From Nitrospira sp. (GTDB lineage: Bacteria > Nitrospirota > Nitrospiria > Nitrospirales > Nitrospiraceae): DNA of 64,000 bases. Where the stretch lies: positions 325,905-389,904 of the forward strand of contig SWDN01000003.1 of assembly GCA_005116775.1 (NCBI GenBank), given 5' to 3'. Of the stretch, positions 1-64,000 are shown in pieces (positions within the stretch are counted from its first letter, which is position 1; every line of letters begins with the position of its first letter). The notes under the pieces are model-generated. The model searched no databases and was not told the origin of the DNA. It saw nothing but the letters and a program-made list of their open reading frames with translations. The translations under genes and the position numbers were made by a program.

Positions 1-1
1 G

Positions 2-931
2 GAAAGCCGGCAACTTCATCTCACAAACCAGACGCTCAAACAGACACTCGAATCGAATGAGCAAGAACGACTGGCTCTTCAGGGACGCCTTGCTGAATTG
101 GATGCAACCTTCACGGAAGTGACTCGGCTGCGCGCGCGCGTGGAGGAGCTCGAAGCAGCCCAAGGACGAGTCCATTGGTTGGAAGTGCAACTCAGCGATC
201 GAGACGCAGAGCATCGAACCGCGCTACACCAACTCAACGACCAACTGATCGAGCGAGACCGGCGCATCGGCGAGCTGGAGCCCCTCGCCCAACGGCTTCC
301 TGAGCACGAGGAAACACGACAACCGTGGGCATCAACACAGGCGCATACGACTAAATACCGCGATGACCACATTGCCGCGTTGCAAGAGCAGCTCGCCGCG
401 CAAGACCAGCTCCATGCCCAGATGGGATTTGACAAGCAGCTCCTCAATGAGCAAGCGAAACAGATCGACGATCTACAGCGTCGTATTCAAGAACTCGACG
501 CGCACCGACAAGACCTTGAGCATCAACTTCTATCGGCAGGAGACGACAAGCAGAGAGAAATGGACCGCCTCCGCAAACGCGCGGTCGAAATGCAAGCTGC
601 TCTCCGTATGAAGACCGATGGAGGAGCCGTGCCTCCTCTCCAGAAGCCTCGTCAGAGTGGGGGCCAGCTCAGTCTATTGGTCGAGCAGACACATCCGGCG
701 AAAGAGAGACCGAAAGACGACCTGAGTCAGATTCATGGGATCGGTCCCGTCTTTGCGCGTACCCTGAATAAGATGGGGCTGTATTGCTTTTCCCAGATTG
801 CGAACTGGAAGCCAGAGGACATCGACAAGGTTGCAAAGAAGCTCTACACCGCCCCGGACCGGATCAAGCGCGACAACTGGGTTAATGAGGCCAAACGACT
901 GCACGAGCAGAAGTACGGCCAGAAACTCTGA
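2..931 (+). CDS. Coiled-coil protein with C-terminal helix-hairpin-helix-like domain (5' end outside window)
   Basis: Frame is open from base 2 (ESRQLHLTNQTLKQTLESNEQERLALQGRL...), so the track start at 98 (a TTG) is probably internal. C-terminus LSQIHGIGPVFARTLNKMGLYCFSQIANW resembles HhH. Confidence 0.75.
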   Translation, partial: ESRQLHLTNQTLKQTLESNEQERLALQGRLAELDATFTEVTRLRARVEELEAAQGRVHWLEVQLSDRDAEHRTALHQLNDQLIERDRRIGELEPLAQRLPEHEETRQPWASTQAHTTKYRDDHIAALQEQLAAQDQLHAQMGFDKQLLNEQAKQIDDLQRRIQELDAHRQDLEHQLLSAGDDKQREMDRLRKRAVEMQAALRMKTDGGAVPPLQKPRQSGGQLSLLVEQTHPAKERPKDDLSQIHGIGPVFARTLNKMGLYCFSQIANWKPEDIDKVAKKLYTAPDRIKRDNWVNEAKRLHEQKYGQKL

Positions 932-1426
932 CGCAGACCGCTCTGAGCATATCGTACACTTTCCGCCTGATTCCTGTCGCAATCACCTATTGAGGTGGGC
1001 TCTTTCATACATTGAAGACTGACGACCATGATGGAAAGTAATTTATGACCTTATCAACACAACTCATTGAAGCTGTGGAGCTATTTATCTGAAAAGGAAT
1101 GCCATCGCAGCATACCAGACATTGTCATTTTTATCGGAATGGAATAACACCGATAAACCATCTGCATCCAGTCAAATGAGTATTTGTCAATATATTTAAT
1201 GGGATAGATATTCTAACCTGCGCATTGCACCTGGCCATACCCGCTCGTCTTACTAAAAAACTTCAGACAGACTCCTGAAAAGCATCAATGCCACTCGATG
1301 AGCTGCCAAAGTTCCACAGACTGGGAAGATTTTTACCGGAAAGAACTGGCTCTCGGCACACTTTTCCCACTTTTCTGCTAGGTTTTACTGAGGCGGCATC
1401 AGCCTAGGTGGCCAAGTGGGTAACGC

Positions 1427-2554
1427 ATGAAGAGTGTTGCGATTTTAGCATCTGGAATTGTTGCGCTCGGCCTGTTGGCCTTGCTCTGTCTTCCACGCCA
1501 CGTCTCTACTGCACCGGCATCTGGGCCAGCTACACCGGCCAATTTTCATGCGCGCGTCGAATATGGAACACTCATTCTTCGCGGTTCGCTTCCCAGTGAA
1601 TCGATAAAGACTGCCATTCTGTTGCAAGCCCAAGAGCTCTACGGAACCACGCCAGGGAACGTTATCGATGAGTTGACGGTGGACCCAAGAGTGGGACCTG
1701 CCGCTTGGGCAGACAATATCGCTCAGATCCTCCCTGTCTTGAACCACATGGCGGAACGAGGCGCAATCATCATCGATGGCCGCACGATCGTCGTCAGCGG
1801 TCAGGTGGAAGGTCTCCGTACCAAGGCAGCCGTGCTACAAGATATTGCCGCCCTCACACAGACAGGGCTGGAACTGGAAGATCGTATTCTGGCAGGGAAA
1901 TTCACGACGGGCCGCTCCGCGAAGACTCCCTCTTCGACCACCCCATCCCAGAAAGCGCCCTCCTCCAAGCCTCCTGTACTGGTGGCATCTTCATCGCCAC
2001 ATGCGTCTTCCACTGCAGGACTGTCTCAAAAGATTCTCACTCCGAAGACGCCTTCGCAGACCGTGGCCCACACCCCCACAGCTTCCATGCCTCCTGCCTC
2101 ATCCCATAAGACCGCTCCCCTTGCGATGGCCCTAGCCCCAAAGGCTTCACCAGCAACTTCATCAGTGAGTGCGCCCTCTCCTGACTCGCTTCAAAAGAAG
2201 GTGAGTAAGGTCCTCTCCCGTTCGTCCATTGAGTTCGAATCAAAAAGCACCACAATGACCCTCAACAGCCTTGTCGTGCTGGATCAGCTCATTACCGAAC
2301 TCCGTCAATCCCCTCGCATAGCCATTGAGATCGGAGGGCATACGGATAAATATGGCGAGCCGGAATATAATCTTCAACTGAGCCAGCGCCGTGCTGACGC
2401 CGTGCGGCGCTACTTTACCAAGCACGGCCTAACCAACCAGATCACCGCTGTCGGCTACGGTGCCTCACGACCTCTGTCAGCGGCAGAGAATCGGGTCGGC
2501 CTCCAGCGCAACCGGCGCATTGAACTTCGACTGAAAGGACAGCCAGACCTATGA
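1427..2554 (+). CDS. OmpA-family protein: signal/TM anchor, BON-like region, Ser/Pro/Thr linker, OmpA C-terminal peptidoglycan-binding domain
   Basis: IEIGGHTDKYGEPEYNLQLSQRRADAVRRYFTKHGL...RNRRIELRL is an OmpA_C signature; N-terminal hydrophobic helix. Confidence 0.9.
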   Translation: MKSVAILASGIVALGLLALLCLPRHVSTAPASGPATPANFHARVEYGTLILRGSLPSESIKTAILLQAQELYGTTPGNVIDELTVDPRVGPAAWADNIAQILPVLNHMAERGAIIIDGRTIVVSGQVEGLRTKAAVLQDIAALTQTGLELEDRILAGKFTTGRSAKTPSSTTPSQKAPSSKPPVLVASSSPHASSTAGLSQKILTPKTPSQTVAHTPTASMPPASSHKTAPLAMALAPKASPATSSVSAPSPDSLQKKVSKVLSRSSIEFESKSTTMTLNSLVVLDQLITELRQSPRIAIEIGGHTDKYGEPEYNLQLSQRRADAVRRYFTKHGLTNQITAVGYGASRPLSAAENRVGLQRNRRIELRLKGQPDL

Positions 2555-2901
2555 GCGCGTACATCAACCAAATGCTGGGGTGCCTGATTATTGCGGCTGG
2601 GATCGGCGGTGTAGTCGGATGGCTATTGCGGCACGTTTCCGCCGGCAAGAGTGCGCAATTACTCGCCGACGTGACCGCCATGATGCGTCTCAAAGAGCAA
2701 ATGCTGGAAAAGGCTCGGCATGAGCTGAGAGAGGCCACTTCGAAACTACAGGCCATCGAAAACCCAGCGGCCGCCCTTCAAGAAGCCGAGCTTCAGGCGA
2801 GCGCGCGGGATCGACACATCCGCGAACTCGAACAATGTGAACGGCAGCAGAACATCGAAGCAGAAGATAACGAATCTCTTCCTGCAGACAGAGCAGCCTG
2901 A
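2551..2901 (+). CDS. Small membrane-anchored coiled-coil protein
   Basis: Overlaps the OmpA stop (ATGA); N-terminal TM helix then coiled coil. Confidence 0.7.
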   Translation: MSAYINQMLGCLIIAAGIGGVVGWLLRHVSAGKSAQLLADVTAMMRLKEQMLEKARHELREATSKLQAIENPAAALQEAELQASARDRHIRELEQCERQQNIEAEDNESLPADRAA

Positions 2902-2983
2902 TCGTACCCCCATTTGCCAGAAAGATTTCTCCTGCGATGGGAGGAGTGTATCTCAGTTTACTTACCCATACCCTCACCCTGCA

Positions 2984-3340
2984 CTAGTCGAACGTTCTAG
3001 ACCATGGATCCCCTCCCAAGAGAAGAAGATAACGGTTGAGGCGAGCGCGAGCTTGTTCTTCTATCCCAATAAACTGGATACCAAATCGAAAACCTTGAAC
3101 CCAGCGCACCACGGCCAGAGACACACGCATGGACGGCTCGGATCCATGAAAAAGGAGCCGCACCTGAAGGTTATCGCCGACTTTGACTGGCAGGGAACTT
3201 TCCACTAAACAGCCACACTCCGACATGTCAAGAGTCCAGCCCTCACCCACCCGCAGACCCCGCGCAAGGGCGATGGAACACCGAAGCGTGACACGCTCAT
3301 GAGCCCGAGAGTCTCCGATTTTTATCTGGCGAGAAACCAT
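2984..3340 (-). CDS. PilZ domain protein
   Basis: RAHERVTLRCSIAL...LDMSECGCLVESSLPVKVGDNLQVRL...VRWVQGFRFGIQF; ATG at 3340 fits the domain start better than the track start. Confidence 0.8.
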   Translation of the reverse strand: MVSRQIKIGDSRAHERVTLRCSIALARGLRVGEGWTLDMSECGCLVESSLPVKVGDNLQVRLLFHGSEPSMRVSLAVVRWVQGFRFGIQFIGIEEQARARLNRYLLLLGGDPWSRTFD

Positions 3341-3520
3341 GGCGTGGCCCTCCTTCGACCTCTCCTGGACACCCGCACTGCGTGGCGCCACAACACTGGC
3401 TACTGTGTTACGGCATAACCCATGTCGTATGAGAAAGCCTATCCAGTGCGTTGCCTCTGCAAAAGACCTGAAGGAGTTACCTCGGAAGGGGGGGAGGGGC
3501 TGGGGAGCAGCCAGGCGCCA

Positions 3521-3572
3521 TTTTTGCTCGCAGAATGCGCACATTCTTGTCGTGCGCGTTCCGCGAGCAAAA
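3521..3572. repeat. About 21-bp-stem inverted repeat, possibly related to the CGCGCGTTGCGCGAGCAC family (copy a)
   Basis: TTTTTGCTCGCAGAATGCGCAC...GTGCGCGTTCCGCGAGCAAAA. Confidence 0.65.
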
Positions 3573-3588
3573 GGACGACCGGTGCCCG

Positions 3589-5715
3589 TTAGTGTCCCAA
3601 TCTTCGCCAGGGAATCGGGCTTTTTCGTTCTTCCTCGTACTGTTTTTGGTCATGAATCTCAGAGTCTTTTTTGTCTCCCTCTTTTTTCTTGCCCGGCAGT
3701 ACCCAGTAGTCGAGATCGAACCATTCATTCGAGAGGGCTTTCACAAACCCCATTTCAGTGCTGGGCCGTTCTAGATCCTGACGGAATGCGGTGGAAAACT
3801 CGCTTCGCACATAGACGTCGAAGACGATCGGTTCGGCGAGAGACTGTCTGAACGGTGTTTGATGGAGGGTCGAGACCTTCCCTGCGATTTGAGAGATCGT
3901 CGCGTTACGGGAACCCAGATGATCGAACACATCGTAGAACCATAGCTGCGCGTGATCGTTGAACAGGCCCGCGAGGCCGCCGAAGAGATATTTTGGTGGA
4001 CCTAATATGAGCGTATCTAACGCTCCCGCATAGGTGCCGGCAACGATCCCGATTTTTGAGACGATGTCGTCGGCACCACCGCTGTCTGTATTCAGAAAAA
4101 TATGAAAGGCATTGGGGAAGCGTTGATCCACGTAGGCCTGGCCGACATTAGGGCCGGCCACCCCTAGCACTTTCTGCACGGAGTACCCGTGGTTTGCGAG
4201 GATTCGTGAGGCGCTGGCGCTCCGTTGCACGCCGCCGCTGTGACCGGAGAGGTAGAGCCGATCGCCCTGCCCTGCGTGACGCATGATGTACTCCGCCTCG
4301 TTATACCCAGGTCCATGCGAGAGATTGAGCATCGACCACAGTACATCGGTGATTGTCCCATGGCGATAGGGAGGACTATAAATGTCGTAGTCCGGGTACG
4401 CCGCTCTGGCCCATGCCGCCCACAGCCCCGTGTCTTGTCCCCATTTATCACCGCCATAGATTCCCCGTGACAGAAAAATCTTTTCGCAGACACGGTCAGG
4501 CTCTGGCGCAAAATCCCAATCCATGTACTTGGGGCCGGTATTGAACTGAAAGGCCTGGCCGACAAACGGCACTTCGCTGATGAGGTTCACCAGGCCCAGT
4601 AAAAAATAATACGAGGGCTTATGTCCGATCTCCACTTCAAGCGCATTCCATACCATTCGAATACTTTTCGCAGGGTAGTAGAGGGGGTTGTCCCGGCCAA
4701 ACAGCAATCCGGCAACGGTACTGAAGGGCATCTTGGCCAATTCGAAGACGGCATTCTTGACGCCGATGGCCACGGCAAAGGGATAGCCGGTCCAATAGAG
4801 CATGCTCCGAGTGTTGGAAAGCTCAAGGGCAGCGGTCTTCGCATTTGTGATGTCGCATTCGTACTGTGCTTTGTCTTGGTCCGGCACACCGCTCTTTATG
4901 CTGTGTGCAAGAATCGGCTGCGGCGTCGCCTCGTTGGCATAATCTAATTCGTAGCCGAGATATTCCCTCGTGATCGCCGGCTCATCTTTGAGGCTCGACT
5001 CAATATTGAGCGTATCCATGAAATAGAACCGTACCCCATAGCGAATCAGAGTATCGTCTTCATCCCAGGGAATCTCATACCCCAATACAAAAAAGTGCAC
5101 ATTGCGCATCCTCTCGGTTCGTACCTCCTTGACTCTCACGCGGAGCCGATCGGTCAGATCACCCTTATCGTCGTCCTTATACTGGTACAGATCCTTCTCG
5201 TTCGCATAGGACAGGATTTTGTACAACGGCCTGGGTTTGGTTGAGCATGCCTGCTCTGTGGTTTCAGGGTTCCCGACCCACTGTGAACGGCGATCGCACT
5301 GCCCCTCACTGACAATAAGTCCTTCGACCTCCCCCACTCGCTCGTCCGCAACAACCGGTACTTTTCGGATCAGTTCTCGAGCAAGTTTCCTCGATGTCAG
5401 ATACTCGTCAAATCGTCGCAGGTCCTGATCCGGATCTGTTGCATCGTACGCGTAAGAGGCAAGCCATTTGACCGACCCCTCGTTTAGTGGAGTGTACTTT
5501 GGGGAACAGGCGAGTACTGTGCGATGGAGCTGGCGCTCAAGCGCGATTTGGAAATTGCGAATCGTCCAGGCGCCGGCTCCCAACGGGCCGAAATCCCCTT
5601 TCAGTGTCTCATCCACCTCAGACTTCAACACCACGGTACAGCCAGGCTTCTGAACGGCGGACTCCGTTTCCAGCGCGAGATGATATGGCAGATCTGACGC
5701 GCAACCCTGCAACAA
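3589..5715 (-). CDS. Putative lipoprotein with alpha/beta-hydrolase (lipase-like) domain
   Basis: GHSGG nucleophile-elbow motif (LYLSGHSGGVQRSA); LLLQGC lipobox. The signal peptide appears to extend 5' of the TTG at 5715 (see findings). Confidence 0.65.
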   Translation of the reverse strand: MLQGCASDLPYHLALETESAVQKPGCTVVLKSEVDETLKGDFGPLGAGAWTIRNFQIALERQLHRTVLACSPKYTPLNEGSVKWLASYAYDATDPDQDLRRFDEYLTSRKLARELIRKVPVVADERVGEVEGLIVSEGQCDRRSQWVGNPETTEQACSTKPRPLYKILSYANEKDLYQYKDDDKGDLTDRLRVRVKEVRTERMRNVHFFVLGYEIPWDEDDTLIRYGVRFYFMDTLNIESSLKDEPAITREYLGYELDYANEATPQPILAHSIKSGVPDQDKAQYECDITNAKTAALELSNTRSMLYWTGYPFAVAIGVKNAVFELAKMPFSTVAGLLFGRDNPLYYPAKSIRMVWNALEVEIGHKPSYYFLLGLVNLISEVPFVGQAFQFNTGPKYMDWDFAPEPDRVCEKIFLSRGIYGGDKWGQDTGLWAAWARAAYPDYDIYSPPYRHGTITDVLWSMLNLSHGPGYNEAEYIMRHAGQGDRLYLSGHSGGVQRSASASRILANHGYSVQKVLGVAGPNVGQAYVDQRFPNAFHIFLNTDSGGADDIVSKIGIVAGTYAGALDTLILGPPKYLFGGLAGLFNDHAQLWFYDVFDHLGSRNATISQIAGKVSTLHQTPFRQSLAEPIVFDVYVRSEFSTAFRQDLERPSTEMGFVKALSNEWFDLDYWVLPGKKKEGDKKDSEIHDQKQYEEERKSPIPWRRLGH

Positions 5716-5840
5716 GAGACAAAGCCCCAGAATAAAAGAACCGATCCACTACATCCTTGGCATCGTCATACGCTCCCTCCATCCTCACTCACACCAACGC
5801 GCATCGAGTCTGCGCGTTCAACGAAATTTCAAGTCATCGC

Positions 5841-7760
5841 TTAGATCGATTTTCCCTTCATGAGTGCAATCACGCTCGTCATGGTGACTGCGTCGTCGTC
5901 GAATCCACCATGCGTCGTGCTGGTCGATTCCTTGCCTGGCGCAGCCCAGGTAGAGACGTTCGGCAAATTCTTCGATCCAATGTGGTCGTTGAAATATTTC
6001 TCCATGCCAAGTATCGGCGTCGTCTGTCCTTGTTCCAACGATTGCGATACCAAATAGAGCAGCGAGCGGCTGTAGCCGAGAATCGGCTTGCATGTTGGAT
6101 CTTTCTGCTCCATGTCGTCGGATAGATGGAACTGATTGAAGCGCTTGACCTTGCCGCTTTTGATGGCAGGGACCACGGTCGTATTGAAGAGATCGACCCG
6201 CACCGCCGGCGCCATAAAATTCACGCTTTCGAATGTCCAGCCCTGGCCCCCCAGACGGTCGACGACATGACTGTGTAGGATTGCCCCGGCTGAGTGGCCG
6301 ACAAGATGCAGTCTCACCTTGGAGAGATCGGCAAAATACGGCGATTGCTGGCAGGCTCTATAGAGCTTCATGCCTCCACTCTCAGCCGTATTGGAAATCG
6401 CGTCTGCATTCTGTTTCATCTCCCTCCAGATCGCCGTTCCCGGTGTCGTCAAAAGTTTTTCGAGCCGTTCGTTCCACCAACTTTTGACGCCGTCTAAGAA
6501 TCCGCCGGCCGGACGGGTCTGACCCGCTAAGACATCTTCGAGACGCCCCTTGAGTGTGGCCCAGAGGTCTGTTTCCCACATCAGGAAGATCGGAAAAATT
6601 CGCTGTTCATACAATGCCGGAATCCATTTCGCCGCTGTTTCTCCCGCCGTATCCTCAGAGGTGAGACCTCCGTGCGCGTAAATGGCGATATCCAGAGGAT
6701 CGTTCTTTCCCAAATTCCATGCGGTCCGTGCCTTACCGAGATGGTGCGTAACGAGCGCATCGATGTCGGACTCCTGGGTGCGAAAATCGCCCGTATTGCT
6801 GAGCCGTCCGTTGTTCTCCATGTTGATGATGAACGGGCTGATCTCCCGCCTACGCAAGGAAGACTCTCCAGCGAGCTGCACTTTACCGGCTTTCATACGC
6901 AATGTCGGCGACTGCGCGATCGTGAGATGCAGGTCCGTTACCACGCCCAGCTGCGCGACCCAACAATCCATCGCATGGTCGAGCCAATCTTCATACCGCA
7001 ATATGGCGCGGCCTTTTGTGCCCCACTTCGTCCCCCACGAGTTATGCACGATGAATCCATCTTGGGTATAGCCGACGATCGCAAAGGCATGGCCACCGTC
7101 GCTGGGGTTTGCCTTCCGGTGTGGAATCGTCCAATAGCCGCCTTTGGCCTGTGATCTGTTTGAGGATTCGCCATCCCAGCCGGAGTGACAGACCGCGCTG
7201 ACATAGAGAATGCCGATCTCGTTGAGTGCGACATGCATATCCGTAACCGACCGCGTGTCGACGCGGTAATAGGCCCCGAGTGGGCGCTGAACGGCATCGA
7301 GCCACCAGTCGTCTGCCGATTTTTTCACTGGGTCTGTCGGCATCTGTTGCGAGGTCCACAGCCGATCCGAGCAGGCGCCATGCTTGTACCAACCCTTCAT
7401 GGCGCCGCGCAGACTCGACCCGGTATCGACGTCTGGATCACCGGGAAACTCGTCATAGCGCCGAGCCATCGAATACATCATGAATGGGGACACGCAGCAA
7501 TCCAGCCGCTTGCGTTTCGCGGTATGCTGCAAGTGATACACGACACTTGCCAAGGCGAATCCTGTACAGGCATTGGTCTGTTTCTGATTGAGCACAGGAA
7601 TATTAGTCTTTGGAACCACCGTCAACCCTGGAACCACAGCGACCGGCGGCATATAGACCCTATCGCGAAGATCGAGACGATCGGGAACCACATTACGTAT
7701 GAGAACCCTTGAAGCCCTTGGCTTCTTCCCTCTTTCAGCAATGATCTTTTTCCTCTCCAT
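5841..7760 (-). CDS. C1 (papain-like) cysteine peptidase fused to a C-terminal alpha/beta-hydrolase domain
   Basis: NQKQTNACTGFALAS (Cys), GGHAFAIVGY (His), NSWGTKWG (Asn); C-terminal LHLVGHSAGAILHSHVV hydrolase elbow. Confidence 0.85.
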   Translation of the reverse strand: MERKKIIAERGKKPRASRVLIRNVVPDRLDLRDRVYMPPVAVVPGLTVVPKTNIPVLNQKQTNACTGFALASVVYHLQHTAKRKRLDCCVSPFMMYSMARRYDEFPGDPDVDTGSSLRGAMKGWYKHGACSDRLWTSQQMPTDPVKKSADDWWLDAVQRPLGAYYRVDTRSVTDMHVALNEIGILYVSAVCHSGWDGESSNRSQAKGGYWTIPHRKANPSDGGHAFAIVGYTQDGFIVHNSWGTKWGTKGRAILRYEDWLDHAMDCWVAQLGVVTDLHLTIAQSPTLRMKAGKVQLAGESSLRRREISPFIINMENNGRLSNTGDFRTQESDIDALVTHHLGKARTAWNLGKNDPLDIAIYAHGGLTSEDTAGETAAKWIPALYEQRIFPIFLMWETDLWATLKGRLEDVLAGQTRPAGGFLDGVKSWWNERLEKLLTTPGTAIWREMKQNADAISNTAESGGMKLYRACQQSPYFADLSKVRLHLVGHSAGAILHSHVVDRLGGQGWTFESVNFMAPAVRVDLFNTTVVPAIKSGKVKRFNQFHLSDDMEQKDPTCKPILGYSRSLLYLVSQSLEQGQTTPILGMEKYFNDHIGSKNLPNVSTWAAPGKESTSTTHGGFDDDAVTMTSVIALMKGKSI

Positions 7761-7974
7761 AAGGACTCCTTTCAGGATGTGGCCAGATGGCGGTTCGCAT
7801 TCTCAGCCGATTCACTCACTCCGTCAAGCATCGATCAGACAGATCGCCTTACAAATACCAGCATTTCGCAATACTGAATGTCCGTCGAAAGCACACTCCG
7901 GCGAAGTCCCCCTCATGAGATATGACGGCATGGCTTTTCATACCTTCTGCACATGCGAGACAACTCAGCATCGT

Positions 7975-8004
7975 TTGACTTCCCCTTCCTCACACTCATA
8001 GAAT
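7975..8004 (+). promoter_or_regulatory. Sigma70-like promoter TTGACT-N18-TAGAAT upstream of the gdmH-like gene
   Basis: Hexamers with 18-bp spacer; nearly identical sequence recurs at 11652-11681. Confidence 0.5.
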
Positions 8005-8118
8005 CTTGCCGTAAAATCATGCGTGGTACGCGAAAACGTAACGGGTTCGGCGCATGAACAGTGGACGATTCTAGGTTCCAACAGGTGGCGTTGAGTAGTC
8101 ACTTAGGGAGGTGATGTT

Positions 8119-8843
8119 TTGGCTAAAGAGCGGAAATACCGAGGCGAGGTTCCCCTGCATGACAACTATGGTCCAGAAGCGAAATATGCTGTCGAGGCAG
8201 AAGCGCTTTTGCCCACTACGAAGTACGAGGAAGAAGTGGCTCGGGGTCTGGAGTTAGGCGTGGAGTCGCTCAGAATCTCCTTGGCGGCAAGAAGCTCGGC
8301 ATCATTCACTTCGATCGGCATGTGGACACGCAAGAGACCGATCTCGACGAACGCATGCATACCACTCCTTGGTTCCACGCCACCAACATGCCGAACGTTC
8401 CATCTAAAAACCTCGTGCAGATCGGAATCGGCGGCTGGCAGGCGCCACGGCCCGGCGTGAAGTCAGGGCGTGAACGCCAAACCACCATCATGACCGTCAC
8501 CGATTGCGTGGAGATGGGGATTGAGACTGCGGCAAAACGAGCGCTCGAAGTGGCCTGGGACGGAGTCGATGCGGTCTGGCTCAGTTTCGATGTTGATTGT
8601 TTAGACGCCGCGTTCGTGCCGGGAACCGGCTGGCCTGAACCAGGAGGGTTCTTACCGCGCGAAGTGCTGAAGTTCCTTCAGATCATCGCGGACAGCAAGC
8701 CGATCGCTGGGATGGAAATTGTGGAGTGCTCGCCTCCCTACGACGCAGCTGAAATCACCAGCCTCATTTCTACTCGTGTGATCTGCGACGTCTTGGCGTG
8801 CCAGGTGCGATCCGGCCACTTGCCGAATCGGAAAAAGCGGTGA
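8119..8843 (+). pseudogene. gdmH: Disrupted ureohydrolase, guanidine hydrolase (GdmH)-like: internal deletion plus frame change
   Basis: N-terminal fragment HDNYGPEAKYAVEAEALLPTTKYEEEVARGLELGVES (frame of 8119, TTG start), then another frame reads AQNLLGGKKLGIIHFDRHVDTQETDLDERMHTTPWFHATNMPNV...SFDVDCLDAAFVPGTGWPEPGG. The ureohydrolase GG(D/E)HS region is absent. Confidence 0.7.
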
Positions 8844-8862
8844 GCACACGGTGAACGATCCG

Positions 8863-10302
8863 CTAGCATCTGCGGACTTTGTCTGCCAAAACATACAGGG
8901 TCGTGACGCCTAGAATACTGCCCAAGACCAACGGGACAGCCCAGAGCTGCCACCAGGGCGCATCGGGAGAGACGGCGTAGACGCGAGGCCAGGCAATATT
9001 CACAAATTCAAATAGCGACCAGAGGAAGGCCGCTACATTGATCGCCAATCCCCACCCTCCTAGCTTCAACTCACCCAGCGCTGGGTTCCAACGGCCCGTG
9101 AGCCGAGTATAGAGCCCGACCCCGGTCGTCATCGCGAACATGGCGTACAGCCCGCCTGTGCCGAAGGCGATTATTGTGGCTACTGCTCCATCGTTCAGGC
9201 CGAACAGCAGTCCGAGCCCCGCCAACAGCACCACGCAGATCACTGCATTGCGTGGAATCTTGGAGGCCGTCACCCAGCTGAACATCGAAGGCATGTTGCC
9301 CTCGCGAGCCATGGAGTACACAATGCGCGAGGTGTATTGCACCATGGAGGCCCCGCACGCCAGGAACGCGACCATGACAATCGCCAGAAAGGGCGTTTCT
9401 GCCCAGGCGCCAAAGCTACTGACAATCACAGGTGTGACGGGATCGGACGTCGCGCTGGTATGCACCAGGGCTTCTCGATTGAAGCTCAAGGTCAGAGCGG
9501 CGGAGTTAAAGAGCACCACCCCTCCCACCATGCAGAGAGATAAAAAGATCGCGCGCGGGACCATCCGCTTGGGATTATGGGTTTCTTCCGCAATGGTAGA
9601 GCAGGCATCGAACCCGATGAAGGCCCAACCAGAAACGGCGAGCGCCGCTAAGAAAGCGGCCGTTTGGCTGGGCGCAGTCCCCGTGCCGAGATGCTGAAAT
9701 AGTTCTGAAAATGAATGCTGCCTGAAAAAGAAAAACAGCAGCAGCGCCACGCCGAACGACCCGACGATTTCCGCATAGACACCCAGTGAAATCAACAGTT
9801 TAAACACATTCACGTGAGCCAGATTGAGGAGCGTACAGAGCAATAAAAATATGGCGCCCCATAGGACGAAGGTGAGTCCTCCTCCACTCTCGAATCCAAA
9901 GAACAGCGCAAGCCACACCCCACCGGTATAGGCAGTCGTGGTGAGCATGGCGATCGTGGAACTGACGTAAATGACCCCGGCATATTTTCCCGTGGTGGCG
10001 CCTCCGAGCTGCCGTGCCCATTTGTACGCACCCCCCGCAATCGGAATCTGAGAGGATAGCTCAGCGTAGACCGTCGCCACCAACATCTGCATCACCAGAC
10101 AGAGCGCCAGGGCCCCAAACCAACCGCCTCCCGTCACTATCGTCTGCACGCCGATGATGGCATAGAGTCCCGCCACCGGTGAAACGGTGGCGAAGCCAAT
10201 GGTCAGGCTATTCCAGAGGGTCAGGCTGCGGTTGAGTGTCCCGTCTACAGGCTGGGAGGTTGCATGAGGAAGAATGTCCGGACTCTCCTTCGTTGCCGTC
10301 AC
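8863..10302 (-). CDS. APC-superfamily amino acid/amine permease
   Basis: About 12 hydrophobic segments; typical APC N-terminus (SLTLWNSLTIGFATVSPVAGLYAI...). Convergent neighbour of the gdmH-like remnant. Confidence 0.85.
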   Translation of the reverse strand: MTATKESPDILPHATSQPVDGTLNRSLTLWNSLTIGFATVSPVAGLYAIIGVQTIVTGGGWFGALALCLVMQMLVATVYAELSSQIPIAGGAYKWARQLGGATTGKYAGVIYVSSTIAMLTTTAYTGGVWLALFFGFESGGGLTFVLWGAIFLLLCTLLNLAHVNVFKLLISLGVYAEIVGSFGVALLLFFFFRQHSFSELFQHLGTGTAPSQTAAFLAALAVSGWAFIGFDACSTIAEETHNPKRMVPRAIFLSLCMVGGVVLFNSAALTLSFNREALVHTSATSDPVTPVIVSSFGAWAETPFLAIVMVAFLACGASMVQYTSRIVYSMAREGNMPSMFSWVTASKIPRNAVICVVLLAGLGLLFGLNDGAVATIIAFGTGGLYAMFAMTTGVGLYTRLTGRWNPALGELKLGGWGLAINVAAFLWSLFEFVNIAWPRVYAVSPDAPWWQLWAVPLVLGSILGVTTLYVLADKVRRC

Positions 10303-10633
10303 AATTCGATCTGCCCTGGCGACAAGTTACTCTACTCAGGCAGAGGAAAGAAATAAGGAGGTTGTTCGTTCACAATAACAGAACACCGAGTGGACTCACG
10401 TGAGCCGACCGTGAAATCGCAACACACCATTTACGTTCACGTTGTGCGGGATTATCTGCTGAGGGGAATCTTCGACAATGCTAGAGGGAACGGTAGGTCT
10501 GTTTCGATTTTGAGATAACCAGCCCTGCGACTCATTCGGAATCACGAGGCGTTTTCAGCATGGATTCTAAGTGAAGCGCGTACGACTCGGCCTTCTTCCG
10601 TAACGTCGACGTATCAGCGAGGGCACGAACACG

Positions 10634-11272
10634 TCATGAAAGCCTCTCCGGGAACTGCTTCACCAGAGCCTCTGTTATCGTATCTGCAATGACGTAGACA
10701 TGTTCTCGCATCATTTTCCAGGTTTCATCTAGACGCGCATATTCCTTCTTCTTGTACTGGTTGATTTGGAGCACATGGTGCGCGCCATGCGCGGCAATCA
10801 GCCCCCGAACGGTGGATTCCGGCAGATAGGGATTGATTCCGCTCAAGAATGTGCCGAAGTCATTGGCATTGGACGCCAAGCGTGCCAACGCAGCATCCTG
10901 CTGACTCTTATTCCCTGCAACGGTAGCCTCCGAGTATTCCCTCACCGCGCTAATATTGATGTCCAGCAGGCTCAAGAACTTCTGCGACCGAGCTTCACCA
11001 TAGAATGGTGTCAGCATACTCGCGATCTGTTTCGTATTCGCGTCGACTTCCTTCTTGACGACATTGCGCTCCGCCGGACTGCTCGTCGAGTTGCTCAATA
11101 CAGCGTGCTGCACCCAATAGATGTGCCCAAGCCAGAGATCGCGGTGGGTCTGTTTCATCTCCGCCACACGGGTCGGATTCGCAGTTTCGGCTGCATGAGT
11201 GTCAAAGTCATAGCCCACCATGCCAGCGAGCACAAGTACCAACACTGCCATAGGTTGAAATGTCTTGCTCAT
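10634..11272 (-). CDS. Exported helical hypothetical protein
   Basis: Signal peptide MSKTFQPMAVLVLVLAGMVGYDFDTHAAE; start chosen at the internal Met. Confidence 0.65.
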   Translation of the reverse strand: MSKTFQPMAVLVLVLAGMVGYDFDTHAAETANPTRVAEMKQTHRDLWLGHIYWVQHAVLSNSTSSPAERNVVKKEVDANTKQIASMLTPFYGEARSQKFLSLLDINISAVREYSEATVAGNKSQQDAALARLASNANDFGTFLSGINPYLPESTVRGLIAAHGAHHVLQINQYKKKEYARLDETWKMMREHVYVIADTITEALVKQFPERLS

Positions 11273-11584
11273 AGAGCTTTCCATCACGGCGTGTTCCAAG
11301 GCGATACTGAACTCCATTCGTTCAAAATCACTGAGAATGCATTCGATGTCACGCAGAGATACAGTACACTATCCACAGTCGAATATGAAGTGTTCTGAGT
11401 GGATGATCAAGAATTCTTCATGATCCAAACGGGTTCCGGCACGCGCTCCTCGACGGTCTCGCCCCTCGTGCGTGAGTCAGCCACGGCATTGCAGAGGAAT
11501 CTTCCTGAATACGAGGAGCTAGAACTAAGAAAATGGTCTGCCATGGAAATTTACAGATGACGGAGGCGACATTTTAGGCATAGT

Positions 11585-11650
11585 GCGCCGAGACGCGCTC
11601 TTCTCCCTCGCGAGCACAGGAGATCAACGGGCTGCCCTCCCCTCTCCTCG
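11585..11650. repeat. CGAGCACAGGAGA intergenic repeat, copy b
   Basis: cgcgagcacaggagatcaacgggctgccctcccctctcc; compare 18178 gcgagcacaggagaccaacaggctaccctcctctcc. Confidence 0.6.
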
Positions 11651-11651
11651 T

Positions 11652-11681
11652 TTGACTTCCCCTTCCCTGCCCTCCTAGAAT
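11652..11681 (+). promoter_or_regulatory. Sigma70-like promoter TTGACT-N18-TAGAAT directly before the dnaE start
   Basis: -10 ends at 11681 and the ATG is at 11688; matches the 7975-8004 promoter. Confidence 0.55.
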
Positions 11682-11687
11682 CCCGCC

Positions 11688-14039
11688 ATGGCGTCGTCCT
11701 TTGTCCATCTCCATCTCCATACTCAATTCAGTCTGCTCGACGGCGCGAATCAAATCGAGCCGCTGATCCAGCAGATTAAATCGTTCAATCAGCCGGCTGT
11801 CGCAATGACCGACCATGGGAACATGTTCGGGGCCATCGAGTTCTACCGCAAAGCCAAAGAAGCAGGCATCAAACCGATCATTGGCTGCGAAGCCTACATG
11901 GCTCCTGGTAGCCGCTTGGCCGCCAAAGACAGCGGTCTCGCCCACAACGACTATTATCACCTAATCCTCTTGGCTCGAAATCTAACTGGCTATCAGAATC
12001 TGATCAAGCTAGTGAGCAAAGCATACCTTGAAGGGTTCTATTACAAGCCACGAATGGATAAGGAAATTCTTAAAGATCACCACGAGGGTCTGATTGCCCT
12101 ATCAGGCTGCTTGAGTGGCGAGATTCCCTACCTTATCGGCCAGAAGGATATGGATGGCGCGATGGCTGTGGCCGGAGAGTTTCAGGAAATATTCGGGAAG
12201 GAACACTTCTACCTCGAAGTGCAGGCGAATGGGTTGGACCATCAACGAGTCGCGAACAGCGGTCTGCTTGAGATTGCCAAGAAAATGGAGATTCCTCTGG
12301 TTGGTACGAATGATTGCCACTATCTTAAGAAAGAAGATTTCCGTCCACACGAACTGATGCTGTGCCTGCAAACAGGCAAGACGATCAGCGATCCCAATCG
12401 CATGAAGTTCGACACAGATCAGCTCTATGTGAAATCGACGGAAGAAGTCACAGCCGCATTCATTGAGTTCCCCAATGCGGTCACCAATACCTGTCGGATT
12501 GCGGACAACTGCGACCTTCAACTGGCGCTGAACAAAACACATCTCCCACAATATAAAGTTCCAGAGGGATTCACCAGAGAAACCTATCTGGAGCGCCTGG
12601 CGTTGGACGGATTGGCGGCTCGGCTCAAGGAGAGACCCAGTCAGATTCTGCCGGCTACTTATGAGCTGCGTCTGCGTGAAGAGCTGTCGATCATTTGCGC
12701 GATGGGATTCGCCGGCTACTTTCTTATCGTATGGGACATCATCAAGTTTGCCCGCTCCCGCAACATTCCAGTCGGCCCAGGCCGAGGCTCTGCCGCCGGG
12801 AGTCTCGTCGCCTATGCGCTACGCATCACGGATCTCGATCCCCTCGTCTACACGCTCTTGTTCGAGCGGTTCCTCAATCCTGAGCGCGTGTCCCTCCCCG
12901 ATATCGATATGGACTTCTGCATGGAACGCCGGGGCGAGGTCATCAACTACGTGGTCGACAAGTACGGTAAGGACCACGTCGCCCAGATTATTACGTTCGG
13001 GACGCTCGGAGCGAAGGCTGCGATCCGGGACGTCGGCCGCGTGCTGGAGATTCCCTATGCTGAAGTCGATCGCGTGGCCAAGCTCGTCCCGAATCAGCTC
13101 AACATCACGCTCCAGCAGGCGCTCGATCAAGAACAGAAACTACGCGATCTCGTCGAGACCGATACACGGGTGAAAGAATTGATGAGCATCGCCCGTTCTC
13201 TCGAAGGACTGGCTCGCCACGCCTCAACTCACGCCGCCGGCGTCGTGATTTCAGAAGGGCCGCTTACGGACCATGTGCCGCTCTACAAAGGAGCCAACGA
13301 CGAAATCGTCACCCAATACTCGATGGGAGACGTCGAAAAGATCGGCGATCGCGCTATCGTCGGAGGCTTTGCCCGATTCAACGACCGGTCGATCATGGTC
13401 ATCGGCCATCAAAAAGGTAAGACCCTCAAAGAACGGATGCAACGAAACTTCGGCATGCCGAACCCAGAAGGCTATCGAAAAGCTCTGCGACTCATGAAGA
13501 TGGCCGAGAAGTTTGGACGCCCGATCGTGACCTTTATCGATACACCGGGTGCCTACCCAGGCATCGGTGCAGAAGAGCGCGGCCAAGCTGAAGCCATTGC
13601 CCGCAATCTGTTTGTCATGTCCCGACTCGCAGTGCCGATCATTTCCATCGTCATCGGCGAAGGCGGCAGCGGAGGAGCGCTGGCATTGGGCGTCTCAGAT
13701 CGCGTCCTCATGCTGGAGCACGGAGTCTATTCGGTGATTTCTCCGGAAGGGTGCGCTGCCATCCTGTGGGACGATCCAGCCAAAGTTCCCGATGCCGCCG
13801 CCGCACTGAAAATGACGGCGAAAGATCTGGTCGACCTCCATATCGTGGATGAAGTGATTCCCGAACCGCTCGGCGGCGCCCATCGAGACCTCAATGCCAT
13901 CACCGATCGAGTCGCCAAATCTCTCAGCAATCAACTTTCTCAGCTCAACGACCTCTCCCTCCCTGAATTACTGGCTCAACGAGATCAGAAGTACCGATCC
14001 ATCGGAGCTGTGGACGGGTTGGCCGCTATTCCTCAGTAA
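11688..14039 (+). CDS. dnaE-accA: Chimeric ORF: DNA polymerase III alpha N-terminal portion fused in frame to the C-terminal portion of acetyl-CoA carboxylase carboxyltransferase alpha
   Basis: N-term [20 protein letters not shown] (PHP) ... [20 protein letters not shown] ... GDVEKIG, then [24 protein letters not shown]...[27 protein letters not shown]...[17 protein letters not shown]...[14 protein letters not shown] (AccA). Confidence 0.9.
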
Positions 14040-14079
14040 GCCCTGTGTCGAAGTCCTGAATACTTCGGTCTTCCCACCT

Positions 14080-15309
14080 TCAGCCTCTCCCGCGCTTGGT
14101 GAACCAATCCACTGCCCCAAGGCCGGCGGCGCGGCCAGCGGCGAAACAGGCAGTCAATAGGTAGCCTCCCGTCGGCGATTCCCAATCCAACATCTCGCCG
14201 GCACAGAACACACCTGGTAGACGGCGGATCATCAACTGTGCGTCAAGCGCTTCGAACAACACTCCTCCGGCCGTACTGATCGCTTCCTTCAACGGACGAG
14301 GCGCTATCAGTTTCACCGGCAAGGATTTAATCGCAATAGCCAATCGAGCCGGGTCTGCAAAGTCATCTTTTGAAATCACTTCACGAAGCAACCCTGCCTT
14401 AACACCTTCGATATTGGCCTGCCGCTGAAGATGCGCTGCCATCGTGCGCTTGCTGCGTGGACGCGATAAATCGTGAGTCAGGCGAGGGATATTGCGGTCT
14501 GGGGCCAGGTCGAGCCGCAACGTCGCCGAGCCATTCGCCAGGATCTCATTGCGAAGCGCGGCGGATACCGTGTAGATCACCCCGCCTTCTACACCGGTTT
14601 CTGTGATGACACACTCTCCTGGATGCCAGGACTCGGCGCCGGTATGACTCCGTAGCACGACGGCCATAGACTTCACCGGATGCCCGGCAAACTTCATCCG
14701 GAAATGCTCGCTCCAGCCGACATCGAAACCACAGTTCGCCGGTTGCAATGGGGCGATCCGAACCCCGCGCTCTGCCAGCAACGGCACCCAGGACGCATCG
14801 GAGCCGAGTTTCGGCCAACTGCCTCCACCGAGCGCGAGCACCACTACATCGGCCTGGATAGATCGATTTCCCTCCGGCGTGGTAAAGCGCAGAGCCCCCT
14901 TCTCGTCCCAGCCAATCCACCGGTGTCTGACATGGAATTGGACGCCGGCCCTCCGCAATGCGCGGAGCCACGAACGCAGCAACGGCGCGGCCTTTAAATC
15001 CTTAGGAAATACGCGACCGGAAGTGCCCACAAATGTCTCAATGCCGAATCCACGAGCCCAAGCCTTGAGCGCGTCAGGTCCGAACGTCGCAATGAGCGGC
15101 GCGATCTGCGCCCGCCGTGCCCCATAACGCGAGAGAAATTTCTCAGACGGTTCTGAGTGCGTAAGATTCAGGCCGCCTTTCCCTGCCAGGAGAAACTTGC
15201 GACCGACCGATGCCATGGCGTCGTAGAGATCGACCTGCGCGCCGGCAGCGCGTGCCACTTCTGCGGCCATGAGTCCGGCCGGTCCTCCACCGACAATGAC
15301 AATCTTCAT
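14080..15309 (-). CDS. HI0933-like/BaiN family flavoprotein (NAD(P)/FAD-dependent oxidoreductase)
   Basis: MKIVIVGGGPAGLMAAEVA...SVGRKFLLAGKGGLNLTHSEP...AGGVLFEALDAQLM...GVFCAGEMLDWESPTGGYLLTACFAAGRAAG. Confidence 0.88.
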   Translation of the reverse strand: MKIVIVGGGPAGLMAAEVARAAGAQVDLYDAMASVGRKFLLAGKGGLNLTHSEPSEKFLSRYGARRAQIAPLIATFGPDALKAWARGFGIETFVGTSGRVFPKDLKAAPLLRSWLRALRRAGVQFHVRHRWIGWDEKGALRFTTPEGNRSIQADVVVLALGGGSWPKLGSDASWVPLLAERGVRIAPLQPANCGFDVGWSEHFRMKFAGHPVKSMAVVLRSHTGAESWHPGECVITETGVEGGVIYTVSAALRNEILANGSATLRLDLAPDRNIPRLTHDLSRPRSKRTMAAHLQRQANIEGVKAGLLREVISKDDFADPARLAIAIKSLPVKLIAPRPLKEAISTAGGVLFEALDAQLMIRRLPGVFCAGEMLDWESPTGGYLLTACFAAGRAAGLGAVDWFTKRGRG

Positions 15310-15461
15310 CTGTATCCTGATAAATGTTGGCTGGATAGTGAGCGGGCAAGAGATCAGGCCAAACGTCGCAGAACCCTACACGCAGAGCTGAAATAGGTCA
15401 AGCGCTGGAGTGCGCAACACAAGATTTCACAACTCGGAACGAGCTATACTCTCGTGCAACA

Positions 15462-15776
15462 ATGGATGAACAAGAACCTCTACAAGTCATTGAACTTCGA
15501 ATCAGTTACCGCTACGCGACCGCACACCCCTGGGTGATCCAGGCCGTTGGAGGATTTTTATCGGCCTATTTCATGGAGTATCCAGGATTTCGAGTGCAAC
15601 GATACATGGAGGAATTAGAGTCCGGTACGCACTTATGGATCTGTGAGATACCGCCCAACATGAAAGTTCTCAGGCTTCTGAAGCGACTGAAGGAAGATAT
15701 TCCCCCATGCCTCACCCAGCAAATCGCCACCGATCCACCAGCGCGGCCACGGTATCTCATCGATTGCCCTGAATAA
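15462..15776 (+). CDS. Hypothetical protein, 104 aa
   Basis: Intact ORF in a gap between minus-strand genes; composition plausible. Confidence 0.5.
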   Translation: MDEQEPLQVIELRISYRYATAHPWVIQAVGGFLSAYFMEYPGFRVQRYMEELESGTHLWICEIPPNMKVLRLLKRLKEDIPPCLTQQIATDPPARPRYLIDCPE

Positions 15777-15780
15777 GACA

Positions 15781-15863
15781 GGTTGATCTCGTTTATTTGG
15801 TTGATTTGGTTCATCTGGTTAGATTCACTCAATCAAACTAACGAGGCAAACCAGATAGACTGG
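15781..15863. repeat. 9-bp-period TTTGGTTNN inverted-repeat element, copy 1
   Basis: tttatttggttgatttggttcatctggttag ... aatcaaactaacgaggcaaaccagatagac. Confidence 0.8.
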
Positions 15864-15888
15864 AGATCAATATGATGGTTGCAGGGGA

Positions 15889-16908
15889 TCAGCTCTTGAA
15901 GCCGTGAGGGTTCCTACTCTGCCAGCGCCAGGTGTCCGCGCACATCGCTTCGATTCCACGCTCCGCACGCCAGTCCAATAATTCAAACGCCCGTTGTGGG
16001 TCGGCATAGCATGAAGCCACGTCACCGGGACGCCTGGGTGCAACCTTGTAAGGCACTGCCCGCCCGCTTGCTTGCTCAAATGCCCTCACAATATCCAAGA
16101 CGCTATACCCTATGCCCGTGCCTAGATTCACGGTCAAACATTCGGCTCTCTCCTGCATTCCTTCCAGAGCCTTTAGTGCTTTGAGGTGCCCTAGAGCCAG
16201 ATCCACGACATGAATATAATCCCGCACTCCCGTCCCGTCCGAGGTGGAGTAATCGTTGCCCCATACATTCAGACAAGCTCGCCGCCCCACAGCAACCTGA
16301 GCCACGACAGGCAATAAATTATTCGGGATACCCTGAGGGTCCTCCCCGATCAAACCGCTGATATGAGCGCCTGCCGGATTGAAATACCGCAAAATGCCGA
16401 TCTTCCATGAGGGGTCGCTGCGGTGCAGATCGCGCAAGATCTCCTCAATCATCAACTTCGTTTGGCCATAGGGATTCGTAGCAGAGAGTGGATGGTCTTC
16501 GGTCAGCGGCAGCCTGATCGGATCGCCGTAGACGGTGGCGGAGGAGCTGAACACCAGAGTGTTCACTCCGCATTCCTTCATCGCTTCGAGCAAACGCAAC
16601 GTGCCGACCACGTTGTTGTCATAATAGGCCAGCGGTTGCGCCACCGACTCCCCCACAGCCTTGAGGCCGGCGAAGTGAATCACCGCACTGGCCCCGCTCT
16701 CGCGCAAGGCTGCGACCAAGACCGCACGGTCGCGAATGTCACCCTGGATAAACGGCACCCTCTTCCCTGTAATGCGCTCCACCCGCGCGATAACTTCGGG
16801 ATGACTATTGCTCAAGTTATCGAACACCGTGACGTCATACCCTGCCGCAAGCAGCTCCACGCAGGTATGCGACCCGATATAACCGGCGCCGCCGGTGACA
16901 AAAATCAT
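15889..16908 (-). CDS. galE: UDP-glucose 4-epimerase
   Basis: MIFVTGGAGYIGSHTCVELL...SSSATVYGDP...NPYGQTKLMIE...YFNPAGAH. Confidence 0.95.
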   Translation of the reverse strand: MIFVTGGAGYIGSHTCVELLAAGYDVTVFDNLSNSHPEVIARVERITGKRVPFIQGDIRDRAVLVAALRESGASAVIHFAGLKAVGESVAQPLAYYDNNVVGTLRLLEAMKECGVNTLVFSSSATVYGDPIRLPLTEDHPLSATNPYGQTKLMIEEILRDLHRSDPSWKIGILRYFNPAGAHISGLIGEDPQGIPNNLLPVVAQVAVGRRACLNVWGNDYSTSDGTGVRDYIHVVDLALGHLKALKALEGMQERAECLTVNLGTGIGYSVLDIVRAFEQASGRAVPYKVAPRRPGDVASCYADPQRAFELLDWRAERGIEAMCADTWRWQSRNPHGFKS

Positions 16909-16980
16909 GTGTCCTTGCCTCAGTGAGAGATGACCGCAGCCTATCCAGCTGAATCAGCAACGTCAAGGAATGAACGTGAA

Positions 16981-17035
16981 CCGTGTATTTGGTTTATCTG
17001 GTTAGCTTCGCTCAGCCAAACAAACCGAATAACGT
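16981..17035. repeat. 9-bp-period inverted-repeat element, copy 2
   Basis: tatttggtttatctggttagcttcgctcagccaaacaaaccgaataacg. Confidence 0.75.
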
Positions 17036-17059
17036 TTTTCCTATTAGGCTTGAGGCTTC

Positions 17060-18085
17060 TCAGATACTGGGGGGTATGGCTTCGCTGGAGAATTTCTTGT
17101 GGAGAAGTTTCCGCCCAATAATCGTAATCCCCAATGCAAGGCCGATCGAGAATGGAACGAACAATGCGGCGGCAATATCCGCATCGCGCAGCCATCCCAT
17201 TGCATGAAGACCCTTGAAAATATAGGCCATGAGCCCGCTGAGATAGTAAGCGATCACGATAACTGACAATCCTTCGACCGTGTACTGGAGGATGGCTTGG
17301 CTCTTCGTTGTCTTATCGACGCTCATCAAGAGCGTCAGGTTCTGAGATTGCAACATGAGATCGACACGGGCGCGAATAATAGAGATCGTTCCTTCAAACC
17401 CGCTACGCAGTGTCTCCATTCGCTTCAGGAGTTGTTGATAGCCCTCCGCGACCCCAGTGATCCCACTGAGGACATACTCGGATATGGGGCGATACAGAGG
17501 AAGCGGCCGTTCGTCGAGCGATGCCAGTGTCCGATGCACAATCTTGTCATAGGGGATCGAGGCAGACAGTTCGAAGTGCAATCGGCCGGACAGCCGAGTG
17601 GTTTTGAGCAGGTCCTGCGTCAGCCCATTGAGCCAGCGCTGGAGAGTTAGGGAATCGGCATGACCAATGTGTTCGCTGATAATTTCACGCTGCTTCAAGT
17701 GTACCTGCTCAAACTTGTACGCTTGATCGACCGCAGCCGAAAACAACGGCTTTTGCATGAGCAACAAATGGTAGTAGGTTTCGATCCGGACAATGGCATC
17801 GACAATATCTTTCAAGTGAGACCTGCTGGACATGCCTGACCCGACACTGACCCAATAGCGCTCGCGCTCATGCTCATCCGGTGTAAAGCTGGTGACCAGC
17901 GAGGTTTCCTCATCGAGAATCCGGCTGCCATAGAGGATCGGACCGGGAAACTTCCGGCTAAACGCCTCACTGGCCGGCAAGGGCTCAGCCATCAGTACGA
18001 TATCGACCAGCGACAGGCTACGTCGTTCTGCAGATGGCGTCAACTCGCCGGGGAGTGGAACTCCAATTGAGGAGCAATGCTTCAC
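17060..18085 (-). CDS. DUF3422-like membrane protein, probably lacking its N-terminal region
   Basis: C-terminal ARVDLMLQSQNLTLLMSVDKTTKSQAILQYTVEGLSVIVIAYYLSGLMAYIFKGL is DUF3422-like. The track N-terminus runs antisense through the prfC leader and looks non-coding; a GTG at 18085 is used here. Confidence 0.6.
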   Translation of the reverse strand: MKHCSSIGVPLPGELTPSAERRSLSLVDIVLMAEPLPASEAFSRKFPGPILYGSRILDEETSLVTSFTPDEHERERYWVSVGSGMSSRSHLKDIVDAIVRIETYYHLLLMQKPLFSAAVDQAYKFEQVHLKQREIISEHIGHADSLTLQRWLNGLTQDLLKTTRLSGRLHFELSASIPYDKIVHRTLASLDERPLPLYRPISEYVLSGITGVAEGYQQLLKRMETLRSGFEGTISIIRARVDLMLQSQNLTLLMSVDKTTKSQAILQYTVEGLSVIVIAYYLSGLMAYIFKGLHAMGWLRDADIAAALFVPFSIGLALGITIIGRKLLHKKFSSEAIPPSI

Positions 18086-18153
18086 CTCCCCCGTAAATGC
18101 CCTTCTCCAGGCGAGGCCGTTGGGGGTGGTCTCCACTGCGCGCGTCCAACGAG

Positions 18154-18225
18154 GGCCTTCCGAGACCGCGCGTTGCGCGAGCACAGGAGACCAACAGGCT
18201 ACCCTCCTCTCCCCTTCCTGTAGTT
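18154..18225. repeat. CCGCGCGTTGCGCGAGCAC intergenic repeat, copy c
   Basis: Shares an exact 19-nt core with 28476 onward. Confidence 0.65.
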
Positions 18226-18305
18226 TTCTCCTCTGCCAGGTGTTAAAACATACCTCCGATACCCCATCCGGTGACTCGTATAGAAGTATAAAAGAAGGAA
18301 CGTCC

Positions 18306-19931
18306 ATGTCTTTGCCGATTGAAAAGTCGTCGTCCGATGAGTTGGCGCGAGAAGTCGCCAGACGACGCACCTTTGCCATTATTTCGCACCCAGACGCAGG
18401 AAAAACTACGCTGACCGAGAAGCTTCTCCTCTACGCCGGCGCAGTGCACCTGGCCGGAGCGGTGCATGCGCGGTCCAATCAGCGTGCGTCGAAGTCGGAT
18501 TGGATGGAATTGGAACAGGCGCGCGGAATTTCGATTACTTCTACCGCGCTCCAGTTCGATTATCAGGGTGTGCGGGTCAATCTGCTCGATACACCAGGCC
18601 ACCAGGACTTCAGCGAAGACACCTACCGCACCCTCATGGCCGTCGACAGCGCAGTGATGGTCCTGGACTGCGCCAAAGGCATTGAGCCTCAAACCAAGAA
18701 ACTCTTCGCCGTCTGCCGCAAACGCAACATTCCGATTATGACCTTCATCAATAAAATGGATTTGCCGGGGCGCCATCCCTTCGACCTGATGGAGGAAATC
18801 GAACAGACCTTAGGTATGACAGCGGTCCCGTTCAATTGGCCGATCGGGGAAGGGTCTGGATTTCAAGGATTGTACGATCTGCAAGATCCTCAAGTCCTCT
18901 TCTTCCAGAAAACCTTGCACAATCAGCGGCGGGCGCCGATGCGTGTAGAAACGTTTCCTCATCCAAGCCTGGCCGAGACGCTCGGAGAAGCCTATGGCCC
19001 GCTGCAAGAGGAGATCGCATTGCTGACCGGCGCGGGCACGAAGTTCGATCACGACCGCTTTCTCGCTGGACAACTCACCCCGGTTTTCTTTGGAAGCGCC
19101 CTGACGAACTTCGGGGTCGAACCGTTCTTAAACGGGTTTCTCAGACTTGCACCCCCGCCAGGACCACGCATGAGCTCAGAGGGTCCGGTACAACCGACAG
19201 ACGAGAAGTTCTCCGGCTTTGTCTTCAAAATTCAGGCGAACATGGATCCACAACACCGTGATCGGATGGCATTTTTACGTATCGTCTCCGGTCGATTTGA
19301 GAAGGATATGATGGTCCATCATGCGCGCCTGGATCGAAAGATCCGAATGACGCGACCACACCGGCTCTTCGGCCGTGATCGAGAAACGATTGAGGAGGCC
19401 TACCCGGGTGACGTCGTCGGACTGGTGAACCCCGGCCTCTTTGCCATCGGCGATACGCTCTGCTCTGATACGCCTCGCTTCTTCGATGCAATTCCGCTTT
19501 TCCCCCCTGAATGCTTCGGGGTACTTCGAAGCCAAGACCTCGCCAAGCAGAAGCAATTCCAAAAGGGACTCCAGCAACTCGAAGAAGAAGGAGTCATGCA
19601 GGTGTTCTATTCACCGGATCATGTTCGTCGAGAACCGATCTTAGCCGCGGTGGGAGAACTGCAGTTCGATGTCGTCGCCTCGCGCCTCGAAACAGAATAT
19701 GGTGTCAAGACTACTGTTGAGCGGATGCCCTTTGTTCTCGCCCGCTGGGTGACCGGTGACCCAGACGTGATCGCCAGGATCTACTGGCCGCAGGACACGC
19801 GCCGGCTCGTAGACAAGGATGGCAGGATGGTGATGCTCTTCGGTTCCGAACGGCTGCTCGCGTACTGCGCGAAAGAATATGCATCCCTCAAGTTTCAGTT
19901 GCGTGAGGAAGTTGGAACAACAGAAAGCTAA
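18306..19931 (+). CDS. prfC: Peptide chain release factor 3
   Basis: RRRTFAIISHPDAGKTTLTEKLLLYAGAVHLAGAVHAR...DWMELEQARGISITSTALQF...LLDTPGHQDFSEDTYRTL; ATG at 18306. Confidence 0.95.
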   Translation: MSLPIEKSSSDELAREVARRRTFAIISHPDAGKTTLTEKLLLYAGAVHLAGAVHARSNQRASKSDWMELEQARGISITSTALQFDYQGVRVNLLDTPGHQDFSEDTYRTLMAVDSAVMVLDCAKGIEPQTKKLFAVCRKRNIPIMTFINKMDLPGRHPFDLMEEIEQTLGMTAVPFNWPIGEGSGFQGLYDLQDPQVLFFQKTLHNQRRAPMRVETFPHPSLAETLGEAYGPLQEEIALLTGAGTKFDHDRFLAGQLTPVFFGSALTNFGVEPFLNGFLRLAPPPGPRMSSEGPVQPTDEKFSGFVFKIQANMDPQHRDRMAFLRIVSGRFEKDMMVHHARLDRKIRMTRPHRLFGRDRETIEEAYPGDVVGLVNPGLFAIGDTLCSDTPRFFDAIPLFPPECFGVLRSQDLAKQKQFQKGLQQLEEEGVMQVFYSPDHVRREPILAAVGELQFDVVASRLETEYGVKTTVERMPFVLARWVTGDPDVIARIYWPQDTRRLVDKDGRMVMLFGSERLLAYCAKEYASLKFQLREEVGTTES

Positions 19932-19987
19932 TTGGCACAACCGTCCTACCGTTCCTCTTCACTCCGCGACACATCAATAGGTCGTTC

Positions 19988-20076
19988 GTTTCATTGATCT
20001 AGTTTGTTTGGTTTATCTGCTTAGTCTGGTTCAACCAAATAGACGAGACAAACCAAACAGACCAGCACGACCAACC
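19988..20076. repeat. 9-bp-period inverted-repeat element, copy 3
   Basis: agtttgtttggtttatctgcttagtctggttcaaccaaatagacgagacaaaccaaacagaccag. Confidence 0.8.
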
Positions 20077-20139
20077 ACCCCTCATTCTTCACTGTCGTAC
20101 GCTGTACTCAAACGACTACAGCATCTATCCTCTCAGAAA

Positions 20140-20158
20140 CGCTGAGTTTGACTCAGCG
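20140..20158. terminator. Perfect 8-bp hairpin CGCTGAGT-TTG-ACTCAGCG
   Basis: Exact inverted repeat in the intergenic region; not followed by a clear U-tract, so function is uncertain. Confidence 0.4.
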
Positions 20159-20432
20159 ATCTACCGTAACCTCTACAGTTTCCCTACACAATGCCATTTT
20201 CTCATTTCTTCCACGGGTGATTTTCCTCGATTATTGCTCCACTCCTTCTCCTCCTGCGCGGCACATGACTTGCGTAATCACCACAGTGCGAAGGTGAATG
20301 GTCTACCGCTTCGAGATCTCCTCGAGTGGTCGTGTTCGCTGAACAATCTGACATAGACCTGAGCACAGAAGCTGTGAGCTTCTCCGGGAATGGTTTGCCT
20401 GCTGCCGTGGAGAACACAATAGGAGTATCCGT

Positions 20433-21425
20433 ATGAACTGGATAAGAGCCATCGCCGGTGTCCTTGTGTTGTGGTCGAGTGCTGCGTGGGGTGCCACGTT
20501 GACGTGGAATGCCAACAATGAACCGGACCTGGCAGGATATCGCGTCTATCGATGCAGTCAGCAGCCCTGCACGCAAACGTCTGGTAATGCGTCTTCTCTC
20601 GCCACACTGGGAACGGCAACGAGTTTCAATATCGGAACGCCGGCAGTGACTCAGTACTATTTCATTACGGCCTATGATTCGGCTAATAATGAGTCGAGCG
20701 CAAGCGGTCTCGCAACCTACACACCCGCCGGAGCTCCGCCACCAGTCGTGCCACCGGTCATCGGGGCAAGTCCGACAAGCCTCTCCTTTGCTTCGACACA
20801 GGGTGGCGCCAACCCTGCGACCCAGACCTTGAGCATCAGCAATACGGGGGGCGGCATGCTCAGCTGGACCACCAGTGAGAATGCCGCCTGGTTGACGCTG
20901 AGTCCATCTTCGGGGACCGGAAACGGAGCCGTGACATTGACGGTGACCACTGGCAGCTTGGCAGCCAGTACGTATCGCAGCACTGTGACAATAAACGCCT
21001 CAGGAGCCTCTTCAGTCAGCGTACCGGTGACGCTCATTGTCGCAACAGCCCCAGTGCCACCGGCCATCGGGATGAGTCCTACGAGCCTCTCCTTTACCAC
21101 AACGCCGGGCGCCAGCCCCGCGACCCAGACCTTGAACATCAGCAACCAGGGGGGCGGTACCTTAACCTGGGCGGCAAGCGATAATGCCCCCTGGCTGACG
21201 TTGGATCGGATTTCCGGCACAGGCAATAGCGTGGTGACAGTAACTGCGGCAGGCGCCTCGACCGTCGGAACTTACAATGGCAGTATCACGCTCAGTGCCA
21301 TCGGAACCTTCTCGGTCACCGTGCCGGTGACGTTAACCATTGTCGCTACAGCCCCCCCTCCACCGCCGCCTCCCCCGGCAGCCCCACCGACTCCAAGCGG
21401 CCTGTACATCAGTGCCGTACAGTAA
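20433..21425 (+). CDS. Secreted protein with fibronectin-III-like domain, two BACON-like repeats and a proline-rich C-terminus
   Basis: Signal peptide MNWIRAIAGVLVLWSSAAWGA; repeats SPTSLSFASTQGG..ATQTLSISNTGGGMLSWTTS..AAWLTLSPSSG and SPTSLSFTTTPG..ATQTLNISNQGGGTLTWAAS..APWLTLDRISG. Confidence 0.8.
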   Translation: MNWIRAIAGVLVLWSSAAWGATLTWNANNEPDLAGYRVYRCSQQPCTQTSGNASSLATLGTATSFNIGTPAVTQYYFITAYDSANNESSASGLATYTPAGAPPPVVPPVIGASPTSLSFASTQGGANPATQTLSISNTGGGMLSWTTSENAAWLTLSPSSGTGNGAVTLTVTTGSLAASTYRSTVTINASGASSVSVPVTLIVATAPVPPAIGMSPTSLSFTTTPGASPATQTLNISNQGGGTLTWAASDNAPWLTLDRISGTGNSVVTVTAAGASTVGTYNGSITLSAIGTFSVTVPVTLTIVATAPPPPPPPPAAPPTPSGLYISAVQ

Positions 21426-21480
21426 GACCTGTTGAATGTAGGGATCAGTAACGTGTTCTTACAGGATAGCTGAGCGAGGT

Positions 21481-21544
21481 GGGTTGATCTGGTTCATCTG
21501 GTTGGTCTCGTTTGTTTGGTTGAACGAGACCAACCAGATAACGG
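21481..21544. repeat. 9-bp-period inverted-repeat element, copy 4
   Basis: tgatctggttcatctggttggtctcgtttgtttggttgaacgagaccaaccagataacg; central GTTGGTCTCGTT/AACGAGACCAAC is a perfect inverted repeat. Confidence 0.85.
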
Positions 21545-21576
21545 TCTTCTTCTGGCGGACTTTTTTGAGCATCCTG

Positions 21577-23160
21577 CTAGGCTCGACCGCCGTCAAAACC
21601 GGTATCTCGCCATTTTTCCAGCAGCGCAATGCGGCGCACGAGCTGCGCGACGGTTGCCTGATCGACTCGGCCACCGGTTCGTTTGATGAGTTCTGCATTG
21701 AGTCGGCGATGATCGATCCCAACCTTTCGCGCCACAGCGCCGACGAGGGCGCGATGCAGATCCCGCAACTCATTTTTCTTGTCATGGAGCGGCACGCTCA
21801 ATTCCACAGCATCTTTGCCGGAGCCTACCGATTCCACTTCATCTCCTCCAATGAGTGCATCCATCCTGGCTACCCCATGCAAGGGGATGTACTCTTTCAA
21901 GGACGTGGCGGCTGTACCGAACAATGTTCGCTGCACGGAGGGCATGACGTCCTCCAGTACATGGTCTCGTTCAGCCTTGATCTGTCTTGCATAGTGAACA
22001 AGCGTGGCGTCTTTCGGAAGATAGAGCCAAGCCCGCTGCGGCATCGGCACATGCTCTTGCATCCGGACGAATCGCCCGACGACTTGCCGGAAATACATTT
22101 CTGTCAGGACGTTTGTGGCATAGACGCCGATACGGAGCCTCGGAATATCGACACCCTCGCTCACCATGTTCACCGCGACGAGCCACTGCTGGGTCTTATG
22201 ACGCGCAAACGTGGCAATCGTTTTTGAGGCAGACGGATCGTCTGAAATAGCCACCTGCGCGCAGCTTCCCGTGATACGTTCCACCAGATTCGCCACCTGC
22301 CTGGCATGGTCCTGATTCATGGCGACGATAAGCCCACCGGCATCCGGCTGCTCCTGTTTGCGGAGCCGACGCAACTCGGCATGAGCATCGGTGATGACCG
22401 GGCCCAGCCAGCTATCTTGCAAGAGTGCGGTCTTCAGCCGCTCACGCTGCAACTCGAAGGTGAGCCCATCCTCAAACGTCGCTCGATGTTCCCGACCTTC
22501 CGAGAGCCACGTCAATTCTCCCTCGTAACTCGGAAAGAGAATCGGACGGCAGACGCATTCGCGAATCGCGTCGGCATACCCATACGTGAAGTCAGCCAGG
22601 CTTTCTCCCTGCTCATACGTCACGTAGGGAATCGGGTTATTGTCGGAGCGAAAGGGAGTGCCAGATAGGGCCAGACGAAACACCGCCTCTTCGAATGCCT
22701 CCCGCAACGCATTGCCCCAATCCTTTCCTTCGCCCGCATGATGCAACTCGTCGAAGATGAGCAGTGTGGGACGATTCCGGCACGCTCGCTGAAATACGCC
22801 AGGCGCAAGACAGACTTGTTGATACGTCACGACTGCGCCATGGTAATCGCGCGCTTCAATAGCCTGCTCGTTCGTCAGAGCCGGGTCCAGTTGAATTCCC
22901 ACCAGGCCGGCAGCGGTCGCCCATTGCGTGCGCAGATGATTGGTCGGACAGATGACCAGCACACGGCTGACCACGCGATCTGCCAAATACTGATGGGCAA
23001 TCCGAAGGGCGAAGCGTGTTTTTCCTGAAGCGGGCGTCGCCGTTGCAAGAAAATCAGGGCGAGCATGAGTGAGCACGCTCGACACCGCGCGGGCCTGCCA
23101 TTCACGCAGTTTTGCCGTCCAGGGAGACAGAGTCACAAGATCCTCCACCGATGGGGACAC
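21577..23160 (-). CDS. SF2 DEAD/DEAH-type helicase
   Basis: ATPASGKTRFAL (motif I), LLIFDELHHAG (II), LALSGTPFRSD (III), VGRFVRMQ (VI). Confidence 0.85.
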   Translation of the reverse strand: MSPSVEDLVTLSPWTAKLREWQARAVSSVLTHARPDFLATATPASGKTRFALRIAHQYLADRVVSRVLVICPTNHLRTQWATAAGLVGIQLDPALTNEQAIEARDYHGAVVTYQQVCLAPGVFQRACRNRPTLLIFDELHHAGEGKDWGNALREAFEEAVFRLALSGTPFRSDNNPIPYVTYEQGESLADFTYGYADAIRECVCRPILFPSYEGELTWLSEGREHRATFEDGLTFELQRERLKTALLQDSWLGPVITDAHAELRRLRKQEQPDAGGLIVAMNQDHARQVANLVERITGSCAQVAISDDPSASKTIATFARHKTQQWLVAVNMVSEGVDIPRLRIGVYATNVLTEMYFRQVVGRFVRMQEHVPMPQRAWLYLPKDATLVHYARQIKAERDHVLEDVMPSVQRTLFGTAATSLKEYIPLHGVARMDALIGGDEVESVGSGKDAVELSVPLHDKKNELRDLHRALVGAVARKVGIDHRRLNAELIKRTGGRVDQATVAQLVRRIALLEKWRDTGFDGGRA

Positions 23161-23408
23161 TCTGAGCTACCCCCGATTTCGTACTGTCTCTCATTGGAGA
23201 CTCTGCAAATTGCGCCATCACTCGACAAAGCGCATCACGCATCTCCAGCCCTGCCAATCTGCACTCTTTCGCTTCACGCTGTATTCAAAGGAAATTCGGG
23301 GAATGAAACGGAGCAGCAATCGGCACTTTTCTTGCGTTGCTTCTTCCTTACTTTATGATAGACGCAGCCTTACTGAGTCTGTCTCACAAGAGGACCTCTC
23401 GTAGCCGA

Positions 23409-25577
23409 ATGGAAAATCAGACCCCTATTGCCAAGACTCCATCCGTTTTCGGTCATGCGCCCTCGCTCATTTCCGTCACGACAAACCGATTTCCTGTGTG
23501 GATGAGCCGTCATCCTATTCAATGGCTCGTCTCCGTGGCCGCTCTCATCGCGCTGCTGACGCTGCTATGCCTGGGCTGGATCGCGTACACGGTCCAGCAT
23601 GGGCTCATCCAGTCCAGTGGGGAGCGCCTCGTACAAGCAGCCACACATGCCGCACAGCAGTTAGACTCATCAATCCTGGAACGATATCGCGATATACAGC
23701 TCCTCTCGACGACTCCGATGGTCCAAGGCCAGAGCCCAGAGGCGCTGAAGGCCTATCTCCGCAGACTGGCGCGCAGCCATCCAGCCTATCGATGGATTGG
23801 TGTCACAGATTCGCAAGGAAAAATTATTGCCTCAACAGATCCCTCCCTCGATTCACCGGACCAGAGCCGGCATCTCTGGGTTCAGCAAGCACGCACCCTT
23901 ACCGACGCGAACATTCTGGACGCACAGACAGGCGAAACATCTGGAGAGACCTTGGCTATCACGATCGTCGCGCCCCTACATAGTCCCGATCGGAAATTTC
24001 TCGGCGCCATCTCGGCAGTGCTGGACATCCCTTCTCTGATGACCCCCCTGAACACGACGGTAGATACGCTCAAGAGCTCCGAATGGACCGGAAAATCGCA
24101 TGTGGAATATCATGTCGTCAACAAGAACGGTGATCTGGTGGCCAGCTCGACGGTGTACGAGGGTGGCAATCTTAAACAGCTCGGCCTCCCTTCAGCAGCA
24201 TTAGTGAAGCAACAAGAGCGGGGTTTCATCGAGGAGACGGATCTTCACCGCGGCATCTCCGTCATTACCGCCTATGCGCAGGTTGCCGTAGCCAACACCG
24301 CCCCTCCTCAATCCTGGGGCATCTTGATTCATATCGATCGTGAAAATGTCCTGACCCCTATTCGGTCGTTTCTTAAGGAATTGTCGGTCCTGGCCATTCT
24401 GATACTTCTTCCCTTGCTTGGTCTTGTGTTGGGAATGACCAAGACGCTTCACGAAGAATTGAGCGCCACAAAACGGGAATTCCAGCGAGCCTCCGACGCA
24501 GAAACGGTGCTCAGGAAACGAACCGAGACTCTCCATGCGCTGATCGTGGCCGCACAGTGTTTGGCCGCTGAACAACATATCGACGGATTGCTCCGCCAAC
24601 TCCTTCATCTGGCAAAGCAGAACACCGGCGCGCGGTATGCAGCCCTTGTTATTTACGAAGGCAATACGCATGCATCGATACAGTTCTTGACCGCTGGAAC
24701 CGATGAGGCAGCGGCCCACGCCATCCGGCTGATTCCGTTCAGTCAGATAACGCAGGAATTCCTCAGACAAGGGAATGGCGTCATCCGTCTGGCTCATCTG
24801 AGAGCACATTGGGACGCCAGCGAGCTTCCCCAAGAGCATGCCCCTTTGACGTCATTTCTCGGCGTACAGATTCGGTGCCATGACCAATCCTTCGGCCACC
24901 TCTCTCTCGCTAACAAAGCGACGCCTCACGGCGACAAAGGCGAGTTCAGCGCCATGGACGAACAGCTTCTCATCACCCTCGTCGCCCAGGCCGGCACCGC
25001 AATCCAGAATCTGCAACTTCTCCATGACTCCAAGCAGCAGGCCAGACACGATTCCTTGACCGGGTTGCTGAATCATTCGACGACATTGACAGTCTTAACC
25101 CAGGAACTTTTACGGGCGGAACGAAGCCGTCAACCTCTTGCAATCCTCATCGCCGACCTCGACCATTTCAAGCAAGTCAACGATACCTACGGCCATCTCA
25201 TAGGCGATCTTGTCCTTCGAGAAACTGCAAAGCGCCTCCGCGAAGCCTCACGCCTCTACGATCTCGTCGGACGGATCGGCGGCGAAGAATTCTTGATCGT
25301 CGTTCCCAATTGCGATCTGGATGCGTTACGAGAATGCGCCGAACGCTTTCGATCATCCATCAGCAACCAGCCGTTCGAGACACAGAACGGACCACTTGCC
25401 GTCACAGTGAGTATCGGCGCAACGGTCTGGTCGTCCGAACACCCGGTGAGCCAAGACCTCTTGCGCAAGATGGCCGACTACGCTCTCTACCGCGTCAAAC
25501 ATAACGGCAGGAACGGGGTAGACATCGTTCCTCACCCGCAGGTAGTTGAGATGAACGAGATGAGAAAAACAGCGTAA
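23409..25577 (+). CDS. Membrane diguanylate cyclase: dCache/PDC-like sensor, GAF, GGDEF (GGEEF)
   Basis: TM1, extracytoplasmic sensor, TM2; LADLDHFKQVNDTYGHLIGDLVL...GRIGGEEFLIVVP; ATG at 23409. Confidence 0.9.
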   Translation: MENQTPIAKTPSVFGHAPSLISVTTNRFPVWMSRHPIQWLVSVAALIALLTLLCLGWIAYTVQHGLIQSSGERLVQAATHAAQQLDSSILERYRDIQLLSTTPMVQGQSPEALKAYLRRLARSHPAYRWIGVTDSQGKIIASTDPSLDSPDQSRHLWVQQARTLTDANILDAQTGETSGETLAITIVAPLHSPDRKFLGAISAVLDIPSLMTPLNTTVDTLKSSEWTGKSHVEYHVVNKNGDLVASSTVYEGGNLKQLGLPSAALVKQQERGFIEETDLHRGISVITAYAQVAVANTAPPQSWGILIHIDRENVLTPIRSFLKELSVLAILILLPLLGLVLGMTKTLHEELSATKREFQRASDAETVLRKRTETLHALIVAAQCLAAEQHIDGLLRQLLHLAKQNTGARYAALVIYEGNTHASIQFLTAGTDEAAAHAIRLIPFSQITQEFLRQGNGVIRLAHLRAHWDASELPQEHAPLTSFLGVQIRCHDQSFGHLSLANKATPHGDKGEFSAMDEQLLITLVAQAGTAIQNLQLLHDSKQQARHDSLTGLLNHSTTLTVLTQELLRAERSRQPLAILIADLDHFKQVNDTYGHLIGDLVLRETAKRLREASRLYDLVGRIGGEEFLIVVPNCDLDALRECAERFRSSISNQPFETQNGPLAVTVSIGATVWSSEHPVSQDLLRKMADYALYRVKHNGRNGVDIVPHPQVVEMNEMRKTA

Positions 25578-25635
25578 CCGCTCTATCGCTCCTCCACTAC
25601 GCAAGAGCACAGAAGATCCGTAACCCACCAATTCG

Positions 25636-26319
25636 TTATCCCCATCGCATTTTTAATTCAGGGAACTTTGCCTTGTAATCGGCATGACTGGTACGAATCA
25701 CATTCAAGGCTTCTTCGCGACCATACAGGCTCGTAATTTCCACTTTATGCTGGATAGTGCCAGGCGCACTTTTGTAGGTTAGGAAATAGTGCTGCAGTCG
25801 GTCGATGAGCGACAATGGAACCTGGCTGATATCGGTATAGCTTCCGTAGGTCGCATCATCTTTCATGACGGCGATAATTTTGTCATCCGCTTCGCCATCG
25901 TCGGCCAAACTGAACCCTCCAATAGGCAAGGCCGTGAGAAGAATGTCGCTGTGTGGAATGGTCTTCTCAGTAAGCACACAGATATCGAGGGGATCACCAT
26001 CCCCCACAACGCCCGTACGCTTAGCTCGTGCGGCAAACAATGCTGCGACGCCTTCACCGGAATAGGTTTGTGGCACCAGTCCATAATAGACAGGACAATA
26101 ATTGGAGAAGCGCTGAGGTCGATCAACTTTGAGGAAACCACTTACCTTATCAACTTCATACTTCACCGTATCAGTCGGCACGATTTCAATGTATGCCGTC
26201 ACCACTTCCGGGGCCTGGTCTCCAATAGGAACCCCATGCCAGGGATGCGCTCTGAACATCAGGCTCATCAGTCGTAGCACAGAATCGGCTTGGTTGCCGC
26301 TCATAACTTCTCCCTCCAT
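25636..26319 (-). CDS. ppa: Inorganic pyrophosphatase family protein
   Basis: KYEVDKVSGFLKVDRPQ...YCPVYYGLVPQTY...GDGDPLDICVLTE...DDKIIAV. Confidence 0.88.
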   Translation of the reverse strand: MEGEVMSGNQADSVLRLMSLMFRAHPWHGVPIGDQAPEVVTAYIEIVPTDTVKYEVDKVSGFLKVDRPQRFSNYCPVYYGLVPQTYSGEGVAALFAARAKRTGVVGDGDPLDICVLTEKTIPHSDILLTALPIGGFSLADDGEADDKIIAVMKDDATYGSYTDISQVPLSLIDRLQHYFLTYKSAPGTIQHKVEITSLYGREEALNVIRTSHADYKAKFPELKMRWG

Positions 26320-26559
26320 TGACTGCTCTGAAAATAGGAGCCGACTGCGTAGGACGGATGGGTATTGGACAGGAGGAGAGTTGTAGCTGTCGCCCAGCGA
26401 TCCAGACCCACACTATTGCGCACCGATCATCGTGTCTCGCACGAAGTCTCAGGCTACTATCAGACTTAGATAACCCTCTGGGACTTCCTAATTCTTCTTA
26501 AAAAGGCTGGCATGGTGACCCTCCACTACAGGCATTAAACGAACCTGGGGAACCTTCAG

Positions 26560-28326
26560 CTACCTCCCACCCCGTGGTTGCTCCAGAAACAGTCGCACCG
26601 CTACTTTCTGCCCTTTGATTCTGGTTCGACTGAGAGTTGCGATAATCTCTCGTGCCAAGACTTCAGGCACCTCTACCAGTGAAAACCGATCCATCACTTC
26701 GACAGCCCCGATCACGTTTGAATTAAGTCCGGCCTCGTTAGCAATCGCCCCGACGAGATCGCCTGGCCTGATACCGGCTTCCTTGCCTGCGCCGATATAC
26801 ACCTTGGCCATACCCGCTGTCCGTCCACCGCGACTAGGCTGGGTGAAGGATCTGCCAGGCCCTTCTCTGGGCATCATGCCGCCAGCCCGACCTCGTGGAT
26901 CTCCCATGGGACGGCGAGCCATTGACGGCCTCTCCGGAGGCCTGGACGACAGTGCCGGGATATCCTGTTCTTTGCGCTCCCCACCCTGTATGCGAAAAAG
27001 GAGTTTCATAGCTGCCGCCGCCACCTCCAGAGGATCTCCCTGTTCGGTGAGCGATGCCGCCACGGCCCGGAACAGGTCCAGGTCGCCGGCTGCAAGCACC
27101 TCTTCAATGGCACTCTTGGTTCGCGCAAGCCGCTTTGTGCGAAGGTCTGCGACGGTCGGCACTTGCGTGACGACAATTTTGGCTTTCGTAAGCTGCTCGA
27201 TGTTCCACAACAGCCGTTGCTCGCGCGGGTCGATGACGGTGATCGCCGCTCCCTCACGCCCAGCCCGCCCCGTCCGACCGATCCGATGGACATAGCTCTC
27301 CGGCGATGTGGGCAGATCGTAGTTCACCACGTGCGAGACAGACGGAATATCCAGCCCTCGCGCCGCCACATCGGTGGCGATCAGGAGTTCGGTCTGCCCG
27401 GACCGGAACGAATTCATCACGCGATCGCGCTGAGGCTGATTCATCCCGCCATGGATGGCTTCGGCCTTGTGCCCACGTCCTGTCAACATGGCGGTGAGTT
27501 CATCCACTTCGATCCGCGTGCGGCAAAACACGAGAGCCGACTTCGGAGCTTCCATATCCAAAATGCGAGCCAGCGCCGCTTCTTTATACTGCCGAGCCAC
27601 GATATAGGCTGTTTGATGGACACGCGGCGCAGCCCCCGCTTTGAGCGGCTCCTTAGCGATCTTGATCTCGACCGGTTCCTTGAGATGGCGTTTGGCAATG
27701 GCGGCGATCCGTGACGGCATGGTGGCGGAGAACAGCGCGGTCTGCCGCTCTTTAGGCGTCTGTTCCAAAATAGCGTCTAGATCCTCGGCAAATCCCATGT
27801 CCAGCATCTCATCAGCTTCATCCAGCACGACCGTCTGAATCGTCTTGAGCTGCAAGGTCTTTCGTCGGATATGATCCAGCGCCCGTCCGGGCGTTGCGAC
27901 GATGACATCGACCCCGCGCCTGAGCGCATGGAGCTGCGGGCCGATGGCCTGCCCTCCGTAGATCGGAAGCACCGAAACCCGCAACTCTTTGCCATAGCGT
28001 GTGACGGCTTCGCCGACCTGTATGGCCAACTCTCTGGTCGGTACAAGGATCAGTGCGGAGGGACAGCGCCGCGCTGAATGGGCGATGCGCTGGACCAGCG
28101 GCAACGTGAAGGCCGCCGTCTTACCAGTTCCGGTCGCCGCTTGGCCCAAGAGATCGCGGCCAGCCAACAACGGAGGGATAGCTTCCCGTTGGATCGGCGT
28201 GGGCTCTTCATAGCCCAACGTGTCGAGGGTGGTCAGCAAGGCTGCTTCCAAGCCCAGCGCCGCGAAACCTGGAGAAAAGCCCTTCGCAGACGTTTCTGTC
28301 GGTGGATGCGTGGTGTCATGCTTCAT
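26560..28326 (-). CDS. DEAD-box RNA helicase with C-terminal DbpA-type RNA-binding domain
   Basis: ATGTGKTAAFTLPL, PTRELAIQV, VLDEADEMLDMGF, SATMP, HRIGRTGRAGREG; C-terminal YIGAGKEAGIRPGDLVGAIANEAGL. Confidence 0.93.
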   Translation of the reverse strand: MKHDTTHPPTETSAKGFSPGFAALGLEAALLTTLDTLGYEEPTPIQREAIPPLLAGRDLLGQAATGTGKTAAFTLPLVQRIAHSARRCPSALILVPTRELAIQVGEAVTRYGKELRVSVLPIYGGQAIGPQLHALRRGVDVIVATPGRALDHIRRKTLQLKTIQTVVLDEADEMLDMGFAEDLDAILEQTPKERQTALFSATMPSRIAAIAKRHLKEPVEIKIAKEPLKAGAAPRVHQTAYIVARQYKEAALARILDMEAPKSALVFCRTRIEVDELTAMLTGRGHKAEAIHGGMNQPQRDRVMNSFRSGQTELLIATDVAARGLDIPSVSHVVNYDLPTSPESYVHRIGRTGRAGREGAAITVIDPREQRLLWNIEQLTKAKIVVTQVPTVADLRTKRLARTKSAIEEVLAAGDLDLFRAVAASLTEQGDPLEVAAAAMKLLFRIQGGERKEQDIPALSSRPPERPSMARRPMGDPRGRAGGMMPREGPGRSFTQPSRGGRTAGMAKVYIGAGKEAGIRPGDLVGAIANEAGLNSNVIGAVEVMDRFSLVEVPEVLAREIIATLSRTRIKGQKVAVRLFLEQPRGGR

Positions 28327-28467
28327 AGAATTTTTTGGCAGCCTTTGTAAATCGTTTCCAGCGTGATTGATGACCAAACGATGACCGACTTCGCTTTCAC
28401 TCTCTTACTCAAGCGAGTGGGCCAAGGTTGCTCTCCAATTGTGCACGTCTTTCTCACCCTCTTCATC

Positions 28468-28535
28468 CTTCGGAGGCCGCGCGTTGCGCGAGCACGGGAG
28501 AGCACCTGGCCCTACTCGCTTCTCTCCTCTGGCAG
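28468..28535. repeat. CCGCGCGTTGCGCGAGCAC intergenic repeat, copy d
   Basis: Shared 19-nt core with 18165-18183. Confidence 0.65.
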
Positions 28536-28718
28536 TTGGATCGGCCCTGCCCACTCCCCTTTGGCCAGCATTACTTCCTGAAATCCGCCATCTGGCCATT
28601 GAAACTGTCCAACCTCGTCGATTTGCACAATGAACGCATCCGCTTCGTGCGCCGGACCACGAAACCAATACCAGCCGGCTGCCGTCGGCTTATCCTTAGC
28701 CCATCGATAGTCCACCAT
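28512..28718 (-). CDS. Small hypothetical protein (68 aa)
   Basis: Plausible folded sequence WAKDKPTAAGWYWFRGP...VGQFQWPDGGFQEVMLAKGEWAGPIQLPEE; divergent from hrpB. Confidence 0.55.
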   Translation of the reverse strand: MVDYRWAKDKPTAAGWYWFRGPAHEADAFIVQIDEVGQFQWPDGGFQEVMLAKGEWAGPIQLPEERSE

Positions 28719-28785
28719 GCGTCTGTTTCCGTTTCGCTCTCATCACGAGTCTGATAGAGTCTCTCGTGTGAAGCACGACCCTATC

Positions 28786-31032
28786 ATGTCTACACTTCCA
28801 ATAGAAGATGCGTTGCCCGGTCTTTGTTGTGCCCTGACAGAGGGTCGCAATGCGCTGCTGACTGCCGCGCCCGGCGCAGGAAAAACGACACGCGTGCCAC
28901 TGGCCCTGCTCGATGCGCCTTGGCGTCTTGAAACCCAACGGCTCTTCCGATCGGACCTCCGTCTTCTCGTCATGTCGGCGACATTAGACTGTGGACCCAT
29001 CGCGAGTCTCCTAGGCCATGCGCCTGTAATCATCTCCGAAGGGAAGATGTTTCCAGTAGAGATTCGCTATCTAGATCAGCCGCTGTCCGGACATCTCGAT
29101 GCGGCGGTTGTCCAATCGATCCGGCGCTCCCTCGCGCAAGATCACGGGAGTCTCTTGGTCTTTTTGCCCGGCATGGCAGAGATACGCCGTGTCGAACGGA
29201 AACTCCTCGATCTCAATTTGGGACCGAACATCCTTATCGCGCCGCTCCATGGCGATCTACCGCAAGAGGCACAAGACCGAGCCATCGCGCCTGCTGAACC
29301 TGGCATAAGAAAGGTCGTGCTGGCCACCTCCATAGCCGAAACCAGTTTGACGATCGACGGAGTGCGCGTCGTCATCGATGCCGGTTTGTTGCGTGTGCCT
29401 CGCTTCGATCCGCGATCAGGCCTGACGAGACTGGATACTATTCGCGTCACTCAAGACTCAGCCGAGCAACGCCGTGGCCGAGCCGGGCGACTCGAACCGG
29501 GCATCTGTGTGCGCCTTTGGACCGCTGCAGAGCATCAGTCGTTGGCCGCTCGTCGCCCACCAGAAATGCTCGACGCCGATCTGACACCACTGGTGCTCGA
29601 ACTGGCCCTCTGGGGCACAACCAATCCAGCCGAATTGTCCTGGCTCACGCCCCCACCGCCAGGAGCGGTGGCCCAGGCTAGAGAATTGCTCATCACCCTC
29701 AGCGCGTTCAACCCCGATGGACAGATCACTGCTCATGGAAGACAGATGGCTGAGCTATCGCTCCATCCTCGCCTCGCGCACATGTTGCTCAAATCTGTGT
29801 CGTTACAACTGAGCCCTATGGCCTGTGAACTGGCGGCACTCCTCAGCGAGCGAGATCTCCTGCGAGGCCCCCCTGGCTGGCGTAACAGCGATCTACGGCT
29901 CCGTATAGACGTCTTACACGGACAGCACGATCACGCAGCCGGCGCCACCATCGATCGAGCCGCCTGTCTCCGAATCAGACGCATCGCCGACCTGTGGGAT
30001 CGACAACTCCCACGGTCAGCTCGCTTGGATCGACACGATAACCTTGATGAGGTCGGGCTCTTGCTGGCCCTCGCCTATCCAGATCGCATCGCCCAACGCC
30101 AAGGTGGACAAGGTGGAATGGCCGCGCGCTACCTCATGGCCAATGGCCGAGGCGCACTCTTTGCGCAACCAGACCCACTCGGGTCGGAAGACTATCTCGT
30201 CATCGCCGACTTAAACGGCGGTCAGCAATGGGCTAAGATCGATCTGGCTGCGCCTATACGGCTTCACGATCTTGAAACTCTGTATGCCGATCACATTCAA
30301 GTCGAGGATGCCGTGTCGTGGGACGACACAACTCAGGCGGTGCGAGCCACACGACAACGCCGATTGGGTTCACTGATTCTGTCCGAACAGGGACTCTCGA
30401 AACCGGATGCTTCGGCCATTTCAAAGGCGCTTATACAAGGTATTCGTCAGGCCGGGCTCGACAAGCTGTCTTGGACTACTGAACTTCGTCAGTGGCAGGC
30501 GCGAATAGCATTCCTTTGCCGAATCGAAGGGCAAGACTCACGATGGCCCGATCTGTCCGATGACGCATTACGACACACGCTCGACGACTGGCTTGGTCCC
30601 TTTCTTTCTGGAATCACGACGCTCGACCGCGCCACCAAACTCGATCTCACCCGGCCGTTGCACGCGCTCCTCTCCTGGGAGCAATCACGCCAACTCGAAC
30701 GATTGGCCCCCACGCATCTGACTGTGCCGAGCGGATCGAGCGTTCGTGTGGAGTATGAGACGCTCGATCTCCCCATCCTGGCTGTGCGATTGCAAGAAAT
30801 GTTCGGCTGCAAGGACACGCCCCGTCTCGTCGATGGAAAAATTCCGGTCATGCTGCATCTCCTGTCACCGGCTCGAGGGCCCGTCCAGATTACCAAAGAC
30901 CTGGCCAGCTTCTGGGCCAATGTCTATCAAGAAGTCCGCAAAGAACTCCGTGGCCGCTACCCCAAACACTCCTGGCCGGAAGATCCCCTAACCGCCCCGC
31001 CGACGTCGAAAACGAAACGAAAAACGCAATGA
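28786..31032 (+). CDS. hrpB: ATP-dependent helicase HrpB with an internal deletion that removes the DEAH motif
   Basis: APGAGKTTRVPLALLDAPWR joins directly to LETQRLFRSDLRLLVMSATLD; remaining motifs ATSIAETSLTIDGVRVVIDAG and QRRGRAGR are intact. Confidence 0.88.
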   Translation: MSTLPIEDALPGLCCALTEGRNALLTAAPGAGKTTRVPLALLDAPWRLETQRLFRSDLRLLVMSATLDCGPIASLLGHAPVIISEGKMFPVEIRYLDQPLSGHLDAAVVQSIRRSLAQDHGSLLVFLPGMAEIRRVERKLLDLNLGPNILIAPLHGDLPQEAQDRAIAPAEPGIRKVVLATSIAETSLTIDGVRVVIDAGLLRVPRFDPRSGLTRLDTIRVTQDSAEQRRGRAGRLEPGICVRLWTAAEHQSLAARRPPEMLDADLTPLVLELALWGTTNPAELSWLTPPPPGAVAQARELLITLSAFNPDGQITAHGRQMAELSLHPRLAHMLLKSVSLQLSPMACELAALLSERDLLRGPPGWRNSDLRLRIDVLHGQHDHAAGATIDRAACLRIRRIADLWDRQLPRSARLDRHDNLDEVGLLLALAYPDRIAQRQGGQGGMAARYLMANGRGALFAQPDPLGSEDYLVIADLNGGQQWAKIDLAAPIRLHDLETLYADHIQVEDAVSWDDTTQAVRATRQRRLGSLILSEQGLSKPDASAISKALIQGIRQAGLDKLSWTTELRQWQARIAFLCRIEGQDSRWPDLSDDALRHTLDDWLGPFLSGITTLDRATKLDLTRPLHALLSWEQSRQLERLAPTHLTVPSGSSVRVEYETLDLPILAVRLQEMFGCKDTPRLVDGKIPVMLHLLSPARGPVQITKDLASFWANVYQEVRKELRGRYPKHSWPEDPLTAPPTSKTKRKTQ

Positions 31033-31178
31033 TGTGGGTTAGGGCAGGCAACGAGCCGACTCATCCCGACTCGCGCAGGGAACGCATGTTCCGTCAACGT
31101 TCGATGCGTGGAAATTAGATGCTCTCTCAGTGGCCCACCGCGCCTATGGTTGCAGACGGACGGCTCGGGCGCAAGGTT

Positions 31179-31457
31179 TCATACTGGAATGTCTCGCGTG
31201 CCGTCGTATGATGTTCTCGATTGGTGGGAGAGCTTCACGATATCGCCGTCCTTGATCACCGTATCTTCGCCGCTTACTTTTTTGTTTACGGCAATCATCA
31301 ATTCTCGGTTCAAGAGGAACTGTAGCAACGAGCCCCTGCGATCCTGGTTCGCCTCGATGAGTTTTCTGACCGTCGTCGGCCCTTGAATCTCACATTCAAA
31401 TTCTGTTTCCCCGACCGCATCGCGTAGGGTTAATCCAAATATCAACACCGTGACCAT
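31179..31457 (-). CDS. MoaD/ThiS-like (ubiquitin-fold) protein
   Basis: Small beta-grasp-like protein MVTVLIFGLTLRD...GPTTVRKLIEAN...MIAVNKKVSGEDTVIKDGDIVKL; lacks a terminal GG. Confidence 0.6.
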   Translation of the reverse strand: MVTVLIFGLTLRDAVGETEFECEIQGPTTVRKLIEANQDRRGSLLQFLLNRELMIAVNKKVSGEDTVIKDGDIVKLSHQSRTSYDGTRDIPV

Positions 31458-31465
31458 AGCTTCCT

Positions 31466-31549
31466 CGTTATTTGGTTTGTTTGGTTGATTTGGTTCATCT
31501 GGTTAGTTTCGAGCAACCAAAAACCAGACAAACCAAATAAACAAAACAC
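31466..31549. repeat. 9-bp-period inverted-repeat element, copy 5
   Basis: cgttatttggtttgtttggttgatttggttcatctggttagtttcgagcaaccaaaaaccagacaaaccaaataaac. Confidence 0.85.
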
Positions 31550-31551
31550 AC

Positions 31552-34377
31552 CTACAAGCGGTCGGCTGCTTCGTAGGCATCTTGAATCAGTTGCGCCACA
31601 TGTTTGACCTCCGCCGTGCCCTGTAACCCAGTACGCAGTTGAATCATGCAGGCGGGGCAACTGGTGGCCACCACGTCGGCGCCGCTCTGTTCGACGGCCT
31701 GCCGCTTGCGCTCGACAATACGTTGCGACGTCTCGAAGTCCTTTACGAGATAGGTTCCGGCACCGCCCGCGCAGCGATCGGCGTCCGGCATCTCGACATA
31801 TTCGACGCCCGGCAAGCCGGCTAAAATCTTGCGAGGCTCTTTCGTCACTCCTGCGGCGCGCAGATGACAGGAGGAATGGTAGGCCACCTTGCACTTGGCA
31901 GGCTGCCGACTGGCCATGGCCGGTTTTACCGGCGACTGCGCGACGAACTCTGAAATATGCGTAACCCGTTTTGCCAAGGCTTGAGCAGCCTCCTGCTCCG
32001 GCTCCCCCGTAAACAACGTGGGATAATCCTTCAACGCGAGGGTGCAAGAGGCGCAACCGGTGACGACCGTATCGTACTTCGCCATGGCTGCGAGATTGAC
32101 CCGCGCCCCTTCTTTGGCTAATGCGCGATGTCCGTAGGTTTCGATCGGTGTCCCGGAACAGCGTTGCGGCGGCAGGTCCGGCTCGACTCCATGTTTTCGC
32201 AGTACGGCAATCACCGCATCCCCCACCCCATCGTCGAAATAGTTCGCCGCACAACCGTGGAAATAGGCCACAGGGGACCGAGGCCCTCGCGTGGTCTGAG
32301 GAATCAACTCGGGATAGCGGTCTCGGAGATGGCGTTGTGCCAATCGAGGTAACACCAGCTGGGGGGATAATTGTGCTGTTTCGGCAAGACCGCGCATGAA
32401 TGGCTTTGTCAGACGATCGATGAGCCGCCGCATCAGTGGTCGATCCCACAGGAATTGATACCTTGCAAGAAACTTTAAGAATCGTCCAAATCGCGCTGTT
32501 TGCGCATGATAATAAAATATCGCTCCAGCTGTAAGATTTGGGTGCTCAGCGCGCCGGTCCAAAATAAGCTGAGACACATCGACGCCGGCGGGACAGGCGG
32601 TACGACAGGATTTGCAATTGAGACAGGCCTCCACCACTCGTTTTGAGTTGAGATAGCTGTAGTTCTTATCGGTGACGATCTCGAACCAGCCGCGCGAACT
32701 CATATCTTCCGATTGAAACACGTCGTAGACCGGGCAGACGGCATTGCACTTGGCACAGGTCGCACAGGGTTTCGACAGTCGCTCATAGTCGATATGGTCC
32801 GTGAAGGGCCGGTCGCTGATCTTGACGCCTGGGTTTAGCACTCCTGAGGGATCGAAACTCTGCTTCACTTGTACAAACACATCGTACAGCTCCGGGCCGA
32901 ACATGGTCTTCACATATTCGGCTCGCACCCGGCCATCTCCATGCTCCCCGCAGATCGAGCCGCCGAAGCGATCTATGACTGTCTGGTGAATCTCGTGATA
33001 GCCCTGTACCATTTTCTGAAAATCGCCCTGATCGTTTACGTCGAGCAAGGGAATGATGTGAGCGTTTCCATTTCCGATATGACCAAAAATCGCCACCGGC
33101 ACGCGCTGCCCTGCAAAGAACTCTCCCAAATAGCGAATCAGTTCGCTGATTCGATCTGCCGGCACCACCACGTCGTCGACAAAGTTGATGGGCTTCTTCT
33201 TGGGATCGAATCGATAGAGCGTGGGATAGAGCGCCTTGCGAGCCTTCCACAATTGGTCCCGCTGATCGGGGTCAAAGGCGATCACAGGATCGGATGCGAG
33301 GAGATAAGAGCGGCAGAGCTGAGTCATACGTTCGGCCTGCGCACGGAGATCGGCCTGGTCGGCGTCGGCATCCAACTCGATCAAGAGTGTGGCCGCAGCA
33401 TCAATCGGGATGCCATGCTTCGCCCGCCCGATCAGATTGAGCGTGTTGGCATCCATTACTTCCAACGCGCTCGGACATAACTCCAGTAGTTTCGGCACCG
33501 CGTCGCCCACATCTTCCAGACGATGAAAATGAATGAGCGATGTGAGGGTTGCGCGAGGCTTTTCAACTAGTCTGATCGTCGCCTCGCTGAACAGACCGAG
33601 CGTACCTTCGCTGCCGACAAACAATTTAGGAAGGTCGAAGCGGCCTTGTGCCATTCCATCGACGAGCCCGAAAAGATTGTAGCCGCAACTGTTTTTGCTG
33701 ACGGCCGGGCGTTTCTGTGCAATCAGACCGGCATGGTCTCGGAGCAGCGACCGCAAAACGTGAAGAGGCTTGTGGGCCTTCAGCAGATCGGCGAAGACCG
33801 GATCGTCGAGCCGATAGGCCTTGGCATCCAGCCATTCACCGGATTGCAGGCAGACACGGAGCGCCTCCACATTGTCTTTGACCGCGCCATAGCGCAGCGT
33901 GTGGGGACCGGATGAATTATTCGCCAACATTCCGCCGAGCTTACACATGTCACCGCTGGATGGATCTGGCCCGAATAAAAGCCCCTGCCGGCCCAACTGC
34001 TTGTTGAGTTCGGCCAGAACAATCCCCGGCTGCACCCGAGCCCAGCGCTCTTCGTAATTTAACTCCAGTACCCGACTCAGGCGCGAGACGTCCAGAATAA
34101 TGCCGGACCCAATCGCCGAGCCAGTTAGGTTCGTGCCGGCAGCGCGAGGCGTCAGAGGTATACCGTGTCCCACGGCATAACGAACGGTAGCAGCAATGTC
34201 CTCCTCAGACTCGACAAGCACAACCGCCTTCGGCATCATGCGATAAATGCTCGCATCCACCGCATAGGCCCTGAGCGTCGAGTAATCATCTTTTACTTTG
34301 TCTGCGCCCACTGCGGCACGGAGGTCGGAAGCGATGGCGTGGGAACGTTCAGGCAGAATAAGAGTAGGTGCAGTCAT
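31552..34377 (-). CDS. FAD-linked oxidase (GlcD/D-lactate dehydrogenase type) fused to 4Fe-4S and CCG-domain Fe-S module
   Basis: PRAAGTNLTGSAIGSGIILDVSRL, CATCAKCNAVCPVYDVF, CLNCKSCRTACPAGVDV, CCG-type motifs in the C-terminal half. Confidence 0.92.
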   Translation of the reverse strand: MTAPTLILPERSHAIASDLRAAVGADKVKDDYSTLRAYAVDASIYRMMPKAVVLVESEEDIAATVRYAVGHGIPLTPRAAGTNLTGSAIGSGIILDVSRLSRVLELNYEERWARVQPGIVLAELNKQLGRQGLLFGPDPSSGDMCKLGGMLANNSSGPHTLRYGAVKDNVEALRVCLQSGEWLDAKAYRLDDPVFADLLKAHKPLHVLRSLLRDHAGLIAQKRPAVSKNSCGYNLFGLVDGMAQGRFDLPKLFVGSEGTLGLFSEATIRLVEKPRATLTSLIHFHRLEDVGDAVPKLLELCPSALEVMDANTLNLIGRAKHGIPIDAAATLLIELDADADQADLRAQAERMTQLCRSYLLASDPVIAFDPDQRDQLWKARKALYPTLYRFDPKKKPINFVDDVVVPADRISELIRYLGEFFAGQRVPVAIFGHIGNGNAHIIPLLDVNDQGDFQKMVQGYHEIHQTVIDRFGGSICGEHGDGRVRAEYVKTMFGPELYDVFVQVKQSFDPSGVLNPGVKISDRPFTDHIDYERLSKPCATCAKCNAVCPVYDVFQSEDMSSRGWFEIVTDKNYSYLNSKRVVEACLNCKSCRTACPAGVDVSQLILDRRAEHPNLTAGAIFYYHAQTARFGRFLKFLARYQFLWDRPLMRRLIDRLTKPFMRGLAETAQLSPQLVLPRLAQRHLRDRYPELIPQTTRGPRSPVAYFHGCAANYFDDGVGDAVIAVLRKHGVEPDLPPQRCSGTPIETYGHRALAKEGARVNLAAMAKYDTVVTGCASCTLALKDYPTLFTGEPEQEAAQALAKRVTHISEFVAQSPVKPAMASRQPAKCKVAYHSSCHLRAAGVTKEPRKILAGLPGVEYVEMPDADRCAGGAGTYLVKDFETSQRIVERKRQAVEQSGADVVATSCPACMIQLRTGLQGTAEVKHVAQLIQDAYEAADRL

Positions 34378-34432
34378 AATTGAATGGCTTATTCATTCTA
34401 GACAGTATCGAGAGACCAGCACAAGCCTGACC

Positions 34433-34462
34433 TCTAACGAAACAAACCAAAGAAATCAGATA
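34433..34462. repeat. 9-bp-period element, half copy 6
   Basis: taacgaaacaaaccaaagaaatcagatac; one arm only. Confidence 0.45.
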
Positions 34463-34487
34463 CTCATCCTGCTACAATCTGCGCCCT

Positions 34488-35453
34488 GTGACCCATACAC
34501 GCCCCACTCTCTACCTTTCACGCCTCCTCCCCGATCCCGTCATGTCCATTGTGCGGGAGCAGTTCCGACTGGCGCAGGAACCGCTCGATACGTTGCCTAC
34601 TCCATCGGCGCTTCGCGAGGGACTCTGTCAGGCCGACGCAGCCATCGTGACGTTGGGCGATCGCATCGACGCCGAGACCATTCATGCAGCCACGCGACTG
34701 AGAATCCTGGCAAACTATGCCGTGGGGTATAACAACGTCGATCTGGCTACCGCGCAAGCGCGTGGGCTGGTCGTCACCAATACTCCGGACGTCTTGACGG
34801 ATGCCACTGCCGATTTGACTTGGGCGTTGCTCCTGGCAGTGGCCCGCCGTGTCGTTGAAGGGGATATCCTCGTTCGATCCGGTGGTTGGACAGGATGGAG
34901 CCCCACTCAGCTTTTAGGGGCAGAGATATCAGGAAAGACGCTGGGGATTATCGGCATGGGACGAATCGGGCAAGCGGTGGCTCGTCGCGCAGTGGGATTT
35001 CGTATGCCGGTGCGCTACCACACCAGACAACCTCAGACCGGCCGCTCTTTCCCCTCCGAGTGGGAATATCGTTCGCTACAAGATCTGTTGGGAGAATCCG
35101 ATGTCGTGACAATCCATGCCCCTCTGACGCCGACCACCCACTATCTGATCGGCGCACGAGAGTTGGCATGGATGAAGTCTACCGCCTGTATTGTCAATAC
35201 TGCTCGTGGTCCGATCGTCGATGAAGGCGCGTTGGTGCATGCGCTGAAAACCGGAATCATCGCCGGGGCTGGACTCGACGTCTATGAACGAGAACCGGCT
35301 ATCCACGCAGGGTTGGCACAGCTGAAGCAAGTGGTGCTACTTCCCCATCTGGGATCAGCCACAGTGGATGCCAGGGTTCAGATGGGACTGGTGTGTTTGA
35401 AGAATATTCACGCCGTGCTGGATGGACATCCAGCGCCCAACATGGTTTGCTAG
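34488..35453 (+). CDS. D-2-hydroxyacid dehydrogenase (glyoxylate/hydroxypyruvate reductase type)
   Basis: GKTLGIIGMGRIGQAVARRA...VNTARGPIVDEGALVHAL...GLDVYEREP; GTG start. Confidence 0.92.
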   Translation: MTHTRPTLYLSRLLPDPVMSIVREQFRLAQEPLDTLPTPSALREGLCQADAAIVTLGDRIDAETIHAATRLRILANYAVGYNNVDLATAQARGLVVTNTPDVLTDATADLTWALLLAVARRVVEGDILVRSGGWTGWSPTQLLGAEISGKTLGIIGMGRIGQAVARRAVGFRMPVRYHTRQPQTGRSFPSEWEYRSLQDLLGESDVVTIHAPLTPTTHYLIGARELAWMKSTACIVNTARGPIVDEGALVHALKTGIIAGAGLDVYEREPAIHAGLAQLKQVVLLPHLGSATVDARVQMGLVCLKNIHAVLDGHPAPNMVC

Positions 35454-35507
35454 CAGGCTGTGCACACCAGAGGATTTCCTCTGACAAACATGTCCAGCTT
35501 CCTGTTA

Positions 35508-37292
35508 CTACACAAGGCGAAACGTGGAAGGAGACTCGACCGGAATACTCCGCGACTGAATGGACTCCAGTCTTTGTGGCACATCGTGGAAGGTCGGAAT
35601 CGATTCGTAGATCGCGGCAGCCTGACTCCACTGTTCTTGGACTTCGTAGAGTAAGCCGAGTTCGTAGCGGATGGCTTGCGCTTTGGCTCCTTGGCACTTC
35701 GGGTCTTGCAGCAGCAGTTCGAGCTGAGCGCTCGCCGACGGGCATTCACCCTGTTCTTTCAAACACACTGCGAGCATGAGACAAGAATCTGAGAACATAT
35801 TCTGGCTCTTCATCGAGAGCGAAAATTCTTCCTTGGCTTCATCCAGCAATCCCATGTTCTTGTAGGCGACGCCCAGCGTATAGTGCGTCTCCGGATCAAT
35901 CTCGTTTGCAGGCGGGACAGACACCAACGGCTCGACGGCAGGCTCCGAGGCCGGGGCCTTCGGGGAAAATGTCGAGGCCCATTTGCCGACCAAAGGGCTG
36001 GCCGGGGCTAGTTGTTTCACTTTTGCATAGAGGTTCGCCGCATGGGTTGAACGTTCATCCTGCGGATGTATCAGGAGCAATTCGAGCGCGCGGGCATATT
36101 GCAAAGCTGCTCCAGCGGTATCGCCCTTGGCTTCAAGCAGGGAGCCGAAAAGTTCCCGAGTTTCCGTCTGATCCGGTTGTGCTGCCACGACACGGCTCAG
36201 CCATGCTTCTGCCTCTGTTTGCTGACCAGCCTCCATATAAGCCTGAAACTGTTCAGCGATTGAACGCGTTGGACCTGAGTCTGATGCAGACGATACCAGT
36301 GCCGCCTGATCGTCCGACTCGGCGCTCGATGCAACCTGATCCGACTCTATCGAATACGATGGCTCTGATTGAGCTGGTGCAGGCTCCGGCTCGTCGAGAG
36401 AAGAACGATCACTGTGGGGCGGCGCGGACTTGGACGGCGCATTCCATCGATCGTCAGGTGTCGTTCCCGTCCACGAAAACCCAGAAGAACGTTCCGGCAC
36501 CTGAGCGGCTGCTTCCATCGGCGCCTGGGGTGATGCCGCCGCGGAAGCTTCAACAGAGTCCTCACCCTTCATCAGCACAGAGAGCTTCGCGACGATGGGG
36601 TTGTCCGGAGCGAGTGATGTGACTTTTTCAAACAGCTCCTCATGGAGTGTCGGCATGCCAGGCTCTGGATGTTGGAGTAAGAGCTCAATGGCCTTTCCAT
36701 ACTGGAGCACGGCATTCTCAGCATCGCCTTTTTCTTCGTACAGCGATGCGTAGAGTTCAAGAATCGCCACCGACTGTGGTTGAACCGCCAAAAAATCGGT
36801 GATCAGGGCTTCAGCCTTCTCATAATCTTGTGCCCGCAAGGCCGCTCCAGCGAGGTAGCGATATTCACCGAATGCCACCTGAATGTCTCCGCGTCGCAAA
36901 TGCAACTTCGCGAGCAACTGACAGACCTCTGGGTTGCCCGGCTCTTTGGTCAGCATTTGGTTCAGAATGGCCTCAGCCCCGGCAAACTGTTTTTCTTCGA
37001 TGCGGTGGGCGGCCTCCGACAACAGATTGAGCGGCTCAGTGCTCTTGGAGGCACCTCCTGCTGAGCCGGCTTCCGTCTTGGCATCGCGTCTTGGACTCCC
37101 ACCGGTCTTTTTGTAATGATCAATGAACTGCGTGGCTTCATGATTGGCGGGATCGATCCGTAAGACAGCTTGATAGGCGTCCTTCGCCTCGGCATAGCGC
37201 TGCTGGGCAGACCGCTCCCGCCCTAGCTGCAAATAGACTGTCGTGGCTTCGTCCTGCCTATTCTCTTGCAGGCACAATTCTGCGTTGTGCAT
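35508..37292 (-). CDS. TPR-repeat protein
   Basis: Repeated TPR-like units (AEAKDAYQAVLRIDPANHEA; ETHYTLGVAYKNMGLLDEAKEEF). Confidence 0.8.
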   Translation of the reverse strand: MHNAELCLQENRQDEATTVYLQLGRERSAQQRYAEAKDAYQAVLRIDPANHEATQFIDHYKKTGGSPRRDAKTEAGSAGGASKSTEPLNLLSEAAHRIEEKQFAGAEAILNQMLTKEPGNPEVCQLLAKLHLRRGDIQVAFGEYRYLAGAALRAQDYEKAEALITDFLAVQPQSVAILELYASLYEEKGDAENAVLQYGKAIELLLQHPEPGMPTLHEELFEKVTSLAPDNPIVAKLSVLMKGEDSVEASAAASPQAPMEAAAQVPERSSGFSWTGTTPDDRWNAPSKSAPPHSDRSSLDEPEPAPAQSEPSYSIESDQVASSAESDDQAALVSSASDSGPTRSIAEQFQAYMEAGQQTEAEAWLSRVVAAQPDQTETRELFGSLLEAKGDTAGAALQYARALELLLIHPQDERSTHAANLYAKVKQLAPASPLVGKWASTFSPKAPASEPAVEPLVSVPPANEIDPETHYTLGVAYKNMGLLDEAKEEFSLSMKSQNMFSDSCLMLAVCLKEQGECPSASAQLELLLQDPKCQGAKAQAIRYELGLLYEVQEQWSQAAAIYESIPTFHDVPQRLESIQSRSIPVESPSTFRLV

Positions 37293-37623
37293 CGCCGCCG
37301 AATTTTGACTTCTTTGAGCGGACCGTTTTTTTAACGATGCAGCCGTCCGAGCATAATCGCACGCATGAATCGGTTCGTATTTCCCGCATCAAGACAGGAG
37401 ATTTCTTGTTTTGTGGATCTGCTCTATATCCTTGACAAAAACCAAACCTCTGGTAAACCTGAAGAGGCACTTATGTATTGGCCACTATAAAACTATTGGA
37501 CAACATCGCCTGACCATCGGGTAAACAAGGGATCGCCCTTAGCGATGCGCCATTGATGGCGGCATACAACATATATCACCGAAGACATATCTCAGGAGTC
37601 AACACACACCAGGAGGTACCGCA

Positions 37624-38802
37624 ATGTTTCGGAATCTGAAAATCGGAAGCAAACTCGTATTGCTTGGACTTATATTCAGCATACCGGTCGCTGTCCTCCT
37701 GTTCTTGCTTATCAAGGAGCAAAACATCGCGATCGAGTTCGGTCAGAAGGAACGCTTGGGTGTTGAATACATCAATCCGGTTCGACACCTGCTCCATGAC
37801 ATTCAGAAGCATCAAGTCGCGTTTCTCAACGGATCGTCTGAAGCTTCTGCACTGGAGAAACAAATCGAACAGGATATTCGATCGGCCCAGGAGGTCGATA
37901 GTCGTTATGGGAAAGATTTAAAAACAACCCACGGCCTATCTGGGCTGGTAGAGAAGTGGTCTACGACAAAATCCTTAATTCTTCGCAGTTCCAGCAATGC
38001 CAAACCTGAAAATATCAACTCGGCGTATGACGACATCATCGACAAGTCGATCTTGCCACTCATCATCCAGGCGGGAGATACCTCGAATCTCATCTTGGAC
38101 CCCGATCTCGATAGTTACTATGCGATGGATAACGTCGTCCTCAATTTGCCTGCACTTGGGCAATTGATCGCTCAGACCAACGCGCACGTCGCCGACCTGA
38201 TTGCGACACGTGAAAACATGGAATCTAAGAAGCAGCTTATATCGTTCCTTTTGGCGAGGATCGAGCCGACAGTGGAGCGGTTAAACACCGGACTTCAGAC
38301 CGCCATCAATCAGAATCCTTCCTTGCGCGGCAAGCTCTCTCTCCCCCTTCGCACACACCTCGAGGCAGTGAAGGCCTTCGACGATACAATCCGACGCCAG
38401 GTCTTGGACGCGGGACCGAGTGAGTTCGCAAAACTCGATCTGAAGTCCATGAGCGCGAACGGTTTGAAAACCCTTGAGTCCAATTATGCGATGTATGACG
38501 TCACCATAGGCGTCCTTGACGACCTGCTCGCCACTCGCATAGGCGGCTTCAATCAACGCCGTGGAGCTTCGCTAGGCGCCGTCGGTATCAGTATTGTTTT
38601 TGCCGCGCTGTTCGTTTTCTCAATTGGACGCAGCATCAGCAAGCCACTCGCCGAACTTAGAGAAGCAATGGATCGTATCGGCAAAGGAGACTTGAATACC
38701 CCGACCAACATCGATCGGAAAGATGAAATTGGTCAGCTGGCAGGGGCGATCAACCGGCTGCAAAAAACTCTACAAGGCGGCGGTAAAATGAAGGCTGCCT
38801 AG
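37624..38802 (+). CDS. Two-TM sensor-like protein ending in a HAMP domain, no output domain
   Basis: N-terminal TM, helical periplasmic domain, second TM, HAMP-like SIGRSISKPLAELREAMDRIGKGDLNTP...DEIGQLAGAINRL, then stop. Confidence 0.82.
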   Translation: MFRNLKIGSKLVLLGLIFSIPVAVLLFLLIKEQNIAIEFGQKERLGVEYINPVRHLLHDIQKHQVAFLNGSSEASALEKQIEQDIRSAQEVDSRYGKDLKTTHGLSGLVEKWSTTKSLILRSSSNAKPENINSAYDDIIDKSILPLIIQAGDTSNLILDPDLDSYYAMDNVVLNLPALGQLIAQTNAHVADLIATRENMESKKQLISFLLARIEPTVERLNTGLQTAINQNPSLRGKLSLPLRTHLEAVKAFDDTIRRQVLDAGPSEFAKLDLKSMSANGLKTLESNYAMYDVTIGVLDDLLATRIGGFNQRRGASLGAVGISIVFAALFVFSIGRSISKPLAELREAMDRIGKGDLNTPTNIDRKDEIGQLAGAINRLQKTLQGGGKMKAA

Positions 38803-38853
38803 AAACCACGTTTACGGAATTGTATAAAGAAGATTCCCGCAGCAGCTTACTCC

Positions 38854-38882
38854 GCCTTCGTAGCCACTTTGGCTGCGAAGGC
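38854..38882. terminator. 13-bp-stem hairpin GCCTTCGTAGCCA-CTT-TGGCTGCGAAGGC
   Basis: Inverted repeat with one mismatch between the HAMP gene and convergent cobQ. Confidence 0.6.
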
Positions 38883-38982
38883 CGGAAGCGGCGGGGCATC
38901 CTGCCGGCGACAACACGACCGGTTTTCCCCTTGCACCCATTCTCATATTGATCTTTGTGAAACCAATCAGCGGCGCCTGTCT

Positions 38983-40515
38983 TCATCGACCGTCACACAA
39001 CGGATAGATCGCGCGCATGTTGACACACGCTTCCAGGTGATCAGCCCATCGATCCATCTCGGCACTCAATTGTGTTGCGACAAGTTGAGACGCATGAAGA
39101 GAAAGAGGCGCGAGCCCCTTTCGGGCACGTGCGCGATTCAACCAACCCCTGCGGAACTCAACTTGATCGAACAGACCATGAATGCTGGTGCCCCAGACAC
39201 GGCCATCTTCGCTCGCAGCACCCTCCTCATTCATCGCATTGCCTTCCCGGATTTCAGATGCTTCGATGTGAAAACAAGGGTTGACGGTTCCACGACTGGT
39301 GCGTCCCATGTGGATTTCATACCCACAGACCGACGCTTGCTGTTCCACGCCACGTAGCAACGATACGGCTCGCACCTGCCGGCAGATCTTTGGCGCATCG
39401 AGTTCCGTCGTCACATCGAGATACCCTAATCCTCTTGACGTGCCTCCTCGCTCTAAGCCTTTTGGATCGGCGATCTCTTGCCCAAGCATCTGATAACCCC
39501 CACAGATCCCGACTAGCTCACCTTTACGCTGCACATGGGACTCCATGGCAGCCGGGAACCCAGAAGCCACAAGATAGTCGAGGTCTTCAAGTGTATTCTT
39601 GCTCCCAGGAAGGATCACCACGTCGGCTCCTCGGAGATCATCCGGCGAAGCAGCAAATCGAAGCGCCACATCTTTCTCAGCAGCCAACGCATTAAAGTCC
39701 GTGAAGTTGCTCATACGAGGCAGCAGAACCACCGCCACGTTTGTGAGATCAGGCTTAAACTGAACCGATTGTGAGCGACCGAGATCCAGACTATCTTCTT
39801 GATCCAGCCGAAGGTCTCGAAGAAACGGGACGACTCCGAGAACTGGAATACCCGTGCGCGCCTCAAGAATACGAACACCATCTTCAAACAGTCGACGATC
39901 TCCGCGGAACTTATTCACAATCACGCCGCGCACACGGCGACGTTCATGAGGCGCCAACAAGTCGAGCGTCCCGATGATCTGGGCGAAGACCCCGCCCCGA
40001 TCGATATCTGCCACCAACAAGACTGACGCATCGGCCAACTCGACCACAGGCCAATTCACCATGTCTCGATCTCGAAGATTGATCTCCGCGGCGCTCCCCG
40101 CCCCTTCGATCACGACACACTCATACTCGGTGGCCAGTCGCGCATAACACTCTCGAACAACGTTGAAGAGTGTCTCTTTCCTCTCAAAGTAAGCGAGCGC
40201 GTCCAGCGCCTCGTACACCTTTCCTCTCACAACGACCTGGGACCGTGAGTCGGATTCAGGCTTCAACAGGATGGGATTCATATCTACTGTCGGCTCAATC
40301 CCACAAGCCTGAGCTTGCAGTGCCTGTGCCCTGCCGATCTCTCCACCATCAAGCGTCACGAAAGAATTCAGCGCCATGTTCTGTGCTTTGAACGGCGCAA
40401 CCCGCACACCTTTGCGTGACAAGAGTCTGCAGATCCCAGCGACAATGAGGCTCTTCCCCACGTCGGAGCCGGTCCCAAGAATCGCAAGAGCGTTGGTCGA
40501 TCCCTCAAACATCAT
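38983..40515 (-). CDS. cobQ: Cobyric acid synthase
   Basis: LAILGTGSDVGKSLIVAGICRLLSRKGVRVAPFKAQNMALNSFVT...VGICGGYQMLGQEI. Confidence 0.95.
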   Translation of the reverse strand: MMFEGSTNALAILGTGSDVGKSLIVAGICRLLSRKGVRVAPFKAQNMALNSFVTLDGGEIGRAQALQAQACGIEPTVDMNPILLKPESDSRSQVVVRGKVYEALDALAYFERKETLFNVVRECYARLATEYECVVIEGAGSAAEINLRDRDMVNWPVVELADASVLLVADIDRGGVFAQIIGTLDLLAPHERRRVRGVIVNKFRGDRRLFEDGVRILEARTGIPVLGVVPFLRDLRLDQEDSLDLGRSQSVQFKPDLTNVAVVLLPRMSNFTDFNALAAEKDVALRFAASPDDLRGADVVILPGSKNTLEDLDYLVASGFPAAMESHVQRKGELVGICGGYQMLGQEIADPKGLERGGTSRGLGYLDVTTELDAPKICRQVRAVSLLRGVEQQASVCGYEIHMGRTSRGTVNPCFHIEASEIREGNAMNEEGAASEDGRVWGTSIHGLFDQVEFRRGWLNRARARKGLAPLSLHASQLVATQLSAEMDRWADHLEACVNMRAIYPLCDGR

Positions 40516-41293
40516 GAGAACTTTTTATGGGCCGAGATACCGCACGGCGAACCTGCCAACGCGCATAACGATCAAGCCCCTCTGCGACAGCCGTCTCAAT
40601 CGCTCGCCCGACGAGTTCACCGAAAATCGTGTGGGTGCCACTATACCGCTGAGGAGGCCCCTCTCCACTTACGACCACGACTGCGTCTGTTCCGGTTCCT
40701 GTCGCCCCCGATCGTCCGGTCCAACTCTTTACCTTGGCTCGTAGCAAGACCGCCGTTTTCGCTTCTGTTGCCACCTGCACCACTCCAACCATCGCCGAAG
40801 CGGACAGACGAGCATTGGTCACAAGAATCAGATTGATCGTGCCAGGATGCGTCTCGCTGTCGGCATGCTGTTTCGGCGTCGCTGCTTCCCCCGCCCGCAC
40901 AGCATTCGAAGTCCCAACCGTCACAAATCCTTCAACCCAGATATTCTCATTGGCCTCTCGCACCGTTACCAAATCTGCAAGCGACACGGCCGTCATAAGG
41001 CCGACGAATTTGTCGCAGATGCCGAGCGATGTCGCCAGCTTGCTCAGCGTCCTGGCAGGATCTGCACATCGCGCGTTTGCGCCAATATCGGGACCATCTA
41101 TGTCAATTGGTTTGGCCGCTACTTGATGGTTCAAGATATACCTGGCTCGCGTGATCCCTCCCGCCCTGGGAGCGGAGGAAAGAACAGATCGACGGCTCCC
41201 CAGATCGACAATAAGCGTGTTCCCTCTGACTCTAAAGGACGTCTGCATCGTGTGCCTGCGTACCTTCCTCATGACTGTATCTTCCTCAAGCAA
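40505..41293 (-). CDS. cbiZ: Adenosylcobinamide amidohydrolase
   Basis: CbiZ-like SSAPRAGGITRARYILNHQV...GLMTAVSLADLVTV...TVGTSNAVRAGE...GTINLILVTNARLSASAMVGVVQVATEAKTAVL...TGTGTDAVVVVSG. Confidence 0.85.
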   Translation of the reverse strand: MLEEDTVMRKVRRHTMQTSFRVRGNTLIVDLGSRRSVLSSAPRAGGITRARYILNHQVAAKPIDIDGPDIGANARCADPARTLSKLATSLGICDKFVGLMTAVSLADLVTVREANENIWVEGFVTVGTSNAVRAGEAATPKQHADSETHPGTINLILVTNARLSASAMVGVVQVATEAKTAVLLRAKVKSWTGRSGATGTGTDAVVVVSGEGPPQRYSGTHTIFGELVGRAIETAVAEGLDRYARWQVRRAVSRPIKSSHDV

Positions 41294-42420
41294 CCTCCAA
41301 GAGCTGCTATCAATCGTCGATTCTCTTTCGCGGTCTTGATTGCCACACGAATCATCTGCGTGGTCAGACCCGGCAACGCCGAACAGTCTCGGACGAGCAG
41401 GTCTTCAGAAGCCAGGCGGTCAGTCACCTCACCGGCGCAAGTCCATGCAGGGAGCTCGATCAACACAAAATTCACGGCTGATGGGTATGCTCGCATGGCA
41501 GGCACCGAACGGAGTCCGCACATGAATCGCGAGCGCTCCTGTTTCATGAATGTGCGGCTTCGTGCCGCATAGGTACGATCGCGCAGCACCGAGAAGGAAA
41601 CATCTTGGACCAGTGAGTTCACCGACCAGGGTGGCTGCCGATCCTGTATCTGACCCACAACCTTGCTTGCGGCAAGGAGATACCCGATTCGAAGACCCGG
41701 CATCGCATAGAACTTTGTCAGACTGCGCAAAACCATCATGCGCGGATACTCATTCAGCATCGAGACAACGGACTGTGTCTGACAATAGTCAATAAAGGCC
41801 TCATCGACAATTAACCACGCCTGCTGCCGATCGGCGGCCTCGGCAAGCTCGCGCACACACCACCGGTTCATCACTCGCCCGGTCGGGTTATTCGGATTGC
41901 AGAGGAATACCGCGTCGAATCTCGATCTTCCGGCAGTGAGCTCTTTGAGAACGTCTTGTACGGGAGGGCGAAAACGTTCCTCTCGTCTGGCGTGAACATA
42001 CTGGACCACGCTTCCTGCATCCGTCAGCGCATGCGCGTACTCCTCAAACGTGGGACCGATAATGAGCGCGGACTCGATCGCGAGCGCACGAGGCAGCAGG
42101 TGAATCAGTTCCGTCGAGCCGTTGCCGACGAGGATCATGTCCGGATCGACGCAACAATGCTGCGCTAATGCGTGTCTGAGCTTCCAACAAGCAGGGTCCG
42201 GATAGTGCACAATCTGTTGAAGCGCAGAACGAATCGCACGAACCCCGGACGCAGGAAAACCCAGCGGATTGATGTTCGCGCTAAAATCCACAATCTGATC
42301 GACGGAAATCCGCCGTTCACGGGCCACTTTGTGAACATTCCCTCCATGAGTGGGTTGCGTCATCCCCTCACCATGACAAGCCATCCCATCCCCAAGAGAA
42401 CTCCCAAGAGACTGGTCCAA
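41269..42420 (-). CDS. cobD: Threonine-phosphate decarboxylase (CobD)/HisC-like PLP enzyme
   Basis: THGGNVHKVARERRISVDQIVDFSANINPLGFP...CNPNNPTGRVM...VDEAFIDYC...RSLTKFYAMPGLRIGYLLA; the Met at about 42363 may be the true start. Confidence 0.9.
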   Translation of the reverse strand: MDQSLGSSLGDGMACHGEGMTQPTHGGNVHKVARERRISVDQIVDFSANINPLGFPASGVRAIRSALQQIVHYPDPACWKLRHALAQHCCVDPDMILVGNGSTELIHLLPRALAIESALIIGPTFEEYAHALTDAGSVVQYVHARREERFRPPVQDVLKELTAGRSRFDAVFLCNPNNPTGRVMNRWCVRELAEAADRQQAWLIVDEAFIDYCQTQSVVSMLNEYPRMMVLRSLTKFYAMPGLRIGYLLAASKVVGQIQDRQPPWSVNSLVQDVSFSVLRDRTYAARSRTFMKQERSRFMCGLRSVPAMRAYPSAVNFVLIELPAWTCAGEVTDRLASEDLLVRDCSALPGLTTQMIRVAIKTAKENRRLIAALGGCLRKIQS

Positions 42421-43322
42421 ATCATGAGCGTGAGCGCTCTGCCAATGTGATCCCTCGTCAGGGGCTGACCCGGATCACCAAGGCATGGGCGTTCAACAGG
42501 AAAACCGTCATAGCGATTGACCCCTCCCAATTGCACCCCCAGCGCGCCTGCCATCGCCGCTTCCGGGCGCCCACTGTTCGGACTGGGATGTCGTTCGCCG
42601 TCACGAAGCAAGATGTTCCAGGCGCGCTGCATCGCATCCCAGGATCGCGAAACGATTCCCACAGACAGGACCAGCAAGAATGCCGTAATACGAGCAGGAA
42701 GAAAATTTGCCACGTCATCCAAACGCGCCGACGCCCAACCGAACCAACGATACCGATCGTCCAAATGGCCGATCATCGAATCCAACGTGCTCACCGCCTT
42801 ATACGCAAGAGCCAAGGGAGCCCCTCCGAGCGCTAAATAAAATAGCGGCGCCATGATACCGTCAGCCGTGCTTTCCGCAATCGTTTCTACCGTTGCGCGG
42901 ACAATGTCAGATTCGCTCATCTCCTCAGTATCTCGTCCGACAATCTTCGCAACTGCCGTGCGCGCTTCTGCCAAGGAGGCGGATTCAAGCGCCCGTTGTA
43001 CCGCTAAGACATGATCGATCAGATCGCGAGCCGCAAGCGTAGTCCAAGCGATCAACACAGCAACTGCGCTTCCCCATAGAGAATCGATTGAATGACCCAA
43101 CCAGATGAGCGACGCACCACCCGCATAGGCTCCACAGGGCAAGGCGACAGCCAGCAACAATCCTGCGATCCGTTGTTTGGCGGGAGAGAGCAGGAGTCGA
43201 TAGACCAGCCGGTCGCACCGATCAACGAGGAACCCCATCCAACGCACCGGGTGTGGAAACCAACGAGGGTCTCCGACCGCAGCGTCTAACAGACAGGCCA
43301 CTGCGAGTTCACCTCCGGTCAT
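42360..43322 (-). CDS. cbiB: Adenosylcobinamide-phosphate synthase
   Basis: LLDAAVGDPRWFPHPVRWMG...VETIAESTADGIMAPLFYLALGGAPLALAYKAVSTLDSMIGH...PNSGRPEAAMAGALGVQLGG. Confidence 0.95.
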   Translation of the reverse strand: MTGGELAVACLLDAAVGDPRWFPHPVRWMGFLVDRCDRLVYRLLLSPAKQRIAGLLLAVALPCGAYAGGASLIWLGHSIDSLWGSAVAVLIAWTTLAARDLIDHVLAVQRALESASLAEARTAVAKIVGRDTEEMSESDIVRATVETIAESTADGIMAPLFYLALGGAPLALAYKAVSTLDSMIGHLDDRYRWFGWASARLDDVANFLPARITAFLLVLSVGIVSRSWDAMQRAWNILLRDGERHPSPNSGRPEAAMAGALGVQLGGVNRYDGFPVERPCLGDPGQPLTRDHIGRALTLMIWTSLLGVLLGMGWLVMVRG

Positions 43323-44080
43323 CGGAAGAGCGCCACGGGAACGATCACAATAAAAAGAATCTCTGAAATTTCGTTCGTCGCCCCCAGCAAGTCACCTGTG
43401 ACGCCGCCGAACATACGATGAAACCAGGCTGTCAAAAGGCGAATGAGAATTGCGCCGATGAGAAGACAGCACACCGCAGCCCATGGACCCAACGACAGCG
43501 TCAACGCCAGCCCTGCCGTGATGGTTGCCGCACACACGTGTAGCCAGGACACATGCGCGAGGAACGGTTGCGCCAGTCCTCCTTCCGATCGAGCATAGGT
43601 TACCTGAAACGCCCCCACGACCATCGCCCATCGCCCGACCACCGGCATACTCATCAGCACCGCGATATGCTCACCGGTCGGCAGAGCATTGAGCCCTGCA
43701 TACCGTAGGACAAGCGCAAGAAACAGCCCTGTCGCCCCGATTGCGCCAATGTGCGCGTCCTTCATAATCGCCAGGCGCGCGTGCGCGGTTCGCCCACCCG
43801 CCAGGCCGTCCACCATATCGGCCAGGCCGTCCAGATGAAGACCGCGCGTGATCGCGACAAGCAGAACGATCAATACGATATTCGTGACCTGGGAAGAAAA
43901 GACCTGCGCCAGGGCCATATCTCCTGCAGCCAGTACCGCTCCAAGCAGACAGCCGACCGTAGGATACCAGCTCATGGAGGCAGCCAACTCCTCCGGCTTG
44001 GCATCGTGGGTCGAACGGCTGAGCGGAATGGCCGTCAGAAACTGCCAGGCAAACAGAAACGTTCGCAGCACCGCGGTCAT
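43319..44080 (-). CDS. cobS: Adenosylcobinamide-GDP ribazoletransferase
   Basis: MTAVLRTFLFAWQFLTAIPL...LHLDGLADMVDGLAGG...MKDAHIGAIGATGL...GGVTGDLLGATNEISE. Confidence 0.95.
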   Translation of the reverse strand: MTAVLRTFLFAWQFLTAIPLSRSTHDAKPEELAASMSWYPTVGCLLGAVLAAGDMALAQVFSSQVTNIVLIVLLVAITRGLHLDGLADMVDGLAGGRTAHARLAIMKDAHIGAIGATGLFLALVLRYAGLNALPTGEHIAVLMSMPVVGRWAMVVGAFQVTYARSEGGLAQPFLAHVSWLHVCAATITAGLALTLSLGPWAAVCCLLIGAILIRLLTAWFHRMFGGVTGDLLGATNEISEILFIVIVPVALFR

Positions 44081-44742
44081 GTGTGACGCTCTGACACGCC
44101 TGCCTCGTCGAACGTGGCCATCTCCGTGAGAATCTTGATGGCCGCAAAGACCAAACTCATACCGAGACAGGCGCCGGTGCCTTCCCCCAGACGAAGATCG
44201 AGATCCAACAGCGGCTTCAATCCAAGGTGGTCCAATATCGCCTGATGGCCTCGTTCGACTGACTGATGGGACGCAATGAGATAGTCTTTGCAGCGCGGTT
44301 GCAGACCCACGGCAATCAAGGCGGCAGCTCCAGCGATAAATCCGTCCAACACGATTGGAATGCGAGCCGCTGCCGAACCAAGTATCAATCCGGCCAGGCC
44401 ACCGATTTCCAACCCACCCACTGTGGCAAGCACCTCCATCGCATTCGTTGAATCGGGTCGATGAAGAGCGAGCGCCCGTTGAATCACATCGATCTTGCGC
44501 GCATGACCGACGTCGTCAATCCCTGTTCCCCGTCCTGTAACCTCAGCGACCGGTCGGCGCGTCATGACCGCTGTGATTGCCGAACTGGCCGTCGTGTTAC
44601 CGATCCCCATCTCGCCGGTGCCGATCAAGCCGACTCCCTGCTGAGCCGCTACGGTGGCCAGCTCGATCCCGACTTGAAGCGCCTGCTCCGCCTGAGCAAG
44701 ACTCATCGCCGACTCCACCAGAAAATTCTTCGTGCCGGGCAT
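44077..44742 (-). pseudogene. cobT: N-terminally truncated nicotinate-nucleotide-dimethylbenzimidazole phosphoribosyltransferase
   Basis: GLLGTGEMGIGNTTASSAI-type motif (GLIGTGEMGIGNTTASSAI), GGLEIGGLAG, LDGFIAGAAAL; begins at PGTKNF, where family members normally have upstream sequence. Upstream bases still read GLIHKKI in frame. Confidence 0.85.
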
Positions 44743-44767
44743 GATTTTTTTATGAATCAGTCCTGGA

Positions 44768-45586
44768 ATGCAGACTGCGGGCTTGAGCCTCTTTCGATTG
44801 GCTCGTCCCGTGCTGCTTTTCGCCTTGCTCGTGTTCGGGCTGACAGTATGGTTAGCCCAGTGGGGTCAGCCCTGGAGTTCCACAAATCTGAAGAAAGTGG
44901 CGCTGAATCTCCTTCGCGATCAGCTCGTGCTGGCGCTGGACCGAGGAACATTCAACGAGCCTATTCCCAAGATCATGATCTATGTGCCGGATGGAACTCC
45001 CGATCAGGCCACAACCCGTATCTTTGTCTCTGATGAGCGAAAGGCCGACGATCCACGCATCATCGTGGCGCAACATTACGAAGTCATCATGGATACCTCC
45101 GCCGATCAAGTCGCTTTGCGCCTTCAGCATGGGGTCATTCATAGCCGACCGAATCAGGCCGATCAATACGAGCATGTATCTTTTGTCAGTTACGATCTGA
45201 AGCTCCCGCTCAACCAAAGCGGCTACTCCGCCACGGAGGAACGCCCATCGTACGACGCCATTATCGGCCAACTCGCACAATCCCAGTGGCGTGACCCGTC
45301 CGCCCTTCGACGATTGATGGAGTATTACAAAGATCTGGCCTTTCCGACCGCCTCACTGATATTTTGCCTGTTAGGCATCCCCGTCGGCATAGCCTCGAAA
45401 CGATCCGGTCGAATCGGCGGATTCGCGGTAGGCGTACTTGTCGTCATCATCTACTACATGTTGAATATTGCCTGCGAATTCCTCGTCACGACGGCAAGCC
45501 TACCGCCCTTTGCCGGCGCCTGGATACCCAACGGCCTGTTCGCTGTGACCACCGTGGTGTGGTTTTCCATCGTGAGCCGCCGGTAA
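44768..45586 (+). pseudogene. lptF: N-terminally truncated LPS export permease LptF (YjgP/YjgQ)
   Basis: Starts at MQTAGLSLFRLARPVLLFALLVFGLTV, internal to the family (normally preceded by TM1-2 and EITA); C-terminus FPTASLIFCLLGIPVGIASKRSGRIGGFAVGVLVVIIYY. Confidence 0.85.
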
Positions 45587-45590
45587 CCTT

Positions 45591-46682
45591 ATGCCCATTC
45601 TCTTCCGCTATATCCTTCGCGAATACGCCAAAATCTTCATGATGTGTTTCAGCGGCCTGATGACGATTTATCTCGTCATCGATTTCTTCGAAAAAGTGCG
45701 CCGCTTCCTTCGCTACGACGCCGACTGGCTCGACATTCTGACATATTTCCTACTCAAGGTTCCTGCAATCTCTTTCCAAATTGCACCTCTGGCTATCCTC
45801 ATGGCGACATTGCTCACCTTCGGATTACTCTCCCGGGGTCACGAGATTACGGCCATGCGCAGTTGCGGCATCAGTTTACTCTGGATTACTTCCCCATTTG
45901 TTGCTTTCGCATCAGGAATTGCCCTTGTGCTCTTGCTCTTCAGCTCCACTGTCATTCCGTTGGCCGCAATCAAGTCGGAAGAAATTCGAATCACGCGCAT
46001 TGAGAAAAAACCACCCGTCGAAGCCGTAAAACTGAAACAGCCCTGGATGAGAGTGGGTGCCGACAGCCTCATGCATGTCACAAGCGTCTCTGTCGGTGGG
46101 GAACTCTTAGGCGGCGTGCGGCTTTTTCAATTCGACCGCAATTTTCAATTAACCGGGCTGACTGAAGCCGACGAAGCCCGCTACAGTGACTCCTCGTGGA
46201 TCTTGCACGAGGGACGTCACCGACAGTTTTCTCCTGATGGAACGATGTCGACGACCACCTTCGACCAGCAACCTATCGCGATGGCCCTGATTCCCGATGA
46301 CTTCACGACATGGCTCGCCGGGGACACTGAATTCATGACATTCCACGATATTCGGGCCTACTCCAGACGCCGATACCAGCAAGGCGCTCAGGCTATGCGA
46401 CTTACAACAGACTATTACAGCCGAATCGCATTTCCCTTCGTCACCGTCGTCATGGTCCTTGTGGGCATTGCATTGAGTCTGCGCCGGAGCGGGACCAGAG
46501 GGGGCAGCATGGCGATGGGCATTGGACAGGCTCTCGCTATCGGCTTCTGCTATTGGACGACACACTCTATCGCCATTGCCCTCGGCCGTGGCGGAGTCTT
46601 GACACCCTTGATCGCCGCCTGGATAGCCAACACGCTTTTCATGAGTGTCGGCCTGTATCTCATGCTCAAGGTGCGGTATTAG
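45591..46682 (+). CDS. lptG: LPS export permease LptG
   Basis: MPILFRYILREYAKIFMMCFSGLMTIYLVIDFFEKVRRF...RGHEITAMRSCGISLL...TDYYSRIAFPFVTVVMVLVGIALSL. Confidence 0.9.
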   Translation: MPILFRYILREYAKIFMMCFSGLMTIYLVIDFFEKVRRFLRYDADWLDILTYFLLKVPAISFQIAPLAILMATLLTFGLLSRGHEITAMRSCGISLLWITSPFVAFASGIALVLLLFSSTVIPLAAIKSEEIRITRIEKKPPVEAVKLKQPWMRVGADSLMHVTSVSVGGELLGGVRLFQFDRNFQLTGLTEADEARYSDSSWILHEGRHRQFSPDGTMSTTTFDQQPIAMALIPDDFTTWLAGDTEFMTFHDIRAYSRRRYQQGAQAMRLTTDYYSRIAFPFVTVVMVLVGIALSLRRSGTRGGSMAMGIGQALAIGFCYWTTHSIAIALGRGGVLTPLIAAWIANTLFMSVGLYLMLKVRY

Positions 46683-46687
46683 ATCAG

Positions 46688-46812
46688 GATGCTGAAAAAG
46701 CCCGCCAGCTTCGTTCTCGCATCGCTCAGAGGCTCCAACGTACCACAAAGGTACGCCTCCGTCTCTTCTCTCGCTGCGGCCTTGCTGAACGGCCTTTTTG
46801 AGCATCCTGCGT
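46688..46812. repeat. About 125-bp nested inverted-repeat element
   Basis: Outer arms CAGGATGCTGAAAAAG / CTTTTTGAGCATCCTG; inner arms GAGGC..GTACC / GGTACGCCTC. Confidence 0.75.
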
Positions 46813-46911
46813 GGTGAAGCTTCTGCGACGGATCATCAATTGGCTTGTTGACTGCTCCCAGCACTTCCGGTAAGTACAGGGGGCTCAGTTCACCAAAAGG
46901 ATTTCAGCAAG

Positions 46912-48168
46912 ATGCGCTCGCGTGTCGTCGTCACAGGATTGGGAATCGTCTCTCCGATCGGAATCGGAGTGAGTCAATTTTGGAAAGCCGCCCTCGCCGG
47001 GCAATCCGGCATCTCGGCCATTACGTCGTTCGATCCCTTTCCGATGGACGGCTATCGTTCCAAGATCGCAGGCCAGGTGCATGACTTTTCCGTCGAGCGA
47101 TTTCTCGACTCAGCCCATGGCGAACGCGTAGACCGATACGCCCAGTTTGCTCTTGTATCGACAAAGGAAGCATTGGCCGACTCAGGCCTCCAGATGGCAA
47201 AGGAAAACCCTCACCGTGTCGGGGTCATCGTCGGAGCGGGCATGGGAGGAATGGTGATGGGCGAGCGTGAAATCACACAACTCTATCAGCAACAGAAACC
47301 CCATCGCGTTCATCCGAATTTTATCCCCGTCATCACCCTCAACTCGGCTTCCGGCATTGTCGCGATGGCCTACGGCGCCAAGGGTCCTAACCTGACCATC
47401 TCCACGGCATGTTCCTCCAGCGCCCATGCGCTCGGACAGGCGCTCCATTGTATTCGCGAGGGACGAGCCGATGTTGTGATCGTTGTGGGCGCGGACGCTA
47501 GTATTACTCCTCTCGTCTTTGCCGGATTTTGCTCCCTGCGCGCGCTTTCATCAAAATTTAACGACCATCCACAGAAGGCCTCTCGCCCCTTCGAGCGATC
47601 ACGAGACGGTTTCATTATGGGAGAAGGCGCGGGAACGCTCATCTTGGAATCGGCTGCTCACGCCAAAAAACGCCGTGCGAGAGTCTATGCCGAAATTGCC
47701 GGCTACGCCGCCACCAGCGAGGCCTATCACATGGTGATCCCTCGTGAAGACGGCGTGGAAGTCGCCAATACCATGAAGCTGGCTCTCGCCGATGCCGGCG
47801 TAACCCCGGCGCAGGTGGATTACATCAACGCGCATGCGACATCGACAACCATCGGCGACGCCGTCGAAGCCAAAGCCATTAGACAGCTATTCAAATCACG
47901 CGCAGACAAGCTTGCCATCAGCGCCACCAAGTCGTTGATCGGTCATACGCTTGGAGCTGCCGGCGCCATTGGAGGCATCGCTTCGGTGCTGGCCCTCCAC
48001 ACAGGCCAGATTCATCCGACAGCCAACTATGATGAGCCGGATCCGGTTTGTGCATTGGCTGGACTCTCCTGCTCAGTGCAAGAACGTCGCTCAGAAGTGG
48101 CGCTGTTGAATGCCTTTGGATTTGGCAGCAACAACGCCGCTGTGGTATTCAAACAGGCGACGAAGTAG
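46912..48168 (+). CDS. Beta-ketoacyl-ACP synthase II family protein
   Basis: VVVTGLGIVSPIG...STACSSSAHALGQAL...INAHATSTTIGDAVEAKAI...SATKSLIGHTLGAAGAIGG. Confidence 0.93.
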   Translation: MRSRVVVTGLGIVSPIGIGVSQFWKAALAGQSGISAITSFDPFPMDGYRSKIAGQVHDFSVERFLDSAHGERVDRYAQFALVSTKEALADSGLQMAKENPHRVGVIVGAGMGGMVMGEREITQLYQQQKPHRVHPNFIPVITLNSASGIVAMAYGAKGPNLTISTACSSSAHALGQALHCIREGRADVVIVVGADASITPLVFAGFCSLRALSSKFNDHPQKASRPFERSRDGFIMGEGAGTLILESAAHAKKRRARVYAEIAGYAATSEAYHMVIPREDGVEVANTMKLALADAGVTPAQVDYINAHATSTTIGDAVEAKAIRQLFKSRADKLAISATKSLIGHTLGAAGAIGGIASVLALHTGQIHPTANYDEPDPVCALAGLSCSVQERRSEVALLNAFGFGSNNAAVVFKQATK

Positions 48169-48169
48169 C

Positions 48170-48263
48170 AGGTTGATTTGGTTTGTCTGGTTTATTAAGT
48201 TTGTTTGGTCGGACGAAGAAACAAACCAGATGAACCAAATCAACCAAACAAACCAAATAACGT
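48170..48263. repeat. 9-bp-period inverted-repeat element, copy 7
   Basis: gttgatttggtttgtctggtttattaagtttgtttggtcggacgaagaaacaaaccagatgaaccaaatcaaccaaacaaaccaaataacg. Confidence 0.85.
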
Positions 48264-48294
48264 CCTTTAAGAGAACGACGGAGAACATCGACTG

Positions 48295-48618
48295 ATGGCA
48301 ACTGATCCCACCATATCGCTGAAGATCTGCACTGCCTTGGGCGAGTACCTGAAACGCGATCACACTACCATACTGGTGACACAACATCTCCGTGACGATT
48401 TGGGGCTTGACTCGATGGCCGTGATCGAACTGCTGTATCGCATCGAGGAGGCCTTCGATCTTCAAATCCCCGACCAAGACCTGGTTGGGCTGACGACAGT
48501 CGGTCATGTCGTCACCTATGTTGAGAAGCGGTTGGGGAAACCTGCCTCACCGGCTCGAACCAAAAAACCGGCAACACCGTCTAAGCCGAAGGGCAAGAAA
48601 AAGTCCTCATCTCTATGA
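48295..48618 (+). CDS. Acyl carrier protein with Lys/Pro-rich C-terminal tail
   Basis: [32 protein letters not shown]; tail [26 protein letters not shown]. Confidence 0.88.
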
Positions 48619-49709
48619 CAACGCAGGCACGCAGTCCTATCTCACTGAGACAGATCCACGATGTGGTCGGCGGAGAACTTGTGGGGTCGCCGCAGACTTC
48701 GATTACGAATCTGGCCGGTTTTGAAGAAGCAGGCCCAAACGATTTGACCTTCGTCACAACGAATCGGATGCTCAAGACGGGCCGGCCTGTCTCTGCAGGA
48801 ATACTCCTCGCCCACCGGCGCCTGGCAGAGATTGTCAATCCTCACATCGTCGTCGCCAATCCTGCACTGGCCTTTGCCCAAGTCGCCCGCGCCTTCTTTT
48901 GCCCCGTCCCTCCTCCCCGTGGCATTGCCGCCAATATTGTTCGTGGCATCGACACCCGTATTGGCCCCGATGTCTCGATCTGGCTCGGTGTCTCTCTAGG
49001 AGACCGGGTTACGATCGGAGCGCGAGTGACGCTCTATCCTGGCGTCTTTGTCGGCGACGACACGACCATCGGGGACGATGCGCTCCTCTATCCGAATGTC
49101 GTCGTCCGGGAAGGCTGCACCATCGGCGCACGAGTGATTATCCATAGCGGCACGGTGATCGGAAGCGACGGATTCGGCTATGTGCAGGATCAAGGGCGGC
49201 ACTACAAAATTCCACAGCTCGGCGGAGTCACGATCGAACACGACGTCGAGATCGGCGCAAACGTCACGGTGGATCGAGCCACTCTCGGTCAAACAGTCAT
49301 CAAACAAGGCACGAAGATCGATAATCTGGTCCAGATCGCCCATAACGTCACGATCGGCGCCCATTCCATCCTGGTGGCACAGGTCGGCATCGCCGGCAGC
49401 ACACGCGTGGGACACCATGTGATGATCGGTGGACAGGCAGGGTTGGCAGATCACATCGTCATCGGAGATCAGGTCATGATTGCCGCTCGCGCGGGTGTCA
49501 ATCGCAGCCTCGAACCGAACCAGATCGTGTCAGGGGCGCCCGTGATGCCTCATGAAGTCTGGGTAAAAGCTCAAGCCGTGATCCCACGACTCCCTGAACT
49601 CCGACAGACCATCCGCACATTAGAAGCTAGGGTGAAGCAGCTTGAAGCGTCGCGCTCGATACCTGCAGCCTCCAAAACGAAGACCAAGAAAATAAAACGT
49701 GAAGCTTGA
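48615..49709 (+). CDS. lpxD: UDP-3-O-acylglucosamine N-acyltransferase
   Basis: Left-handed beta-helix hexapeptides; GSDGFGYV...[27 protein letters not shown]...[15 protein letters not shown]. Confidence 0.95.
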
Positions 49710-49717
49710 TAACCGGC

Positions 49718-49762
49718 TACGAGACAGATCAGATAGGCCAGATGAACCAGACAGACTGGGTT
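49718..49762. repeat. 9-bp-period element, partial copy 8
   Basis: gagacagatcagataggccagatgaaccagacagactggg. Confidence 0.5.
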
Positions 49763-50288
49763 ACTCCACCACGCCGCGCCAACAAAACAGCTTCGCCCAA
49801 TAAAATCCAGCCCATGGCACCAACAAAGCCGGAAGCAGGCTGAGATCGCCGTACACATAGGCCGCTGCTGTTGAGGAAAAGAGTAGAATTGCTCCGGCAA
49901 TTGAGATTGCCGTGACAAAGCCTCGTCCCGGATGCTCGATGGTCGGCTCCTCAAGTTCTGCTTTTGACTGGGTCTTCCTGTTGCGTTGCGCGATCGCTGT
50001 CCTCATCTTTGCGGCATACACTTCGGGAAATGTTTTAAAGAGATAGCGATGATAGCGCGCCTGCGCGAACCCACAGGCCGCGCCAATAACGAGCAAGACC
50101 GAACTGCTGAGAAATGTCACCCAGCTGTAGGTATGGCTTGCCACTAATTGATAGGCGAGCGACCCCAACCCACCGACCATGCAGATCAGTCCGATTGTTC
50201 CAGCAGGAAGGAGGATATGGGATCGGACATAGTAGCGGGCTTGCTCGTCGATCTTCTCCGGTTTCAACACCGTCACAAGTTTCGGCAT
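49761..50288 (-). CDS. Four-TM hypothetical membrane protein
   Basis: Two pairs of hydrophobic segments separated by a basic loop. Confidence 0.65.
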   Translation of the reverse strand: MPKLVTVLKPEKIDEQARYYVRSHILLPAGTIGLICMVGGLGSLAYQLVASHTYSWVTFLSSSVLLVIGAACGFAQARYHRYLFKTFPEVYAAKMRTAIAQRNRKTQSKAELEEPTIEHPGRGFVTAISIAGAILLFSSTAAAYVYGDLSLLPALLVPWAGFYWAKLFCWRGVVE

Positions 50289-50960
50289 CGATACGATCTC
50301 CCAACAAACAGGCTGCGCGGTCATGGTGGAGCGCAGATCTGACAGCTCGACCTTCCCAAGACGGCGGCATCATACCATCCTTCCTCTGCATGTTACATGG
50401 ATGAAAAGAAAACATTGCCGCGCTGTATTGCTGCCTGATCCCACAGGACACTCCATTCCATTGATTGGATGCGAGATTGTGGATGAGAGATGCGAAACCG
50501 TAGACACCGTGCCGAGTTCACATCGCATATATCCTCATCTGCCCACACCACAGCACAACGAGAAGCGCCGGCAGTAAAATACTGCTTCCCAACTGGTCAT
50601 TCGCCGATTGCACCACGAAGCCCTGCGAAGAAAAAGGCGATAGAGGTGCCGAACACCCACACAGTGTTTCTCTGTGTCCACAAAAGATGTGTATGGGCTG
50701 TGGATAATCATGTGGATGAGCAAGCAAACCGATGCCGTATCACGGCACATCACTCATTGCCCAATCGGTAGGCAACACAATCTGTGCAATTTCACCAGGA
50801 TGCGATCCTTTAGCAGAAAATCTGGTTGGGCAAAAGAAGCAGATTCAGAACGTCCTGGGATAGGCTTGATGATTTGTCGTACAGAACTGTGCAGAATGGC
50901 AGGGCTGAGCAACCACCGCCGATGAGCAATTGCAACACGAACGCACATCATTCATATGGG

Positions 50961-53063
50961 CTAGATAGCCAGGATTGCGCTTATCGCCGACCGCTCGACG
51001 CGCCCGATATTGCCCCATTGTTCTGCCATCGGGATCAAGGCATGGATCCGCGTCTCGACAGTTTCCAGTCGCTGCGCCAAGGCCGATGTTTTTCGATAGG
51101 CGGCGACCATCAGAAAGGACCGCAGCCCTTGTAAAAACATGGTGATCATCGTCGCCTGAACATGGCTGGCCAGATCGTGGAGGGTTTCGACTTGTTCGAG
51201 AACTGGATCGAGCTGAGATGCCGTCACAAAATCTGTCGCCCCACTCGCCCGCAATCTCTCAAGCGTGGAACTGATGATGGGAACACGATGACGAACTTCT
51301 TGAAGGAATTCTTCGTCGAGTTGGTCAAGTTCAAAGATGATTCGTCCAACGGCGGCGACATTGAGATGATCGGCCTCCTGCTCGGCTCGTTGGATCACCG
51401 CCTCCAACACGTCGCGGGCCGGCTGCATGGAGCGGGCACGAGCTTGCTGGAGATCGCGAAGGGCTTGAATAAGCGGAACGCTTGATTTCCCGGTGAGCGA
51501 AGCCTGCAACATCTGTAGCTGAGGCGCTTCAGCTTGCTCCTGCGCCAAGGCAGGAAGATCCGGCAAGGATTGACTCACCGATTCCACAGGAACGTCTTCG
51601 CGCCCAGCCTGTTCGGCGTCCCGATCTCCTGCTAAGCGACGCACGGCCAGATGGATTCGATCCAATCCCTCTTGAAGCGATTGAAGCGCTGCCGTCATGG
51701 CGCGTGGTTCTTGTCGTCCGACATCATAGAGAATTGGAAGCAGACTCGATGCCATCTGCTCCACAGTTGTGAGCTGCACCGTCGACGCAGATTTAGCGAG
51801 ATTGGTAATCCCCTGCAAAAGAATTCCATAGAGTTTCGGACGCACCGTTCCGTTGGATTCTTGCGCAAGCTGTTTCACCGCCATCTGAATTTGGGCCAGC
51901 CATTCGTGCGCTTCGAGGGCAAACAATCCGATCACTTCCTTTTGAAAATTGACATCCTCAAGGTCTTGCGCCGGAGGACCATCACTCCATCGATCCTTGC
52001 GAGACTGTGACTCAGGCCCACCTTCCAGGGCAGGCGCCATTGATGTCCTAGACTCGACAGCGCCTTGGATCGCGCTCGCCAGCGCGTCCAAACCTTCCAA
52101 CAGCGATGTAAACTGTTCTGACACCGATGGAAGAGCATCTGACGTTCTGATTCGCGTCTCATTTGCCGGAGACCGCACGCGTGCAATGTCAGGAGATTCG
52201 AGTGTTTCGATGATCGACACGAGAGGGGTGCAGCTGAGGTCGACCTGCCGCCCCTCTTGCCCATAGGCGGCATCGCCCTCGACCCATACAACCGGGCGCA
52301 GTGGATAGCGCGTATTGACACGCATGACTGCCCCAATCTCTCCAGTGGTTAACCGTACCGAGGTGCCCAGTGGATACGCCGACAGTTGTTCAACCAAGGC
52401 CTTGATGACCTCGCGAGGGAATGACGTCCGTTCCGCCACCATGAGCTCCCGCACCGCTTCATGGGGGAAAAAGCGTCGACGATACCCGCGCGGGCTCACG
52501 AGGGCGTCGAAGATATCCACCACACCGATGATTTGCGCAAACTCGCAGACTTGCCGTCCCTTCAGTTTGTTTGGATATCCCTGTCCGTTCCACCGCTCAT
52601 GCGCCTGCCGCACCACTTGCGCGAGCCACTCGTATTGCTGGCCTGCCTTCCGAATCGTTTGATAGCCAAGTTCTGGATGTTGCTCAATCAATGTACGCTC
52701 ATCCTGCGTCAATCGGCCCGACTTCGTAATCAGCGATTGCGGCACGGCAAAGAGACCGATGTCGTGCAGCAGCCCTGCAAATGTAAGCTGCTCCAACTCT
52801 TTCCCGTGATATCCCAACCGAGCCCCTACTTTTGTTGCCAGAATCCCGACATTCACAAGGTTCGTAATCAGCGGAGGACCCGAGGGGCCGCTCATCGCCT
52901 GAACGACTAATTGGTCGCTTCTCTTCAGTGACTCAGAAATCTCCACCGCAAGAGCAGACAAGGCCCCTAAATCGAGCGGCTCTTGCCGCTGCACGGCAAG
53001 AGCCACGGCAGTCAATCGCTCCTGCGCCAAACCATACAAGTCCGTCATGTTGGATCCGCTCAT
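50961..53063 (-). CDS. HD-GYP domain protein with C-terminal HPt-like helical module
   Basis: LLHDIGLFAVP...QAHERWNGQGYP...C-terminal FQKEVIGLFALEAHEWLAQIQMAVKQL resembles the 53987-54934 protein. Confidence 0.82.
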   Translation of the reverse strand: MSGSNMTDLYGLAQERLTAVALAVQRQEPLDLGALSALAVEISESLKRSDQLVVQAMSGPSGPPLITNLVNVGILATKVGARLGYHGKELEQLTFAGLLHDIGLFAVPQSLITKSGRLTQDERTLIEQHPELGYQTIRKAGQQYEWLAQVVRQAHERWNGQGYPNKLKGRQVCEFAQIIGVVDIFDALVSPRGYRRRFFPHEAVRELMVAERTSFPREVIKALVEQLSAYPLGTSVRLTTGEIGAVMRVNTRYPLRPVVWVEGDAAYGQEGRQVDLSCTPLVSIIETLESPDIARVRSPANETRIRTSDALPSVSEQFTSLLEGLDALASAIQGAVESRTSMAPALEGGPESQSRKDRWSDGPPAQDLEDVNFQKEVIGLFALEAHEWLAQIQMAVKQLAQESNGTVRPKLYGILLQGITNLAKSASTVQLTTVEQMASSLLPILYDVGRQEPRAMTAALQSLQEGLDRIHLAVRRLAGDRDAEQAGREDVPVESVSQSLPDLPALAQEQAEAPQLQMLQASLTGKSSVPLIQALRDLQQARARSMQPARDVLEAVIQRAEQEADHLNVAAVGRIIFELDQLDEEFLQEVRHRVPIISSTLERLRASGATDFVTASQLDPVLEQVETLHDLASHVQATMITMFLQGLRSFLMVAAYRKTSALAQRLETVETRIHALIPMAEQWGNIGRVERSAISAILAI

Positions 53064-53100
53064 AGTCTGAAACCACCTTCAGGGAAGGTTCGAGCCACCA

Positions 53101-53928
53101 TTATATGACTTGCCCGACCCGTTCAACGAGCCGATCGTCGATCTGTGTGACACTCTCGATCGCTCCAGCAAAGAGACATTGATCGCAGAGCGCATTGATG
53201 AGTCGCCCGATCCCTTTGCTCTGTTCGTAGATCCCTGCCATCGCCTCTTTGGTAAACACATCTGTCCGCTCTGTCACGGACCTCATGCGAGCGACAATAT
53301 ACGACGTCGTTTCCTCTGCCGTGAAGGGGCCTATATGTGCGCGAACCGCGATCCGTTGATTCAACTGGGGAATCCCTGCAACGCGACGACGCAGTTCCGG
53401 CTGACCAATCAGCACAATCGTTAATAGAAAACAATCGTTGAGCTGAAAATTCGTCAGCAATCGGAGATCCTCAAACCCTTTGGCGCTTTCAATCGCTTGC
53501 GCTTCATCCACAATCAGCACTGAACTGATCCCGCGTTGGGCATTCGATTGTAGCCGCTCGTTTAGTGTCTGCAACCGCCTTCCTTTCGACCGCATACGCC
53601 CAAGCCCAAACTGAGACAACACCTCATCCAGCAATTCGGATGGAGACAAGGCGGGATTGGCCACAAGGGCAACATCGTACCGGGCAGGCAACAGCCCAAC
53701 GATCAATCGACGACTCAGCAAGGTTTTTCCGCACCCGACGTCGCCGGTAAGAAGAAGCAGACCCTTGCCGGTCTGAACCCCATAACTCAACCACCGATGC
53801 GCCGCATCATGTTGTGAGCAGGGCACATAGAATCGAGGATCCGGCACATTGTCAAACGGGAAGGCTCGGAGCCTCCAATATTTCGTATAGTCCACATCAA
53901 CACTCATCCCGCCATCATTATCGATCAC
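53101..53928 (-). CDS. ExeA/GspA-like AAA+ ATPase
   Basis: YWRLRAFPFDNVPDPRFYVPCSQHDAAHRWL...LTGDVGCGKTLLSRRLI...VLIVDEAQAI...LRLLTNFQ...IVLIGQPELR. Confidence 0.88.
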   Translation of the reverse strand: MIDNDGGMSVDVDYTKYWRLRAFPFDNVPDPRFYVPCSQHDAAHRWLSYGVQTGKGLLLLTGDVGCGKTLLSRRLIVGLLPARYDVALVANPALSPSELLDEVLSQFGLGRMRSKGRRLQTLNERLQSNAQRGISSVLIVDEAQAIESAKGFEDLRLLTNFQLNDCFLLTIVLIGQPELRRRVAGIPQLNQRIAVRAHIGPFTAEETTSYIVARMRSVTERTDVFTKEAMAGIYEQSKGIGRLINALCDQCLFAGAIESVTQIDDRLVERVGQVI

Positions 53929-53986
53929 GATGTTCGGCCCCGCCAGCGGTTTCGACAGCCCGATGAGGAGAGTTCAGACATATTCA

Positions 53987-54934
53987 TTACAGGTGGCCGG
54001 CAGGAAGCAACCGATCAACCGCGTCGCATTGAGCTTTCTCATATTCCACCCATTGGCGGGCAACGCCGCTCATGACCTGCAGCCGTGCCTTGACCGAATC
54101 CACCCGCGTGGCAGCCAGAAGCGCTCGACCTTGCACCACCACGGTCAACAGACTGTGCAAACCTGTAAAAAATGACACCGCCGCACTCGCATTCGCCTGC
54201 TGCGCTTCTGTGCGCAACTGCGCGACATCTTGAAGCGAAGCTTCGAGCGCCATCTTGCATGAGGAGCCTATGTCCCTATCCAACTTGAGCGCATCCATAT
54301 TCCGCACAATCTCAGGAATCTTTTCGTCAACCGCCCTCAGAAACACTTCGTCCGCCTCGGACGCTCGCACAAGATACCCTTGAATGACAACAGGATCGAT
54401 GCGATCTATACCGGCTTGAACCTGTCCTTCCACTTGCTCAATCAAAGTGCGGATGACGTTACGTCCTGCTGTACCATCGGGAAATTTCGTGCGTTGTAGT
54501 TCCTGAAGCGTTCGCAAAAACTCGCTGGATGAAAGACTTGGACGGGCCTCCTCAGTCACCGTGTCACTCGACACGTCCTCGAATGCGATACCCGTTGCAC
54601 GAGTCAATGCAGTATGGATCTGCCCGAGCTGTTTACACAGCGAGAGGAAGTCCTGAACGGAAAGTGATTTCTGCGGGTCCTGAAGAGCGATAGCAAAAGG
54701 AATTGCTTCGAAGCTGACCTGCGCGACATCGGGAAGATTCAGCGTGGCTGCAGATCCGCCAAGATTCGTCAATCCAGCCGATATCGTCCCAATCAGCTTC
54801 GCATGACGTTCCGGCGCCGGCCCCTGTTGCAACTCATCCAGAGCGACATGAATGTTCTGGAGCCATTCCTTCGCTTCTTGAACAAACAGATCGATCAGCT
54901 CTTTCTGGAAGTCATCCGAGGAGTCGGCAGCCAT
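53987..54934 (-). CDS. HPt-like helical protein lacking the phosphoacceptor His
   Basis: DFQKELIDLFVQEAKEWLQNIHVALDEL...AGLTNLGGSAATLNL; paralogous to the C-terminus of the HD-GYP protein. Confidence 0.65.
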   Translation of the reverse strand: MAADSSDDFQKELIDLFVQEAKEWLQNIHVALDELQQGPAPERHAKLIGTISAGLTNLGGSAATLNLPDVAQVSFEAIPFAIALQDPQKSLSVQDFLSLCKQLGQIHTALTRATGIAFEDVSSDTVTEEARPSLSSSEFLRTLQELQRTKFPDGTAGRNVIRTLIEQVEGQVQAGIDRIDPVVIQGYLVRASEADEVFLRAVDEKIPEIVRNMDALKLDRDIGSSCKMALEASLQDVAQLRTEAQQANASAAVSFFTGLHSLLTVVVQGRALLAATRVDSVKARLQVMSGVARQWVEYEKAQCDAVDRLLPAGHL

Positions 54935-54986
54935 AACATTGGTCTTTCATAGGACGAACGATTCGCGAGAAAAGATGAGTACGGGA

Positions 54987-56213
54987 TCAGGGCCGTCGCT
55001 TGCCATTCCCCAGCTGAGAAGCCAACCCTGCAATCTCGCCAAGCTTTGTCGCCATTTCCTCGAATCGTTTAGAGGCTTGTTCGGCTGCCAGTTCAGTTTC
55101 AGAAACACGCTTCATCAAAAGACTATTTCGCTCTCGCTCGGTCTGAAGCAGTGCCTCCCCTTCCTGAACCTTCTGCAATGCGCGCTCAGCTTCGGAAAGG
55201 CGCGCGGCAAGATCTCGATTGGTGTGCTGTTCGGCAGCCAGCGTTTGCTCCAACGCACGCACTTGCGCGGAAGCCTGCTCACCCTCGGCCACACGACGAG
55301 TTAGATCGCTCGTTTGCTCTTGCTCCAGCGCAAGTTGTTTTGCCAACACCTGTGATCGGGTCACCGCCTGTTCCATCTCAGCCATTTGTTCAACCAATTG
55401 AGCCGCAGCCTGGCGCTCGGCGTTTAGAGCCGCTTCCAATTCTTGAACACGGCTCGCGCCCGCTTGCAACTCGGCGAGACGCGCGGCCTGTTGGGCTCGA
55501 TCTTGCCGTTCTTTCTGAAGCTCGGCCTCGAGCTCCTGCACCCGTGCAACAGCGCCGTCGGTCTCTGCAAGCTGCTTCTTCAGCTGAGCAATCCGCTCTC
55601 GCTCCCCTGCCAATATCGACTCGAACTCCTGAGCACGGCCCACTTGTCCTTCGAGTTGTGCCACTCGCTGCGCGCTTCGCGTTGCGCGATCTCGCTCAGC
55701 CAATAATTCTTCCTCCAGCGGCTTCAATCGTGCAACAGCCCGACGATAGCCATCTAATTGTTCGTCGCTTACACGTGAACTTTGAGTCGACTCGATCGGC
55801 TGAGCCACCTTCTCAACACTCTTAACAGTAGGGGCCACGGTGCTTTGCCGCTTAGCCAATAATTCCAATACTCGATCCTTGAGAGAGGTGCCTTGGAACG
55901 GCTTTTTCAGGACTCCATCCGCGCGACAGGATTCCGCCTGCTTTGTCACCTCATCATTCACGATGCCGGAGATGAGAAGCACAGGCGTATTCGCCAGCGA
56001 CCTCTGTGCGCGCACGAAGGCGCACACTTCATAGCCGCTTTTGTCCGGCATAATGACATCGGACACGACCAAATCAGGAGTCTCTTTGGCCAAATACGCC
56101 AATGCTTCCTCGCCGTTCGCAGCAAGCGTGACTCCAAATCCGGCCTCCGTTAGCAACCGTTCAGCGACTTTCCTGACCGCGATACTATCGTCGGCAATCA
56201 AAACTTTTGTCAT
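54987..56213 (-). CDS. Response regulator receiver domain with long C-terminal coiled coil (FrzS-like architecture)
   Basis: MTKVLIADDSIAVRKVAERLL...PDLVVSDVIMPDKSGYEVC...KKPF, then heptad-rich sequence. Confidence 0.87.
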   Translation of the reverse strand: MTKVLIADDSIAVRKVAERLLTEAGFGVTLAANGEEALAYLAKETPDLVVSDVIMPDKSGYEVCAFVRAQRSLANTPVLLISGIVNDEVTKQAESCRADGVLKKPFQGTSLKDRVLELLAKRQSTVAPTVKSVEKVAQPIESTQSSRVSDEQLDGYRRAVARLKPLEEELLAERDRATRSAQRVAQLEGQVGRAQEFESILAGERERIAQLKKQLAETDGAVARVQELEAELQKERQDRAQQAARLAELQAGASRVQELEAALNAERQAAAQLVEQMAEMEQAVTRSQVLAKQLALEQEQTSDLTRRVAEGEQASAQVRALEQTLAAEQHTNRDLAARLSEAERALQKVQEGEALLQTERERNSLLMKRVSETELAAEQASKRFEEMATKLGEIAGLASQLGNGKRRP

Positions 56214-56237
56214 AATGAATACCTTCCTTCAGACCTC

Positions 56238-56705
56238 TTACCGTGTGACGGCATCTTGTATCGACCGTCCCAATCTCTGCAATGCCACAATAGTCACGTC
56301 ATGCTCACCGATCGTGACGGAACCCAACGATTCGATATCCCTGCCGCCACTGGATCGTATGGCAGCCACTTCTACAGTTTCGAGAGACGGCACATCGGCA
56401 TCAATGCAGATGGCCATCGGCCCATCGAGGTGTCGAACCTCCAAACACAAGAGTGGATCTCCTTGCACCGTACGATTCAGTCTTTCCGCCAAGTCGTACA
56501 CCGGCATAGCACGATTGTCGCGCTTCAGAATAGCCCGTACAAACGGTGTCCCACTCGGCACCTGAATAGTTTGAGTCCAGGGAGACACCCCTCCTACATC
56601 TTCAGTCCTTGCTGCCAGCCTAATTCCACCGACGGAAAATACCACCACATTCCACGACCGTTTCGCGCCCTGAACCTGATGTTGTCCACGACTAGCCCTC
56701 AGCAT
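56238..56705 (-). CDS. CheW-like protein (divergent)
   Basis: WNVVVFSVGGIRLAARTEDVGGV...RAILKRDNRAMPVYDLAERL. Confidence 0.75.
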   Translation of the reverse strand: MLRASRGQHQVQGAKRSWNVVVFSVGGIRLAARTEDVGGVSPWTQTIQVPSGTPFVRAILKRDNRAMPVYDLAERLNRTVQGDPLLCLEVRHLDGPMAICIDADVPSLETVEVAAIRSSGGRDIESLGSVTIGEHDVTIVALQRLGRSIQDAVTR

Positions 56706-57217
56706 GATTCACCAAGTGTTACTGGGGTTGCCCTCATCGACTGTTCTACCTGCCCACGAGGCGCAGCCTCTGCGCTCGACAACTCCCCTAGCGCCCACGA
56801 AGGGTTCAGGATTAATACTAACTGATCCTGATACAGCATCATCCCTCCGAACCAGTTGCGCTCATCGCCTCGAAACTGGGCCGGTAACGGCAAACATTCA
56901 TTCGGCTCTACATCTATCAAGCCCACGACCTGTTCTACAGCCATCGCACCCTGGGAACGTCCGGTCGAATACAACACCGTCCTCATCTCAGGACCAGACA
57001 GGTCGGCAACGATTGACAGCTGCCGGGCAAGATCCACCTGTCGATATACGCTCCCAGCCTCGGTCACGGTCTGTTCATGACCAGCCTCTTCTGACGTAAG
57101 AACCCCGCGAACCCCAGTTGCAGGCAGAGCCAAATAACTGAGCCCTACACGAACAACCAGGAAACTCGCCGTCTGCAACGGCCTGGTTGTCGAATTCTGG
57201 CGGCCTCGCAAACTCAT
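56699..57217 (-). CDS. CheW-like protein
   Basis: SFLVVRVGLSYLALPATGVRGVLT...VYRQVDLARQL...LILNPSWAL. Confidence 0.78.
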   Translation of the reverse strand: MSLRGRQNSTTRPLQTASFLVVRVGLSYLALPATGVRGVLTSEEAGHEQTVTEAGSVYRQVDLARQLSIVADLSGPEMRTVLYSTGRSQGAMAVEQVVGLIDVEPNECLPLPAQFRGDERNWFGGMMLYQDQLVLILNPSWALGELSSAEAAPRGQVEQSMRATPVTLGESC

Positions 57218-57283
57218 AATTGATTCATCCTGGTCTACGGCTCACTGCCATGACATTGTCCGACAATTGGGCACGGCAGCCCA

Positions 57284-60200
57284 TTACTGGCGCACAGCGA
57301 CTTCTTTACCGATCCAGCGCTCGATTTCCTGGATCAAAGCCCGCTCTTCGACAGGCTTGGCAATATAGGAACTCGCCCCAATATTGAGAGCCATTTGGCG
57401 GTGTTTATCGCCGGCCCGCGTCGTCATAACGATGACTGGTGTCTGCTGTGTTTGCTCACGGCTGCGCAGTCCCTGAATCACTTCAAAGCCATTCAACTTA
57501 GGCATTTCAAGATCGGTAATGATCAGCTGATACTGTTGTGAAGCGGCCTTTCGAAGCCCCTCCTCTCCATCGACCGCTGTATGAACTTCATACCCAGCCG
57601 ACTCCAACATTCGACCGACAAACTTTCGAATGCTCAAGGAGTCGTCGATCAGGAGCAGCAATCGCTCTGCCGCTTTCGGCTCTGAGGTCTCGGTATAGGG
57701 AGCCAACAAGTCCGTCGAGGCCATCGTATTAAGCGCCACGTCTGTCGCCGCAAGGGCTTGAGCCTCTCGCCCCAGCAATCGAGCAGGATCCAGAACAAGA
57801 ACCACCCGTCCTTCCGGATCGATGGTCGCACCGCCGAAGCTGGAGCGGTTCAAAGACTTCAACGACCCCAGCGGCTTAATGACGATTTCCTGCCGACCGA
57901 GCAATTCATCGACCACGATGCCGATCATCCCGGATGCCGTTCGCACAATGACTACAGGTTTCCCGATTTCCACAGCCACCGTGCTTCGACTCAGGATCTG
58001 CTGGAGCGACTGCACTTCTATCGCCTCGTCACCGATATGTAATATCGATCGTTCGCCCACCCGTTGATGTACGCTCGGAGTCAACATGGTGACTTCACGC
58101 ACCGCAGGCAACGGAATCGCATAGCACTCCCCTCCGGCTCGGACCATCAGAGCCGTGGCAATCAAGAGCGTGAGTGGAAGGCTGAGAGTAAACTTCGTCC
58201 CTACCCCTCGAATAGATTCGACATCGATGTGGCCGTTCATGCTTTCAATGACACGCTTGACCACATCCATACCGACCCCTCGCCCAGCCTGATCGCCGAC
58301 CTGGTCAGCTGTGGAGAATCCCGGCATGAAAATATACTTGATCACTTCAGACTCGGGTAACGAACGGGCCACCTCCGGACGGATCAGCCCCCGTTCGACC
58401 GCCTTAGCTCGAATTTTTTCGACGTCAAGCCCTGCACCATCGTCTTCGACTTCAATCAACACCGCATTTCCACGATGCGCCGCATGAAGATAAATCGAGC
58501 CAGCCGCCGGTTTGCCTTTTGCCACGCGAATAGCTGCCGATTCGATCCCGTGATAGACCGCGTTGCGCACAAGGTGAATCAACGGATCGACAAGCCGCTC
58601 CACAACGCCCGTATCAACGTCGGTATGTTCACCAGACGTGATCAACGTCACTTCTTTCCCCGTTGCTCGCGCCATCTCACGCGTCGCGCGGCGGAATCGT
58701 GTGAATGGCGTCCCAATCGGCACCATGCGGGCTCGCGCAATTTCATCCCGCATACCGAGGGTCAATTGCGCCAAATGACTCATATCTTCATGGGAACGGC
58801 GAATCGACCCGCTCAACTGCGTCATCGACTCTGAAATATCTGCAGTCACTTCGCTGATCCGACGTGCCAAAATATTGAAATCGTCGTACTTGTCGAATTC
58901 AAGACTGCCGAAATCGCTCAGGCCATTGAATCCTGGAATCGGATCGGCTGCCGGAGAGGAAGTGGCACTCGGCAGTGTAAACGTGTGTTTCTCCTCGAAC
59001 GAATGGACCGATTCCACCAGCCGTCCTTTGTACGCCAATACCTGCTGCGAGAGTTGCTCCAATATATGCAGCCGCTGCTCAAGCCGCCCTCGGCCGATCA
59101 CGAGCTCACCGACAAGATTCAACAGCCGTTCCAGTCGATCGCGGCTCACGCGGATCACTTCTCGATCTTCTCCCGCTTTGCTATCGGTGGTTTTCCCCTC
59201 TTCCGCCTTGGCGGATTCGACTGTTTCTTGATCGTGTGGTTCCTCGCTCACAGGCGCAACGGTGCGCGCGGCGCCTGAATCAGACGATACCATCTGACTC
59301 GCTGCCGGCTGATCGAGCCGCTTGAGTTCTTGCATCGTGTCGGAAAACCGTTGACGCAGCATTCCAAGTGTCCCGGGATCTCGCCGCATCAATAGACGGA
59401 CCACGTCAACCGACCGCAACAGCACATCCGTATGCCCAGGGAGTATCGTTACACGCCCCTCGCGCACGGCTCCCATGAAATCTTCGACGTAATGCATCAG
59501 ATCCCCGACCGACTGGAATCCCACGGTATACGCAGACCCTTTGAGCGTATGAGCCGTCCTGAAGAGTTGGTCGATCACTTCCGCACTGTGTGCTTCTTTT
59601 TCAAGGCGAAGTAATTGGGCTTCAAGCGATTCTAAGTATTCTTGGGCTTCCGGTGCGAAATACGACAGCACTTCGGCGTCGAGATGAGGCAATAGATATT
59701 CGTCCGTCAAGGGACTCGATACCGGCAATGCCTCCACTCCGGAATCTGGGGGTTCACTGAAGTCTTCCACTACAGACGTCACAACGTGAATTGCCGAAGC
59801 AGGTGGAGCTTCAACCTGGGGCAACAACGCCACTGACTCTCCGTTACAGGCTTGCACAAGCGCATGAATCACATTAGGCACATCATGCTGTAACTGGACA
59901 ACTTTGCCGCCGTCTCGGCTCAACAGAAGCCGAATGACCTCGACCGCAAGATCGATGGTCTTGAGCAGATCGGGCAAGAGGAAAATCCGGCCCTCCCGGA
60001 CCGCGATCAGACACTGTTCAACCGGACTGGCCACATCGCAGACCACCGTGAATCCAATCGTGTGTGCAGAGCCCTTGAGCGTGTGGGCCATGCAATAGAG
60101 CCGATAGATAGATTCATCATCCCTCGCATCCTCCCGTAAGCGATGAAGAAGCCCTTCCATGGTCTGCACATACTCATTAGCCTCCGGAACGAAGTACGAG

Positions 60201-60670
60201 AGAACCTCGGCATCGAGACTCGGCACGAGATAGTCCGGCGCAAGCGTTGCCGGCTCAGACGATGTCGAACTGGGCACTGCCGAAAATAGTCCAGCGACTT
60301 GGCTTTTCCATTGCGCGCTGATCTCCAGGTCTTCGGCTCCCCCTCCTGCAATCACCTGCAGCTGGGTCTTAAACGACACCGCTACCCCTTGCAATATCTC
60401 CAAAGCCTTCGGCCAGAGAGCTGCTTCTATGGTCGGCGCCTCTTCCAACGTCGATTCGAGCAACGACCCCATCAAGGCCAACCCCTCATAGCCATACAGC
60501 CCAGACGCCCCTCGGATCTTATGTGCCCATACATACTGTTCCTGCAGTTGTGCCGGTGTAGGCTGTGAGCCATCGAGGGGATGGAGTGCCTTTGTCAGTA
60601 CGTCCAACGCCTCCGACGCTTCGAGAACGAAGATGTCGACGAGGCCCTGCCGGTCGAACTCTGAGCTCAT
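57284..60670 (-). CDS. Hybrid CheA (ChpA-like): three HPt domains, HATPase, CheW-like, C-terminal receiver
   Basis: AHKIRGASGLYG, AHTLKGSAHTIGF, AHTLKGSAYTVGF; HLVRNAVYHGIES; DQAGRGVGMDVVKRVIESMNGHIDVES; LLLIDDSLSIRKFV...LIITDLEMPKLNGFEV. Confidence 0.93.
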   Translation of the reverse strand: MSSEFDRQGLVDIFVLEASEALDVLTKALHPLDGSQPTPAQLQEQYVWAHKIRGASGLYGYEGLALMGSLLESTLEEAPTIEAALWPKALEILQGVAVSFKTQLQVIAGGGAEDLEISAQWKSQVAGLFSAVPSSTSSEPATLAPDYLVPSLDAEVLSYFVPEANEYVQTMEGLLHRLREDARDDESIYRLYCMAHTLKGSAHTIGFTVVCDVASPVEQCLIAVREGRIFLLPDLLKTIDLAVEVIRLLLSRDGGKVVQLQHDVPNVIHALVQACNGESVALLPQVEAPPASAIHVVTSVVEDFSEPPDSGVEALPVSSPLTDEYLLPHLDAEVLSYFAPEAQEYLESLEAQLLRLEKEAHSAEVIDQLFRTAHTLKGSAYTVGFQSVGDLMHYVEDFMGAVREGRVTILPGHTDVLLRSVDVVRLLMRRDPGTLGMLRQRFSDTMQELKRLDQPAASQMVSSDSGAARTVAPVSEEPHDQETVESAKAEEGKTTDSKAGEDREVIRVSRDRLERLLNLVGELVIGRGRLEQRLHILEQLSQQVLAYKGRLVESVHSFEEKHTFTLPSATSSPAADPIPGFNGLSDFGSLEFDKYDDFNILARRISEVTADISESMTQLSGSIRRSHEDMSHLAQLTLGMRDEIARARMVPIGTPFTRFRRATREMARATGKEVTLITSGEHTDVDTGVVERLVDPLIHLVRNAVYHGIESAAIRVAKGKPAAGSIYLHAAHRGNAVLIEVEDDGAGLDVEKIRAKAVERGLIRPEVARSLPESEVIKYIFMPGFSTADQVGDQAGRGVGMDVVKRVIESMNGHIDVESIRGVGTKFTLSLPLTLLIATALMVRAGGECYAIPLPAVREVTMLTPSVHQRVGERSILHIGDEAIEVQSLQQILSRSTVAVEIGKPVVIVRTASGMIGIVVDELLGRQEIVIKPLGSLKSLNRSSFGGATIDPEGRVVLVLDPARLLGREAQALAATDVALNTMASTDLLAPYTETSEPKAAERLLLLIDDSLSIRKFVGRMLESAGYEVHTAVDGEEGLRKAASQQYQLIITDLEMPKLNGFEVIQGLRSREQTQQTPVIVMTTRAGDKHRQMALNIGASSYIAKPVEERALIQEIERWIGKEVAVRQ

Positions 60671-60720
60671 CCCTGTCCTTTCACGCCCGGACTATCCAGC
60701 GGACAATCCGGAATGCCAGC

Positions 60721-62595
60721 TTAGGCTAGTTTGAACTGGGCAACGGAAGACGTCAGCCCTGCGGCGAGTTTTGCCATATCTTCGACGGTCGCGCGAGCCG
60801 AGTCCGTCGCTTTTTGCGTCTCCAGGGTACCTCCGGCAAACTCCTTGATCGAGCGGCCCACCTGGTCCGTTGAGGCCGTCTGGCTTACCGCGGCGCTCGC
60901 GATGGTCTTCGCTAACTCTGACGAACGTTGGGCGATTCCAGAAATTTCTTTGAACACTTCGCCTGTACGCAGCGCGGATGCCGACCCTGCTTCCACCGCC
61001 TGCGTCTCGTGCTCCATCGCCACGACCGCATCTTGCGTTTCCGTCTGAATCACTTTCACGAGGTCCGCAATCTCTCTGGTGGCGCCCGTAGAGCTTTCGG
61101 CCAACTTTCTCACCTGATCGGCGACCACGGCAAATCGAGCCCCGGCTTCGCCGGCGCCGGCCGCCTCGATGGCTGCGTTCAACGCAAGCAAATTCGTCTG
61201 ACTCGCAATATCGCGAATGGTCGACACGATTTGTGAAATTTCCAGCGATCGATCACCCAGCGCTTTGACCTGTTTTGACATGCGTTGCACCGACGCGCGA
61301 ATACTCTGCATGTCCTGCACGGTCTCCTGCACGGCCACGCGGCCACGTTCCGTCGCCTGCAACACTTGATTCGCAGACTCAGACGAGGCGCCGGCGGTCG
61401 TCGCCACTTGGCGCATTTGGGACGCCAGTTCTTCAACCGCGCCCAGTGTCTTGACCGATTCATCGGCTTGCTGCTTCGCGGTGCCGGACATCTGACTCGC
61501 GTTGTCTCGAAGCACACCGGCCGATGCGTTGACGCGTTCGGCCGACTCACGGACTTGTTTCATCAACTGCGCAAATCGCTGAATCATCAGGTTGAACGCG
61601 TCGGCCATGTTCCCGAACATGTCCGCTGTCACTTCTCCGCGCTTCGTCAAATCCCCTTTTCCGACGTCCGATACCAAGACGAGGAAGACCATCAACCGTT
61701 TTTGCAACTCGTCGCGCTCACTCTCCGCCTTGGAGAGAGCTGTCGTGATGTAATCCAACATGCTATTGAAACCTGTCGCCATCTGACCGATTTCCTCTTT
61801 CGTCGTGACCTTCGCACGGGATTGGTAGTTGCCGGAAGCGGCCAACTGCGCAATCTGCGCGATATGGGAAAGGTTCTTCGAGAAGAATTGAGAAATCCAA
61901 TATCCGATGCCGAGTCCAAGAGCCACCGCAATGATTCCAACGGTGATCGTCAGAATCATCGCGTTAGTCGACAAGGATTGGGCATCTTCGTTAAGGTCCT
62001 TCGCCACATCGTGCAGGTCCTGAACTTGTTCATGATAGCGCGCGAGGACGTGATCGAACGGCTGCTGTAAATTCACCCTCAAGGCCAAGACCCCCAGCTC
62101 TCGCATATTCTCAGCCTGCGCCGGCGTCAGATTTTTTCCAAAACTATCCGCGAACGCGCTCAATGCTCCTTCCGAATCTTTAAAGTATTGCTCGATAGCC
62201 GGCTTCAAAATCGCCAAGTCCTTCGTCTCGTCACGGCCTGATCGAGACACCCGGAGCACCGTCGCTGAATAGTCGGTGATCACCTGATTCACCTTTTCGC
62301 GATACGGCGCTAAGCGCTTGAACTCCGCCACGAAGTCCGCGTGCTTCGTGATACTCGTCATGGTGGTCAAGACCTGATGGTGCGACGTGAGCGCCGCGCC
62401 CATTTCAGCGAAATCGGATAATGGAACCGTATAGTCGACATATACGGCCTGCGACGCTTCGCTCAACTTCTGGAGCGTCACCACTCCGATGGCCGCCATA
62501 ATCACGATCACGAAACTGACGAGACCGAAGCTTATAAGCAGCTTTGTCCGCGTCTTGAGATTGTAGAATGCATTGCTGTGAGCTACCTTGACCAT
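60721..62595 (-). CDS. Methyl-accepting chemotaxis protein
   Basis: 4HB-like sensor, HAMP, signalling hairpin [44 protein letters not shown]; start taken at [10 protein letters not shown]. Confidence 0.92.
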
Positions 62596-62658
62596 CACGT
62601 CCTCCTTCTCTCTGATCGTACCCTCTGCTATATGCACGCTCTGCTTGCTGTTCGGTTG

Positions 62659-63186
62659 TTAGCCCGTTTCCTCGAAATGTGAAAGCACCACCGACGTTTC
62701 CAGCACGCCTCGGAGCCGATCCTCCAACTTGACCACTGTCGACACGAAGGGAAATGCCCCTTCTGTCGTTCCGGCTGGAGCTGGAAGAAATTGATCCGCA
62801 GCAATGGTGCGGATTTCCGGAACTGTGTCGACCAGAACGCCGACCTGCCAGTTTGAATGACGCACCACAACGGCATATCGCAGGGCTGCTCCAGCATCTA
62901 AGCCGAACATGGGTCTAAGATCGAGCAACGGGATCACCGTGCCTCGAAGATTCGTGACGCCTACTAATCCAGAGGGTGTTCCAGGCACCGGAGTGATGGA
63001 TTCGACGACGAACACTTCTCGCACACTTTTCAGATCGATCGTGAACAGCTCTCCCCCCATAGAGATAATGGCGGCCCGCATTGTGGCTGAGGGCCCAGCT
63101 GTCCGGGGAAGATCGGATCCGGACGAAGACGTTCCTTGTGCAATCGAGGCGCGATCTTCAACCATCGAACGCCGGGCGGAATCCAT
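62659..63186 (-). CDS. CheW-like protein
   Basis: ELFTIDLKSVREVFVVESITPVPGTPSGLVGVTNLRGTVIPLLDLR. Confidence 0.9.
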   Translation of the reverse strand: MDSARRSMVEDRASIAQGTSSSGSDLPRTAGPSATMRAAIISMGGELFTIDLKSVREVFVVESITPVPGTPSGLVGVTNLRGTVIPLLDLRPMFGLDAGAALRYAVVVRHSNWQVGVLVDTVPEIRTIAADQFLPAPAGTTEGAFPFVSTVVKLEDRLRGVLETSVVLSHFEETG

Positions 63187-63191
63187 CAGCG

Positions 63192-63555
63192 TTAGCCCAT
63201 CACCTTCTTCACGGCGGCCAGCAGATCTTCAGCCTTAAACGGTTTGACGATATAGCCATTCGCCCCTTGTTGTTGTCCCCAGAACTTATCGCTCTCGTTG
63301 CCTTTCGAGGTGCAGAGAATGATGGGGATATTCTTGTATCGATCATCGCTCTTTAAATCACGACAGGCTTGAAATCCATTGCGCCCTGGCATCACCACAT
63401 CCATGACGATGAGATCCGGCTTTTCGTTGGCCAACTTGTCTTCCAGTTTCTCTGAACTGGGAAAAGAAACGACCGTGTGATTGGCCGCCTTGAGGCAGCC
63501 TTCGATCAGCTGAAGTTCGGCATACGAGTCATCGACGACAACGATCTTGCTCATG
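63192..63555 (-). CDS. Single-domain response regulator (PilH/CheY-like)
   Basis: MSKIVVVDDSYAELQLIEGCL...PDLIVMDVVMPGRNGFQACRDL...CTSKGNESDKFWGQQQGANGYIVKPF. Confidence 0.9.
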
Positions 63556-63622
63556 TGACATCTCCATAAAATGGTTAAATATCTGCACACCCGTAGAAGT
63601 GGCCATACAACAAGGCCTCGTC

Positions 63623-64000
63623 TTATTTCAACGGAAGGATCACACTGACCGCCCCAGCCAAACTGCCCTCCTTCCACCCTTCCTTTTTCATTCCAGCAAT
63701 GTCTTGCTCTCCCTTCGGGGCGCCGTGGCAGCTGAGGCAGGACGCAGACGCGTATTCAGGATCCATCATGCGCAGCACTGGCCTTCCATCGACTACTGTG
63801 CTGCGAACATAGACTTGGTCCTTCGGATGGCGCGGATCGCTGAACATCCGAAGCACTTCCTGCTCGAACTCGTCCGGCTTGCTTTTCTGAGTCCGATAAT
63901 CGACCCCCGTCAGTTTCATGCGAACACCGGTCTTCTTATAGAAATGTTCGCCGACACGATGGGCAAACACGGCATGGAGAAAGCCCTTGAACCCGACCCC
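63623..64000 (-). CDS. DUF3365/Tll0287-like heme-domain protein (5' end outside window)
   Basis: CLSCHG c-type heme motif; frame stays open to the window edge (GVGFKGFLHAVFAHRVGEHF). Confidence 0.75.
   Translation of the reverse strand, partial: GVGFKGFLHAVFAHRVGEHFYKKTGVRMKLTGVDYRTQKSKPDEFEQEVLRMFSDPRHPKDQVYVRSTVVDGRPVLRMMDPEYASASCLSCHGAPKGEQDIAGMKKEGWKEGSLAGAVSVILPLK

Follow-up and report, generated by a model that had tools for sequence, protein, structure and literature searches.

We lean, by analogy, towards viewing the pseudo-HPt module found in two proteins of a Nitrospira chemosensory operon as a catalytically dead docking scaffold, derived from the P1 domain of CheA and operating within the chemosensory system in the manner of FimL. 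The window, a 64,000-nt stretch of Nitrospira sp. contig SWDN01000003.1, contains one stand-alone copy of the module, P0001, and one copy fused to an HD-GYP domain, P0002; both ORFs were confirmed at the following coordinates:

53987..54934, minus strand: P0001, a 315-aa stand-alone, FimL-like protein with a two-bundle pseudo-HPt module (pseudo-HPt at aa ~9-115, second helical bundle at aa ~181-309)
50961..53063, minus strand: P0002, 700 aa, with a degenerate HD-GYP domain (aa ~62-230), a beta segment (aa ~235-289) and a two-bundle pseudo-HPt module (aa ~369-700)

A BLASTP comparison of P0001 with residues 372-698 of P0002 yields an alignment of 333 columns with 26% identity (E = 3e-26), bearing out an earlier interpretation made without database searches (hereafter the sequence-only reading), according to which the 53987-54934 protein and the C-terminal half of the HD-GYP protein could be aligned over most of their length. 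Judging from their sequences, P0001 and residues ~369-700 of P0002 are paralogues over the full length of the module. The same reading had recognized an AHTLKGSA-type phosphorylation site with His replaced by Thr in both proteins, and indeed both LTNLGGSA and ITNLAKSA motifs were found, with T56 of P0001 and T420 of P0002 in the position of His; profile-profile alignment places TNLGGSAAT under HTLKGSAYT.

Profile similarity to HPt, on which the sequence-only reading had staked its proposal, is evident in the first bundle. The family profile matches Thermotoga CheA P1 in the PDB across the entire P1 length (E 2e-5 and 5.6e-5), and in hhalign comparisons its N-terminal part scores 95.9% (E 5.5e-9) against HPt3 and 95.0% (E 4.1e-8) against HPt2 from the clusters' own CheA, versus 2.3% or less for unrelated helical controls (MCP ligand domain, MCP signalling domain, coiled coil and CheA P3), indicating that the likeness is not due to chance. 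Outside Nitrospirales, the only matches to the profile in phylum-wide genomes were HPt domains located N-terminally in long ORFs of the CheA type (best E 2.4e-10); an intact AHS/TLKG motif is present in several. Profiles were required to establish homology: single-sequence BLAST of P0001 against the CheA of the cluster is weak (E 0.04) and insufficient by itself, P0001 alone falls under the Pfam HPt (PF01627) cut-off (19.8 vs 24.6 bits), and a single-sequence P0001 scan of genome contigs gave no match, while the alignment-based scan did. Overall, profile comparison indicates that the first bundle is homologous to, and descended from, CheA P1, with a common fold and clear profile homology over ~110 residues. 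HPt likeness is demonstrable only for these ~110 of the ~315 residues per module, so that the resemblance to CheA HPt domains initially suggested for the module is borne out, by profiles and by the four-helix model, for the first half of either copy. Weak Pfam matches of P0001 to DUF3851 and ApoB100_C, as well as its PDB matches to protochlorophyllide reductase, were judged to be chance hits.

The four-helix fold, the other point on which the initial proposal depended, is likewise predicted: in the AF2 model of P0001 (pLDDT 80.8), helices 3-36, 41-64, 68-83 and 93-114 form an antiparallel bundle of the HPt type. Foldseek aligns this model with CheA P1 (1tqg) with prob 1.00 and TM 0.71, and the P0002 model with CheA P1 with TM 0.76 and rmsd 2.8; pTM is modest for both models (0.55 and 0.39). 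The HPt-type structures matched by the predicted models (1tqg, 3kyj, 2ld6 and 1i5n) carry Foldseek E-values of at least 0.25, and the HPt assignment is founded on sequence profiles plus fold. For the whole P0001 model, Foldseek ranks designed helical repeats and bundles highest, which is no surprise with a helical protein. What remains of each module forms another helical bundle, perhaps a further HPt that has decayed: its helix order matches that of the first bundle, with which it aligns in register at only 4-5% probability in hhalign, and the same program finds no clear relatives for it.

The sequence-only reading also envisaged a recurring His-less HPt fold in the chemosensory operon, and such a fold is conserved across Nitrospiraceae, with no His at the phospho-site in any of 93 P0001-like and 44 P0002-like sequences. 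Positions equivalent to H45/K48/H64/E67 of T. maritima CheA are occupied mainly by T/G/F/L in the former and by T/A/S/L in the latter, in contrast to HPt3 of the clusters' own CheA, which retains H/K/H/E in 66/66. From the HTLKGSA motif of CheA P1, the modules have mostly kept L, S and A, but the phospho-His and the surrounding Lys, His and Glu are gone; as aligned, phosphotransfer residues are completely lost from the module in every relative examined. Around the pseudo-site, G54, N57, L58, S61, A62 and T64 are close to invariant, and helix A is conserved at its start, as is the pseudo-site face.

Could the Thr that replaces His itself be phosphorylated? Phosphotransfer domains of the Thr/Ser type do exist in ChpA (PMC12632253), for which such a role has been proposed, and Thr predominates at the site both in P0001-like sequences (78/93, the others being A, M, S and I) and in P0002-like ones (35/44, with S in 5, N in 3 and A in 1). 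However, Thr is common without being fixed, and we therefore consider its phosphorylation quite improbable; the Ala, Met, Ile and Asn found at the site depart from the conserved Thr/Ser of ChpA-type domains, and Lys, His and Glu no longer support the site. Moreover, although they too have Thr or Ser in place of His, the ChpA domains are parts of a kinase, while the Nitrospira modules belong to separate proteins.

The known precedent for a pseudo-HPt scaffold is FimL from P. aeruginosa, which follows the same design, with Gln replacing His at both phospho-sites, and is thought to act without canonical phosphotransfer (PMC3019171). It interacts with PilG and FimV and brings PilG to the poles (PMC3019171, PMC10519157). 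The Pil-Chp system resembles that of Nitrospira in combining His-less HPt-like domains with a multi-HPt CheA and extra receivers, and FimL probably has two HPt-like units per protein, as would the two-bundle module if its second bundle is indeed a decayed HPt. FimL is longer, resembling the N-terminal 563 residues of ChpA, while the module spans ~315 aa and is likened to FimL by published description; no FimL family model was among the Pfam or NCBIfam matches of the cluster proteins. The sites are also different, with Gln in FimL versus Thr and other residues in Nitrospira. Unlike FimL, the Nitrospira modules are encoded inside the chemosensory operon and exist in two copies, one of which is attached to a degenerate HD-GYP domain, and it is this fusion to an apparently dead HD-GYP that constitutes the new part.

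The remaining genes of the cluster, all on the minus strand, are as follows; those assigned from the sequence served as synteny markers:

53101..53928, minus strand: P0004, an AAA ATPase lying between the paralogues and often absent in relatives; TIGR03015 is its best NCBIfam model but scores below cut-off
54987..56213, minus strand: P0005, receiver plus long coiled coil, with D8, D9, D52, S82 and K104 intact; proposed partner
56238..56705, minus strand: CheW-like protein, read from sequence; marker
56699..57217, minus strand: second CheW-like protein, read from sequence; marker
57284..60670, minus strand: P0003, a CheA-type kinase combining three HPt domains that carry His with a kinase core and with CheW-like and receiver domains
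60721..62637, minus strand: methyl-accepting chemotaxis protein (MCP), read from sequence; marker
62659..63186, minus strand: third CheW-like protein, read from sequence; marker
63192..63677, minus strand: stand-alone CheY-like receiver, read from sequence; marker; true start probably MSKIVVVDD, inside the listed ORF

The stand-alone module occurs in 92 loci, in 85 of which a P0005-like receiver gene was found, and the receiver catalytic residues are conserved in all but gapped rows among 86 receiver sequences. The cultivable species N. moscoviensis is one of those that have the cluster. In a sister family, the receiver is followed by one module only and no HD-GYP lies nearby, and therefore the combination of receiver and pseudo-HPt looks like the ancestral core. 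In a midpoint-rooted tree with short internal branches and an uncertain root, these single-copy proteins group with the HD-GYP copies. A search of one paper library for a prior description of the Nitrospira CheA plus HD-GYP cluster found none, its sole match being a transcriptome paper on Leptospirillum.

By analogy with FimL, the module may bind a receiver or CheA. The pseudo-active-site face would bind a receiver domain without phosphate exchange, the likeliest candidate being the adjacent P0005, with CheY or the CheA receiver as alternatives, and the docked receiver would be held near its output. P0005, whose gene adjoins that of the module, could also be just a neighbour and not a partner. 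A different role, which we regard as possible if rather unlikely, is that of a decoy or inhibitor, with the pseudo-P1 competing with true P1 for the CheA kinase core and tuning kinase output without holding any receiver: the module derives from CheA P1, lies in the same operon as a CheA that has three HPt domains, and has conserved both the beginning of helix A and the site face. Its gene, however, adjoins that of a receiver protein and not cheA, and the FimL precedent is one of receiver and polar-hub binding. It is also unlikely, and more so, that the module is a structural leftover, i.e. an old HPt duplicate kept only for oligomerization or folding and devoid of a signalling interface. The lack of clear relatives of the second bundle would agree with such decay, as would the absence of the module from 37/82 of the clusters' HD-GYP proteins, but the stand-alone copy is present in all clusters examined (most of which were fetched by that copy itself), and the site face ranks with its best-conserved parts.

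The docking scaffold, if such it is, acquires a further dimension in P0002. The link to a c-di-GMP-type domain noted initially is real in that the module is fused to one, but the domain itself is degenerate. It has both the HD and the GYP motif (Pfam HD_5 1.4e-30), and the structures nearest to this part of the model are HD-GYP domains, which would be compatible with an active c-di-GMP phosphodiesterase placed under chemosensory control by the pseudo-HPt module. Against this, nearly all of 82 sequences carry replacements at three of the eight metal ligands and at both catalytic positions: PmGH ligands E185, H189 and H276 correspond to P64, N68 and A154, and catalytic D183 and K225 to G62 and L104, all of them nearly fixed. 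In PmGH, from which the ligands were assigned, Ala at H189, H276, D183 or K225 abolishes activity (PMC4159591), and DvhD of Desulfovibrio vulgaris, which also lacks metal ligands, binds c-di-GMP without hydrolysing it (PMC13090378), making an active enzyme highly unlikely. Since its metal and catalytic positions are degenerate, the domain looks like a c-di-GMP receptor or a structural piece rather than a phosphodiesterase. PmGH contacts to c-di-GMP at Y285, R314 and K317 correspond to Y163, R192 and R195 (K to R) of P0002 and are invariant in 28 orthologues. DvhD is among the structures nearest to the P0002 model, although its HD motif is replaced by SQ and its HH pair has lost both His, while P0002 retains HD and the second His; its PAS/HD-GYP module serves an adhesin-release system, and DvhD has no reported pseudo-HPt.

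In the fused copy, the degenerate HD-GYP would bind c-di-GMP uncut and make docking dependent on it. A more elaborate scheme, which we offer tentatively as one of the less probable outcomes, is an integrator built from two pseudo-enzymes, in which the dead HD-GYP senses c-di-GMP and signals to a dead HPt module capturing chemosensory receivers, so that the second messenger gates the output of the phosphorelay while the linker protein itself carries out no enzymatic step, and the stand-alone paralogue competes for the same receiver.

FimL has so far been a rather isolated case of a His-less HPt protein. Its design now appears in a distant phylum, where it lies beside an intact receiver in almost all clusters and has been duplicated, one of the copies being attached to a domain of the c-di-GMP type. 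If docking is indeed its function, pseudo-HPt scaffolding would be a recurring solution, and nitrifying Nitrospira, which are important in soils and wastewater and little studied with respect to surface behaviour, would have chemosensing and c-di-GMP joined directly by a covalent link.

The output near which the docked receiver would be held would probably be type IV pili. PilM_2 is matched in 39/39 genomes holding the module, although it is nearly universal in the genome set and also matches some control genomes without type IV pili. Flagella are found in over half of the genomes, and FliG is missing from 13 of the 39 module-bearing genomes, including a single-contig genome that is 99% complete.

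The chemosensory genes occupy the minus strand in the 5′ to 3′ order CheY, CheW, MCP, CheA, two CheW, a receiver protein with a coiled coil, the stand-alone module P0001, an AAA ATPase and the HD-GYP protein P0002, with short gaps between them:

63677-63192, minus strand, CheY
60670-57284, minus strand, CheA, matched three times by Pfam HPt and also containing kinase, CheW and receiver domains
56213-54987, minus strand, receiver and coiled-coil protein
54934-53987, minus strand, P0001
53928-53101, minus strand, AAA ATPase
53063-50961, minus strand, P0002

Named relatives encoding P0001 are nearly all Nitrospira MAGs or isolates, N. moscoviensis among them. The ATPase gene between both paralogues (53101-53928) shows similarity to the XrtA/PEP-CTERM-associated ATPase model (210 bits vs a cut-off of 324.5) and is missing from many otherwise similar clusters; its ORF is split in two in L008 and L041, and in a few relatives (L082, L083) it is lengthened to about 450 aa by a segment similar to the receiver protein's coiled coil.

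The sequence-only reading had described P0001 and part of P0002 as paralogous HPt modules devoid of histidine. Their paralogy holds (P0002 residues 372-698 align full length, 26% identity, E = 3e-26), and the quoted motifs are found in both proteins. Residues 12-76 of P0001 score 19.8 bits against the Pfam HPt model, under the cut-off of 24.6, and 22 of the 48 family members yield HPt matches with E no higher than 1, the lowest being 1.9e-5. The similarity to HPt was borne out by profiles: that built from the 48-sequence alignment matched Thermotoga CheA P1 in PDB across the whole domain (E 2e-5 and 5.6e-5), and profile-profile comparison with CheA of the same clusters gave 95.9% for HPt3 and 95.0% for HPt2, with four helical controls at or below 2.3%. 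In a phylum-wide search of 296 sampled genomes, no full-length module member was found beyond the order Nitrospirales; outside it, the profile matched only the N-terminus of long CheA-type ORFs (best E 2.4e-10); several of these retain AHTLKG or AHSLKG unaltered, and one has the FQK start as well (EDFQKRLLDTFTVEAREHL).

The AlphaFold2 model of P0001 obtained with the same alignment (mean pLDDT 80.8, pTM 0.55) begins with helices 3-36, 41-64, 68-83 and 93-114, followed by two short helices and a second bundle (181-218, 224-246, 250-267, 275-309). The claimed HPt fold is supported by these predicted helices and by the Foldseek match to CheA P1 1tqg (probability 1.00, TM 0.71 by target); 3kyj, 2ld6 and 1i5n were also matched, along with many designed helical bundles. 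The second bundle repeats the helix order of the first, and may be a second decayed HPt; an in-register alignment, reaching only 4-5% probability, places L58 and A62 near L240 and A244. FimL is said to have two HPt-like domains (PMC3019171). The P0002 model is weaker (pLDDT 69, pTM 0.39); both bundles recur in it, at residues 369-477 and 569-699, and it superimposes on 1tqg with TM 0.76 and rmsd 2.8.

In CheA, H45, K48, H64 and E67 (T. maritima numbering) make up the P1 hydrogen-bond network; alignment to 1tqg equates them with T56, G59, F75 and I78 of P0001. These positions hold T/A/M/S/I, mainly G, mainly F and L/I/V/F in 93 P0001-like sequences, and T/S/N/A, A/G, mainly S/T and L in 44 fused copies, with no histidine at the phospho-site in either set, whereas HPt3 of CheA in the same clusters retains H, K, H and E in 66/66; with near-duplicate rows (a few genomes are present twice) and shared kinship, such counts are not independent events. 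The loss is therefore complete and of long standing, in clusters that still possess fully equipped HPt domains. We conclude with high confidence that the module is homologous to HPt and has lost its phosphotransfer site. Near-invariance of G54, N57, L58, S61, A62 and T64 suggests that the pseudo-site face still has a function.

The proposed link to a c-di-GMP-type domain stands insofar as an HD-GYP domain is fused to the module, but this domain is degenerate. P0002 keeps the equivalents of PmGH H221, D222, H250, H277, D305 and Y285, and carries N68 for H189, A154 for H276, P64 for E185, G62 for D183 and L104 for K225; across 82 HD-GYP sequences N68 never varies, A or V occupies position 154, and position 104 carries L, I or V. 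In PmGH, H189, H276 and E185 are metal ligands, and alanine at H189, H276, D183 or K225 abolishes activity, while E185A is partly active (PMC4159591). R192 and R195 take the places of the guanine-touching R314 and K317 of PmGH, and neither varies among 28 orthologues. Since DvhD, whose HD-GYP domain lacks metal ligands, binds c-di-GMP without cutting it (PMC13090378), these residue patterns make a c-di-GMP receptor the likelier role.

To our knowledge, FimL is the best-studied parallel. Its HPt-like domains have Gln at the acceptor sites (PMC3019171); it interacts with both FimV and PilG, and together with ChpA it delivers PilG to the pole (PMC10519157). On this model, the Nitrospira modules would keep a receiver in position with no exchange of phosphate, a scaffolding role in which we place moderate confidence and which keeps the originally suggested function plausible, its HD-GYP part being corrected; that the fused copy might make such holding c-di-GMP-dependent is an extension in which our confidence is low. 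The main rival is a decoy acting on CheA. The module shares with FimL a pseudo-HPt without phospho-His, a design already known; what is new is its occurrence in another phylum, duplicated and joined to a pseudo-HD-GYP domain.

As to output, 39 of 61 genomes (60 relatives plus that of the window) have the module, all with a PilM_2 match; FliG is absent in 13 of the 39, one of them single-contig at 99% completeness, and has only marginal matches in three more. Both PilM_2-less genomes also lack the module. Pili are thus a likelier output than flagella, but the association is weak, PilM_2 being near-universal in this set. Neither the module nor PilM_2 is found in G016 and G021 (1.7-1.8 Mb).

Across 92 loci, most fetched by the stand-alone module itself, that module occurs in 92, the receiver gene in 85, HD-GYP in 84, the ATPase in 49 and the HD-GYP-module fusion in 44, some of the missing genes being accounted for by contig ends; 37 of the 82 HD-GYP proteins are short forms without the module. 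In the adjacent receivers the acidic pair, phospho-Asp, Ser and Lys are all retained. Sister family f2 has just one module, located after the receiver, and no HD-GYP nearby, suggesting a core of receiver plus pseudo-HPt, with duplication and fusion as later events in the window's family; the root of the module tree is uncertain. In that tree the stand-alone copy of L153 (G190:C124) falls with the fused copy of the same locus rather than among the other stand-alone copies, as though one of the two had taken the other's place or been derived from it anew. The Nitrospira cluster also occurs, at about 44% identity to P0001, on contigs titled Omnitrophota and Nitrosospira (L104, L128), which are probably mis-binned or mislabelled. 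Finally, L165 (G080:C1:108000-124000, about 6992-7430), from a 2.0-Mb, 99% complete relative, retains only short second-bundle remnants in two small frames with a stop, an apparent case of the system decaying in a small genome.
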